Shown here in pieces: positions 1-64,000 of a DNA stretch of 64,000 nt (positions within the stretch are counted from its first letter, which is position 1; each line of letters starts with the position of its first letter). The notes beneath the pieces are model-generated. The model did not search any database. It saw only the letters and a list, made by a program, of their open reading frames with translations, and was not told the origin of the DNA. Source of the stretch: Myotis daubentonii (lineage: Eukaryota > Chordata > Mammalia > Chiroptera > Vespertilionidae); assembly GCF_963259705.1 (NCBI RefSeq), contig NC_081842.1, forward strand, positions 91,502,433-91,566,432. The letters run 5' to 3'. The translations under genes were made by a program, and so were the position numbers.

Positions 1-814
1 TTACAATATATTGTTATTTTTAATTATTGAAAAGTATTCTAGGTACAAATAGGTATATATAACTTCAAAATACCCTATTTTTATTAATATTATGTTTTAC
101 ATGTATGGATTATTCAGAGGGCCTACTGTTATTAATATTGTTTTTTAATAAAAAATTCATTCTGCAAAAAAGTAACATTTTTTACAATAGAAACCTTTTG
201 AAATGAAGTACTTCATACACAATATTGCAGAATTTTCCTAATAATTCAACAATAAAATCTTATAAGAATATAAGGAATATATGTCAACTTTATAAAAGGG
301 AAAACATGCATGATAGTCACTTTTTCTACTTTTTGGTAATTTAGCCACACAAAAGTACATGAAGAATTCTGAAATGCTGGGGAATCGTCAACATTTTATG
401 TCTTTATTCAGAAAGATTACTTACACAATGTATTTTAACTCAGGTTTATAGCTCTTAAATGCCAAAGAAGAATTTTATTCCCCAGAATGTTCAAATAAGA
501 GGTAACATCCTAGGACTTTTATGTGTAAATATGGCCACTTTGCTGTCAACATGAGACACCCCAGGCAGCATGTGTAAAGCTGGCCATTGGTTTTCAGTGA
601 ATGTTGATAAGAAATGATAAATGAGTCTAGCCATTTGAGTATCTTGTGAAATAAGAGGCATGCTATCATTCCACAGTGCCATGTTCCATCAAGAACCCGT
701 CTATAACTCTGAAACAGAACTTTTTGGAGGTGTGGAAAGGGAATGCTTTTTGATCAGTAAAACATTATTAAGAGCTTAGAATTTAATAGAAGACTTATAC
801 TTAGAAATCTATAA
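1..814. other. AT-rich stretch without a recognised gene or repeat
   Basis: This stretch is unique-looking and strongly AT-rich. The open frames in it are under 70 codons and resemble no family I know. I see no splice-site pair, CpG-rich segment or repeat boundary before the SINE insertion site at 815. Confidence 0.5.
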
Positions 815-830
815 CTATCCATTATTTTTA

Positions 831-1067
831 TTTTTTTAATATATTTTATTGATTTTTTTGCAGAGAGGAAGGTGAGAGGGATAGAGAATTAGAAACATCG
901 ATGAGAGAGAAACATTGATCAGCTGCATCCTGCACATGCCCCCCCCACACACACACACACTGGGGATGTGCCCGCAACCAAGGTACATGCCCTTGACTGG
1001 AACCGAACCTGGGACACTTCAGTCCCCAGGCCATCGCTCTATCCACTGAGCCAAACCGGTTCAGGCA
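831..1067 (-). mobile_element. VES-type tRNA-derived SINE
   Basis: Read on the minus strand this is a bat VES SINE. The tRNA-like head with A-box (TGGCTCAGTGGATAGAGC type) and B-box lies at about 960-1067. The tail unit with the GATGTTTCTC-like segment and an A/T-rich end lies at 831-930. A 16-bp target-site duplication with one mismatch flanks it (CTATCCATTATTTTTA at 815-830, CTATCGATTATTTTTA at 1068-1083). A CA-rich run at about 940-960 is internal to the element. The fairly intact body and near-perfect duplication suggest a relatively recent insertion. Confidence 0.92.
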
Positions 1068-1251
1068 CTATCGATTATTTTTAGATAGCTGCTCTAATAA
1101 ATTTCTTCTCTTCTTATTCCATTACTATTCATTTTAAGCATCAATGAAGCACAGAATACTAAATAGGAAGTAGAAATCACAATTTGGCTGTTATTGACAT
1201 ATTTTAATAATGTTAAGATAAATTAAAAGTTGGAGGTGTGTTTTGTGTTTT

Positions 1252-1653
1252 GTTAATCTTTATTGTTGAAAGTGTTACATATGTCCCCTTTTTCCCCCAT
1301 TGACCCCTTCTAGCCTTCCCCCCCACCCCCCACCCCAAGGCCTTCACCACCCTATTGTCTGTGTCCATGGGTTATATATATATATATGCATACAACTTCT
1401 TTGGTTGATCTCTTCTTACCCACCCAACCTCCCCCACCTTCCCTCTGAGATTTGACAATCTGTTCCATGCTTCTATGTCTCTGGATCTATTTCAGTTTAT
1501 TTTGTTCATTAGATTTCACATATGAGTGAGATCATGTGATACTTGTCTTTTTCTGACTGGCTTATTTCGCTTAGCATAATATTCTCCAGGTCCTTCCCTA
1601 CTGTCTCAAAGGGTAAGAGATTCTTCTTTTTTACAGCTGCACAGTATGTTTTA
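1252..1653 (-). mobile_element. 5'-truncated LINE-1 3' end
   Basis: On the minus strand this matches the 3' untranslated end of a mammalian L1. It has the segment reading as ATTATGCTAAGCGAAATAAG, followed by a TCACATGATCTCACTCATATG-like phrase, a G-rich polypurine tract (C-rich on the plus strand at 1310-1345) and the terminal region. It aligns by eye with the 3' end of the half-L1 at 26690-27050, so both probably derive from related lineages. A short TA run sits at 1375-1388. No ORF2 coding sequence remains. Confidence 0.8.
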
Positions 1654-1726
1654 ATACATATTCTCATCAAAATACTTCAGAATTCTCATATAGATGTAGA
1701 TAATAGGCAGATTTGTATAATGTAAA

Positions 1727-1860
1727 AATTACAAGATCTGGGGTATAAGGGTTTAAATTTGAACCCTGGCTATACACACTGGCTGTGTCATCTTGAACAA
1801 GTTAACTTTTCCAAGATTATGAAACTTATCTGTAAATTCAGGAGAACTAAATGTAATAAA
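1727..1860 (+). mobile_element. MIR-type ancient SINE fragment
   Basis: The phrases AAATTTGAACCCTGGCT, CACTGGCTGTGTCATCTTGAACAAGTTAAC and CTTATCTGTAAATTCAGGAG follow the order of the MIR core consensus. The copy is heavily diverged and has no visible target-site duplication, as expected for this old mammal-wide family. Confidence 0.75.
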
Positions 1861-3239
1861 GCAGGGAGATTATAATTATATATACATTTTTAAGTACTCT
1901 GTAAATTCTAGTTATCTAGTTGAGCTATGTTAGGGATAAATTTAAAACTAAAAAAAAAATTGAAGAGAAAATATTAGTTTTCTTAAAAACAATTTAAAAC
2001 ATTTCTGGACCATCTCATAAGCATTTGGAATGTATCTGATTGATTTGAATGCTATTCTCTTTTACCCCAGATATTATGAGAAAGACATTTATAGATGTAT
2101 GAAATATTATTTCATACTATGTTCTTTCAAATACTCAGAAGGTGAAGTCTTTCAAGAAACAAGTTGGTCTGAGAATTGGAATTAACATTATAAATCTGCC
2201 AGAGTGACCTGATGTCACAAAGAAGTTTCTCAGCCTAAGTTATCTATCTGTAAGAAAGGTTGGGTAGAGAAAAATGTGGTGGTGGTGGTGGGGGTGGGGG
2301 TGGGGGGGAGACACACTACTATCATAAATGATTTAAAAAATGCTTCTAGAAACTCCTAGAAGGTTAAGAATCATTTTGTATATTTATAAATATAAACCAA
2401 ATGATCCCAGGTTTATCTGTTTCCTGTATGAATTGAAAGAGACAGATCATGCCTAATGGGACTGTTTGGAAAACCATTCAAGAACAAGATCTGTCTTCAT
2501 CCTCGCCCTCCTGTGCCCTTGTGCTCCTCCTGTGTCCACCAAGATAATTAGATAAGTACCTGGAATTCATAGCACAAGGCAGAGGAATGCAATTTTTTTG
2601 ATAAGGCATGATTATGTATCTACAAACTGAGCAAAGTAGAAAAGTCTTAGAATTTCCTTAAATACATATTTTTATTTTGACAGTCTAAGAGTGCCACCTT
2701 TTTTAGCTAGAGCACAATCATTGATTTATTGAAAACCTGTTGTGGATTTATATCTTTGCATTATAATATTTGGTTTCTAACCAATAATTTTTAATTTTAA
2801 GGATTCCTTCTTTGTTTGCCCTTCTCTTCCCATTTCAACAACGTAAGTGTTTCAGCAATGGTAACTGTAAAGGTACTGGTAGGTATCAGGTTAAGAAATG
2901 AAGGTATTGTGTGTTTCTCTCTTGATTCTTTTCAGATCAAACTTGGAAAAAGTTGGGAGTAAAATAATGGTGCTGGCAGAAATGAAATCTGCCCCAACTA
3001 CTACTCTTTTTTTTAAGTCTTATCTATTTGAGGAGACCTTAGATCTCCTAATAAAAACAGAATAATAAGAGATAATTGGACCATTAGTCCCATCTAATTG
3101 CTGGTTTTTCTCCTCTTCATAAAGCTCTTATTGCCTATATCATTTTTCTCTCCATAGCATAAGGGAAGCCCTGCTTGAAATGAAACTTAAACAACAAACT
3201 GGAAACATCCTCAACAATGAGTACTTGTCACTTTCTCAA
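1861..3239. other. AT-rich intergenic stretch with a short GGT/G-rich run
   Basis: No gene or clear repeat family is recognised. A purine-rich low-complexity run of GGTGGTGG and GGGGGTGGGG repeats lies at 2276-2308. It could form stacked-G structures on the plus strand, but it is short. Confidence 0.45.
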
Positions 3240-3496
3240 TATTTTTATCATTTCAAATTGAAACTCTGTACCCATTAAACAATAATTTCCTTTTTACCCT
3301 TCTCCCCAGCCCCTCATAAACTTTATTCTGCTTTCTGTCTCTATGAATTGGATTATTCTAAACACCTCACGTAAGTGAAACCTTATAACATTTGTCCTGG
3401 GTTATTTCACTTCGCAGAATGTCTTCAAGTTTTATTAATGTTGTAGAATGTATCAGAATTTCATTATTTGAAGGGTGAATAATATATCATTGTGCA

Positions 3497-3583
<87 letters not shown>

Positions 3584-4005
3584 TATTCACCTATTGGATG
3601 TTTGGGTTGTTTCCATTTTTTTTTTTTGTTATTGTGAATAAGGCCATTATGAAGATGGATGTACAGATATGTGTTTGAGTACCTACTTTATATTAGTTTA
3701 GGTGTATACCCCAAAGTAGAATAATTGGATCATATGGTAATTTTAATATACATTTTTAGGAGCTGTTATACTGTTTTTCATTGTAACTGTGAAAAACATT
3801 TTACAATCCTATCATCAAAACAAAAACACTCCTTTTTTCCACATCCTCATCAATGTTGGTTATGTTCTCGTTTATTTGTTTTTTAAACAGTCATCCTAAT
3901 GGACATGAAGTATGTCACTGTGGTTTTGGTTTCCTAATGATTAGTGATGTTGAATATCTGTTCATGTGCTCGTTAGCATTTGTAGATCTTTTTTCATTCT
4001 TCCTT
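3240..4005 (-). mobile_element. Old LINE-1 3' region, interrupted by a grown microsatellite
   Basis: On the plus strand this is the reverse complement of an older mammalian L1. It contains the segments GAAACTCTGTACCCATTAAAC, CCTCACGTAAGTGAAACCTTATAAC, TGTTTGGGTTGTTTCCA, GGATCATATGGTAATTTTA and CCTAATGATTAGTGATGTTGA in the expected order. These correspond to the 3' UTR and the last part of ORF2. The sequence is too decayed to encode anything. A TG/TA microsatellite (3493-3580) has expanded at the position where related L1 copies carry a short ATTGTATGTATATA-like stretch. Confidence 0.8.
3493..3580. repeat. (TG)n(TA)n microsatellite
   Basis: This is an uninterrupted compound dinucleotide array: roughly 15 TG units followed by about 29 TA units. 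The open frame running through it (3475-3678) encodes a run of Val/Cys followed by Ile/Tyr repeats, so it is a by-product of the repeat and not a gene. Confidence 0.97.
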
Positions 4006-5599
4006 TTATTACCCAAACTTACAAAATATTCATGTATACTCACTGTTCTCCATTTCTTTGCAAAACATTTTCAACCACTTTACCTCCATACCACAGTACA
4101 TGTCCCTTTACTCCAGAGACATTGTATTTAAGAGTATTAATATTATCATAAGTGCCAGTCGCAATGGACAGTCTCAGGAGAGGTTCTGTCTTTGTAAAAT
4201 GGTACACTGGTAGTAGGTAAATCAGTGTCTTCTTTATGAAAATCAGTTGGTAACTTACCTCTTTGGCTACTTCTGTCTCCCTGCCTTTACTTTTGCTTTT
4301 TTCCCCCCTAGGTCTTGTACCTTATGTATATATTTCCATAGGATTTACCTACCCTAAGTTCTCTTTTTATCTTTCATAATTATTTCCTTAATAACATTAT
4401 CAAAACTTAAGACTTATCTATCTAAACACTCAGTTCTTGTGACAGGTCAATGATTCCCCCCAACTTTGACAAGTTATTTGTTTAATGACTAATGTAGACA
4501 CTACTCTCCCTTTTCCTCTTTTTTGCTTCCTTTTACCTCTTCCTGCTTTGTCTGGTAAGACTTATGAGTTCTTACCAGTAAGTTGCCTAGAATTTACTGC
4601 TAGAGCATGTCCCTTGATGCACCAAGGCTGAGCTTCCCCAAACCTATTTTCATTGAACTCTGGATTTCCACATCCTGACCTACTACACACACTTAAGTAT
4701 AACTGTCTGTTTAGATGGATATATCTAAACATTGTATCACTGATAGAGAAGACTTGTGTGTCATTAACCATAATTTCCACATATATTAGCATAGTGCCTA
4801 TCACATAATAGAGAAAAATATTGACTTGAAAAATAAGTGAATAGGGATCCGTGTAAAAATTCTGCCCCTCTTTGATAACTATGTATTGGCATGCTCATCC
4901 TGGATGCTTCATTAATACCTCAACCAAGATGCTACAAGTAGAAGAAAATGTCTTCTCCTCCAAACCTGTCCCTCCTCACTTAGTGCCTTTTCTGGTAGTA
5001 GCTCTGTTGCCCTGGAAGTGTAAGTTAAAATTCCCATTTTTTAAAATAATTTGTATCTGCTCAATCCTGTTTATTTGTCATAATTTCCTATGTCTCATCA
5101 ATGTTATCATGTTCTTTAACTGCATCTCCCTCTCGCCATTTCTAATGTCTCTGTTTTCTCTTCAATAGGTCAAATATTTTCTCTGGATTAATATAATGGC
5201 TTAATTTTTTTTATATACCCCACTTCTCTGACTCATCAGATCTCTTTTCTTCCAAAACTATCCTCCCTTGTTCAGAAACCATTTGTGGGCACCCCTTTAT
5301 TTCTCAGAAATTATACAGTCTCCTTAACATGTCACCCTTGTTCCCTCTCCCTCCCCTCAATGTGCTCAAAACACTTTCCTTTAATGTGAATATATTACCA
5401 TTTAAGTGACTGAGCTTAAATTCAAATGGGATGTTTCTTCCCTTGCGACATGTCCAAAATCTACTGGTCATTTCAACCCAACTCAAATATTTGTTTTCTC
5501 TTCCAAGGATATTGTCCTGTTCCCATTTCAAGTGCACACTAGATATAATTACATTGAACTTCCATGCAATTATTCTGTTTCTTCTTATGATATTTGTCA
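4006..5599. other. AT-rich stretch, no recognised gene
   Basis: The stretch contains C/T-rich segments (about 4280-4320 and 5210-5370) and several open frames of 60-135 codons. None has a recognisable domain or the composition of a real protein. The longest, on the minus strand at 5304-5711, partly overlaps the L2 remnant. Very old repeats may be present but I cannot name them. Confidence 0.4.
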
Positions 5600-5832
5600 A
5601 TTTACGGTATGAAATATACCTATTCCTGATCATGTTATTCTCTTGCATATATTGTAAATTCTTTCCAGACAGGATCCTAGTATTATTTAACTTTTGCTCC
5701 CTCACAATCAATTATACAGGAGACTAGCACATTGAATTTTTTACATATTTTGTAGAATATTTAAATTATTATTTCTTACTTAAATACTTAAATTATTATT
5801 TCTTACACAGATGAATGAATGAACAAATGAAT
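5600..5832 (+). mobile_element. L2-type LINE 3' end
   Basis: A diverged copy of the LINE-2 3' terminus: TTGTAAATTCTTTCCAGACAGG corresponds to the usual 'gtaagctccatgagggcagg' phrase, followed by CTAGCACATTGAATTTT and a terminal TGAATGAATGAACAAATGAA run, the short 3' repeat typical of L2. Inside it, at 5762-5806, a unit of about 26 bp (AAATTATTATTTCTTAC plus neighbours) is duplicated in tandem. Confidence 0.6.
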
Positions 5833-6296
5833 AGAATTTGATTTATGATTGCACTGAAATCCTTCCCTCCTTATATAATCTCCCTAAATATTTTCTTACA
5901 ACCTGCAAGGAAACACCCATCCTAAGTATCCAAAAGTTTTCTGTAATTTTTGGTTCCCTGCTACACTCTACATTATAAAACAGACATTCCAAGCCAGTAC
6001 ATAATTAAAATTATACATTAAGAATATATTCTTCCATGAACTCACACAAGTTTATTCATTATAAGTGCTTTTTATTTACCCCGAACATTTCCAAGGTAGC
6101 CTTTTTTTTAAATTTAAGGTTCTGTTGCCTAGGAAATTTATGACTGTCCATGGTTGCCCAGCAATAGAATGTGCATAGCCTCTATTCTATATTTGAATTG
6201 TTCAAAATGAGTCTTAGGTTACCTTATCATTGACTTACAGTGTCTATGAATACATTCTTTATTACTTGTGGAAATGTTTAGTTGTGCTTTTTTTCT

Positions 6297-6343
6297 TGTG
6301 TGTGTGTGTGTGTGTGTGTGTTTGTGTGTGTGTGCGTGTGTAT
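6297..6343. repeat. (TG)n microsatellite
   Basis: TG dinucleotide array with one TTTG and one GCG interruption. Confidence 0.95.
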
Positions 6344-7850
6344 TTAAAGTTAAAATACACTGGTATACAGGACTATATAAGGAAAACCTGTCAAAATTAT
6401 GCAGCAACCCAAAGTCTCAGATAGTTTTACTTATTGTATAAATTGAAATATAGAAATTCAGTTCACAGCAGCCCAAATGCCAGGTCAAGAATTGCCACAA
6501 CATGAATTACTATGGCAATCCTGGTTTTTGAAACTTGGTGCTTTTCCACTTAAAAGTAGGAGTGAGAGATCAGCATGTTGTTACTTTGAACTTTCCCCCA
6601 AATACTATAGCACTTCCTTATTCCCCCAGAGAGAGGGCTTCCTGAGATTGAGAAGGGCTGTTGCTCCCCATTGCTTCCCAGTATACACTACAACAGAGAT
6701 GCAAAGGTAAACTGGAGGGTACAAGGAAAATGCTCCTTCTTTTTGATCATCATTATGTACATTAAATATCAGCATCTTTTCCTATGATCTCAGTGCTTAT
6801 AACTGAAGTAAATTATCAATTGCTTTATAATGCAAATGCCTCATCAATTATTTTTATATCTGCAGTAATATTTACAAAATGTTCTCTTTATTCAAAACCC
6901 ATACGTTTATTGCTTTAATTATACTCCAAGCAAATGTGGAATCAACAAAAAAGTCACAGCACTATATCTAAAAGGAGGTAAAGAGGATTATTCATAAGGC
7001 CCATGGCATAGGAAAGGTAAGAGTTGGAACTGGTAGCCAAATTAAGCTTTACAACATGAGAAAACATCACAGGCTACTTATATTGCTGAATAAAAATATA
7101 ATGCCTCCACAAATATTTTTTTCCTGATCCATCCTAGGAAGAAAAGGAAACTATGTTTTTTTTTAAAAAAAATAGTGTGAATTTTACCAAAACAGAAGAC
7201 TTTGATTGATAAGGTATAATAATTATTATTCCTTATAACAAATAATACTGGGAATCATGGTAGATCTCAACTCTGTCTCACACCCAAAGGGTTTAGGTTC
7301 AATTGGAGTGCCTAATGACAGTACATTATTCTGGACACAGGAATGTTTTTGATTAGTTCAGCACAGTGGTTCCTGATAGAAATGGGATGATATTTGTCAG
7401 TGTTCATAGAGCCTATAGCAGGCAGGTGATGTCTCCTGGTACAGAAGGGCCAAAAGGCTACAGGCAGGACCAGGAATCCACACGCAATTCCCAGAGACAA
7501 TGTCAACAGAGATAGTGGACACACCAGCCGACAATGCCAGGAAGGCAGGACTGACTGAGCAGGCGAGCAAGAAACTGCAGGTGTCCCTGGCAATTAGAGA
7601 AATTTATCTTCAGCACCACTGATACATCTCCTAAGAACCTTCAGAAATAACTGTTGTCAGGAACATTGCAAGGCCAAGGTCCTTCTAACAGGAAGAAAAG
7701 CAAGAGCCACTGAAGGAAGTTACCATTAATAAAGTGACCCTGTGTAAACCTGTGTTTAACTGTAGTAACTAGTTTATTCCAGGCAACTTATGACAATTAT
7801 TTTCTCATTTGAAATAAAATACAAGGGAGAGACAGGAGGGAAGTAGATCA
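6344..7850. other. Non-repetitive stretch without recognised gene
   Basis: Composition is mixed. Two moderately GC-richer islands (6470-6710 and 7260-7640) contain open frames of 77 and 93 codons. I can match neither to a protein family, and neither has a convincing splice-site pair. They may be decayed ancient repeats. Confidence 0.4.
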
Positions 7851-8355
7851 TCTAATCTAATAAAAGAGAAACATACAAATTGACCGTAACTTCGCTATGC
7901 CCCAAGCCACGCCCACCAGCCAATCAGAGAGAGAATATGCAAATTAACCCAACCAAGATGGCGGCCAGCAGCCATGGAGCTGGAGCAAGCAGGATGCTTG
8001 GTTGCCTTGGCGATGGAGGAAGCCAAGCTTCCCGCCTGCTGGGGCTGGCTGTGGCCTCCGCTAAAGGAAACAAAGTTTCAATTATAGAAGATAAATAAAT
8101 CCCAGATACCTGCTTCCAGCCAGCATCCACTGGGAGCTTGGGTGGCTGGGGGCTGTGGCTAGCCTGCAAACAGCCATCAGCCCCTCACCCAGGCTGGCCA
8201 GGCACCCCAGGGGACCCCCACCCTGAAGAGGCTGTAGCCATCTGCAAACAGCCATCAGCCACTCACCCAGGCTGGCCAGGCACCCTAGCGGGACCCCACC
8301 CTGATCCGGGACACCCTTCAGGGCAAACCAGCCAGCCCCCACCCATGCACCAGGC
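7851..8355 (+). mobile_element. Helitron (HeliBat-like), 5' unit of a composite element
   Basis: It begins after an A with TCTAATCTAATAAAAGAG, the HeliBat-type 5' terminus, at the jump from AT-rich flank to GC-rich body. Near the 5' end it carries CCAATCAG (7920-7927), the octamer ATGCAAAT (7937-7944) and CAAGATGGCGGC (7954-7965). A block ending in CCTGCTTCCAGCCAGC (about 8067-8123) is the unit repeated in the related Helitrons at 39842-40479 and 40780-41464. It runs to CCATGCACCAGG, then continues without a CTAG terminus into another Helitron 5' end (ATATAATAAAAAGG), so the two are fused. No transposase is encoded. Confidence 0.85.
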
Positions 8356-8812
8356 ATATAATAAAAAGGTAATATGCAAATTGGCCCTAACAGCAGAGCG
8401 ACTCGGAATGACTGGTCACTATGACACACACTGACAACCAGGGGGCAAATGCTCAATGCAGGAGCTGTCCCCTGGTGGTTGGTGTGCTCCCACAGGGGGA
8501 GCTCTGCTCAGCCACAAGCCAGGCTGCCAGCTGCCAGCACAGCAGTGATGGCGGGAGCCTCTCCCACCTCCTCAGCAGTGCTAAGGATGTCCAACTGCAG
8601 CTTAGGCCTGCTTCCCGCTAGCAAGTGGACATCCCTGTGGGCTCCTGGGCTGTCAGAGGGATGTCTGACTAGCAGCTTAGGCCTGATCCCCCAGGGAGTG
8701 GGCTAAGCCAGCAGGTGGACATCCCCCGAGGGGTCCCAGACTGCAAGAGGGCACAGGCCGGGCTGAGGCACCACCCTCCGAGTGCACAAATTTTTGTGCA
8801 CCGGGCCTCTAG
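8356..8812 (+). mobile_element. Helitron (HeliBat-like), 3' unit of a composite element
   Basis: It starts with ATATAATAAAAAGGTAATATGC and ends with the hairpin GTGCACAAATTTTTGTGCAC (8782-8801) followed by CGGGCCT and CTAG (8809-8812), inserted before T. It contains TGACAACCAGGGGGC (8432-8446) and, 20 bp on, an inverted partner. Its body matches the stand-alone Helitron at 60283-60641 by eye: the order of 'gggagcctctccc', 'cttaggcctg' and 'acatcccccgagggg' segments is shared. This supports its being a separate family joined to the upstream unit. Confidence 0.85.
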
Positions 8813-9516
8813 TGTGTTATATTTATGTATGGCATCTAAAATCTTTTAGAAACTATACAGTTATCTATACAACCTTAAATATACCCAGTGATTTATTGGT
8901 TATAATAATTTGCTTCCCCTTCCATTTCCTTTTAAGTGTCACCATTGTTCACCAACGCTCCCTTATTAGGCGGCCCTTTCTTGCAATATCAGCTATCTGC
9001 CAATACCCTGCGAACTATATGACTTTAAGAGGCAAAGGCATTCCTTAATCAGTCAAATCTTTAGGCAGGCCTGACTTCCAGTATGGAAAAATGAACTCCC
9101 AAAGAGGTTAACAGACCCTGTGGGCCTAATCTTACCATTGCAAGGAAGGGAAAGTTATACTCCTTCTACCCCTTCACCATTGAGAACCTGCAGTGATTTC
9201 AACTGTGGCTATTAACAACATTCTGAAGGACAGACTCAAGAGTTTGTATATAATGAAATGCACAATCCTGTTCACTTAATCATCAAGCAAGTATCATATA
9301 ATTAAAGTTGTCCAACCAAAGTAAAGCTTGAATATTAGATTATACTTAGGAACATGATTAAATTAGAGTATAGCTCACTAACTTCTAAATATAATTTTAG
9401 AAATGCAGAAGTTCCAAGCTTTAGTTCTTCAATTTTGAAAACAGAATAGGATTATTTTTAAATAAGTAATGTTAATAAAATGTATTGTACATATTCATAT
9501 TCTACATTATTATTTA
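8813..9516. other. Stretch between two Helitrons, nothing recognised
   Basis: AT-rich sequence with a few GC-richer segments (about 8940-9180). No gene, RNA or clear repeat is seen. Confidence 0.45.
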
Positions 9517-9799
9517 CTAGTGGCCTGGTACACATTGAAAGGAAATTAATTAGAAGAAATATTTTAATATCGCTATTCGTCCTTTCTCTATAATAGGTGC
9601 CAACCTAATTCACGATTGACAGATCTAAACACATGTGTGAGATTACCACCAGTGAGAGCTTTATATGTACTGTACATGCACTAGTCAACATTTATTTTTA
9701 AATTGTTAGTGTGCGTCATATGTACCGTTCAATTGGTCGGTTGGTTGGATGGTCGGACGGATGTATGGTCGGTCACTTAGCATTTTATATATATATAGA
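9517..9799 (-). mobile_element. AT-rich Helitron (HeliBat-like)
   Basis: The plus-strand left edge CTAGTGGCCTGGTACAC (9517-) is the reverse complement of a HeliBat 3' end. The right edge ...CATTTTATATATATATAGA before T is the reverse complement of the 5' TC...ATAAAATG end. The A/T insertion context is kept. Unlike the other copies its interior is AT-rich, with a GGTCGGTTGGTTGGATGGTC-like run at about 9737-9770. The 3' hairpin is degenerate. No coding capacity. Confidence 0.7.
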
Positions 9800-11544
9800 T
9801 TATGTTTAATTATTTTCACCTAAGATGAAAATCATTTATGATATTAGAATGATAATAAATAAAAAAAATTTAGCTTTAAACCTGTTACATATTACAGTTT
9901 AAGATACTTAAGTGGTCTGTTTTTCTTATCTTTTGGAAGATGTATATCATACACCATATCCTGACAGAGAATGTTATATTACAAAACAACGGCAGAAGGC
10001 TAACAACATAAGATAACATTTGACTAGTGTGTTCATCTACATGATATTTTATTCTGTGCTTGAGATTTTTTCTAATGTTCAGCAGTTAGAATTATACTTG
10101 ACAAAATATAATAACCCTCTTTGATTTTAAGACCACTTTAGAGGATCTAATTTCCATATGACACCATTGAAAGTAATTTCTGAATTACATGTACATATTA
10201 TAAAAATACTGATTATGAAAATGCAGTTGATGAGGGTTTTTCCATTTGTTCTCATCTATGATAATTTTTATTTATAAAATGTGTGCAGCTGCAAGAGATC
10301 CATTCCAGAGTGTGTTTACTTTTGCTGCATCTTGGCATTTTTAAGAAAGATTACAAGTTATAAATACAAGTTATAAATTACAATTACAAGTTATAAATAC
10401 AAATTTATTTTAATTCTTGACTATGTTTTTTATGCTTTAAATGAATTTAGGAAATACTAACAGAAAAGGCCTGATAGGAAACTAAATGTGATCCAATAAG
10501 ATTTAGCCCTGTCATCAACTTTCCAATCCACCACATTCATAAAAGCTAAATTCTAATTTGGGTTAGAGGTTTTGTTTTTTAATCTCTAATAGGCAAAGTT
10601 TGAATATTCACAACAATATAGGAAGCAAAAATGTTATAAGAAAATAATATACTAGTAATAGCCATACTAATTATTGAAAGCTTGAAACAGTGCTCTGCCG
10701 GTTTAATGTGGCAACCTATGACTGATCAGTTATGTAGACAAGCGGAACTTAATTAGACATGTAGAAATAATGTGATTTAAAATAGCAACAGAAAACACTA
10801 GCTCTACAACGATTTCAGAAGCACATTCAGATACTAGAGTGGAAAAAAAATAGTATTACAAGAAAACCATGAAGCCATCACTGAGGATTTTTTTAAATAG
10901 TGGAACAGCATTTTACCTTAAAAAAAAAAATCTGGAGCAGCAGAAGCCTTAGGAGAGAATGTGTAACAGGCGCTAAGGCTCCTGGAGACTAGAAAGCTGA
11001 TTGCCTCGGGCGCCCTTAGTCAGCAGGAAAGCGGGGAAGCAGAGCTATAAGAGAAACTGTAGGAAATAAATAAAACTTGAATTCTAAACCTCAGAAATGA
11101 GCCATGATAGCTATACTTTCATGTAAACTCCCTATTGCTCAGGTTCTCTCCTTTCCAAGAAAGCTTAAGAATCCGAAACCTAGGCTGTCTCTTTCATATG
11201 CAAATTTGAGTAGAAAAGAATCCAATGAGGAAAGCCTAACAAACTGGGGTTTCATGCACTGGCCTAAAATACTGTCCTTAGTAATCAGTAATAGAATGTA
11301 TCCTATAAATTATTTAAAGAGAGGGAGAAAGCTCTGCTCAGTAGTGGACTAGGTGAGGGAATGTAGGCAGGGTTGGTACATACACATGAATTTACCAACT
11401 TCCAGAAATACCCAGTAATGGGTTGCGAAGCAGTAGTCCAGAAGCTACAAGAATTCTTAGATACTTGTTAAAATATATACTCAAGAAATTATATAGTAAA
11501 TAATATTATAAAACCTGTCTATGGTGCCAGATACTTGAAATATT
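9800..11544. other. AT-rich stretch with a small direct repeat
   Basis: No gene recognised. At 10349-10402 the segment TTACAAGTTATAAATACAAG is repeated in near-tandem fashion (about two and a half copies). A GC-richer patch at 10930-11060 has no recognisable content. The 82-codon frame at 11104-11352 resembles no family I know. Confidence 0.45.
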
Positions 11545-11676
11545 GGGGGGGAGGGGGTCCACTGGTAAAGTATATGATTGTCTAAAAACCACTGTACTGT
11601 ACCTGAAATGAATACAAAATAATATTGAATGTAAAGTGTAATTGAAAATTAAAATCTAAAAATAATAAAAATTAAT
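11545..11676 (+). mobile_element. Old LINE-1 3' terminus
   Basis: The G-rich tract at 11544-11558 is followed by CACTGTACTGTACCTGAAATG, ATACAAAATAATATTGAATG and TGTAATTGAAAATTAAAA. This is the characteristic end of older mammalian L1 3' UTRs, here ending in an A-rich tail. It is severely 5' truncated. Confidence 0.7.
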
Positions 11677-12848
11677 TAGAATGAAGACAAAACAAGTTTG
11701 TCAAATTTTTAGATAACTTGAAGCTGGTGTGGGATTGACTATAATTAATAAAAAAAATGAAACAAAATTGAAACAAAAAATAGTCTGGCTAGGCACAGTG
11801 GAGAGAAACACGATGAAATTTAATATAGATAATGCTATATTTATATTTAATAGAATATTACAACTATAGAACAGAAGTGGCATTACTTGGCAAGATTTAT
11901 GGGAAATAAGGCCATCTGGGATATCTCTGGTTAATGTGTAACAATATGATGGAGGTACTGAAAACTATAAATCAGTGTCAGGCTTACATGGACCTTGAAA
12001 AGTTAGAGAGTTCCATTGTAGTTAGTTCTGGCAGAACATATCTGAGTATTGTGTTGAGTCTCACACATTCAATGTATATATTTGATAATATTGAAAAATT
12101 AATACATTTTCAAATAAATAAAATATTTTTAAAAAATAAAGAGTTAAGAAAATTCTGTAGGACTACCAAATAGACTCATAAAATTAAAGTTTAAAACGTC
12201 CCAAGGGAAGATTTAATGTAACAATTTCATTTATAGATGAAACAGGCTTGGAAGTTACTGTCAAAATAGGAAAAATAATAAGATATATCTGACTTATACA
12301 AAAAGTTTCTAACATTTGGAATTCTCTAAACATGGAAAACAAACTTTTGACTTTATCTTTGTACCCTCATCTACTTTGTGCAAGAACAATAAATGTTATC
12401 TGTAATAACTCTTTAGGTGGGGCTTGAAATGAACAAATTGTTAACTTCTCAATACAACAGTATAGCAATGAAAAACCTCTTAGCTCTTAAACTTTCACTT
12501 TTTTAGTGTGCTAGTTAACAATAAATAAGCATTTGGGAAAGCTCATATAATACCAAATGGCAAAGAAAAAAAATTGAAGAAAAAAATATAACTTAGCTTT
12601 CAAAAGTAGATAAAACATTATTTCCTTAACTGGAAATCTTATTGAGTTACTCTTCAATATCTAGAATGAAAGGAGCTAGATACTCACACATGCTTTGTGC
12701 TTCAACAATGTGCATTTTATAAAAATTCTGAATTTGAAAATGTATTACTGTTTGATAATTTTGAAAATCAGTGACTAAAAAATAGATTTGAAGGCTATTT
12801 TGGAAACTGTTTTACCTAGAATCTATAAAAGTTAAAAATTTCATTTCA
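11677..12848. other. AT-rich stretch, nothing recognised
   Basis: Strongly AT-rich. Only short frames (up to 79 codons) of low-complexity composition. No repeat boundary is seen before the SINE at 12849. Confidence 0.45.
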
Positions 12849-13056
12849 GCCCTGACCGGTTTGGCTCAGTGGATAGAGCGTCGGACTGCAGACTCAAGGG
12901 TCCCAAGGTTCAATTCTGGTCAAGGGCATGTACCTTAGTTGCGGGCACATCCCAGTAGAAGGTGTGTAGGAGGCAGCTGATCGATGTTTCTCTCTTATCA
13001 ATGTTTCTAACTCTCCATCCCGCTCCCTTCCTCTCTGTAAAAAATTAAAATATAAA
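12849..13056 (+). mobile_element. VES-type tRNA-derived SINE
   Basis: It begins GCCCTGACCGGTTTGGCTCA, contains the A-box and B-box spacing of the VES head (B-box near 12907) and ends in an A-rich tail. A target-site duplication AAAAATTTCATTTCA (12834-12848) recurs at 13056-13071 with one inserted T. Confidence 0.92.
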
Positions 13057-13921
13057 AAAATTTTCATTTCATATATTGTATACTATAAATTTATTTTGCC
13101 ATGTGATTAATAAAATTATTATTTTCATAAAGGTGTTGATTGGATGCCATATTTGATTGAAATTTGACAATAGATATACCACATTTTTCTCACTTGTCTG
13201 ATCAATAAGAAATGAAAGACAGGTTTCTATACCAAAAATAATAGAAAAAATTTAAAATAAATTACCAATTAAATAAAACTGGATTATGTTATTCTGAATC
13301 TTTTGGATATTAGTGTGTTTTATATTTGATTAATAACATTTTATCTTATCTTTTTAATAGAATACATTGGGAATTATCATTTGAGCAAAACTTTTCTTCA
13401 TATGCAGACTCAAAGAATTTTCCTTTTCATGAGAATACTGTTTACCATGATAGTTGTACAGAAAGAACACCAACTTTTTCTGTAAAAACATCAAAAGCAA
13501 AAAATGCCATACCAATATTAGACATAAAGCACATTCAAATATAGTGTGTAGATAATTATATAAACATGCATATGCAATGCACATATGAATGTACATGCAT
13601 ATCTTTAAAATGCTATATAAATTTCTATAAAAAATAAAGCAAAGTACTAGAAATTATATTCATCTATTTCTGCCATTTCTATTATTCTGTTGATGAGTAT
13701 CCATCACTTATAATTTTAAATGTACCCTATTAAAATAATATTAATAATTGTATATTATACATTTACAGGATTTTGTTTCCATATATACATTTTTTCAATT
13801 TATAAGGTGATATCACTAATATAGTAAAGTAATTTAAGACAATCATAAAATATTAAGTCTAGCATACTTATTTAGAGATCATTAGGTATTTGTTTGAAAA
13901 TTTTTATATAGAGATATTTAA
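13057..13921. other. AT-rich stretch, nothing recognised
   Basis: Very AT-rich. The two overlapping frames at 13326-13596 on opposite strands have no recognisable features. Confidence 0.45.
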
Positions 13922-13976
13922 AATTTTATCTTCATTGTTTAAAGTATTACAGATGTCCCCTTTTTTTCCCCATTGA
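13922..13976 (-). mobile_element. Extremely short LINE-1 3' end insertion
   Basis: Only about 55 bp of an L1 3' end is present: the plus strand reads ATCTTCATTGTTTAAAGTAT, then TACAGATGTCCCC and a T/C run, matching the terminal part of the L1 copies at 1252 and 62772. A related sequence, GAGATATTTAAAATT (13911-13925) and GAGATTTTTAAATT (13975-13988), flanks it and may be the decayed target-site duplication. Confidence 0.6.
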
Positions 13977-14133
13977 GATTTTTAAATTAAAGTTCTAATA
14001 ACTATTGAAGATCAGTAGAGGATATATCTAAACTTATATTCATTAGAAGATATATCTAAACTTTCACCAATTTCAGTTTCATTTTACACTTGTTCTTTAG
14101 ATTGAATTCCAAATATTTTAATAGAGGACTCTA

Positions 14134-14383
14134 TCTATATATATAAAAGGCTAAAATGCAAAGTGTCTCCTTGGGAGTTCCACCAGAGACCAGGAATTTG
14201 ATCGCTTACTATGATGTGTGCTGACCACCAAGGGGCGGCTTGGAACGAAGGAAAGCCCCAGCCTGTGGCCAGCAGCCAGGGAAGGGAGGCACTGGCCAGC
14301 AGCCAGAAGGCCCCAATGGTCCCTGATTGCCAGCCAGGCCTAGGGACCTACCCATGCAAGAATTTTGTGCACTGAGCCTCTAG
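14134..14383 (+). mobile_element. Short non-autonomous Helitron
   Basis: 5' end TCTATATATATAAAAGGC after A; 3' end AGAATTTTGTGCACTGAGCCT followed by CTAG (14380-14383) before T. It contains CTGACCACCAAGGGGC (14220-14235), the CTCF-like subterminal motif, as a single copy. The body is GC-rich compared with its flanks. No coding capacity. Confidence 0.88.
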
Positions 14384-14482
14384 TATAAATATATATTTGC
14401 AGGATGCCATAAAAATAATATGGTTGGTTAGCAATAATATATTTTAGATTTAAATATTATTATAATTAAATGTTTCCCCTTA

Positions 14483-14721
14483 TCTAATACAATAATAGAG
14501 GAATATGCAAATTAGCCAGGACTCCATAACACCACGACCCATCTACAAGTGGCGGAGAGCTACAGGAGGGCAGGGCAGTGAGCTATGAGCTGGGAGAGCT
14601 ACAGGAGGGTGGGGAAGCAAGCTACACGCAGCTGAGAGCTACCAGCAGTGGTGGCAGGGTGGCCAGCTGAGGCAAGCGGTAGCGAGCTACTCGCGCATGG
14701 ATTCGTGCACAGGGCTACTAG
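14483..14721 (+). mobile_element. Short non-autonomous Helitron
   Basis: It starts TCTAATACAATAATAGAGGA after A and has the ATATGCAAATTAG octamer-containing segment. It ends with CATGGATTCGTGCACAGGGCTA and CTAG at 14718-14721 before T. The interior has two direct repeats of a GAGAGCTACAGGAGGG-like unit (about 14555-14615). The ends place it in the HeliBat group, but the body differs from the neighbour at 14134. Confidence 0.82.
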
Positions 14722-15375
14722 TTTATGATAAGAATTAACACCTCTTATAAATTGCATGTGCCAGATCACTACTATTAAGTATGCTTTGGCTTTTACTAAG
14801 AGAATCAATTCATGTTATACAAGTAATTGAAACTAAGGAAGATAGTTTCATTAAGTGTCACACATAATCTGCTTTATTATCTCTTCACACTGAGCTTCCA
14901 GAGAAACTTTTAGATGCTAGCAAAATAATCAACTCTGGATGCACTTTCCTATCTGTGCCATTTCAGGTTGTTGGACTTTGAGAAAATATGTCTTCTTTGC
15001 ATCTCCTGTCCTCCTCTGCATTTTGCAGGACAACCCTTGGCAGTAAATGCATTATGTAGTCTCTACAGAACATGCATATTTTGACATTCTGTTTAGATTA
15101 TTTTGGAAAGCCTAGCTCTGAAAACAAAAGCAGCATTAATATACTTTTTTTCCCATTACTGCACACTTTCTGTTGAATATCTATGATTATGACCACTTGA
15201 AAGTAATAGTGATATATATTAACTGTTTAAGAAGATACTATTCTTCATCAGAAACCAAAAGTTTCAAGTACTAATCCTCTCCTCCTACATTAAAAAAAAA
15301 AAAATCTCGTAATATCAAATGCTTACCAGGGTAAAAAAACAATGAATAATTGTTGCAATGGTATATATGAATACA
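14722..15375. other. AT-rich stretch, nothing recognised
   Basis: No gene or repeat identified. An A run of about 13 sits at 15292-15304. Confidence 0.45.
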
Positions 15376-15768
15376 CTAGAGGCCCAGTGCACAAATTCGT
15401 GCACCAGTGGGGTCCCTTGGTCTGGCCTGTGGGATCGGGCCAAAACCAGCTCTCCAACATCACCCGAAGGGTCCCGGATTGCAAGAGGGCACAGGCCAGG
15501 CCAAGGGACCCCATCGGTGCATGATCAGGGTCCGGGAGGGGTGTGGGAGGGGTCCAGGGCTTGTCCGGCCTGTCCAGCTCAGTCCCTATGGGCCAGACCC
15601 AGCAGCAAGCTAACCTACCAGTTGGAGTATCTGCACCCTGGTGGTCAGTGCATGTCATGAAGACTGATTGAGTGGCCTTAGTATATCATTAACATATTAT
15701 GCTTTGATTGGTTGAACGGCCGACCTGACAACCGGACACTTAGCATATTAGGCTTTTATTATATAGGA
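15376..15768 (-). mobile_element. Non-autonomous Helitron
   Basis: Left edge CTAGAGGCCCAGTGCACAAA (15376-) includes the 3' hairpin GTGCACAAATTCGTGCAC. Right edge GGCTTTTATTATATAGGA before T is the reverse complement of the 5' end. CCCTGGTGGTCAGTGCATG near 15629-15647 is one arm of the CTCF-like motif. Minus- and plus-strand frames of 60-111 codons inside it are by-products of GC-rich non-coding sequence. Confidence 0.9.
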
Positions 15769-18138
15769 TGAGAGGAAAAAAGCCTACATTGAGGTTTGTG
15801 ATGACTATACATTGAATGCTATTAGCCATGAATCTTTGATTATGGCTGCAATCAATGCTAAGTTTTCTGAGAAGCTTAAAATTTTCACTTTGAGCTTTGC
15901 TTTTTTGGTATATAATCTCATCTTGCCTATTAAAAAAAAGTTAATGTTTAATAGATCTAAATTTCACTAGCTTTAGTACCTGAATATTATAGCCTCAATA
16001 CTGAACTCCATTGCATATTATATTATAGGGTCATATAAACTCAAGAAACTTTCAGATCAGTAGACTTTTTTAAAAATCAAAGCTTGTGAAAATGAAAATA
16101 GCTGTGCTCTCAAGAAGGAAATCATGTAAATATTAATAAGCTATATGTAGGAAACTTATAAAATTAGCAATGTGTAGCCATCCTTTCCTCTGGCAACATA
16201 TCGTAATTCTTATAAAACTAGATATTCTTATTCTAAAAAATAAAGAGAAAAATAAATTACAGTAACTAATATCTCTTACTTCCAAATTCAGTATGTAAAA
16301 GTTGAAAGGCATTTTGATATCTAGTACATGAAATACGTTTTGAAACTAAGGTTCAAAAAGGTGAAGTGATTTATGCAGCTTATGTAATTTGGTAAGTGAT
16401 AGGTGAAGACAGAAAGTTAAAATTCCTTGGCCTAGTCTGGTATATTTTCTACTTACTTTTATTGTCTGTATATATTCCATAGCTTTTGGCTTAAGGTAAA
16501 ACTACAGATAAAAAACAAGACTTTTGTTTTCTTGAAAGAAGTAATTTGCTTCTAGCTAGCAATGGATGGTGCTTCCTTCCCTTCCCACCCTGAGATAGCC
16601 TTTAGATATCTCTCTCAGGCAAACAAAAACTAATGCCAAACACAGTGGTACTGGGAAGTGTCCTGCCAGACCATCCTTGTAGCGTAGAAACCAATCTCAC
16701 TTCTTAAGGTACAAAATCATTCTCCAATTATTTACATCTTCTATTTCTCGGATTTACGTTTTGCTAAGAGGGAGTTCATTCCAGATTCCCAGGGTATAAT
16801 TTAGATCCTACTAAACTGGAAGTTTTGTGAATGAGGGCGAGGAATAAGCCCTTTAAACAAGCAACCCCAGATAATTTTGTTGAAAAATAAGACTTGAGAG
16901 TGATTAACTTAGGAGTTACTACAGATGATAAGGAAAGAGGCAACAGGCATGAAAGGACAACAGGGGAAACCATTAATTTTTAAGATTATCCCCCTCATTG
17001 GTATATCTATTTGATGAAACAGATAATGAAGAAATCAAAATGAGTGAGGGAAATCATTAATATGAGAGAAAATTTGCCAATTGTGGCTGAACATAAGATC
17101 AAACACATGCAAACCAAAAACTCTTTCAAATTGAAGTGGGACTCCATAGGAAGATACTTGCATACTGTTACCATTTTCACATATTTCTTCTCACTGCAAA
17201 AACAAAGGTAAAACTAATACAAAAAAAATAAATAAGTTGACATTGCAAATGCTCTAGTGATAAAAAACAAGACAGTAGAGCAAAATGAGATGCATATGAA
17301 AAGACATTAACTAGTAGGTAAAAGTCATAGATTAGATATTATGTATTGCTGTGGACTGAACTACCGTACTGGGAAGAATCAATTAACTGAAATGTTTAGA
17401 GCTCTACACCAGCCGTTTCACCCTCGCTTTGGAATAGTTCATGATAATATTTGACAGGAATATGGTTTTATTCTTAATGTAAAAAGTATATAAAATTATT
17501 TTTCAGAAACAAGAAAACACAAATTTAATTCACTGCATTAACACTTTAATAGATATATTGTTATTCTGACATGCTAAATATAGATAAATTAACATTGAAT
17601 ACAAATATATAAATCAAATACTTATTTGTCTTATATCCTAGAATGAACCTCTAAAATGTTTATTAAGAATCTGTCTTCCCATAGAACAAACCTAATTAGA
17701 CAGCAAATGATCCACGTTGCTCTCTTCCCTCTCAGATCTGTCACACTAACAGCAGCGAAGAGTAACTGAAATCACCAGACCTGGACCTAGAGGAGCCTTC
17801 AGAGAGCAGCCAGCTCAGCCATCTGACATCTGACAAATGGAGACGGTAAGGTTGAGACTTGAAGTGACTTGTGGAATTCTGTAATTGGTCTTTGAGTTAA
17901 GGTCTACCCCTTGTCTGCCAGATGTGCTCGAGAAACCCTAGTGCTGCACTGTATAGGAAATGAGACTGGAGAAAATCAAACACACTGGTTGAATAATTTT
18001 GAAAACCTGAATTTAAAAAATTTTAAGCAAATTCCTTTAGGAAGAATTTTCAAACAAATTTGCTGGGCCAAAGAAGCTTTAATTCAACAAATGTACATTA
18101 GTATGTAAGAGGGGAAAATAAGTTTTTTTCTCTCTTTT
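15769..18138. other. AT-rich stretch with possible old repeat near 17.75-17.88 kb
   Basis: No coding gene is recognised. A segment at 16340-16410 (GAAACTAAGGTTCAAAAAGG and what follows) looks like a decayed MIR or L2 fragment. Around 17760-17880, ACAAATGGAGACGGTAAGG and TTGAAGTGACTTGTGG resemble the antisense of an ancient mammalian SINE/LINE end. That segment happens to be bracketed by splice-like sites (see findings). The rest shows nothing. Confidence 0.4.
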
Positions 18139-18355
18139 TAAAAAAATATATTTTTATTGATTTCAGAGAGGAAGGAGAGGGAGAGAGAGATAGAAACATC
18201 AATGATGAGAGAGAATCAGTGATTGGCTGCCTCCTGTGCGCCCCACATTGGGGATAGAGCCTGCAATCCGGGCATGTGCCCTTGACCAGAATTGAACCCG
18301 GGACACTTCAGTCTGCAGGCCGGTGCTCTATCCACTGAGCCAAACCAGCTAGGGC
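18139..18355 (-). mobile_element. VES-type tRNA-derived SINE
   Basis: Minus-strand VES SINE with its head ending at GCCCTAGCTGGTTTGGCTCA (18336-18355). It carries a purine-rich GAGAGGGAGAGAGAGATAG segment (C/T-rich on the minus strand) and an A-rich tail at 18139-18160 (T-rich on the plus strand). It belongs to the subfamily with TCATTGATGTTTCTATCTC, also seen at 32730. The T-rich flanks hide the target-site duplication. Confidence 0.9.
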
Positions 18356-19386
18356 AAGCTTTTTATTCTTTTTCTTTTTCTTTTTTTTTTGAGCTTGGTT
18401 TTCCTTGTTACATTATAAGCTTCTTTTAAGTGAGGACTATTCATTCCCTATAAAACCTAGTAATGTGCTTCAGAAATTTGTTTAAGGTGCATTTATATAT
18501 TAAACATATATCCAATCATACAGATGAAACAGAGGTCCAGGTGTCTAAAAAGTAAAAAATTAAAATTAATAAAATGAGAACATGTCACTTACTTCCTTTG
18601 TCAGCCTACTGGACAAATAAGATGACCGAGCCAGCTCAGCCAAGGAATGTGACACTGTAGCTCCATATAGTTAGACCACACCCTGGGATACAAATGTGAA
18701 GACAATCCCTGCTTGAGACTACTTTCCCTCAATACGCTGGAGCGCCATTAATGTGCTTTTTGAATAATGGCAAGGGCTAAATCTTCATTTGTATGCCCAT
18801 CGCGGGACTTTGACAAAGAATATGAAGAAGTAAAACTCACATTTCCTGTCTCTCTATTTACAAATAAAATATTTTAAAATTACTTTGAAAATCACATATA
18901 GTTAATAAAGGTATTAGTGCCCATCCATGTGGTATAACTTTCCATATTTTAGAAATAATACACTAAAAAAGAATAAATCTATTCCAAACAAATTCAGAGG
19001 AAAGGAATGTCACAATATTGTTGTCTACTGAGTCAAGAATTCAGATGCATGTCCCCTTAAAATCCGGCACACAGTAATAACTTATGTTAGAAGCTATTTG
19101 ACATTTATAAACATTCTCCCATGAGTACTGACACCTCAATTTTTTCTCAATACAAAAAGTTGCTATTATACATTCAAGATAATATTTTGATAAAATAGTT
19201 AATGTGCCCTCACCTTGTACCACTAGAGATAGTCTTATCATTTAAATATATCTTTGAGCGAAAGCGCAAAGCTCTGGATGTCAACCTACAATTTCCTAGT
19301 AGAGTCAGTGATTGCATGCAAACTATGAATTACATAATCAAATCAATCAATATTTGTTGAACTATTTGTCCTTTTTAAAAATGTTC
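18356..19386. other. AT-rich stretch, nothing recognised
   Basis: It begins with T-rich low complexity (18360-18391). No gene or named repeat is recognised. The 66-codon minus-strand frame at 19041-19241 has no recognisable features. Confidence 0.45.
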
Positions 19387-19611
19387 GCCCTAACCGGTTT
19401 GGCTCGGTGGGTAGAGCGTTGGCCTGCGGACTGAAAGGTCCCAGGTTTGATTCCGGCCAAGGGCATGTACCTTGGTTGGGGGCACATCCCCAGTAGGAGG
19501 TGTGCAGGAGGCAGCTGATCGATGTTCCTCTCTCATCAATATTTCTAACTCTCTATCCTTCTCCCTTCCGCTCTATTAAAAATCAATAAAATATATATAA
19601 AAAATAAAATA
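19387..19611 (+). mobile_element. VES-type tRNA-derived SINE
   Basis: It begins GCCCTAACCGGTTTGGCTCG, with a full tRNA-like head, the GGCACATCCCCAGTAGGAGG segment and an A/T-rich tail. The target-site duplication AAAAATGTTC is at 19377-19386 and again at 19612-19621, without mismatch. Confidence 0.93.
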
Positions 19612-19835
19612 AAAAATGTTCTACCTGATATGAAAAGTTATCATTTTAAAGAAAACAATGAAACTACTTACTGATCCATATTCAGGAACAAAATGGCTTC
19701 AAGGTGCTTTTCATTGTTTTTGGTTTGTTTGTTTGTTTACATTTTCTCAGCACTAAACCATGGCAATGTTAATCTCTACCACCCCCTATTTCTACTTTTG
19801 CTTTGCATATGTAGCTATGTGGTTATATGTGTATA

Positions 19836-20430
19836 TCCTATATAATAAAAGTCCAGTGACCGAATGGCAGAATGACCAGAACAACCAGTCGACCAGTTGC
19901 TTTGATGCGCAGTGACCACCAGGGGGCAGACGCTCAATGCAGGAGCTGCCCCCTGGTGGTCAGTGCACTGCCACAGTGGGAGTGCCGCTCAGCTGACCAG
20001 GATGAGCGGCTGCTCCTGCTACAAACCCCAGGCCTACAGGCAGGAACCCAGGCTGTGATTATTGGCTCCTCGCCCCAGGTTCCTCCTCCTTGCTCCCTGC
20101 CACCTCCTCCTCGCTCCCTGCCATCTAGAGATGCCCGCAGGCCCATGCAGTGCTACTGCCGGAGGCTGGAAGGTGGGTTTGTGGCCACCGTGGGACTGAG
20201 GCCTACTCTGTTGCCTCTCAGTGCTATTGTCCGTGGACCAGGCCCCAACTGGGTCCCCTGGAGAGATGAGTGCTGCAGCTCCACCGAAGATGCTGGATCA
20301 AGGAGCAGCCACTCAGAGGGCGGGTCCACAGCCACTTGGCTGACCAGGATGAGCAGTGCTCCCACAGCGGGCTGATCACCACAGGCCATGCCCCCCACCA
20401 GTGCATGAATCCCATGCACCAGGCCTCTAG
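19836..20430 (+). mobile_element. Non-autonomous Helitron with inverted CTCF-like pair
   Basis: 5' TCCTATATAATAAAAGTCC after A; 3' GCATGAATCCCATGCACCAGGC hairpin followed by CTAG at 20427-20430 before T. Just inside the 5' end, TGACCACCAGGGGGC (19913-19927) and its exact reverse complement GCCCCCTGGTGGTCA (19948-19962) form a 15-bp inverted repeat separated by 20 bp. A 167-codon frame (19872-20375) runs through most of the element but has no recognisable domain and reads as translated GC-rich filler. Confidence 0.92.
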
Positions 20431-20486
20431 TATGTATATATTTATGAATATGTGAATATATATGTGCATTTATGAATATACGCTTA

Positions 20487-20855
20487 CTAGAGGCCCGGTG
20501 CATGGAATTTGTGCATGGGTAGGGTCCCTAGGCCTGGCCGGTGATCAGGGCCCATCTGTGGGATGACTGGCGAGGCAATTGGGAATCCCCAAAGGCATCT
20601 GTTTTGGCCAGCCTGGCTCCACCCACTTGCCAGCCCTGCCCCCTGCCACTGCCGCTTGTTGCCTCCCTTTGCGGGGCAACCTATGGGGTTGATTGGTGGG
20701 CCTCTGCTGGCACCTGCCTTGGCTGTCCTGGAGCCTGCGGGCTGGGAGCAGTTTCTGCTTTGAGTGTCTGCACCCTGGTGGTCAGTGCACATCATAGCAA
20801 CTGGTAGTTCTGCCGGTCCTTCCTCTGGTCGGTCATATTTGGGCTTTTATTATAT
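20487..20855 (-). mobile_element. Non-autonomous Helitron, left member of a tandem pair
   Basis: Left edge CTAGAGGCCCGGTGCATGGA is the reverse-complement 3' end with its hairpin arms. The right edge GGGCTTTTATTATATA lacks the last GGA and runs straight into the CTAG of the next Helitron. CACCCTGGTGGTCAGTGCAC near 20771-20790 is one CTCF-like arm. Either the neighbour inserted within the TATA stretch of this element or the pair arose by rolling-circle read-through. Confidence 0.88.
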
Positions 20856-20856
20856 A

Positions 20857-21182
20857 CTAGAGGCCCACTGCATGAATTCATGCACATGTAGGGTTCCCTG
20901 ACCGGGCAGGTGATCAGGGCCAAACGGGGGGTATGGCCGGCCAGGGGGAGGGACCACGGGAGGTTGGCCTTCTGGCCCCCCTGATCGAGGCTGAGGGGGA
21001 GCCACCCGGCTGCGGGGAGGGATCACAGTAGGTTGGCCAGCTGCGGGAGTTTGGCCAGCAACAGGAGGTTGGCTTTGGGAGTGCACTGACCACCAGGGGG
21101 CTGCTCCTGTGTTGAGTGTCTGCCCCCTGGTTGTCAGCAACTGGTTGTTCGGTCGCTTAGGCTTTTATATATAGAGAGAGGA
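20857..21182 (-). mobile_element. Non-autonomous Helitron, right member of a tandem pair
   Basis: Left edge CTAGAGGCCCACTGCATGAA with hairpin TGCATGAATTCATGCA. Right edge GGCTTTTATATATAGAGAGA, ending at the GA before T at 21182. It contains TGACCACCAGGGGGC (21087-21101) with a one-mismatch inverted partner at 21122-21136. The body has repeated AGGTTGGCC(A/T)-type words shared with the element at 21308. Confidence 0.88.
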
Positions 21183-21307
21183 TTAAATGGTTGGCCATAA
21201 GAAAGAGAATAATTTATTGCCTTTGTAGAATCATTTTATTAGCTGAATACAGGACACAATTGTCTTGTCTCAAACTCATTAAAAATTACTTCTTAATTAT
21301 TACTATA

Positions 21308-21660
21308 CTAGAGGTCTGGTGCAAAAATTTATGCTCTGGTGGGGTCCCTCGGCCTGTCCAGCAATTGGGGCCATCGAGGCAGCAGGAGGTTAGCCAGGGG
21401 GAGGGGCATAGGAGGTTGGCCAGCCAGGGGGAGGGGCCACAGGAGGTTCTGATGGGGGCTGATGGGGCCGGCAGGCTTGGGGGAGGGACCGCGGGAGGTT
21501 GGCCAGCCACGGGAGGTTGGCTGTGGGAGCACACTGACCACCAGGGCATAGCTCCTGCATTGAGCATCTGCCCCTCATGATCAGTGCGCATCATAGCAAC
21601 TGGTTGACCAGTCATTCGGTCGTTCAGTCGTTTGGTCATTTAGTCTTTTATATATAGAGA
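21308..21660 (-). mobile_element. Non-autonomous Helitron
   Basis: Left edge CTAGAGGTCTGGTGCAAAAA with a weakened hairpin. Right edge TAGTCTTTTATATATAGAGA before T. It is in the same family as 20857-21182, sharing the repeated GGAGGTTGGCCAGCC words and the GTCGTTCAGTCGTTTGGTC-type subterminal run. The CTCF-like motif is degraded here (TGACCACCAGGGCAT). Confidence 0.9.
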
Positions 21661-24653
21661 TAGGTAATGCCTGGGTAAGTTTCTAGAAGGAAGTTATTTA
21701 TAAAACAGGTTTAAAATACACATAGAATAAAATAAATACACATAGATATTTGTTTGTTTCCTTTTGGAATTGGGATAAAAAACTATGAGAGTACACTCCA
21801 GTCTATGTTGCATCAGGTCAGTTGAGAAGTATGAGTAAATGTAGGTCCCTATTTTAACAAACTTGGTAGTCATCCAATTTGCTTCATTATATTTTAATGT
21901 CATTTAAAATGGAAAGCTGTTATGCCAGTGTACAAATGGGGATATCACTTAGAGATTCATCTCAGGAACTGCCCTAGCAGCACCTCTCCTCCCAACTAGC
22001 TTTGCTAATTACCTTACCTCAATATTTTGCCTGTCAGCCCTCCTGCAGGCAAGGACTCATTTCTATCCTCCCCTAATCACCTCCTGTACCAGCACACTCA
22101 CCAAGGAAAGTCGACAAAACCCCTTTCTGGAAAACCTAAGTTTAAAATAATATATCCACTCTCATAAAGGAAGAGTAGAGTGGATATAGCACTTAGAGTA
22201 GATATTTGATGCACAGTATTTTTCATTTAATAGAATTGACAATGGCCATAACAGCAACAGTTTTGGACTAGTGCTTTGAAACATTATTTTGTATGTATAA
22301 ATCTCTTAAATTTGATATTTGGTTTATCTTTCATCAATAACTTATTAACCTCACAAAACTCCTTTATTCCCTCTTTTATGTTTTATAAATGAAATTTATA
22401 ATAGTCATCATAAAACATAGCAGTTCATGTGAAGCTATGTTTCCTTGCGTGCATGTATTTTCACTTGGTCATCTGGCTTACTTTGAAAGGATAAAATCCT
22501 GCTCTGTGTCAGGACCAGTGAAGCTGACTATTATGATAGAAATATAGTGCTCTGGGTTATTAGAGTAGAGATGGTGGACCTTTGAAATTTTCCTTGGGCT
22601 GTCCAGAAAAGTAAGACATTTTCAATGGAGAAAGTAGATGTTAATGATCAACACTGTAACTATATGTAGAATGAAATGTAGGTGCTGGTGTGGGATTTGG
22701 AAAATAAACTTGATACAACTCTAGATTTCAAGGAGGTGAGTCACAAGGGTAAATTAGACTGGTATTTCAAAACATAATGGGCACATAAATATCCTATAGA
22801 TTTAATTGAGTGGAGTTGCTATTGGATCAGGTTGTTACTGTATCCAGGCATTCTGCATTTTGACAAGCACCCCAAGTTAATCTACTCCTGGTGATCCCCA
22901 TTCCCACTTTGGAAATACTGTCTCATCATGCTAGGAGTCCGGAGCGGAAACAGTGCTCTTTGGTTGTAGAGCACAGACATTGCTAGAGTTGAAGGCAGAT
23001 ACTGGAGAAATCAAAGGTGCTAACAGGCTAACAACTGGTATTTATTCTCTTTTCATTATTAATGCTTAGAAAAGTCCACTATTATTTATGACACTAACAT
23101 TTTCTAATTAAGCAAAAACAAGGACAAACTGAAACAAAAACAAGAAACATTTCATAAAAATTCACTTTTATAAATGCTCATTGTCAATTGCAATACTTGA
23201 TTGAAATTATTATAGCTAATATTTTATGTATTACCAGAATGGAAAATGAGTTTGAAAAATTTACTTATATTATACAGGAATCTTACAGTTAGCTTATATA
23301 AAATGAACAAATCCATTGTGAGTATTCTTAAAATTCATATAGAGGATTAGGCAGAATAAAAAGTAAAATGGAGAAAGATTTAAATCAAGCAAAATTTTCT
23401 CATAAACACACATACCCAAAATATGATAGCTACTTCCTATTCTATTTAAACATCAATTCAGTACATATCTGGGAAAACTTTGAGATAAACGAAGAGAAGG
23501 TTGAATTGTTAGCATTTAGCAATGCTGAACTAGTTCAGAGGACTAAAATGTCCCGATAAACAAGTAATGGTGAAATCCAGAGAAACTTCTTGTTCCAGCC
23601 AATAGATATGGAAGGAAAGAGAAATTCAATATGTTTGGCACATCAACATTTCAATGCAGAAAAAGGAACATTTTTCAATATATGATGTAAACATAGTACC
23701 AATAGGAAAGAACTGCGGGTAAGAACAACTCATGCTGTCCTGTTTCACTCTGTTTTCTTTAGAGGATTAAAAATTCAAATCCAAAGCTTGTTTTCAGTAC
23801 GGAGAGTCTGAAAGCCTAAAAGTAAATAAATGCATCCTAATTAAGACAAAAATATTCTAGTGAAAGGGCGGAAATATTACCATTAAGTCCTTAGTCCTGA
23901 AATATTATTTTCCAATAAAATAGAAACCCCTCTGACCAGGTCTAATCCTGACAAAAATTTAATTATAATTTATTGAAAATCTTTTATATGAGTCCAAAGT
24001 TCAGTTGATAATGAACTTTTGGTCTAAACGTCTGAACTTGGACACATTCTGGTGGAAAACAGGCACTGAGGAAAGAATTTAAATGACTTGGATGTGAGGA
24101 ATGAGGCACTGTGTCAAGTTTTTAAATAGTCAAATTACTTCATTGTAGTTCAGTTGCAAAATATTCAAGAGAGGAAAATGGGAGAATTTTCAAAGGCATC
24201 AAGAATGGTCTCTAATTTCTGAAGGAGAGAGTTCAATGACATAATGTACTAAAACTTTCTTTTAACATAAAAATCATGCTTGGAGAACTAACCACATTTA
24301 TAAAGTCCAAGATTTTGCAGCAAAAGATTTTTTCAGAATATAGACAACCTCCTAGAGATCAATAGTTTAAGATTAAGCAGCAGATTACTCCAATATTGCT
24401 GAGTAGACTTTCAATGAATAACAATTAAATGTAATTATACAGAAATTATTTGGCTTTAAGACTGATCTTTCCTATAGTCCAGATCTCTATATTATAAGCC
24501 ACTGTTTAAGGCAACAACTAATTCATATCTATTGACAAGTTTGTCGCGTTGTCTTATACATTTCCCATGCTTACTGAATATATCTGAAAATCACTATGCA
24601 AGGATTACAATGCTATGGAAGCACACATGTAATGATAGTTAAGAGTAGCAATT
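21661..24653. other. Long AT-rich stretch without young insertions
   Basis: No gene, exon or named repeat is recognised in nearly 3 kb. A GC-richer patch at 21965-22130 (with CTGCAGGCAAGGACTCATTTC) may be a decayed L2 end. A second patch at 22830-23010 is unassigned. The open frames are under 70 codons. Confidence 0.4.
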
Positions 24654-24668
24654 AAAATACTTCCACGA
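24654..24668. repeat. Left target-site duplication of the half-L1
   Basis: AAAATACTTCCACGA is repeated exactly at 27052-27066, on the other side of the retrotransposon. Confidence 0.95.
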
Positions 24669-25811
24669 GGAGAAACCAAGATGGCAGCATAGGTAAACAC
24701 CAAACTTGCTTCCTCCTACAACAACTTCACAAATACAACAAAAAGACAAAACAGACATCATCCAGAACCACAGGAAGGCTGGCTGAGTGGAAATTCCACA
24801 ACTAGAAGGAAAGAGAAAAGCACACTGAGAGTCAGGAGCTGTGGGAAGTAAAGTGCAGAGGTACAGAGGCTCGAGCGCTCGCGGAAAGGGGCTGGTACCT
24901 GAGGACGCGGCTGTCTTTTTGAATCGGGAGGGAGGCACAAGCTCCCAACTGCTCTGAACTCCAGTTCCAGGAAGTCTTTGGGGATCCAGGACTCATACGG
25001 GGAGAAATTGGACTGTCTGGCAGAACTCGGAACTCGAGGGCGGCTTTCCCTCAGAGGTGCTTGCAGCAATTAAGTTACCAAGACACTGAGATGTGCATCC
25101 CCTTAGGGCAGGGCTGAGGATCTGCCATAGCTGCTTGCTCCGCCCTGTTGATTCCTTGAGACACTGCCCCACCCAGGCTGTGGCAGAGGCTTTTGCATAT
25201 GAATTCCCTGGCCCTTTGCAACCTGAAAATTACCTAACAAATTACAGCTGGGCCAGAGAGACCCAGAACTTCCAAGAGAAGGCCCAAGGCCCCACAGCAG
25301 CTTGAATTGCTTCACAGCTGGGCCTCATCTGGGCACCTCCAAACTCCAAAAAAGGAAGGGGAATCTGCAGGTCTTTTCATAGCTCCTGCTGGGTAACCTC
25401 AGACAGAGACTAAATTAGCACCTCCTTAGATCCAAGAGCCAGTGTATCCAGTGGTCAGAGTGGGACCATCCAGATTACAACTCTTCCGATCCATAAGGGA
25501 CACACTCAGGGGGCAGACTCAGTGAGCACCAAAGCCCCACTGAAGCAAGTCTTGCCCCAGAAGGGTGTCTTCAGCACAGAAGTTCTCCCACTGCAGACAC
25601 AGCTGATTCTCACTGCCAATTGGCCTGGAGGTCAATTCCTCCCAGTGATACCTACAACAATCAAGGCATACCTACAACAAGACTGTGCACAAAGCCCACA
25701 AGGGGGTGCACCAAGAGTGTCCACCTCAGGTAACTGGGGAGGCTGAGCCACTGGGCATTATAGGACACCTAGCACACAAAACCACTCTACCAACACAGTG
25801 AAGCATAAAAA
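24669..25811 (+). promoter_or_regulatory. 5' UTR / internal promoter region of the half-L1
   Basis: This leader precedes ORF1 and is GC-richer than the surrounding DNA. CAAGATGGCAGC lies within the first 20 bases, the position where a YY1 site directs accurate transcription start in L1 elements. Promoter activity is inferred from the family. Two overlapping minus-strand frames (24639-24938 and 24758-25069) run antisense to it, but nothing shows they are used. Confidence 0.55.
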
Positions 25812-26657
25812 ATGCAGAGACAAAGAAAAAGGTCACAAATGACAGAAATGGAGGAAAGCAAACGACTGGATATAGAGTTCAAAACGACGTTTATAAGGTT
25901 TTTCAAGAATTTTATGGAAACCGCCGATAAACTTAGTGAGACCCTGGAGGATATGAAAAAAGACCAACTAGAAATTAAGCATACACTGACTGAAATAAAG
26001 AATAATATACAGAGATCCAACAGCAGACAAGAGGATCCCAAGAATCAAGTCAAAGATTTGAAATATGAAGAAACAAAAAATACCCAACCGAAGAAGCAAA
26101 AAGAAAAAAGAATCCAAAAATATGAAGATAGTGTAAGGAGCCTCTGGAACAACTTCAAGCATACCAACATCAGAATCATAGGGGTGCCAGAAGAAGAGAG
26201 AGGGCAAGATATTGAAAACCTATTTGAAGAAATAATGACAGAAAACTTCCCCTACCTGGTGAAAGAAATAGACTTACAAGTACAGGAAGCGCAGAGAACA
26301 CCAAGCAAAAGGAATCCAAAGAGGACCACACCAAGACACATCATAATTAAAATGCCAAGAGCAAAAGACAAAGAGAGAATCTTAAAAGCAGCAAGAGAAC
26401 AAAAGTCAGTTACCTACAAGGGAGTACCCATATGACTGTCAGCTGATTTCTTAACAGAAACCATGCAGGCCAGAAGAGAGTGGCAAGAAATATTCAAAGT
26501 GATGAATACCAAGAACCTACAACCAAGATTACTTTACCCAGCAAAGCTAGCATTCAGAATTGAAGGTCAGATAAAGAGCTTCACAGATAAGAAAAAGCTA
26601 AAGGAGTTCATCACCACCAAACCAGCATTATATGAAATGCTGAAAGGTATTCTTTAA
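25812..26657 (+). pseudogene. L1-type ORF1 with one premature stop
   Basis: ORF1 encodes the RNA-binding nucleic-acid chaperone of L1-type retrotransposons, which coats the element's RNA in the cytoplasm. The frame runs 282 codons from the ATG at 25812 to a stop at 26655-26657, broken by a TGA at 26433-26435 in the same frame. Visible parts: a basic N-terminus; a heptad-patterned coiled coil at about residues 17-70; a Lys/Gln-rich linker at 75-100; an RRM-like segment with NIRIIGVPEEERGQDIENLF at about 118-137; and a C-terminal domain with PRHIIIKMPRAKDKERIL continuing past the stop into MQARREWQEIF and LLYPAKL. The stop sits where related proteins usually have an arginine, so CGA to TGA decay at a CpG is likely. 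No frameshift is seen. As it stands it would give a 207-residue product lacking the end of the C-terminal domain. Confidence 0.88.
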
Positions 26658-27051
26658 GAAGAGGAAGAAGAAAAAGGAACTCTTACCATTTGCCACAGCA
26701 TGGATGGAACTGGAGAGCATTATGCTAAGTGAAATAAGCCAGTCAGAGAAGGATAAATACCACATGATCTCACTCATTTGTGGAATATAATGAACAACAT
26801 AAACTGATGAACAAGGACTGATCCAGAGACGGAGAGGCATTGATTAGACTGTCGGGCTTTGGAGGGAGGGTAGGGGAAGGTAGGGGTAAGGGGGAAAGAT
26901 CAACCAAAGGACTTATATGCAAGCATATAGGCCTAACCAATGGACACGGACAATGGGGGGGTGAGGGCATGAGCGGGGAGGTGGGGGGTAGGGGGTAACG
27001 TGGGGATAAGGACACATATGTAATATCTTATTCAATAAAAATATATTTAAA

Positions 27052-27066
27052 AAAATACTTCCACGA
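27052..27066. repeat. Right target-site duplication of the half-L1
   Basis: AAAATACTTCCACGA, identical to 24654-24668; it directly follows the A-rich tail. Confidence 0.95.
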
Positions 27067-29096
27067 AATCATCAATATAAAGAACAACGATGCCAGCTTC
27101 ATCTCTTATTAGACAAATAGATGTTGTATAATGCAGTGCCATCTGCCTTTATAAAAGAGATTTTTATGTCAAATCAGTATGTAATAGTTTTGTTTAATAA
27201 TGCATACTATGACATCATAAGGTACTTCAGATCTAACCATACGAGTCCTAGCTATAATCTTGACGTCCTTTTTTCCCTTCTTTCTGCTTATTTGATCCAA
27301 ATAAAGACTTGTTTGCTAGTGTTTTCAGGAGCCTATTAGCTAACAAGCACCAGTATTCTGCTTTTACTCATCTGATTCTGAAGGTATTATCACATGTGCC
27401 AATGAGGACTTCAGACAAGCTTCAGTGACGTTGAAAAAAAAAAAAGTAGTCTTTCTGATTCTTACCAGCCTGCATACTTAATTTTGCTCATTATAAATAC
27501 TATGTGTAACAGTTTATCACACCAAATTGCAGTTAGTGTTTATCCATAGTGTTAAAATTTATACAGTTGGCTCTCTAAAGAATTTTATAATTAAAGATTT
27601 CCAAAGATTTTTATTTCTTAGCTACATGTGTCCCAGCTGGTTTTAGGAATTGGGCCATTACATTGCTTGTGAGGAAAGTGGCAGGAACCAATATGAATTC
27701 ACTGTGTGGGCCAGCAAGCAGAATTAATCAAATTGGAAACATATATAGAATTTACAGACACAGCTGTCAGAAAGGAATCGTAGGTAACAAGCATTCACTC
27801 AGGAGTAGACAGAAAAGTCTATGTTTAACCTACCCAGTCTTTCTGACTTGTTATGAAATAATCATCATTCAATAAACAAATATTTACTGAATGCCATGAT
27901 GTGCAGAGAAAATTTAAAAGGAATAAGAGGCAATGTCTACAGTCAAATAAGCATTTACAATAAATAAAAGAGTATTGCTATAGCAGAAATATGTAGAAAG
28001 TGATAAGGATCATTAGAAAAATTAGAGAGCTCAGCAGCTATTTGTGCCTGGGCTTCCTTATAGAATTCTTAAGAATATATGAGGAAGTGACGCTCTGTAG
28101 AGGGATGGAATTCTCCCTCTGAAACAGTTTCCACTGAAAACAATGAATAATTCAATGTATCAAGAAGAGTGCACTCAACAAATGGTCACAATAACATGTG
28201 AAACTTCTCAATTACCCAGAGAAATACTAAGATCATTTGCATTAAAAAATATTCCAAATTAAATAGATATGGACAAAAGTTATATCTTCAAAACCAAAAT
28301 TACTTCCTAATATTTTCTTTTCATAGCAAAATAACATTTTTGTGGTGAAAGTCCAAAATGAAATGAATTTGGGCAAAAAGAACGTATATTTTCAACTCTA
28401 TAATCTATGTATCCTATAAGTTTACTAACTAATTTTGTAAACTTTCTTAATTTTATTTTGTTGTAGTGAAATAATTATATTTTCTTGTAAGAAATAAGTA
28501 GAATAACTCATAATATGACTGTTACATAGGATTTGTTTACATGATATCAAACACAGCCAGATGAAAAGAGAAAAATATACTATAATTAATCAAGAATTTT
28601 TTCATCCTATACCAACTCTATAAATATCTAAAAACATTCGAACATCTGGCATCATGTAGCCAAAACCCTTGAGACAGTCAGTAAACTACTCACTGACCTT
28701 TCCTAACACCGAGACTCATGGACGCAAGGATCATCTTTTAGATCTTACAAAAAGGATTACCTTTTTCTGCTGTCATCAGAAGTTTTTGACCTTTCTGTTT
28801 CTTTCCTCAAGAAACTTCTCTAGAATTCCAATTTCATCCTTATATTTTCTGTGTACAGGCCACATTGAGGAAAAAAAAAAAAAACACTCCTTTTTTTTTC
28901 TCCTTATACAGAAGAATCATCTTTCTGCTGGTTTGCAATGTTTTGCACTTTTGTGATTGTGAGAAACCTGGACACAAATATTTAGTGTCCTCAAATGTAA
29001 ATTGAAATTTTTAAAGAGCAAATACATTATTAACATTTTATATCTGACTTTGGATATGCTCTGATAAAAAGCAGATTCAGTATATTTTATTTTATT
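27067..29096. other. AT-rich stretch with an L2-like remnant
   Basis: No gene is recognised. At about 27855-28010, on the minus strand, an L2-type end is suggested by CATTCAATAAACAAATATTT, CTGAATGCCATGATGTGCAG and an ACAATAAATAAAAGAG segment. The 95-codon frame at 28669-28956 has a low-complexity Lys/Phe middle and no recognised domain. Confidence 0.4.
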
Positions 29097-29312
29097 TTTT
29101 TTATATATTTTATTGATTTTTTACAGAGAGGAAGGGAGAGAGATAGAGAGTTAGAAACACCGATGAGAGAGAAACATCGATCAGCTGCCTCCTGCACATC
29201 TCCTACTGGGGATATGCCTGCAACCCAGGTACATGCCCTTGACCGGAATCGAACCTGGGACCTTTCAGTCCGCAGGCCGACGCTCTATCCACTGAGCCAA
29301 ACCGGTTTCGGC
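29097..29312 (-). mobile_element. VES-type tRNA-derived SINE
   Basis: A minus-strand VES SINE close to consensus. The head on the minus strand reads GCCGAAACCGGTTTGGCTCA (29293-29312). The B-box GGTTCGATTCC is intact, as is the GATCGATGTTTCTCTCTCATC-type body. The tail is the T-rich run at 29094-29112. A CATATTTTAATACA-like sequence after it resembles TATATTTTATTTTA before it, a plausible imperfect duplication. Confidence 0.92.
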
Positions 29313-30379
29313 ATATTTTAATACATTTATTCTTTTATTCTATGATATTTCATCAGGGGAAATAAATTCATATTTTCTTTAAAAATAAATATTATTTAGT
29401 TGAATGCCTAGTTCTCTTTTCTGAAAAGTCTTGGTCTAGGGGTTGGGGTGGGGAGGAATGAGAGGGTAGGGAGGTGGGAGAGGCATGGAATTCATTCTGT
29501 GAGTAATTCTGTTGGATTTTTTTCTCTTTTTTTTCTTGGCCAGCTCACCAGAGTCTATATTGAAATATAAACTGAATTTTGCCTGAGAAAATAATATACA
29601 TGAAAAGACACTTAACATTATTTTTTCTGCATAAGCTACTTCTAGGCTAGAAGGCTCATTCTTGAGAATTTTTAATGACAACGTCTAGTACCAAATCTTG
29701 TTTTTTTCTATGTGGTACTGTGCTAGAATTTTTCTCACTGTTTTAAAACTTTCATTAAAATGTGGTTTGAGGCAGCCAACTTTTTAAAACATTCTATGTG
29801 GAAATAAGGAAACTATTGCCCTGGACATCTTTGTGATTTATCAAACAATGCAATTCCAATCTAGACTGTTCCTAGTGTAAGGATACACCATTTTTAACCC
29901 TTAGTTGCAGTCACCATGCCCACTCTGTCACTCTGCTCAGGAGCAATTGTACCTTAAATATTTCCAGGTGATTGCAATGTGCTATTCATGGGCTTACTGA
30001 AAAAAAAGAATAAGAAGAAAAAGAAGAGATAGTGGCATGATGCTGTTTAGAGGATTAATTGCTGGCATATTGAATATGCATAGAGGCCCAAATTTGTTAC
30101 ATATTACACCTGCATGGTCAGTTTGTACTTTAAGACTAAAGCACATATATATGAAGAGATTTCTGACACGTTCAAGGAAGGATTAAATAGTTAATGGGAG
30201 AAAATAAAGAGACAGGTAAAGAAAAAAGTAATTGAGAAATTATATGAAGCAAGTAGTATGTCTACTTGACTAATAGTAATTAGTCCCCCAAATTTTTAAG
30301 AATATTAAGGATGAACCCAGATTAACGTTATACTGAATTATATAGTGAAAATATAGCATAGTTAATCCATTGGTCAAAT
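29313..30379. other. AT-rich stretch, nothing recognised
   Basis: No gene or named repeat. A G-rich patch at 29437-29480 and an A/G-rich run at 30001-30030 are low complexity. Confidence 0.45.
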
Positions 30380-30660
30380 ACAAGGGTGTTCCATTAAAAT
30401 CAAATGTGAGCCACAAGTCACATATGTAATTTTAATTTTCTAGTAGCCACATTTTAAAAATGAAAAACAGGTAAATATGTTTGCTGACATATTATACTTA
30501 ATACAATCTATTAAAATATTACTTCACCAGATAATCAATATAAAAATTTTGAATATATTCCATTCTTTGTTTTATACATACTAAATTGTTAAAATCTCAA
30601 ATTAGCCACAGCTGAACTGCTCATGTGGCTAGTGGCTCTGTATTAAGCAGTACTAGTTTA
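30380..30660 (+). mobile_element. Ancient non-autonomous hAT-type DNA transposon
   Basis: TGTGAGCCACAAGTCACATATGTAATTTTAATTTTCTAGTAGCCACATTTTAAAAATG and a terminal ...CTCATGTGGCTAGTGGCTCTGTATTAAGC segment follow, in order, an abundant mammal-wide hAT-Charlie-like MITE (quoted here only as landmarks split by divergence). A second copy in opposite orientation is at 46533-47335. The exact family name is not certain. Confidence 0.65.
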
Positions 30661-32729
30661 ATATGTTCTTATCTTGATGTTCTATTGTTCTTTTCCTAAA
30701 CAAATTGTACAGAAGTGATAGACACTGAAGTACCTTAAGATTAGATGCCATTAAGAGCAAATTTTAGTGTAAACATTTCAGATATTTCATGGGGGGGTGG
30801 GGCGGGGGAGAAATACCATAAACTCTGGAACACATAAAGAAAAACTACTAAGGATTCTTTTGCTATGTAAATGGTTTTAAAACTAAAAGCATGGATCATG
30901 CTATTAGCATTGACACGTAACTAAAGAAAAGCCTAAGGAAGTTAGAAAGCATGTCAGCTCAGCAGACCAGTCAGAAAGAGTGATGCCTTTCACATCATGC
31001 AGCTTATTTCAAACCGAGGACTGACAATCTGCAAGAGTTGAGAACAGCAGGGCATATAATAATTGGGTACTTCATTGCATGCTAATGACTCAGTCAGTGT
31101 ATCAGTGAAAGTATTTAATGTGGGTAGAAATAGGATCGATCATTATAGGTTTATTTTTAATGGGCTATTTCTTCCCATAGGAACTTAAATTCAATGCTAA
31201 TACCATTCTATTTCTATGGAATGCATGTTGTGCCATTCTGTGACAGTGAGGCACATAAATTTGTGAGAGTTTGTGTTTATATGCCTTTATTTTGCTTATG
31301 CAATATTTTAGGCACAATATTTCGGATAAAAATGAGACAAAAACAATACCAGGAGAAAAATAAGAAAGGACTTTTTAACTTTTTTTTTTTTATTTTAATG
31401 TAGCTTCTCTCGATGTAGAGAAAAACATTTTGGATTATTTTCTTATTGTTGACTTGAATTCCCCAAAACTAAATCCAATAGGTGATTTTACAGTAGGAAA
31501 TCATTAATTGAATCTTTAGGAGAAAGATAAGGATGACTTCATTAGGAACTGTCTTTCCTACAGGTATGATTCCTTTACATTCAAGATCATGTATGTAAAG
31601 GAGAAAACAGCATTTCACAAGCAATTATAGTCTCCATAATCCTTACCCAAGTTTAGGTGAAATGGAAAGCAGAATGAAAAGTAAGTTTTGTTACATGGAA
31701 TATTAATATATCTTGATTGAAATTGAATCAGAAATTCCCTGATGGCAAAAAGAAAGGTGAAAGATGAAAATTACCATTTCATTCTTTAGGCAATACCATT
31801 ATTGTACCCTAATTTTACCTATTCTGGCCTCATTAAGGTCAAGAATTGTCACTTGTATCCCAAGTATATGACAAATAAACTTTCATATCTGGATGACAGA
31901 CATCATATATTATCTAATATATACACTTTTCAGAGAAAAGGAAACACACAGATGGCTATAATCTACCAAATACAGCATCCTCAAAGTTATAAAATGGTAT
32001 GTAAAACAACTTGGAAAGTTTTTGCACAAACATCTTTCTAAAAAAATTCTTTATGACATATGCAGTTTGTTGGATTCTACTGAATAGCATGTGTTTGAGG
32101 CAGGGGAAATGAAACATTGTGTTTGCTGCTAACATTACTACACACTTCTGTGTAGTCAAATATGCCTTTGTTCTTTCAGATTATGTTTTCCAGACGGCAG
32201 TGTAAAATGCCCTTGTTCAGGCTTTTACTGGAAAATTACCCACTGCACCTGTATAAAAAACTCCCACTCCTGTTTTTTAAAGTCTACACATCTAGAAGAA
32301 AACCTTCATTGTTATGTAGTCAAGCACCCGGGCACCTAGTTATCAAGTCACTTCTATGTCATAGGTCAAGAAATGTGTTGAGTTTCAGAAAAGTTCAGTG
32401 ATTTATGCCATTAACTGAGAGAAAAAATATGAAAAGCAAAGGTCTTTGCATTTTTCAATCTGTACTCATTGTTCTAAAGACAGAGTGTGGCCTTTTAGCA
32501 CTGTGAAATAACTTTGCCCTTCATAAACAGTCACATGTATGTCCATGTATTGGAAAATAATGTGTCCTGTGCATTGGGATACAGCAAGAATCTTAACTAC
32601 GTTGCACAGTGTGCATGCAGTTTAATTTATCTTGCAAGAATATGACATGATATTTAATAAGGCCCTGAGCAAAGTATGTATTAATCTATTAAATGTTACT
32701 ATTTTCCCTGCCCTGCTAACAATGCTTTC
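30661..32729. other. AT-rich stretch, nothing recognised
   Basis: Several open frames of 67-79 codons (31194-31403, 31802-32041, 32162-32401) lack recognisable domains. A G-rich run lies at 30790-30810. No young repeat is seen. Confidence 0.4.
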
Positions 32730-32943
32730 TTAAAAAATATTTTTATTGATTTCAGAGAGAGTGAGAGAGAGATAGAAACATCAATGATGAGAGAGAATCA
32801 CTGATTGGCTGCCTCCTGCCTGCCCACCACTGGGGATGAAGCCTGCAACCAACCCCAGGAATGGGCTCTTGGTTGGAATTGAACCCGGGACCCTTCAGTC
32901 GGCAGATCAAAGCTCTATCCACTGAGCCAAACCAACTAGGGCT
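32730..32943 (-). mobile_element. VES-type tRNA-derived SINE
   Basis: Minus-strand copy with its head ending GAGCCCTAGTTGGTTTGGC (minus-strand sense at 32925-32943). It is of the ATCATTGATGTTTCTATCTC subfamily. The target-site duplication CTAACAATGCTTT occurs at 32716-32728 and again at 32944-32956 without mismatch. Confidence 0.92.
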
Positions 32944-32995
32944 CTAACAATGCTTTTTTATTTGCCTTGGTTTTTCAAGAGAGTGATCTGCTTTC

Positions 32996-33023
32996 AGTGT
33001 GTGTGTGTGTGTGTGTGTGTGTA
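32996..33023. repeat. (GT)n microsatellite
   Basis: About 13 GT units. Confidence 0.95.
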
Positions 33024-33399
33024 GTGAATATGGATGGCAAAAGACTACTTATGATGTGAATGTGTCATTTCCTAATTGGCAAGCTGGAGCAAATAATTTA
33101 ACTTTTCTCCTCCTTTCCTCCTCTATTAAGCGTGGATAATATATATGTTACAATAAAATCTCAGAATTGTGAGAAAAAATCGGGTGATATTTAGTAAAGT
33201 TTTTGTGTGACATTAATTCTCAGGAATCTATCACAACTGCTCTAGCATCAAGCTGACAAAGGCTTGCCAGTGACATACGGGAATTAGTTTTTGCTGTGTA
33301 CTCCGGCTCTTTTTTGTCTTATTTTTTGAAACACCCCTTGTTTCTATCCAGACAGACAGATCTGCATTACAGACAGCGGTACACACTGTGTTGTAACCA

Positions 33400-33860
33400 C
33401 CCCTTGTGTCAGCTCGGAGAGGCAGGGGAACACGTGGCCCTCCTCCCGACGCCCTGGGGGAGCTGTAGACTGAAGCTGAGGAACTGCGGGTCGGCAGGAG
33501 GGGGCTTCCCTCCACGCTGAGCCCACAGTGGGCACTGCTATCCTCCTGCCTTACCCCCGGGGCCTGATAAACTGGGGGGCTTGTAAACAACAGGGATGTA
33601 TTTCAGAGGTTCTGGCGGCTGGGAAGAAAAGATTGCGGAGGCAGCAGCAGATTCAGTCTGAGGAGAGACCATGTCCTCCTGGGCAGGCGCTGAAACCTCC
33701 CAGGGTGGGAGGGGCCTGGGAGCTTTCTCAGGCCTCCGACAGCCTGACTCCAGCCCCCCATCCCGCTCAGCACCCCAAGGACCCACTTCTAACAGCATCA
33801 CCTTGAGGGTTAGCATTTCAAGACATGAATGTGGAGGGACACACACATTCAGACCATAGC
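33400..33860 (+). repeat. GC-rich segment ending in an old unclassified mammalian repeat
   Basis: From 33566 on, GGGGCTTGTAAACAACAGGG, ATTTCAGAGGTTCTGGCGGCTGGGAAG, CAGCAGATTCAGTCTGAGGAG, TAACAGCATCACCTTGAGGGTTAG, ATTTCAAGACATGAATGTGG and ACATTCAGACCATAGCA recapitulate a common mammalian interspersed repeat whose family I cannot name. The part before it (33400-33560) is the most CpG-containing non-Helitron DNA in the window. Frames of up to 119 codons on both strands show no domain. Confidence 0.45.
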
Positions 33861-34239
33861 ACTTCCCAGAGTGCTCAAATATTCAAAAGGAATATTTGAG
33901 ATGATTAATCCTGGAAAGGTACTACACAAGCTTATATTCTATGTAGAAGTTAAAGAAACCCATTATCCACAAAATATAGAAAAAATACAGAGAGATAGAT
34001 AAATCACATGCAAAAGAGAGTCACAGAATGGAGAACATTGCCACATATTGTGTCCCTACCAGGCATGATGCACTGTGGATAGGGTTTACATGTGATAACA
34101 TTGTAATTTTAGACATAAATTAGCGGCCCATACATAGTCAGCAGGTAAGTAGCAGGTTGAACACACTCCTGTCTGTTTGATGCGGCAGTTACCACCTTAA
34201 TAGAAGAGTAAACGATTAGATACCAAATTAACCTTAAAA
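33861..34239. other. Short unassigned interval
   Basis: AT-rich, no features seen. Confidence 0.45.
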
Positions 34240-34475
34240 AACGCAATTCAGACAAGTATCACATGATCACACTCATATGTGGAATCTAAAAAACAAAATA
34301 AAATGATGAACAAAATAGATCCAGAGACATAGAACATGGAACAGACTGATCAATCTCAGAAGGAAGGCAGTGGTGAGTGGGTGGGAAGAGATTAACCTAA
34401 GAATTCTATAACGTTTTTAGGATTTTTACCATAATTGTAATGATATGTTGATATCACTTGTAAAATAAAATTCAG
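34240..34475 (+). mobile_element. LINE-1 3' UTR fragment
   Basis: AGTATCACATGATCACACTCATATGTGGAATCTAAAAAAC, GATGAACAAAATAGATCCAGAGACATAGA and TGGAACAGACTGATCAATCTCAGAAGGAAGG follow the order of the L1 3' UTR (landmarks with mismatches). It is a truncated copy lacking ORF2. Confidence 0.75.
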
Positions 34476-34657
34476 GTAGTGCCTTGAACTCCTTAAATTC
34501 AAAAGTTTTTCAGTTTTCCTCATTATTAGTAAATATTTCTGATTTTTGTGGTCTACATATAATAAACAGTCCCAGATTTCATTTAAATAATTAGTTTTAC
34601 TATAAGGACAAAATACAGCATAATTTTTACAAATATAAATTTTATTTTATAATAGGA

Positions 34658-34962
34658 CTAGAGGCCCGTTGCAGGAAGATTCTGGCAGGAACAGGGCTTC
34701 CTGCGGGCGGAGCGAAGCAGAGCAGGGAGAGAAACCCACCGAGGCGGCTTTGCTCCGCCCCCGCCGCCCCGCTTGCTTCTCAGCAGCTTCCCTCCCTTCT
34801 GCAGCGCTCGGCTTCCTTCTACCTTGTCTTCAGTCTTCCCTCAGCATCTGTGTATGCAAATTAACTACCATCGTTGTTGGGCTTATTTGCATACTCATCT
34901 GATTGGCTGGTGGGCATAGCGGAGTGACACCAGTTTGCATGTTTCTCTTTTATTAGTGTAGA
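34658..34962 (-). mobile_element. Short Helitron with the CCAAT/octamer 5' module
   Basis: Left edge CTAGAGGCCCGTTGCAGGAA, the 3' end, with a reduced hairpin. Right edge TTTCTCTTTTATTAGTGTAGA before T is the reverse-complement 5' end. Near the 5' end, on the minus strand, it has CCAATCAG (34899-34906) and ATGCAAAT (34885-34892), like the 5' unit at 7851. Its GC-rich body (34690-34850) differs, showing reuse of one 5' end with another interior. Confidence 0.88.
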
Positions 34963-37900
34963 TAATAGTCTTATGAACTACTCCAAGATTTCTTAATATA
35001 GAACCAAAAAACTTGAACAAAGTGATATATGGATAGGATAAGTTTATCTAATATGAGTAGCGATATCAGAAGTGAACAAGTATGGGAGTAATCTGAAGAT
35101 TTTAAATTCAAACATACAATTAAAACTTTTCTGTATTTGAATGTGCCATCAGCATGAAAAAACACCATTAATGATGACATATTTATACATATATATGATA
35201 TTGTAAATACATATATTTCATATATGTGTTTATACTCAAGGAGAAAGAAAACTGAGGTAACATTAAATTCATTATGATTTTTATTTTGATATTTCTACTG
35301 ATAATTCTGAACTGAGGCATTAATAACTGTGACAATATGATGTATAATTTCGCTGATTTATATGATAATTGAACCTGTATCTTTAAATTTGCCTGACTTG
35401 AAGATATCATTTGGCTTTTGTGAATGCCTACTTCCCTTTTAGCACTTAAATCACTCTGACACATCATCAAGACAGAAAGGATGTAAGTTTTCTAAGGTTT
35501 TGACCAAGCGTGAATCCATGGTTTGCTAAAGTGACCATACATTGAAATGTTCACATAAAATAGAAGGCAAGAGGCATATAATAAAATTTATGAAGGTAGC
35601 TATTTTCCGAACAATGTTATATATTAGATCATTAGGAACAGACTAATGAGGAAGCTTGCAATCAAGTTAATTGATTCACTTTACTTCACATTCCCTTTAC
35701 AGGCATTTAAAAGTCTTTCCACCATTTCCCAAAAAGTATGGTGTTTGTTTGGGATATTTTAAAATTTCTCTCTTGATTGTCCAATAATTCCAATTACGCC
35801 TCAATTCTTTTAGCAATATCCTGTTCTAAAATTTTTATTTTTGTTGCCAACAGTGTATCAAAGAGTCAAAATGCATTGTATGCCTTCTTCAACATTCTTC
35901 ATTCTTGGATTTATATGACTGTACAACTTCTATTATTATGATGATGGTCATTTTGAGTCCATGACTTACTGTATTCTCTAAAAGGTTATTATTTGGGAAA
36001 AAGTACAACTTTATATAAAAATATAAATAAAATTTGGAAATATTTTAAATAAGGTGATGGTCCACTTTAGCCTTGGGCTATTACTGTATAATACACTATT
36101 TTGGTCTTTATAGCACAAAAATGGGAGAAAAGGAGCTACAGAAATTAAAATTGTGTGCCCTAAAAATAGTGATGATGCTGCTATTCTGCAAAGGATCCCA
36201 GCTTTTATATGTAAATATCTGTAGCACAAAAAAATAAAATAAAATAGTGTAGTATGCACGTGCATTAAAACTGCTTTATTTTATTAAATTTTGAAATTAG
36301 ATAGCTGCATATATTTATATTTCTCCTGTTACATAGAAATGTCTAGATTTACAAAATATAGTTCTCATTAAGAATTGTTTTATTTTTTCTTTTGGGGAAT
36401 AAAACTTAAATTATACCTAAAAATTTAATTTAAACAAAACCCATTTGGAATTACTGTATTTTCTTAGTTATCAATAACACAAAATAACCATTAAACAGAA
36501 ATCCACTGTGGTGAAATCAGACCATCTAGAACATTATTTTTTTATAATGCAAATGACATCCTTAACATTTCTGTGTTATGTTAGTTATGTTATGTTGGAA
36601 CTGCAGCGTGCCTAAAGTTTATTTTGAAAACCCTACAGTAAGAGTAAAGGTGAAAGAAAGCCTTTGACAGGAAAGAAAAACAAGTTTGCAAATAGCATTA
36701 GGTGGTGCCTTACATGCACTTCCATAAGCTCCAGGGGGGAAAAAATGGCTATATCTTTCCTAATAGATGATAAAGGCTCATTTGGAGAAAAAAGAAATAA
36801 TGAAGCATCACAGAGAATGCCTATTCACTAGGTTCTTGTGAATGAAAACTATGAATGTAAAATTGGGAGACAGTTTCTGGGCCTTCTGGAGATAAGAAAT
36901 CTGCATATGAATGCTCTTTGTTTCAATGATTCCTGTAAGGCTTTGCATTGATGATGTAATGCTACAAAAGTGTCCTTACCCAGCTTTATATATGACTACA
37001 TGAATGTATTATACAGGACGCTATGTTAATCCCAGATTGAGCATCTTCCTTTTGCGCTTGTTAGCGCTGAAAAGCTGGTGGATGATCCCAAATCGCAATC
37101 ATTACCTTTTAGCTGTGGCAGGAACAGTTTATTTGTATTAATACCATGTGGTTCAATATGATTTGCTTTCTGAGATATCCAAAAAACAAAAGAATTGTTA
37201 TTGCTTGACTACTAAATATGGGCTTGTTGTTCTTTTCCTTTCTACAAGACCACTTTTAAAAATAGGATCATTTAAAGAATGGCAGCGGAACAAAGAGCTA
37301 AAAATGCTTGGAGAGTATCTACCAGGCATTTATCCCTTACTAAATAAAAACCATATTTCTATACATATTTCATAAAATATTTGATGCACATAAATCTGCA
37401 TTTAAAAATTAAACAGTGAAAACAGTCAAGCCAGCAAAAGTTGTAAAAGCAGTTATTTTTCTTGTTAGTGCTGTGTGTACCAAACATGAAGCTCAGATTT
37501 TACTTCCATAAAATAGTGAATAACACATCACATGGTGTTAAAAAGCTTAATTGTGCTTTACTATAGAATGGTATTTCCTATGTAATTTTGCTTATTATTA
37601 ACTTTTATTAAAAATAAAATTATTTTATATTAACACAACTGTAGCATAGCAATTGGCAAAAAATTAATTACATAATTTTGTGTCAAAATTAAATTAAATA
37701 TTTAATCTTATTTGTAAGTGAGTAATGCATTTTAAAATGTTCAAATTTTATGAAAATATATCTAATAAGAGATTACTAGATCATCTTACATTGGAAATTT
37801 AGGAGCTAGTTAAAGAAACAATAACTAATGTATACTTGTAAAGTAAATTATTGGAGACTTTATAGTTTAATTTAGAAATATATAATCATTACCATCGTAA

Positions 37901-38138
37901 AATAAATCACTTATGATTGTTAGGGCAGTGCAGAAAATGACAAGGACTAAACAACTTAGTACCTGAACATAACAATGATGATAGGGCTATATGGAAAAAA
38001 GAGATATCTGAAAATAATATTGGTCTCCAAGACCATTTTTAGTAGTCAGAGAAAAACTGAGAGCTTCTCTCTAAGTATCTCTTACTACTAAAACCTTAGG
38101 CACTCTTTCCAATAAAAGAAGTTTCTATTATAATAAAA
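34963..38138. other. Repeat-poor AT-rich stretch
   Basis: About 3.2 kb without a recognisable transposon, in contrast to its flanks. No coding exon is recognised. At 36880-37140 the sequence is rich in homeobox/octamer-like words (CTGCATATGAATG, TTTGCATTGATGATGTAATG), which makes it a candidate conserved non-coding element. Confidence 0.4.
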
Positions 38139-38556
38139 CTAGTGGCCCGGTGCACAAAATTCATTCATGGTGTATGTGTGTGTGTGTGGGGGGGGGGGGT
38201 TCTCTCAGCCCAGCCTGCACCCTCTCCAATCGGGGATCCCTTGGGGGATGTCCAACTGCCGGTTTAGGACATCCCTCTCGCAATCTGGGATCACTGGTTC
38301 CTAACAGTTCACCTGCCTACCTGCCTGATCACCTCTAAGTGCCTCTGCCTGCCTGATCACCCCTAACTGCCCTCCCCTGCTTGCCTGACCTTGATCCCAA
38401 CTGCCCTTGCCTGCCAGCCTGATAACCCCTGAATGCCTCTGCCTTGGCCCTCACCACCATGGCTTTGTCTGGAAGGAAGTTGGACCTGAAGATGGCCGGT
38501 CAACCTGGTCTAATTAGCATATTACCCTTTTATTGGTATAGATAGATTATATAGGA
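38139..38556 (-). mobile_element. Non-autonomous Helitron
   Basis: Left edge CTAGTGGCCCGGTGCACAAA. Right edge CCCTTTTATTGGTATAGATA, continuing to TTATATAGGA before T. The 5' end could also be set at 38542, but 38556 gives the better TCCTATATAAT match. A GT/G run sits at 38168-38200. The interior has repeated CTGCCTGCCTGATCACC-type words (about 38306-38440). No CTCF-like pair is present. Confidence 0.85.
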
Positions 38557-39156
38557 TAGAATTGCTTAAATGGGGGAGGAAGCCTTTTTCAGCAGGAGGA
38601 GATGCTCTTGGCAGACAAAAATACATAATTCCTATATCTGGACTGATAGCCAGCAATATGTACTATACATACAAACCGGTCATTAAAAAATTGAACCGCT
38701 TTCTTACACCTTACACCAAACAGCTGTTGCCCTTAAAACCCCTCCTCAGCCCCCACCTTAGGTTCTGCCTTCACAGTTCACCCAGATTTGGTTCTGATTG
38801 GTCAGTTTCTAGGCGAGTCAGTATCTCCAGGCCTATGTCTGGGCCTGATCAGAGAGGCAGGGCTGATCAGCAGCCCCAGCGGCTGCTGGTAAGGCCTGGA
38901 GAGAAAGAGAAACATGGCTGCTGGCCTGGAGAGAAAAAGAGAGGCAAGGGCTGATCAACAGCTGCCACAGAGGCTGCAGATCAGACCCTGCGTCTCTCTC
39001 CGGTCCTCTCTCTGAGCCTGATCCGCAGCCCCCTTGTTAGTCAGTGCTAGGTTGCGGCGACCCAGCATTGACTGCAGGACTGACTTCTGATGTTCAGTCA
39101 TCCATTCGATTGTTTTGAACATTACAGACCCTGGCATATATATATATATATATATA
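38557..39156. other. GC-rich interval between Helitrons, origin unclear
   Basis: Between 38760 and 39080 the sequence is GC-rich, with a GATTGGTCAG CCAAT-type word and a direct repeat of GGCCTGGAGAGAAA (about 38896 and 38923). Just before the TATA run, GTTCAGTCATCCATTCGATTG resembles subterminal sequence of other Helitrons here. It may therefore be a Helitron remnant into which the element at 39157 inserted. A frame of 130 codons (38562-38954) has no recognisable domain. Confidence 0.35.
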
Positions 39157-39841
39157 CTAGAGGCCTGGAGCACAAAAATTTGTGCACTCGGGGAGGAGGG
39201 TGGGGGGTCCCTCAGCCCGGCCTGTGCCCTCTGGCAGTCTGGGACCCCTCAGGAGATAACAACATGCTGGCTTAGGCCTGCTCCCGGGTGGCAGAGGGCA
39301 GGCCCAATCCCTAGGTGCAGCCCCTGGCCGGGCTCAGAGCAGGGCTGATTGGGGAGTTGGGGAGCCGCCCCCTGTCATGCACAGAGCAGGGTGGATCAGG
39401 AGGTTGTGATGCCACCCTCAGTCACGCTCAGGGTAGGGCCGATCGGGGGGTTGGGACGCCACCATTCTCACACTCAGGGCAGGGCAGATGGGGTGGTATG
39501 GCTCTACCCCATCACACACAGAGCAGGGCCCGTCGGGGGGGGGGGGAGGTTGGGGCGCTGCACCCTGTCACACACAGAGCCGCAGGGCGATCAGGGGGTT
39601 GGGGAGCTCCCCCCTATCAGGCACAGAGCAGGGCTGATTAGGGGGTTGGGGCGCCTTCCCCTGTCACGAACAGAGCAGGGCGGATAGGGAGGTTGTGGCC
39701 ACGCCCCCTGTCACACACAGAGCCGCAGGGCGATCAGGGGGTTTGGGCGCTGCCCTCTGTCACACTGATCCCGGTGCCAGGAGGCCTCCGGCTCCACTGA
39801 TCCCAGTGCTGGGAGGCATATTACCCTTTTACTATATAGGA
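39157..39841 (-). mobile_element. Minisatellite-bearing Helitron, 3' unit of composite copy A
   Basis: Left edge CTAGAGGCCTGGAGCACAAA with hairpin GCACAAAAATTTGTGC. Right edge TATTACCCTTTTACTATATAGGA. Between about 39330 and 39750 roughly eight imperfect units of about 50 bp repeat (each with GGGGGTTGGGG and CACACAGAGCAGGGC-type words). Because unit length is near a multiple of three, long repetitive frames of up to 112 codons run through it; they are not genes. It is directly joined at 39841/39842 to the next Helitron. Confidence 0.88.
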
Positions 39842-40475
39842 TAGAGGCCTGGTGCATGGGTGGGGCCCGGCTGGTTTGCCCTGATGGGTGTCCTGGATCA
39901 GGGTGGGAGTCCCCACTGGGGTGCCTGGCCAGCCTGGATGAGGGGATGATGGCTGTTTGCAGCTGGTCACACACCCTTCAGGGTGGGGGTCCCCACTGGG
40001 GTGCCTGGCCACTCTGGGTGAGGGGCTGAGGGCTGTTTTCAGGCTGGAGGGTGACTGAAGCTTCCAACTGCTCCTTTTTTCTTTTTTTTTTTATTCTGGG
40101 CTAGCTTTAGCTCTGGCTCCAGCTCTGAGGCCTCTGCTGCTTAAAGCAGGTATCTGGTTTGTTTGTGTTCTATAATCGAAACACTGTATCAACTCCAGCT
40201 CTGAGATTCCGGCTGGCTGAAAGCAGGTTTCTGGGGTTTTGTTTAGCTTCTATATTTGTAACAATGTTTCAAACTGCAAGCTCAGAGGCCGGCAAGGCAG
40301 GCGGGGAACGTTGGTTTCTTCCGTCACTGAAGCAAGCAAACCTCATGTTAGTTTCAAGCTGCCTGGCTGCCGGCCGCCATCTTGGCTGGCAGTTAATTTG
40401 CATATCTCGCTGATTAGCCATTGGGAAGGGTAGCGGACGTATGGCTAATTACCATGTTTCTCTTTTATTAGATAG

Positions 40476-40479
<4 letters not shown>
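39842..40479 (-). mobile_element. Helitron with CCAAT-like/octamer/YY1 module, 5' unit of composite copy A
   Basis: On the minus strand it runs from TCTCCTATCTAATAAAAGAG (ending at 40479) to CCATGCACCAGGCCTCTA at 39842, where it lacks the final G of CTAG and continues into the TCCTATATAG start of the neighbour. It holds GCCGCCATCTTG (40373-40384, a YY1-type site on the minus strand) and ATTTGCAT (40396-40403). At least two copies of a unit of about 80 bp with the AAGCAGGTATCTGG and CTGAGGCC words are present. It is the same family as 7851-8355 and 40780-41464. Confidence 0.9.

Positions 40480-40538
<59 letters not shown>
40480..40538. repeat. (AT)n microsatellite
   Basis: About 29 AT units abut the 5' end of the Helitron at 40479. 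It lies within the roughly 300-bp spacer between the two inverted composite Helitrons. Confidence 0.95.
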
Positions 40539-40540
<2 letters not shown>

Positions 40541-40779
40541 CATGATACAGGGATATTGTAAATGAACCTCAACTAGTAATCACTAAACACATGGCAACAA
40601 TCTTCAATTACTTTTGACCATTGCTAGATGCAGTGGCTAATCTCTAGGTAAAGAGATCTTGGATCTATTAATGCTCCTAAGATGTCCTCTAGCTTCATAA
40701 ACAGAAGCAATACTAAGAGTCTTAGATTTCATTTCCCAAGGAGTTATTTATTGGTGCATCTTACATGAAACATATACAA

Positions 40780-41464
40780 TCCTATTTAATAATAGACAAG
40801 CATGGTAATTAACCATAACTTTGCTACCCTTCCCATTGGCTAATCAGGGCAATATGCAAATTAACTGCCAACCAACATGGCAGCTGAAGCGAACAGGAGG
40901 CTTGCTTGCTCCAGTGATGGAGGAAGCGAAGGTTCCCCGCCTGCTGCTGCCAGGCTCTGAGCTGCACTCTAAGAAACATTGTTGCAATTATAGAAGCTAA
41001 ACAATCCCCAGAAACCTGCTATCAGCCAGCTTCGGCCTCAGAGCTTAGAGCAGCAGTGATGGCAACAATGTTTCAATTATAAAACCCAAACAAACCAAGA
41101 TACCTGCTTTCAGCAGCCGAGGTCTCAGAGCTGGAGCCGAGCGTCAGAGCTAAGGTCGGCTCTCAGTTCCAGTGACAGCCATAGAAGGTAAATAAATCCC
41201 AGAATAAAAAACAAACAAACAAACAAAAATCAGAAAAAAAGGAGAGCTTCAGTCACCCACCAGCCTGAAAATGGCCCTCAGCCTCTCACCCAGACTGGCC
41301 AGGCACCCCAGTGGGGACCCCCACCCTGAAGGGGGTGTGACCAGCTGCAAACAGCCATCATCCCCTCATCCAGGCTGGCCAGGAACCCAAGCAGTACCCC
41401 CACCCTGATCCAGGACACCCTTCAGGGCAAACCAGCCAGCCTCCACCCATGCACCAGGCCTCTA
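40780..41464 (+). mobile_element. Helitron with octamer/YY1-like module, 5' unit of composite copy B
   Basis: It starts TCCTATTTAATAATAGAC after A and has ATATGCAAATTAACTGCC followed by a weakened YY1-like AACATGGCAGC. It then has two to three copies of a unit of about 90 bp (starts near 40976 and 41065) with the CAATTATA and CCTGCTTTCAGC words. It ends GCACCAGGCCTCTA at 41464 without the G of CTAG and runs into TCCTAATAGTAAAAGG. It is the inverted counterpart of 39842-40479, with many point differences. Confidence 0.88.
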
Positions 41465-42334
41465 TCCTAATAGTAAAAGGGTAATATGCCTCCCAGCACC
41501 AGGATCAGCGGAACCACGAGGCCTCCCAGCACTGGGATCAGCAGAGCCACGAGGCCTCCTGGCCCCTGGAGCAACGTGACAGGGGGTAGCGCCCAAACCC
41601 CCTTATCGCCCTGCTGCTCTGTGTGTGACAGGGGGTGGGGCCACAACCTCCCTATCTGCCCTGCTCTGTTCATGACAGGGGAAGGCACCCCAACCCCCTG
41701 ATAGGCCCTGCTCTGTGCCTGATAGGGGGGAGCTCCCCAACTCCCTGATCAGCCCTGCTCTGTGTGTGAGGGGGTGGAGCCGCAACCTCCCATTGGCCCT
41801 GCCCTGAGTTTGACAGGGGGGAGTGCCCCAACACCCTGATCCACTCTGCTCTGTGTGTGACAGGGGGCGGTGCCCCAACTCCCCTATAGGCCCTACTCTG
41901 TGCGTGACGGGGGGCAGTTTCGTAACCCCCTGATTGGCTGGCTCTGTAAGTGACATGGGTGGCGCCACAACCCCCTGATCTGCCCTGCTCTGTGCATGAC
42001 AGGGGGTTGTGCCGCAATCTCCCCACGGCCCTGCCTTGAGTGTGACAGGGGCGGCGCCCCAACCCCCCAATCGTCCCTACCCTGAGCATGACTGGGGGTG
42101 GCATCGCAACCTCCCCATTGGCCCTGCCTTGAGTGTGACAGGGGGAGGCTCCCCAACTCCCCAATGGGCCTTGCTCTGAGCCCGACCAGGGGCTGTGGGG
42201 CAGGCACCTAGGTATTGGGCCTGCCCTCTGCCAGCAGGTCATTATCTCCCGAGGGGTCCCAGACTGTGAGAGAGCACAAGTGTGGCTGAGGGACAACCCC
42301 CCCCCCCCCCCGCCCCCCGGCCAGTGCACAATAG
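41465..42334 (+). mobile_element. Minisatellite-bearing Helitron, 3' unit of composite copy B
   Basis: From TCCTAATAGTAAAAGGGTAA to a damaged 3' end: GTGCACAA at 42325-42332 passes straight into TAGT, so half of the hairpin and part of the terminus are deleted. A C run at 42298-42311 precedes it. Roughly twelve imperfect units of about 50 bp (41580-42200) contain CAGGGGG and CCCTGCTCTGTG words. A 219-codon minus-strand frame (41670-42329) is produced by these repeats and is not a gene. Confidence 0.86.
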
Positions 42335-42440
42335 TATATTATAAAATTGGTAAAATTCATATCTATTTCAATAGATCTTTTGTATATTTTTTTTCTTTCT
42401 CAGTGGCTAGGATCAAAATTCCTATTTTAAAATCCTGGAT
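42335..42440. other. AT-rich gap before the retrocopy
   Basis: No feature seen; it carries no ubiquitin-like coding sequence. Confidence 0.5.
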
Positions 42441-42677
42441 ACTAAGAAAAGAAAGAAGTCTTATACCACACTCAAGATGAATAAACATAAGAAAAAGGGT
42501 AAGTGGATTGTCCTTAAATATTATAAAGTGGATGTGAATGGCAAAACCAGTCACCTTCACTGGGCATGCCCTGCCCGTGAAGCTTGTGCTGGAGTTTTTG
42601 TGGCCGGCCAGTTTGACAGAAATTATTGTGGCAAATGGTGTCTGATCTATTGCTTCAACAAGCATGAAACCAAGTAA
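42441..42677 (+). pseudogene. RPS27A: 5'-truncated retrocopy of ribosomal protein S27a (C-terminal part of the ubiquitin-S27a fusion)
   Basis: The parent gene encodes ubiquitin fused to the 40S protein S27a; after cleavage S27a joins the small ribosomal subunit. Here only the S27a part remains: 78 codons open to a TAA, starting at KKRKKSYTT and containing [27 protein letters not shown] and YCFNKHETK. There is no intron, frameshift or internal stop. The ubiquitin part is absent upstream, consistent with 5' truncation during L1-mediated copying. One lysine codon of the basic run is missing, and one of the zinc-binding cysteines has moved (CPAREAC where CPSDEC is usual), so a working zinc site is doubtful. 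No poly-A tail or target-site duplication is evident, suggesting age. The first ATG in frame is at 42477. Confidence 0.85.
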
Positions 42678-42734
42678 TTTGAGAACCAACAATGACAACA
42701 ACAAAATTCTGGCTGCAGCACTGATGTGAACAAG

Positions 42735-42880
42735 GTAACTTCTTATTGTCTTCATTTTCTTCATATTGGGAAGGATAATCATTGAACCTGCCCCATAGGA
42801 GTTGTGTGATGATTAAATGAGATCATTCACCGAGAGCATCAGAAGAGGAATTGCCACATAGTAGCTGCTTCAACACTTCT
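42735..42880 (+). mobile_element. MIR-type SINE fragment
   Basis: TCTTCATTTTCTTCATATTGGGA, CCCCATAGGAGTTGTGTGATG, ATTAAATGAGATCATTCACC and GCCACATAGTAGCTGCTTCA match the 3' half of the MIR consensus in order. Confidence 0.75.
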
Positions 42881-42904
42881 TTAAACCTAGAGAATCTTGA
42901 CATT

Positions 42905-43400
42905 TCCCCCCTGTAGTTAAATGACTTTATAGTAGCATAGTTTTAGATTTACAGCAAAGTTTCAAAGTTCCCAGAGAGTTCCCATATACCATGTAACCAG
43001 TTTTCACCTATTGTTAACATCTTACGTCAATGTAGTATGTCACCACTATTGATACATTATTAGCCGAACTCCATACAACATTCAGATCTCTCATTAGTTT
43101 TTTCCCGAATGTCCTTTTTATGTTCCACCATCCCATCTATGATATCATATTGCATTTACTCATTATATGACCTTAGGTTCCTCTGGTTTGTGACAGTTTC
43201 TCAGACTTCCCAGCAAATTTGAGTTTCACAGCAAAATTGAGGGGAAAGTACAGAGATTTCCCATTTACTTCCTGTTTCTACACAAGCTAAGTCTCCTCAT
43301 TATCAACATTCCCCCCACCAGAGCGGTATATTTGTTACAACTGATGAAAATCTTGGCTTCTTCTTCTAACAGGTACACCAGGCCACAGTTTTTTTTAAAT
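42905..43400. repeat. Ancient LINE-like interspersed repeat, partly duplicated
   Basis: TTTAGATTTACAGCAAAGTTTC, AGAGAGTTCCCATATACCATG, CCTATTGTTAACATCTTACG and GTGACAGTTTCTCAGAC correspond to a well-known mammalian repeat, probably a part of an old L1 subfamily. A second, more diverged version of the same words follows at 43210-43345 (TTTCACAGCAAAATTGAGGG and on). The family is not certain. Confidence 0.5.
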
Positions 43401-46004
43401 TTTTCCACACTATTTAAATAATGTACTCTGACTCTTTACTGTCAAGTATTGCAACTATTATTCAAATTCAAGTCAATTCTAACATTCTTTATAATGCAAC
43501 TACATTTCACAATGCCACTATGGGTATTGTCAAAAGGTATATATATGGGAAAATACTGCTGGCATGCAATCAGCTCTCAAAAATTTACTAAATTTTAATT
43601 CAATCGTTGAGTTGAATTTTGAGAGAATTAGGTTGCTATGTTCTAATGCGACATTTTCCCCCAAGAAATAATGATTACTTTATTAAGTGAGATTCACTTC
43701 CAACATGGCCTTAAATTCTTGATTCTAAGTATATCTTATGTCTGTGGAAAAGCCACACTCTGTTAAGTAATGTTAGTTGTATATTTTTATTTTCATAATG
43801 AATACTAATATGTTAAAAATTCTGCTCATTTTAGAAATTAGAAGCCAAAACAATATAACAACACCAACAATCATAATCACAACAAATATACAATTTTTGT
43901 GAGGATAACCACTAAATACTGAAAATACATTTTTTTCTCAGGTCCTACACTTGGCTTACTATAGAGAGAAGATAGACACAAGAGTCTCAGTATTTAAGAA
44001 ATACCAACCTGACTTATTTTTTGGTTATGACTATTCTTCAGTGAAAGCCTACAACTGTTCTAAACAGATGTAACCTAATGGATAGTCCTAGCAATAGAGG
44101 TAATATTAATTATTAAATGAGCACTTCAGTATTCGATTAGTCCTCATTAGTACTAATGGAAATATTCCTATGGTAAGAATCTTGCATCCCTAAAAGGATT
44201 GAAAAAATCAACTAACAGCTGGGTGAAAAAGGTGAAGCGATTAAACAAATAAATAAATAAAAATCAACTAAGTTCTTTCATTTGTTTGTTTGTTTTTCAC
44301 TTATTCACATTTCATGGATTGTTACACTTCCTCAATGGGATCATTCAAAAACTAATACAAACTGAGATTACATTGTCTGACAATTCAAGGATTCAAAAAC
44401 CAATTTCCTATTTAAATGGAAAACAAACAATTTATCCATTTGATTGCTAGGGAGTTTTCCATCTGTTACAATTGTGTTTGCAAATGGGGAGTCCTCAGTC
44501 CTTCCCAGGATGGCCCTGGCCAAGCACATACAAGCTGCCTTGTGCTCACAGTGCAAGATTGGAGATCAGTTGGCCAGCTCCTCATTGTCACCTGCGGTAC
44601 CACAGGACAACCCAATTTTTACTTAAAAGTCTCAGAATGGGAATGGATACTGGGGTTAGGGAGGGAGCCACGTGGTTTACAAAGCCTTCAAACGCACTGT
44701 ACTTGCTTTATAATAACAAGTAATTTTAACATCACCGACTTTGATTTAATCAATTTCCTATTTTCTCCATTTTCTTTTCAAAAATGAAACTATCACCTTT
44801 TGTTAAACAAAAAATGAGAAAAATCACTGTTCACTAGTTTTCATAGCATAGTTTAAAGTAAATTTATTGTGCTAAAATTATAAGTGGATATAATATAAAA
44901 CATAATTACATATATACATATATACACATTGGAGAAAATATATGCTATAATTATAAAAGCAGAAATTGGTTTTAGTTTCCTATTCCTAAAGTGTAATACA
45001 TTCTAGTATTTGCTACCAAATTAGGACGATAGTAAAATAAATGCAAACAGGAATTAATAAGTAAATGTAACTCAGACAGAAATTAAAATGTTCTGACAAC
45101 ATCCCTCCGAAGTTTATCTTTTCTGTAATGCATAACTTCCCCAACCCACCTGGAATCTTATTAAATGTGTATGTTTCATAAATAAATTTCTACATTCTGC
45201 CTTATATCACCACGTCAAATATTCTATTCTTCACTAAAAGATCTCTAATTGCAGGTAGTTATTTATTTTCACATCTTCCATGGCATACAAAACTCAATTA
45301 TTTATAGAAAAATCTATAATGTAGCAGATTATATCATTTCTAGTCTTTGCTACATTTCTATTGGTTCAAATTATGGTGTATAGAAAAATGCTTGGAGCTG
45401 AGCACTGAATTAAACATATTTTAATGCATTTTACACCCACATCTCTCAATATAGAAGCTCTTCACCATCATAGGTTCCCTATCCATTGTCTCCAATATTG
45501 GCTACGCCAATTTCCTCTCATTTATTTGTTCATTGTTTCCCCACTATGGGCTCAGCTTTTACGGTGCTCTCTGGAGTGCAGAGCACTGCAAATAGGTACA
45601 GCGTCAGATTGCTTACTGAGCTACACTAAATTGCATTTTGTTCCCAGTGGATGGATTTATTCAAACTTTGGGGGAGTTTTGTTTGAGAGGAGTATCTCTG
45701 AGTAGGAGTTTTAGAACTTGAAGGAAACAGTCATTTTTGTTCCATTTTTCTCATAATATCCAAGAGAAAAATAGGGATACTGGAAGTGTGACATAGCTTA
45801 CCTGAAGTTACATAGCCACAGAGCTGAGAAGAGAAATTGGCTGTCTCTCCAATGTTCCCTAACCCTTTTCTCTCCCCAAGTGATGTTTAGTGAAGGACAT
45901 AGCTGGCTGATTTAAACAGAATTATTATGAAAGAGTTCATTTTCTATAGAATCTATAGTCTACATCTCAGTTTGTAAATCCAAACTCTACTGTAGGAAGC
46001 TATT
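43401..46004. other. AT-rich stretch, no recognised gene
   Basis: A GC-richer segment at 44440-44700 holds overlapping frames (123, 83, 62 and 60 codons) in several reading frames. None has a recognisable domain, so it may be a decayed repeat. At about 45770-45850, GACATAGCTTACCTGAAGTTACATAGCCACAGAGCTGAGA resembles a MIR or L2 antisense segment (landmark words with mismatches). The 93-codon frame at 45424-45705 is unassigned. Confidence 0.4.
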
Positions 46005-46480
46005 TACTTATTAATTTAACAAAAACTTACTGCACATCAAATAATGTGCCAGACACTATTTGAGCTGCTTGTTATATGTTAGGGTGAAAATGATAAAAGT
46101 TCCTTACATCTTAAAGTTTATATCCTATTTAAGGGAGAAAAAAATTAAACAATCAACATTAGAACAAAGAGTGAATCATTTAGGATGTTAGCAAGAGATA
46201 AATTCCAAGGAGAAAAGGATGAGAGTAGGATTAGTATTGAGCTGCAAAGTGACTTTTCAACAGCAGGGTAGGGGAAAGCCCCATTGAGATTTTGAGATTT
46301 GAGCAAAGATTTGAAGTAGTTGTGGGAATTAGCCTTGTCCATATCAGGACGAAAAGCATGTGACACAGACAGTGCAGAGGCCCCAAGGCAGGAAAGATGT
46401 GCAGTGGGAGGGGGTTAAGGGAGAGGAAAACAGCCCGTGTGGCTGGAAGAAGTAGGAAAGAAGAGAGTAGTAGGAAATTG
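46005..46480 (-). mobile_element. L2-like LINE fragment
   Basis: TTTAACAAAAACTTACTGCAC, AATGTGCCAGACACTATTTGAG and ACATCTTAAAGTTTATATCC resemble the reverse complement of the L2 3' end. Further on, TTTGAGCAAAGATTTGAAGTAG, AGTGCAGAGGCCCCAAGGCAGG and GTGTGGCTGGAAGAAG continue a familiar mammal-wide repeat. Boundaries are approximate. Confidence 0.6.
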
Positions 46481-46532
46481 GTCAGAGTGATAACCTGGTA
46501 ACTGTGGCTAGAAAAAATAAAGCTGCACTGTG

Positions 46533-47335
46533 CAATTTGGTAACCACCAGCAACCAGTAGCCACTGAGCATTTTAAATATGCCTACTGCAGCTGAGGGAG
46601 TGAGTTTTTATTTTACATAATGTTCATTGATTTATATTTTAAAACTGAAACACTTGTCATATATTTCCAGATATTATAGGAATTTTCTTTCTGGCTGACA
46701 ATTCAGTTAATTGGAAAAATTTAAAGTATATTTTAAAACATCTTGAGTAAGTGAATCTACTTTTTTAATGATAAATTTTGTGAAATGTAAATAAGTATTC
46801 CTATGTAAAATTTAGCATCCAAATTCTGGGAAGCAGTAAGTGTAAAATTACCCACTGGATTTCAAAGATGAGTATAAAAAAATGTAAATAGCACCTTGGC
46901 CAGTGTGGCTCAGTTGGTTGAGCATTGTCCCACCCACCCAGAGGTCACCTGTTCCATTCCAGGTCAGGGCACATGCCCCGGTTGGGGGGTTGATCCCCAG
47001 TAGGGGGTGTGCAGGAGGCAGCTGATCCATCTTTCTCTCATGGATGTTTCTATCTCTCTCTCCCCTTCTCTCTTTCTCTCTGTCTAAAAATTTTAAAAAA
47101 TCAATAAAAACATATTGTTTTAAAAGTAAAATAGCTAATAAATAATTTTCAATAATGATTAGATTTAAATGATACTTGGTGATTAGCTTGAAATGATACT
47201 TTGGATATGTTGGTTTAAATAATATATATTATTAAATATAACTGCATCTGTTTCTTTTTGTCTTTATTAATGTAATCACTAGATGTGCAATCAATCACTT
47301 ATGTGTTTTTTATTATATTTCTATTGAAGTTCTAT
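46533..47335 (-). mobile_element. Ancient hAT-type element, split by a SINE
   Basis: The element is in opposite orientation to the copy at 30380. Left part 46533-46888: TAACCACCAGCAACCAGTAGCCACTGAGC and GTGTAAAATTACCCACTGGATTTCAAAGATG. Right part 47116-47335: TGATACTTTGGATATGTTGG, ATATATATTATTAAATATAAC and TTTCTATTGAAGTTC. A VES-like SINE (46889-47115) interrupts it, so the hAT insertion is the older event. Confidence 0.65.
46889..47115 (+). mobile_element. VES-related tRNA-derived SINE (older subfamily)
   Basis: It begins CCTTGGCCAGTGTGGCTCAG and continues with TTGAGCATTGTCCC, the GGGGTTGATCCCCAGTAGGG segment, GTGTGCAGGAGGCAGCTGAT and a T/C-rich then A-rich tail. The head differs from the VES copies at 12849 and 19387 and matches the variant at 50091. 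Sequences like GTAAATAGC before it and GTAAAATAGC after it may be the duplication. Confidence 0.85.
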
Positions 47336-49379
47336 AGGCCATTGTAAGGAAACTAGCTTTTGCTCTGAATTCAATTATGATCTATTAGAGGGTTTTCAGC
47401 AAAAGAGTAATAAGAGCTATGATTTAGTTCTATTTTAAATAAATTATTTAAATTAATTGCTTAATGGATGACATGTATATCCCTCTTGTAAATCATTATT
47501 TAGATTCATACTTTATGTATATTTCAACATAAATAAGGCATAATTTAGGTAAGTAAAGAAGTGATTGTTCATTCCAACTATATTACTTAGAGTTTTTTAA
47601 ATTCATCCAAGCATGACAGAGGAGGGTAACCCACATAAAGACTGTGTGTTACCCTCATTCTAACTCACTGTAGCTCTGGAGAACTTTGGCAAATTGCGTC
47701 CACTATTTCCAGAAACAAATCTCAGAGTAACAGGTCTTTGTGCTAATTCCCAAATAACACATCCAGTAACTCACCAAAAATGTCCCTACATTCTGCTTTT
47801 GCAATCCATGAGTCCAATAAATTATTTTGGACACATTGCCATCAGTGTCTTAATTACTGTCTATACTAAAGCGACGCTGGAATTAAGAAGTTATACGCAG
47901 TCAAAATATAGCCTAAAAAATAAGGGGAAAGTCTTCTTTTAAATGATTAAACAAGGGAAAGGTGTAGTTTTCAATCTTTCAATGATCCATTACAATATAA
48001 TGTTTATCAATTTCAAGGTTCTGATATCCTGTAATGATTCAATAAGCATCATGAAAATTTAATCCCAAATAACTGCATTCAGAAAAAAATATATATCTAT
48101 TTGTAAGGCAGTCATTTTAAGACAAATTTAAATGATAAAGAGATCCCTCTACAGTATATCTGACCATAATTTAAATTTTCTTATATTGGAATTTTTAAAT
48201 TTTGCCTAAATTCAAGTTTTTACATAGCTCTAGAAAGGAAAGGGGTTATGTAGTTAACAAGAAAATAAACTATTTCTTTTAAATGTATTTCTGTTTTATG
48301 CACAGAACTATCATAGTGTTAATGGGCGTTAGACACATAAACCCACTGTGCATGAATAGAAGAGCAGAAACTATAATCCATAAGATGAATGAATTAAATC
48401 ATTATGAGTAATTCTTTAGCACATGCCCTCCTCTAAGTCCTATCAAGTATATAGTCTCACTTTTTGAAATGGCACTTAAAAAGGTTTTACACCCTAATTG
48501 AACAGCCATTCACTGGGCTTATTTTTCACTTAGATCTCTCCAAATACCTGTGAAGTAGGGTTTTAAAATAGGAGACTGGATGGTAAAAGCAGTAATTTCT
48601 CATCAGGGAATATTTAATAAGTGGAAGCTATTAGCTAACTAAAGGACACAAAATAGATTCATCTTTCAAAGATATATACTTTTGGAGTTAGAAATTGTCC
48701 AATTTTCAAGGGGGAAAAACTCTCTGACAGTTGTGAAAGAATAGATTTACATTTAATATTTCTTCAGAATACCTGATAAAAGATTCTTTTTCATACTAAT
48801 TAATATTATTTAAAAATAAGCATCTGAGGTAAAAATATAGATCATCTAATTTGGGAAATAATTTACCTTTTACAGATTGAGATTTTTTTTTTTTAAGATG
48901 ACACCATAGAAACTAACATTTTATTATGATATATTATTTTATATACTTATATAATATTGTTATCATACAGAAGAAAATCTAACTCCATTACCCCTGATTA
49001 TGGCTATAAAAATCACCAGAAAATGAAATTATTCATGAGTTAATTAAACATAAATCTTTGCTCTAAAAAATGACCATATGTCAACACTTTTTACAAAGAA
49101 TCATGCCATATATATATATATAAAGTTGAATGTTGCTGTTTTGGAGTTAAACTTAGAGTCTAGGCTCAATTTGCCTGTACTTTTACAAATTTCATCAGTT
49201 ATTTTTACCTAATTATCTATCCCCTCTTTAAGAAAAAATACTTATTGTCCCCATTTAAAGATCTTAAAAACAAAAGTACATATGATTTTATATTCACCAC
49301 CACAATGAAACAAACTCAAGACCATCTAAAAGTAATCTATGGGAAAATTATTTTTTTTAATCCTCACCCAAGCATATAT
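47336..49379. other. AT-rich stretch, nothing recognised
   Basis: About 2 kb without gene or named repeat. A short TA run lies at 49108-49121. The 82-codon frame at 47694-47942 has no recognisable domain. Confidence 0.4.
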
Positions 49380-49571
49380 ATTTTTTTCGCATTGATTTTT
49401 TTATGAGAATGAGTGGAAGGCAGGGAGGGAGAGAGAGAAATGTGTTCTCTCACATGGCCTGCTTGGGGATCCAACCCGCAATCCAGGTACATGTCTTTGG
49501 GAATGGAACCACCACATTCTGGTGCTCAGTCCAGTGCTCTATCCAAAGAACTATACTATACTGACCAGGGC
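49380..49571 (-). mobile_element. Degenerate VES-related SINE
   Basis: On the minus strand it ends in a head of the GCCCTGGTCAGTATAG type. The plus strand shows AGGGAGGGAGAGAGAGAAATG, TTGGGGATCCAACCCGCAATCC and TACATGTCTTTGGGAATGGAACC in the order of an inverted VES-like SINE. It is clearly more diverged than the other copies. A plus-strand 101-codon frame crosses it and has no meaning as a gene. Confidence 0.65.
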
Positions 49572-50090
49572 TTTGGGAAACATTGCAATGAATCCTTGAA
49601 GTTACATTTAAAAAAAAAAAACGAATATAGAGTTGAACACAGAAATCCTGACATTGACAGGGTAGAATTTGGGAGCACCATGGAAATTTCTACTTGTTTT
49701 CACATTCCTTTATCATGAGCAAAATTTACTCTATAAGAAATTTACTTGCAGAAAAAATAACGTGCCCACTCCACCACATTTTATAAGAACTTGTCCTGGC
49801 AACTCTATGAGGCAAATCTCTTCCTTTACTACAGGCGTCTCATCCTCCTCTCTTCCCTCAGTTCCTTCCCTCCCTTGCTCCCTTCCTCTTTTCATTCTTC
49901 TCTGATCCTGCCACATACACATTATTCTTTAAAAAATTATATAAATGCATATCTCCAATTTTTTAAGCAAAAATCTTTTAGAAAATATTTTTAATATTTG
50001 TTTAATTATTTAATGTTCTTTTAGAGAGTTTATTCTAAAAGGTTTTTTTTTTGTTGTTGTTGTTTGTTTGTTTTTTGTTTTGTCTTTTTC
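49572..50090. other. Low-complexity interval
   Basis: It contains a C/T-rich stretch at 49838-49905 and a T/G-rich run at 50041-50090. No gene. Confidence 0.45.
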
Positions 50091-50304
50091 TGGCCTGACT
50101 GATGTGACTCAGTAGTTGAGCATCGACCTATGAACGAGGAGGTCACGATTCGATTCCTGGTCAGGCAAGGCACATGCCCAGGTTGTGGACTGGATCCCCA
50201 GTGTGGGGCGTGCAGGAGGCAGCCAGTCAATGACTCTCTCTCATCATTGATATTTCTATCTCTCTCTCCCTCTCCCTTCCTCTCTGAAATCAAGAAAAAT
50301 AAAT
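50091..50304 (+). mobile_element. VES-related tRNA-derived SINE (older subfamily)
   Basis: GGCCTGACTGATGTGACTCAG, GTCACGATTCGATTCCTGG (B-box), GCACATGCCCAGGTTGTGG, CCCCAGTGTGGGGCGTGCAG and a C/T-rich then A-rich tail are present in SINE order. It is the same head type as the copy at 46889. Confidence 0.85.
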
Positions 50305-53189
50305 GTTAAAAGTTTTTTTTTTTTCTGAAAACTTACAGTTAAGAATTTTTCAATTATAAGATTACCATAAGGTCAGATGTATGTTTATTCAGTCCAGAAA
50401 CTGCTATATTCCTGATGTTAACTTTAGACAAATATTCTAGTACAACCTCTTTTAAGAACCATTTTTGATGCTGCGGTTTATAAATCTATTCAAAACATTT
50501 TGAATTAAATTATATTTCTTTTCTAAAACATACTTTGGGAGTATTTGTCTTTGGCATTTACTATCAGTCGCAGGAAGTAGTCCATTTCTTTTTTATTTAA
50601 CCATACTTTTTTTTTTTTTTTTTTAGCTCAGGATATAGTGAAAAGACTTTCCTACTAGTATAGAAATTATTTTTATTTAAAATCTGAAACTCTTCCAAAA
50701 AACCTGAAATTTAGTTTTGCTTCAGTTGAAGTTTAAAAAACAACAGATAAAACTAATATTCCCATTTAATGCACTAGCACATGGTTTCAGACAACCTAGT
50801 GGAAGAGAATCTAGTCTTTCCGTAAGAATAATTTGATCTGAAGGACAGCCATGCTGCATACTGTGCAAATTGTGTTGAATGAATACAAGAAAAATTCACA
50901 CAGACTTTTTAGTTTGTTCACATTTTTCATTCCACCATTTGGGCATATGTTGAAAAATCAATAATTTTAGCCTACACAATCACCACATTTTGAGACAAAG
51001 GGCACTGCTTAGCCAAGGAAAGAAAAGAACAGTGCCAGTACATAAAATCAGATACAGTGTATAATAAAAATATATAGCAAAATGTCAGTATTTAACATAC
51101 TTTGAGAATTTAGGCACAATAAATACTTTTCAAAAATAATCTTCTTATCTAAAATGAAAAATCAATAATTTTAAAGAAGATGAACAAAACACAATGGTTG
51201 TCATATGGTTGTATGTATTAGAATACCATTATCTCACATGTATGTAATTATTATATTTGGCAAAAGGAAAAGAAATGATGGTAAAAACTCAAGTCCTGGA
51301 CAAAGAATTTTAAAAAAGCAGTACATAGCCCAAATTACAGCAGCTCTCATCAAGTTTAGAGTTATCACATCCATTTATTCAGACACTCTCATACTCAAAA
51401 AAATAAGATAGTACTAATGGTTGTGTCATGTCTGGTCATTAAGAAAAATGATATGCAGCTTATACATTCATAGACTTTTTTTACTCCCAGATTTCACAGA
51501 GCTATAAAATTTCAAAGGCATGACCAATACCCATTTCTTTGGAAGAACTGCTATTTATAGATACAGTGCAATTACAAATAGTAAGTACAGAAAGTCAAAG
51601 TAAATATGCTAATTCAGGACTGATTTTCCAACTTTTGGCTAAAAATCAACATCAAAGAAAATTTTTGGTAGTTACTAGAAAACTTAAAACAACTAATAGA
51701 GAAAACAATCCATGTTTACCTTATTCGTAAAAGAGTGTCTTGACTCCCTTACAAAAACAGCATGTACTATTCTCATTTACTGCATCACTCTCCTATAATT
51801 ACAGATGTTTTTTATGCAAAAGTATCTGTGTGGTAATATTGGCAAAAATATCAAAAGTGTTTGGCAGGGATAATTATTTTAATGGACAAATGAACAAATG
51901 TAATGTCCTAAAATTGTAGGCAAATCAGAAATCAATATTATAATTCCATAATGACAGTCAAGGGAACAACGATTTAAACTAAAATACTGAACTCTAAGTC
52001 TACAGTAACAGATCTTTTCTCTCTCTCTCTTCCATTCTTCTTCCCCATGGGAAACATCTAAGTTTTGCCTACAGTAATTCAGAAGCACTGGTCCTGAAAT
52101 TGAGGGTATAGGCATCAATAGCCATAATTGAGCTATTCACTCAAGTTTCCTTTGAGAGCATATTTGATTGGCATAATATAAAAATAGAATACACATTTAG
52201 AAATAGACTTAAAACTGCTCTTGAAATGGGGACTAAATGGTTCATGAGATTGATGAGACAAAGATTCTATTACTCCAGTCACTGGCTTGAGTCTAGCTTA
52301 AATGAAAGGGGCTAATTCATTACCATAGGACAATCTTCAGAAAATGATGTGGTACAGTAAGCTGAAGTCTCCACACAGATTTCCTTCAACAAATGCTAAA
52401 ACTAAAAACAAAGCAAGCTTCCTTGAAGCATATATCCTGTACCTAGTAGGTTTTCTCAAAATATTTTAAATGTTTGTGATTTAAAAAATCATTTTAACCT
52501 GATCACTTGTACAAATGGTTCCCCAAATGCCATTACATCAGAATTGTGCAGAAGACTGTGGACCTAAGTTAGATCATACAGGGTCTGAGTAACTATTAGT
52601 GAGCATTATTCTCAATGTTTTCTGACTCAATAGACCATTGGGATTATTTCTTATTTCCATGGTGTGTAAGTACTTACTTTGTTTTTCTCAGGTTAAATTT
52701 CAACCTCTGGATATAACTTAATACATGGAGCTCTCCATGGGATGCGTACTGACCCTGTACTGTATGCAGCCCCGAGACTGTCAGAGTATACTCTTGCTGC
52801 TGCTGTCCTTCCCAGTTCCTTCAGCTGATTAGTGTGCATTACCTGACCCTTGGTTGGGGGAGATAGTAAATGGGTGTGCGGTAGAATAGATACACTGATT
52901 GACAGAGAGAGTGATGAACACTGCCTTAGTTTTGTTTAGGGGGGGATTGGTGTGTAAATAGAAATTCTTACCACAATTCCTCCACTGTAAAAGCTATCAG
53001 GAAAATAATATAATTGAGGCTTGCTCATTATCTATGAGAATGATTCTCTAAAGTATACTTAAAAAATAATATATAGGAAAACAAAGAACATATTTTCTTT
53101 CCTTGATTTTCTATAATTTTTTTTCATCTGGTAGTTTGCTAACCTGGATCAACCTCCTCCTTCCAAACAAAAGAAGAGAAAAAAGAAAT

Positions 53190-53190
<1 letters not shown>
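50305..53190. other. AT-rich stretch, nothing recognised
   Basis: T runs at 50311-50322 and 50608-50626, and a C/T-rich patch at 52016-52032. A short GC-richer patch at 52720-52830 shows no recognised content. No exon or young repeat is seen. Confidence 0.4.

Positions 53191-53222
<32 letters not shown>
53191..53222. repeat. (CA)n microsatellite
   Basis: About 16 CA units. Confidence 0.95.
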
Positions 53223-53223
<1 letters not shown>

Positions 53224-55084
53224 CAGGGGGACATTTGATAGTAAAATGATTAAATAAATAGTCCCTAACCATGTCACAATGCCTTGTGCACAAAAATTTT
53301 ATTCCACATTTTATTGAAAATTCCAGTCACTGAATTTCTTGAGAAAGAAACAATGTAATGTAAATAAGTATTTCAAAAATAAAAGGCAGCTAAGACTAAT
53401 TATTTCCTCAATGCAGGAATGGTCTCCCTAGTTGGAAAATAATTATTTGAGCAAACACCTGAAAGAGATGGTAAATGCAAATGGAACTCTATGGACAAGT
53501 CTGCAGAAGAAAAACAAAAGAAAGAAGACTCTATTGTGATTGGGCATCAATGGCGCCTCTGTACAGGTAACAACAGCTCCCTGAAAGAAAGTACAGTGGC
53601 CCACAGCGCTTCCAGATGTCACACTGTTCCCAATGCTCTGGGTAAAATGGCTGGGGGACTCTCTGCCTTTACAAGTTTTTCATGAAAGAGAAGAATTGAG
53701 CTTCCATATATATTCCATAAACTTCCAAGCTAAATGAAATAAGTGTTGCTGCTAAAACTCTTACAATAAATAGATTAGGAACCAATGCTTCAGAATATAA
53801 TAAAAAGCCAACACCTTTTGTTCCCCTTGAAAAGAATGTCTTTGGAACCAGAATATTTAATACACACACAAATAGACACAGCCATGCATGCAGGCACACA
53901 CACATAATCGTTGCACATTGCTTCAAACCTACTGTAGGCAACACTTTTATGAAATATTTAATGAAAATTCAGATAGCAACTGCTGATAAAATTCAGCCAA
54001 ATAAATGCAATCAGTGAATGAAATTAAAATAAATATATAATCTGGTACAATTAAAAGTGGGAAAAAAGGGTTTATAACCAAAAAAAATTTATTTAGCTTA
54101 CTTATATACTAACCTAGAATAAGTGAATAATAACATCTTAAAAATCCAAATAATATCAAAATAGCACTATGAAATGAAAAACAACTCTCCCTGTAGCACC
54201 AAGATCTCAAGGAAATGAGTGAATGAGAAAAAAAATGATATAAGAATGAATGCCTTAGTCTATAATATACACCTCAAGCTAAAACTAGGTTAGGAAAGTT
54301 TGCAGAATGTTTGCAAAAGGGATTTAAATTGAAATCAATAAGCACTTTTATCAAATACAGTTTAACTGGATTAGGATGAAAACCTGAGATGCAACTTTGG
54401 ACTTTACATGAGGTTGATTTTTAGATGGAGCTCATTAACAAAACAGTGCTATAAAAGTAAAGAAGTGACAAATAAAGTGTGAATGATAGGCCCATATTTT
54501 GAAAACAAGTACGACAAAGGTAACTACTGCCACATTAGCAAAAAGATTCAATGATTCAACACATGATGAATAAATGAGAGTAGGAGGTTCCACAGAATAT
54601 CTCAATTTCAGTAAACTACTAAGGCAACATTTTGTATAAAACAAATGAGGCAAAAAAAATAGTGAATCAAATTATTTAAAAGTTGGAATATTTCATGTTA
54701 TTTTCATTTAAAATATTTTGTGACTGTGAAATGGATGATCATTAAACCCAATTAATGAAACAGATTGGAGGAAAGTATTAAGGAGTTGCAAGTGCCACCA
54801 TATAAGATGTCAAAAAGGAGAAAATTAACTGGCCTTTGAAGGAACAATGTGGTTTCATCAGGGAAGCAGTGAGGTGTGTGAAGTGTGAGAGCACACAGCA
54901 GGGGAAGAAGAGAAAGGTGTTTTGCTAGGATGGCAATCCAGTCAAAGAGGAGATGTCACCCTCTTGATGGTACATGCCTATTAGTGTTATGTGCATCACT
55001 ATTGTGTGTGTGCACGGAGGGAGAGGCCTTGTGTGTCAGAGGTGAGAATGGAAAGATTAGCGGTGCCAGGTTAGAAAGGAAAAA
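53223..55084. other. AT-rich stretch, nothing firmly recognised
   Basis: A moderately GC-rich patch at 53480-53690 has a 64-codon frame with no recognised domain. The 124-codon frame at 54885-55259 starts here and is discussed under rejected items. Confidence 0.4.
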
Positions 55085-55260
55085 CCTCATTCAACGGTTT
55101 GAACCTCAAATAGTTCCCAAACATGATGGAATATCATATCACATTGAGAATTTTTTAAGTGCAGATTCCAGTGTTCTGCTCCGCATCGAGGGGCATCCAT
55201 TAGTTCGGGTCCGCCCAGTGTCTGTAATGCTTGATCCGCTTTGGGAACAGCTGCTATAGT
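55085..55260. repeat. Possible MER5-like ancient DNA transposon remnant
   Basis: GTTCCCAAACATGATGGAATATCATATCACATTGAGAA, TTTTTTAAGTGCAGATTCC and AGTGTCTGTAATGCTTGATCC follow the layout of a MER5-type element (a 'cagaatcacctgggaa...aaatgcagattcc' pattern). Divergence is high and the call is tentative. Confidence 0.35.
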
Positions 55261-55484
55261 CTCTGGGCAATGAAAAGCCAAAACAATAATCAAAAAATGT
55301 TTGACATGGGCAGAACCTGATCACTCAACTCTCACCCCTGTGTGCTTCAGGGGCAGTGTCAACACCTTCATGGCACAGCATGCAAGAAGAGATAATGAAG
55401 GTCACCTCTTCAGAGCTTACTACCCAGACTACATTATTTGAAGTAGCCTGTCAGTTATTTTGTCTCCTTAGATTAGTTTTTTTA

Positions 55485-55702
55485 AAAAATATATATACTT
55501 TATTGATTTTTTACAGAGAGGAAGGGAGAGGGACAGAGAGCCAGAAACATCGATGAGAGAGAAACATCGCTCAGCTGTCTCCTGCACACCCCCCACTAAG
55601 GATGTGCCTGCAACCAAGGCACATGCCCCTGACCGGAATCGAACCTGGGACCCTTGAGTCCGCAGGCCGACGCTCTATCCACTGAGCCAAACCGGTTAGG
55701 GC
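55485..55702 (-). mobile_element. VES-type tRNA-derived SINE
   Basis: Minus-strand copy close to consensus with its head reading GGCCCTAACCGGTTTGGCTC at 55684-55703. The A- and B-boxes are intact and the tail is A/T-rich. The target-site duplication CTTAGATTAGTTTTTTTA (55467-55484) matches CTTAGATAAGTTTTTTAA from 55703 with two differences. This is one of the youngest-looking SINE copies here. Confidence 0.93.
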
Positions 55703-58700
55703 CTTAGATAAGTTTTTTAATGTATTATGGCATTTTACCCTGCTTACTTTTTTATCGTCTAGTTCCACTCCATTCATATATACACACTCAAATGAAATCT
55801 CAAAGAGAGCAAAACTGGCTAATAGAGTGCATAGCGTATTTGCACACCCATTAGAACATTGCATGGTACAGGGATAGGTGTTTAATAACTTGTTGTTAAG
55901 ATTTAAGGAAGATACTGTTATTGTTAAAACAAATAGTTGTATTTTTTACATAAACCAAACCTGGACCAAGTAAAGCTCTGCATCTGATTCTGCGGTATAC
56001 ACAATTGCAATTGGTGGCTAAGCAAATAATCCCTTGGTGAAGATAGCCAGAATGAACTAGACATACATTTTTGGCCAAGTCACCTGCTCATGAATGGAAG
56101 AAGGATGCATATCAGCAAAACTTTAAGGTCAGTTTTTATTCACTCAACACTGGGCAAATTTGGATTTTGAAAAGGCTGAAAATAAATGATCTTAGTTATA
56201 TCCTCAAATGCATTGAAATCATTCTTTGAGAGAACATATGTTCATTATAAGCTTGACACAGCTTATAAGCACAGTTATAATCAAGGAAGTTTAGAGCATG
56301 AAGGTGAATTTGAGATTTTCTGTTCAAACTATTTATTTTACAAATGATAAATCCAGAGACCAGAAAGAGAAATGATTAAAAAAAGAGAAACAGTTAATTA
56401 ATAGTAAACCTCAATTATCAAGAGCTAATTAAAGTAATTTTAAATTGGAATGAAATTCAGTCCAATATATTTTGAAGTGTAACAGTCTAACTTGAAAAAT
56501 AAAAATATTTTCAATCTCATTCCATTCTGTAGATCTACATAAAATAAATTTTAAATTCCAAAATTAATTATAAATTACTCAAACAAAAACATCAGGTAAT
56601 AATACTTTAGATTACAACCACCATTATATTAGTTATTTCTATGATAAATAAAAGTTTATTAATTTGAAAATTAAAGGAAAATTTAAAACTACTTCTTATG
56701 AAATAAATTTACAACTCCTGTTGTGTAATGTGACATTATTTCTATGTCTGTGGATATAGATAAATTTTCCTAATCTCCCTTTTATTATATTCTATAGATA
56801 TTTGATTCATAAGTATTATTTGGAAAACATATCCAGCTAGTAACATAAAACACATGAGGTATGCTGGTAAAGACAGAATGCGTATGTTGCCTGTTTAATT
56901 CTAATAAGAAAATCCTAATGAAATCGGTAGAATTTGAGAACAGTCATCATACATACAGCAGTCATCATATATGATTCAGTCAGTCAGCAAGGGAGAAGGA
57001 GGGATAAAGCTATATATTGTGTTCTAGTCTGATCATGAGCAATCAAATATACATTATTGCCTGTATTCCTAAGAACTCCATAAAACTTATAATTTCTCTA
57101 AACTTTCCTTAGGTAGGATGTTATTCTCAAAGAACAATAGCCCTTCCTCTTCAACAAAGTGAGACCAAAAAGAGGCACGATAAGATAAATGGTGGCTATG
57201 ATTTCAAACCCTATGAAAATATGTAGTTCTAAGTAGGAACTACAAATTATAGTTCAAGGTGAAATATCAGAAAGTCTTTTTTAAAATTGTCTTGTATAAG
57301 GTTTCATTTATCTGCTCTAATACCTAAGTCAAAAAAATCCTATTAAGAAAGTATAGATCACCACCACAAAGGAAGAGTCAATCATTTAGACATTTTTAAG
57401 CAAAACATAAACAAAAAGAGAAAGAAAGCCCAAGTCAGAATCATGTAACTTGTCCATTTTTAGAACATGCCTTTTTCCAATGTTCCTCTTTAAATTATCT
57501 CAAAAGTATACTTCTTAGTGGTATGAAACAAAGTACTCTAAAGAATGAGTGACAGCAGCAATATCAGTCCAACTCCATCTCATTCTGAACTCAGAATGCA
57601 TAACAACTGTTACAAATTTGCTTCCTGGAGCAAGGTTCGCAAAGGCAAAGAAACTCTGAGAATTCCTTGGGGAAAAGAAACACCTGTACCAAAAACAATT
57701 GAACAGATTATGTCAACTATCCAAACCTATCGGTTTTTCTTCAATATCTTATCATTTCTCCACACAGCACGATGAGACATAGAAAAGCAGCAATAAATTA
57801 AAGAATGAAGTGTGGAAACCTACTGGGGAGGAGACCTGAAAAGTACTAAATATATTTGTGGCAGAATTAATTCCGTCACCCAGGAGGAAGCTGCTAATGC
57901 ATTAGAGTGAGCTGTCAAGTGAAACAGGAAATTTTTTCCAAGCATTTTCTAATAAATTTTAATATACCTCCAGTATTTATTTTAAGACATCCTGCTTGTC
58001 AAAGTGGAACTTCTGTTCTCATTTGCAGATAATTGACTATTTAAAAAAAAGTTATTCCATTTCAAAATATTAATAAAATAGTCCACTTCAAATACAATTC
58101 TGTTCGTCCCAAATGCACCTGATTAATTTCTTTTTAAAGCCAACAAAAGTGAGAGCCCACAAAGTCTGTCCCATATTTCTTCATTTGTTTTAACTCATGA
58201 TTCAAATTTCACAGTTTTATTTTATTATATGATCCAAAATACTTGGATGTTTTAAGATATACAAGTTTGATAGTCACTAAGACTTATTTCTTCTCATATG
58301 TGCCTGTGATTATGGCATTTTGTGCATGGCATTAGCTCTATATTTCTTAAATCTGCACGGTTTGATGATTATCAGATCAAAGTCTTTACTTAGATTTTGT
58401 TGCATTGGGTCACTGGAGATAAATTAAGAAAACATATATCCTAAATTAGAGTGAATTTGATTTAAATCACTATATTCAAAAGTTATTTAAATCATTAGTC
58501 AAGAAAATTGAATTTAATTTCCACCAAAGTTTATTGCAGTTTGATATATATAATCCCCATGATTCAGAAATAAATGAGTTTTACTTTAGAAGGTACATAA
58601 GAAACATTTTAAAGTTTTTTTAAATTAACATTGAAGTTATATGTGAACATTGAATATTATTTAGTAGTATAATGTTAAAGTTACTTGTAGTTTATAATTG

Positions 58701-59665
58701 TAAATGCATTTGGAATTTAAATATGGTCAAAAGATTTATAGCTACTGTTTTAAATTAATCGATTTCCTCTTGCTTATGCACTTAGTAGAGAACTGAAATT
58801 TTTAAATTTTAGATACTTTGATTCTAAGTGAATCCTCCATTTAAATACAAATAATCCATGGTAACAAGCAATCCTATTTACAGCAAATTAAAATTAATAT
58901 TGTAGTTAAGTAATATCTGATATATTTCCGATATGATTTGTGGATTTAATTTGAAAATAATTTCTTAATGAATACAGTAAAATTGTCGTTTGGAATGAGA
59001 ATGTTTTGACTTTTCATGTTATAGTAACCTACCACAGTTGTCACATTTAAAATAAAATTCTGAGCTCTCAAAACCTGAAAAGTAACAAGATAATGTCATA
59101 TTTACACATTTTTAAAAACTTAAAATATTATATTTAATTTTTATCCTTATATTAATTAGTAAGTTAATTATTCCACTATATCACCTTTTTAAATAATTAA
59201 GTGCCTTTAAATAAAAATAAAATTTATTTTAAAAAGCAAATAATAATTTCAAATTAATACTTGTTTTACTGATTGTTCTTTAGTAATTTCTACTTTATTT
59301 AAAACAGAATATTTCTAATTTATTTAAAACCTGTTAGGATAAGAATACATATAAAAATAATTTTAAAAACACATGCTTAATTACCTGTACTATTAATAAC
59401 AGTAGAAAAGGATTATGGGAAAATTTGGTCAAATTTTTTTTTATTTATCTTTATTTTGGTTTGTGTCGGTTTCCAATGGTCCTCAAAAAATAGTATTTGT
59501 AAATTTTCCCTCCAAAATTTTAATAATAGAATATTAAAGAATTGTGTTAATTATGCAAGGTTTATTTTACTTTTTAGAAGTTAGGGATTAGAATAGCAAA
59601 TGACCAGAAGTTTGGAAACCAGATGAGTGTTGGAAGAAGCAGTCTGCATATGTCTACATGCCTCT

Positions 59666-59709
<44 letters not shown>

Positions 59710-60282
59710 GCCACACACTATTGTGTGTCAGTTATAAACTGGTGTTTTCTGCTCTCTAGCATCTTCTCTTTGAAAGGTTGTTTTTTTGTTGTAGTTCTTA
59801 GGGGGAAAAAAAAAGTTCTCCCCAAAGATTTTTACCACTGTTGCTATCAAATGTTCTGTATGGTTATGAAGGGAAGGAACTAATGAAACTAAGCTTCCTT
59901 CAATAAACAATCAACTTTATTGTCAATAAATAATCAATAAAATATAATAAAAACCTGCTTCATGATAATACCACATACGAATAAACCATACTGTATCCTG
60001 TATTATATACATGCTTTATCTTTCTCACAGCTTCAGCAATGTGCCCAAGATGCAGTAGGAGATACTACTAACATTTGGATTTGGATGGGAAAAATAAAGT
60101 TGTAAATGAAGCTCTCCCTAGTGATAATAATGAAAACTCTACTACCTATTCAGTTATATTTTAGAGGAATTGCAACTGTGACTTGTTCACAGACTATAAG
60201 TTACTGCAGCCAGATATATCCCTGAAAAACCTAAAGAAATTAGACCAAACTTGGTGAAATGTCTGTACTGCTTTATCTTTAA
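55703..60282. other. Long AT-rich stretch free of young insertions
   Basis: About 4.6 kb without recognisable Helitron, VES SINE or L1. The region 58000-59550 is extremely AT-rich. No coding frame above 76 codons is present and none has a domain. The only clear repeat is the TG array listed separately. Confidence 0.45.
59665..59708. repeat. (TG)n microsatellite
   Basis: About 20 TG units with an initial TGTGTATG interruption. Confidence 0.95.
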
Positions 60283-60641
60283 CTAGAGGCCCGGTGCAGG
60301 AAATCCATGCACTCTGGGGGGGTCCCTCAGCCCGGCCTGTGCCCTCTTGCAGTCCAGAAGCCCTCGGGGGATGTCGGACTGATGGTGGGAGAGCAGGCCT
60401 AAGCTGTCAGTCAGATATCCTTAACACTGGCTGCTGTAGAGGTGGTGGAGGAGGGAGAGGCTCCTGCCACCACCTTTGCACGCACCAGCCCTGAGCCTGG
60501 CTTCTGGTTAAGCAGCACTCCTCCTGTGGGAGTGTACTGACCACCAAGGGGCAGCTCCTGCATTGAGCATCTGGCCCCTGGTGGTCAGTGTGTGTCATTC
60601 CTCTGTTTGGTCAATTTGCATATTACCCTTTTATTATAGGA
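60283..60641 (-). mobile_element. Non-autonomous Helitron, left member of an abutting pair
   Basis: Left edge CTAGAGGCCCGGTGCAGGAA, with hairpin arms TGCA..TGCA. Right edge ATTACCCTTTTATTATAGGA. It has TGACCACCAAGGGGC (60538-60552) with an inverted partner TGGCCCCTGGTGGTCA ending at 60587. The family is the same as the 3' unit at 8356-8812. Its last base abuts the CTAG of the next Helitron. Confidence 0.9.
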
Positions 60642-61374
60642 CTAGGGGCCCAGTGCACAAATTTATGGACCTTGAAAGGAACTGTGGGCTGCAAGGCTGC
60701 ATTGGGCACAGTGGTGGGTCTTGGCCCATCCTCCATGCCCCTGCCTGGCCACACCTACCACAGCCCCCAGTCCCCTGTCTGCCGGCAGCCCCACTTTCAC
60801 CCCCCACTTCCATGCACTGACGGTGTTGGTCCCACTCACACCTGCTGACAGCAAAGAGCAATTAAGACAGCAACAGCTGCAATGCGAGTGGGGCCAGTGC
60901 AGTCAATGGGTGTGAGTGGCGGCTGCTGGCCTTGATCACCTTCAAGAGCAGGGGGAGGTGAAGAAGCCCTCAGGGAAGATTGGGGCTGGCAGCTGAAATG
61001 CGCACCTGCTTACGGCACCAAGTGATCATGGCCGGCACAGGGCACTGGCAGCAGGTGCGAGCGGGGCCAGAGCCGGCAGCAGATGCAAGCACCAGACTGG
61101 ACTGCAGTGCGCAGGAGCAAAGAATTTTCGGTAACCACCAGAGGCTTGCCCCAATGACAGTGACTTGTGCCCCGCCTTGGTCTGGTGCCCCCGCTCACCT
61201 GTTTCACCATCCCGCTGCGCCTGACGCCCACCATGTTTTGAACTCTGCCACCTGTTGCCAACACCCACCATGTTCCGCACACGCGTCCTGGTGGTCAGTG
61301 CATTTCATAGCAACTGGTTGTTCAGTTGTTCCGCTGTTTGGTCTATTTGCATATTAACCTTTTATTATATAGAA
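60642..61374 (-). mobile_element. Non-autonomous Helitron, right member of an abutting pair
   Basis: Left edge CTAGGGGCCCAGTGCACAAA. Right edge TATTAACCTTTTATTATATAGA. One CTCF-like arm (CCTGGTGGTCAGTGCAT) is near 61287-61303. The interior of about 550 bp is GC-rich, with open frames of up to 125 codons on both strands that have no recognisable domain; capture of host sequence cannot be excluded. Confidence 0.86.
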
Positions 61375-61446
61375 TGACAGACTACTCATTCCTTACTACA
61401 TGTTACATAACAACATCCCATATTTATTTCTATATTTAAATATTGA

Positions 61447-61492
61447 CTACTATATATATGTGTGTGTATATACATATATACACACACACTGA
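61447..61492. repeat. Mixed TA/TG/CA dinucleotide run
   Basis: CTACTATATATATGTGTGTG, TATACATATATAC and ACACACACT form a near-palindromic dinucleotide tract. Confidence 0.85.
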
Positions 61493-61690
61493 GTGTCCAG
61501 ATTATTATGACCACCTGATGTTTGTAGGAAAATTAGCTATAATTTTGCACTGAAGTTACTAGAGGGCCAGACCATTATAAATAGGGAAGCAGGTTGTTTA
61601 CCACAACAGTAGTAGTGATTTTTTTTTCCTGAAGATATGGGTAAACAACATGATTTAACAGCCATTGAATGTGGGAGATATATATTGCAT
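61488..61690 (+). mobile_element. Possible 5' end of a Tc1/mariner-type transposon
   Basis: CACTGAGTGTCCAGATTATT could be a terminal inverted repeat. At 61637 an ATG opens a short peptide MGKQHDLTAIECGRYI, similar in layout to the start of Tc1-type transposases (helix-turn-helix entry). The frame is lost soon after, and no matching inverted terminus is seen downstream, so it would be a one-ended fragment. Confidence 0.4.
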
Positions 61691-62771
61691 TTCTGACATG
61701 GATTATACTATTGAAGATAACTCCTTATAAATGGTCTCTCTTGCATGACCCATGACTAGCAATGAGCATTCTAATTGGCAGTAGCATATTTTCCCATTAA
61801 AGGACACATTTTAATAGTACTAGTAAATGCAATGCTAAAGTGACATAGTTTCTGGTAATTACACTTCTTACATTGCTATGAAAGTCAATGGGAAAGTATG
61901 ACAACTTAGAAATGCTCATTTTTAAAGCAACATTTTAGGAACAAATATCTGTCATTTCTGGTAGTGAGTCATTGTTATCATCATTACAGATGAATAGTTA
62001 GTTCAGTAACTACTATTGGCTCAGTAATTCTTAAGCATTTCTTGTCAGATTTACTCTCAAGTATTGCTGTTTTGGATGGGATTGTTTTTCTATTATGTTT
62101 TAACTGGTTACTGTTGATACAAAGTAACAGTATTGATTTGAGGATGGTAAGCTTCTATCTATCCACTTGATGGATTCTCTTATTAATTTTAATAGTTTGT
62201 TCATTGATTTTCTTGGATTTTTGAGGCTATCATAGCATCTGTATATAATGAACACTTATTCCTCTTTTTAAAATATTTAAATATTTTATACCTTTTGTGT
62301 AATTGTGCATTAGCTAGATTCTCCAAAAAAGTTCAAAGACAGCAGAAATAGCATACTAGTGTTGTCAGGAAAGAGTGTCATTTCCATTACTTTTCACATT
62401 TATTTTTATGTTGCCTATTGTATTCTCAGTTATATTATTTATCAGGATAAAATTCTTTTTTCTAAGTTGTTAACAGGTATTTTAACATTTATTAAATATA
62501 TAAAATAACACTTTGTTTATCTACACTTTTAAAATCACTTCCCTTATATTAAAGGAGATTCCAATACAAAATAAAAATGAACATTGTAATGTCTAAAGGC
62601 TGAGATTTGTATCCTTGATTTGAATTTTCAGTGAAAGAGTTATATGGGAATGGTAGATATTTTCAATGATTGATTTGGACACAAATATATAATGCTTAAA
62701 ATAAAAGTTTTTCAAACAAAACACTTCCATTCACCACAAGATAAATACAAAATAAATTTGCTCTTAATTTT
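61691..62771. other. AT-rich stretch, nothing recognised
   Basis: No gene, RNA or repeat is seen up to the L1 insertion site. Confidence 0.45.
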
Positions 62772-63711
62772 TTTAACTTTATTTTTATTGTTTACATTAT
62801 TACAGATGTCCCCATTTTCCACCCCTTGCCCACCTCCACACAGACCTGCTCCCCATCTGGCCATCACCATATTGTTGTCTGTGTCTATGGGTTATGAATA
62901 TACAGTGTGTTCTTTTGTTACTCCTTTTACTTTCTTTCATCCAGTCTGCCTCCTCCAAATGCCCTCTGACAGCTGTCAGTGTGTTCCATGTATCCATGCC
63001 TCTAGTTCTATTTTGTTTATCAATTCGTTTTGTTCATTAGATTCCACATGTAAGTGAGATCATATGGCATTTGCCTTTCTCTGACTAGCTTACTTCACTT
63101 AGCATTAGAATCTCCAGGTTCATCTATGCTGTGGCAATTGGTAAGAGTTTCTTCCTTTTTATCGCTCTCTATTATTCCATGGCATAAATGTACCAGAGTT
63201 CTCTTTATCTACTCATCTACTGATGGGTACTTGGGCTGTTTCCAGATCTTGGCAATTGTAAATAATGCTGCTATAAGCATAGGGGTGCATATATTCTTTC
63301 TGATTGGTGTTTTGTGAATCTGAGGATATATTTCCAGAAATGGGACTGCTGGGTCAAACGAGAGTTTCACTTTTAATTTTTTGAGAAAATTCCATATTGT
63401 TTTCTGTAGTGGCTGCACCAGTCTGCATTCCCACCAGCAGTGTACTAGGGTTTTCTTTTCTCCACATCCTCGCCAGCACTTGTTTGTTGATTTACTGGTG
63501 GTAGCCATTCTGGCAGGTGTGAGGTGATATCTCATGTGGTTTCAATTTGCATTGCTCTGATGATTAGTGACATTGAGCATTTTTCATATGTCTATTGGTC
63601 ACTGTATGTCCTCTTTGGAGAAGTGTTTATTCAGGTCCTTTGCCCATTTTTTTTAAATTAGATTTATTGTCTTCCTGGTGTTGAGTTTTATAAGTTCTTT
63701 ATATATGCTGG
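62772..63711 (-). mobile_element. 5'-truncated LINE-1 with the end of ORF2
   Basis: About 940 bp of L1 inserted on the minus strand. The 3' UTR occupies 62772-63200 (ending with the same ACAGATGTCCCC landmark as the other copies) and the last third of ORF2 lies at 63209-63711. The target-site duplication ATTTGCTCTTAATTTTT (62755-62771) matches ATTTGTTTTTAATTTTT (63712-63728) with two differences. Confidence 0.88.
63209..63535 (-). pseudogene. C-terminal fragment of L1 ORF2 (reverse transcriptase polyprotein end)
   Basis: ORF2 protein supplies endonuclease and reverse transcriptase for L1 copying. Only its cysteine-rich C-terminal segment is here. [18 protein letters not shown] fits the CX3CX7HX4C motif of the family, and [20 protein letters not shown] and an [24 protein letters not shown] end follow. 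The frame opens at an internal methionine; the endonuclease and reverse transcriptase domains were never copied in because of 5' truncation. The remaining 108 codons are open. Confidence 0.88.
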
Positions 63712-64000
63712 ATTTGTTTTTAATTTTTATGATTGAGAGATATAGGATGTTTTACATAGGAATAAACTAATATTTACTTTTGGCACCAATAAAAGCCGAC
63801 AGTGTACAAAAATGTATCATGAATATTGAATCAGAATCCCTGGGAGTGTGACAACGGAAATTAGTATGACTGAATTAGAGTTACTGAAATTAAAATAACA
63901 TAGTGAGATATGAAGGCAGGTAACTGACTTTTATCACTGGCTCTCCCTTTAACTATCTATACATTTGTGGGTTCACAATTTATTTTCTGTGACTATAATT
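63712..64000. other. Flank after the L1 insertion
   Basis: AT-rich; no gene or repeat recognised to the end of the window. Confidence 0.5.

What the first reader, a model, noticed from the sequence alone, without database searches (positions are those of the whole stretch)
19913..19962. Helitrons carry an inverted pair of CTCF-like core motifs
TGACCACCAGGGGGC (19913-19927) and its exact reverse complement (19948-19962) lie 20 bp apart near the Helitron 5' end. The established CTCF core contains CCACCAGGGGGC. The same pair, intact or with a few changes, is at 8432-8481, 21087-21136 and 60538-60587. Single arms are at 14220, 15629, 20771 and 61287. If bound, these Helitrons could have spread paired, oppositely oriented CTCF sites through vespertilionid genomes, as B2 SINEs did in rodents.
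Basis: partly seen in the sequence, partly recalled or inferred. Interest (0 to 1): 0.75.

Follow-up and report, generated by a model that had tools for sequence, protein, structure and literature searches.

The report
Bat Helitrons seeded paired CTCF-like motifs
A family of jumping DNA elements in this bat-like genome has copied what look like tens of thousands of textbook-quality CTCF binding motifs, often as a head-to-head pair, across the genome; whether CTCF, the protein that folds mammalian chromosomes, really sits on them has not been tested.

Summary
The inverted pair lies exactly where reported, and the window holds a fifth, decayed pair. Both arms at 19913-19962 match the published CTCF consensus CCASYAGRKGGCRS without mismatch. 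The effect is genome-wide: the exact core occurs 60,299 times in this 2.13-Gb genome (reversed control 86), and 88 of 99 cores examined lie in Helitron left-end modules. The 50-bp pair, within 3 mismatches, occurs 19,500 times (control 0). Of 100 Helitron 5' ends, 34 carry the pair, 42 the first arm only, 24 neither by my cut-off; both arms score 15 bits or more in 25 of the 34 pairs. Changes do not avoid CTCF-critical positions, arms decay like the spacer, pairing is not maintained, and nearby CpGs have mostly decayed: copies drift neutrally. Binding is untested; my paper searches showed no CTCF map from a bat. Best reading: a rolling-circle transposon seeded the genome with strong CTCF motifs, of which CTCF probably occupies a fraction; a B2-like effect in a new carrier and paired layout.

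The parts
19836..20430 (+). Non-autonomous Helibat-type Helitron carrying the intact pair (TC 5' end, CTAG 3' end)
   Evidence: Sequence: A at 19835, TC at 19836, CTAG at 20427-20430, T at 20431; terminal palindrome 20401-20419 followed by 11 nt to the end
19913..19931 (+). Arm 1, CTCF-like 19-mer; 23.7 bits, p about 5e-9
19944..19962 (-). Arm 2, CTCF-like 19-mer, head-to-head with arm 1; 23.6 bits, p about 6e-9
19928..19947 (+). 20-bp spacer between the 15-bp cores
8432..8481 (+). Pair in the Helitron with 3' end at 8812; arms 11.9 and 17.3 bits
21087..21136 (-). Pair in the minus-strand Helitron of about 20858-21176; arms 16.4 and 19.1 bits
   Evidence: element ends read by eye
21535..21583 (-).
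   Evidence: element ends read by eye
60538..60587 (-). Pair in the minus-strand Helitron of about 60282-60640; arms 15.0 and 15.6 bits
14222..14236 (+). Single arm (arm 1) in the Helitron of about 14134-14383; 16.6 bits as a 19-mer
15633..15647 (-). Single arm (arm 1) in the minus-strand Helitron of about 15375-15768; 14.3 bits
20770..20784 (-). Single arm (arm 1) in the minus-strand Helitron of about 20486-20857; 16.4 bits; spacer kept, second arm broken
61283..61297 (-). Single arm (arm 1) of the minus-strand Helitron with 5' end at about 61373; homology breaks inside the arm; 3.3 bits

Best explanation
The shared left end (about the first 130 bp) of a large group of non-autonomous Helibat-type Helitrons ends in a strong CTCF motif without a CpG (arm 1). 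A sub-lineage carries a second, inverted copy 20 bp further in (arm 2). Rolling-circle amplification copied this module across the genome and thereby seeded about 50,000 exact CTCF cores (extrapolated) and some 20,000 near-intact head-to-head pairs. CTCF probably occupies a fraction of the better-preserved copies wherever chromatin allows, as it does at rodent B2 SINEs. The pair's geometry (N-terminal sides facing each other, by recalled CTCF structure) would make a bound pair a two-way barrier to loop extrusion. After insertion the copies drift neutrally. Shown: motif, pair, carrier, copy number, state of decay, lack of detectable constraint. Inferred: rolling-circle amplification (from the family), binding, barrier effect.
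For: Both arms match the published consensus with no mismatch (consensus quoted, matches) and score 23.7 and 23.6 bits, above 82-84% of sites drawn from the matrix itself; 4 of 3000 dinucleotide shuffles of the element reach 23.5 bits. CTCF binds sites of closely similar consensus: human VH consensus ACCACCAGGGGGCG with one human VH site tested and bound in vitro, and 111 of 144 predicted mouse sites (consensus GACCAGCAGGGGGC) occupied in vivo (PMC6746451, passages); a mouse ES-cell CTCF motif is tabulated as CCACCAGGGGGCG (PMC6006848, one passage). Exact core 60,299 against 86 control. CCASYAGRKGGCRS 72,990 against 140, with 52 of the 100 listed places being the Helitron word CCACCAGGGGGCAG (counted by eye). 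88 of 99 exact cores lie in Helitron modules; 74 of the 77 loci concerned match to within 40 positions of the module's 5' end, 3 match only further in. Pair within 3 mismatches 19,500 against 0. 34 of 100 Helitron 5' ends carry the pair, and in 25 of these 34 both arms score 15 bits or more. In 150 kb taken at fixed coordinates, 3 of 3 exact cores and 6 of 7 sites of 17 bits or more are in Helitron modules.
Against: No occupancy data. Changes do not avoid CTCF-informative positions (Spearman 0.09, p 0.75; 0.25, p 0.37; window arms), and arms diverge like the spacer (8.0% and 5.9% against 7.1%). CpGs in and near the module are kept in only 15-45% of copies (20-48% in the pooled rows), as expected of DNA methylated in the germline rather than protected by bound CTCF, if these sites began as CpG. 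24 of 100 Helitron 5' ends lack the motif by my cut-off, so transposition does not seem to need it. At weaker scores the Helitron share falls: 7 of 12 sites of 15 bits or more and 8 of 16 of 14 bits or more in the 150 kb. The two 19-mers are only 12 bp apart, closer than the bound pairs cited from PMC4562119, so filling both at once is uncertain. The share of cores in Helitrons comes from the first 4 Mb of one contig.
Confidence: 0.6

Rival explanations
1. The segment is a cis-element of the transposon itself (a transposase contact, or a hairpin used in single-strand replication). Its CTCF likeness is a coincidence, and copies are silenced and unbound.
For: The block lies at the inner edge of the left end, and the Helraiser LTS of about 150 bp is essential for transposition (PMC4778049, PMC5876387, passages). 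The conserved block reaches 18 bp upstream of the CTCF core, beyond the motif, and different bodies start at or after it (by eye). The pair folds strongly as single-stranded DNA (z -5.6 for 19836; -2.8 to -2.9 for four other pair copies; -1.1 and -0.3 for two single-arm copies).
Against: 42 of 100 left ends carry arm 1 without the hairpin, and 24 of 100 neither arm, including some that look Helibat1-like (recalled). No compensating changes between arms beyond chance (2 against 1.4 expected, 49 changed positions). A chance match this good is rare (4 of 3000 shuffles).
Confidence: 0.25
2. Another zinc-finger protein (for example a KRAB zinc finger raised against Helitrons) is the real reader of the block and keeps it silent; CTCF is excluded.
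For: The conserved block is longer than the CTCF core, and CpG decay suggests germline methylation.
Against: The match covers the whole CTCF 19-mer in both arms; no other factor was tested here.
Confidence: 0.1
3. Ordinary GC-rich sequence of a repetitive element; the likeness to CTCF is composition and chance.
For: The element is 61% G+C, and 271 of 3000 shuffles reach 15 bits.
Against: Only 4 of 3000 shuffles reach 23.5 bits with their best site, and here two arms do; the published consensus matches 14 of 14 in both arms. The second arm is an inverted copy, so the two are not independent.
Confidence: 0.04

Closest known systems
Rodent B2 SINEs as carriers of CTCF sites (Schmidt et al. 2012, PMC3368268, passages read)
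   Same: A lineage-specific transposon carries a CTCF motif and copies it to many thousands of places (over 10,000 in mouse).
   Different: B2 is a retrotransposon with occupancy shown by ChIP-seq; [quoted passage not shown]
Helitron ISX of Drosophila miranda (as described in PMC6598467, passages read) and HSE Helitrons of Caenorhabditis (PMC6927752, passages read)
   Same: Helitrons that spread a binding motif of a host regulator.
   Different: Other hosts and other regulators (dosage compensation, HSF-1); there binding and regulatory effects are reported.
2xCTS, clustered CTCF sites bound by CTCF and BORIS (PMC4562119, passages read)
   Same: Two CTCF motifs tens of bp apart, including a palindromic case (TP53) used in gel shifts.
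   Different: 2xCTSes are defined by occupancy in cells; here only the sequence arrangement is known, and the motifs lie closer together (12 bp between 19-mers) than the examples in the passages (30-40-bp linkers; 33 and 58 bp at TSP50).
BORIS-bound SVA elements (PMC5007689, abstract read)
   Same: A young transposon with clusters of BORIS sites.
   Different: SVA sites lie in its VNTR in human K562 cells, are shown to be bound, and BORIS there mostly represses SVA, which speaks against a simple activating role.
Helraiser/Helibat1 (PMC4778049, PMC5876387, passages read)
   Same: TC and CTAG ends, 19-bp 3' palindrome 11 nt from the end, insertion between A and T.
   Different: The passages read describe a 3' hairpin; a 5' inverted pair is not mentioned in them.

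Membership tests
Helitron, Helibat type (element 19836-20430) | 5' TC and 3' CTAG ends, inserted between A and T | tested here: met
   A19835, TC19836, CTAG20427-20430, T20431; hallmark list from PMC4778049
Helitron, Helibat type (element 19836-20430) | About 19-bp palindrome 11 nt upstream of the 3' end | tested here: met
   GTGCATGAATCCCATGCAC at 20401-20419 (imperfect, 7-bp arms), then 11 nt to 20430
Helitron, Helibat type (element 19836-20430) | Own RepHel transposase, or mobilised by one | not tested
   At 595 bp the element is too short to code for it; the partner was not sought
CTCF binding site | Matches CCASYAGRKGGCRS | tested here: met
   both arms at 19913-19962 exact; 10 sites with up to 1 mismatch in the window
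CTCF binding site | Bound by CTCF in vitro or in cells | not testable with these tools
   No binding data held for this genome
CTCF binding site | Second 9-bp motif M2 at fixed spacing (a quarter to a third of sites, PMC3368268) | not tested
   No M2 matrix was at hand
Transposon that spread CTCF sites (B2-like) | Motif present in the amplifying element and in thousands of copies | tested here: met
Transposon that spread CTCF sites (B2-like) | Thousands of copies occupied in vivo | not testable with these tools
   Needs ChIP-seq or CUT&RUN
2xCTS (clustered CTCF/BORIS site) | Two or more CTCF motifs close together | tested here: met
   34 of 100 left ends; spacing 35 bp in 31 and 34 bp in 3
[quoted passage not shown]
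   No data
Functional element kept by selection | Fewer changes at CTCF-informative positions than elsewhere | tested here: not met
   Spearman 0.09, p 0.75 over 110 arms; 0.25, p 0.37 over 45 arms; 13 of the 14 window arms, mean score no better than with randomly placed changes
Selected hairpin | Compensating changes between the arms | tested here: not met
   2 same changes against 1.4 expected in 34 pairs

The most novel reading that the evidence does not exclude
The Helitron left end is a mobile germline 2xCTS. The head-to-head pair recruits CTCF together with its germline paralogue BORIS (CTCFL), which opens the element's left end in male germ cells and so favoured its own amplification. 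The burst left tens of thousands of two-way loop-extrusion barriers that about doubled the supply of consensus CTCF motifs in this genome and forced the host's chromosome folding, or its silencing systems, to adapt.
Probability: 0.13. Interest if true: 0.87.

Novelty: new variant of a known kind. Interest (0 to 1): 0.64.

Why it matters
Spread of CTCF sites by transposons is documented for SINEs in rodents, dog and opossum (PMC3368268, passages). Here a rolling-circle DNA transposon seems to have supplied about half of the consensus CTCF words of a mammalian genome (52 of the 100 places listed are its word, all from the first 2.9 Mb of one contig, so this is an extrapolation), many as head-to-head pairs. 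That is a natural experiment. If the copies are bound, loop anchors in this bat lineage were rewritten by one transposon expansion. If they are not, the host must have a way to keep CTCF off some 50,000 strong motifs that hold no CpG, and how it does so is an open question. One CTCF profile in one cell line would decide. The layout also lets two-way barriers be compared with single sites, because sister Helitrons carry two arms, one or none.

Tried and rejected
Hairpin as the reason for the pair: rejected as the main account, since single-arm and no-arm left ends are also numerous, and arms do not compensate. Purifying selection for CTCF binding: tested three times, no sign. Germline protection from methylation by bound CTCF: the CpG next to arm 1 was kept more often than pooled other CpGs in the core-selected sample (29 of 60 against 54 of 185, Fisher p 0.008), but the sample drawn by 5' ends did not clearly repeat it (20 of 45 against 54 of 174, p 0.11; the two samples share some copies). 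Left out of the pools: the second spacer CpG (an excess of TG suggests that it was not CpG in the master of the pair class) and, the site at -8. Not counted as evidence. Search for copies in viral contigs: two scans, 0 matches. Papers: Helitron+CTCF+bat, CTCF+Myotis, at least 3 of 4 terms, 25 of 5,899 listed, Helibat or Helraiser, CTCF+Chiroptera+Hi-C, Helitron+CTCF+binding site. From the listings and the passages opened I saw no report of CTCF on bat Helitrons and no CTCF map from a bat. The library lacks most subscription papers, so this does not show that none exists.

Cut-offs of 10 of 15 define 'arm present'. The module profile contains the arms, so three of the 77 module loci rest mainly on the arm region. 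The 100 5' ends and 99 cores are the first listed on contig C1, not a random draw. One window arm with a gap (21570-21583) was dropped from the placement test.

Full report
WHAT IS THERE. The pair TGACCACCAGGGGGC ... GCCCCCTGGTGGTCA stands at 19913-19927 and 19948-19962 as reported. It begins at base 78 of a 595-bp element, 19836-20430, with the Helibat hallmarks given in PMC4778049 (passages): TC start, CTAG end, insertion between A and T, and a 19-bp palindrome 11 nt from the end. A profile of nine left-end modules finds these nine in the window: five with both arms (the decayed pair at about 21535-21583 was not in the finding) and four with the first arm only. Further Helitron ends near 9.79, 38.53, 39.84, 40.48 and 41.47 kb lack the arms, read by eye; inverted repeats were sought at four of them (three had none, the one at 41.47 kb only imperfect GC-rich ones). 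That some of these are Helibat1-like is recalled, not tested.

IS IT A CTCF MOTIF. The published consensus CCASYAGRKGGCRS (as quoted in PMC6746451) matches both arms at 14 of 14 places. Of the other 12 arms of the window, nine score 19.1 to 11.9 bits and three are below 4. Sites drawn from the matrix itself have median 19.6. In 3000 dinucleotide shuffles of the element the best site reaches 23.5 bits in 4 and 15 bits in 271. The two 19-mers hold no CpG, so CpG methylation inside them cannot block binding. CTCF binds sites of closely similar consensus in vitro and, in the mouse IgH locus, 111 of 144 predicted sites in vivo (PMC6746451, passages).

GENOME-WIDE. The window's genome (2.128 Gb, 121 contigs) holds 60,299 exact cores CCACCAGGGGGC; the pattern read backwards gives 86. 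CCASYAGRKGGCRS gives 72,990 against 140, and 52 of the 100 listed places are the single word CCACCAGGGGGCAG, one of 64 words allowed (counted by eye). Around 99 of the 100 listed exact cores, 88 fall in a left-end module and 11 do not (88 loci, one listed core not fetched). Of the 77 loci with a module, 74 match to within 40 positions of its 5' end and 3 only further in. Scaled up, about 54,000 cores lie in Helitrons; this extrapolates from the first 4 Mb of one contig. In 150 kb taken at fixed coordinates there were six modules; all three exact cores were in them, and so were 6 of 7 sites of 17 bits or more, 7 of 12 of 15 or more, and 8 of 16 of 14 or more (one site lies just past the profile match, in a repeated module unit seen). 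The 50-bp pair with up to 3 mismatches occurs 19,500 times, control 0; the 100 listed are all perfect. Among the 100 listed exact cores, nine head-to-head pairs stand at the one spacing of 32 between core starts (read by eye).

A SAMPLE NOT CHOSEN BY THE MOTIF. The 14-letter 5' end CTATATAATAAAAG occurs 42,117 times, control 107. The first 100 places were fetched: 34 carry the pair (spacing 35 bp in 31, 34 bp in 3), 42 the first arm only, 24 neither by the cut-off of 10 of 15. Arm 1 scores 15 bits or more in 58 of 76, arm 2 in 28 of 34, both arms in 25 of 34 pairs; 18 bits or more in both in 13 of 34. The exact 12-mer core remains in 30 of 76 and 18 of 34.

IS IT KEPT BY SELECTION. No sign of it. 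Per-site change is 8.0% in arm 1, 5.9% in arm 2 and 7.1% in the non-CpG spacer (35 of 496), and change does not fall with CTCF information (Spearman 0.09, p 0.75). The core-selected sample says the same for 45 partner arms (5.5% against 39 of 720, 5.4%; Spearman 0.25, p 0.37), as do 13 of the 14 window arms. Arms do not compensate each other (2 against 1.4 expected). CpGs in and near the module are kept in 15-45% of copies (20-48% in the pooled rows), as in methylated DNA, if they began as CpG. So the copies decay neutrally as far as these tests reach; any benefit of the motif lay in the amplifying elements or in a minority of copies.

ANATOMY AND ORIGIN. Across many different bodies the shared left end runs up to CGCTATGACGTGCACTGACCACCAGGGGGC, and bodies change at or after it (by eye; consensus). 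Upstream of that block the left end varies much more (ungapped mismatch 0.41 and 0.53 in the two 18-bp stretches before it, 0.17 in the 18 bp next to the core, with no gaps allowed, so the upstream figures are inflated by length changes). Arm 1 is thus the inner edge of the common left end. Arm 2 belongs to a sub-lineage, 31 of whose 34 copies share the spacer start, against 16 of 42 single-arm copies. Some elements repeat the arm-bearing unit head to tail (53-bp period in L084 and L086). Whether single-arm forms are ancestral or derived was not settled.

HOW IT MOST LIKELY WORKS. Shown: a Helitron carries a CTCF-grade motif, often paired, in tens of thousands of places. Inferred: CTCF occupies a fraction of them, as with B2 in rodents (PMC3368268, passages), limited by heterochromatin. 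The two motifs point at each other; by recalled structure the N-terminal, cohesin-holding sides of two bound CTCFs would face each other, giving a two-way barrier. Close pairs are known: a palindromic pair in the TP53 promoter used in gel shifts, and two sites 58 bp (human) or 33 bp (mouse) apart in the TSP50 promoter, occupied by CTCF and BORIS (PMC4562119, passages). The Helitron pair is tighter (12 bp between 19-mers), so filling both sites at once is an open point. For the bold reading, BORIS turns clustered CTCF sites into start sites and wakes dormant transposons in cell lines (PMC10832218, passages), but at SVA elements it mostly represses (PMC5007689, abstract). Not shown: binding, barrier, any effect on genes.

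KNOWN OR NEW. Transposons that spread CTCF motifs are known, and Helitrons that spread other regulators' motifs are known (PMC6598467, PMC6927752, passages). The combination (Helitron, mammal, CTCF, head-to-head pair, this scale) did not appear in the listings or in the passages opened. I rate it a new variant of a known kind.

Noticed in passing
L084:1-291, L086:1-291, L017:9830-10000: Some Helitron left ends repeat the CTCF-like arm head to tail (53-bp period in L084 and L086, 45 bp in L017), a second way of clustering the motif besides the inverted pair.
   Followed up: partly
window 19836-21659: Four Helitrons lie nearly end to end (about 19836-20430, 20486-20857, 20858-21176, 21309-21659), two of them abutting.
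   Followed up: partly
window 38320-42181: Large GC-rich tandem arrays (among them 47- to 232-bp units) near Helitron-like ends whose left ends lack the CTCF-like arms.
   Followed up: no
L037, L053, L080 (contig C1, 1.22, 1.81 and 3.05 Mb): Three of the 11 non-Helitron cores are nearly identical copies of one sequence with CCACCAGGGGGCGC: another repeated or duplicated carrier of a strong CTCF-like site.
   Followed up: no
module spacer, CpG next to arm 1 (window 19931-19932 in the main copy): This CpG is kept more often than other CpGs in one sample (p 0.008) but not clearly in the second (p 0.11); a weak hint of local protection at most.
   Followed up: yes
window 9517-9795, 14222, 15633, 20770, 61283: In arm-deficient elements the homology to the pair module breaks inside or just after the first arm or spacer, at different points, as if template switches cluster at the palindrome (by eye).
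   Followed up: partly
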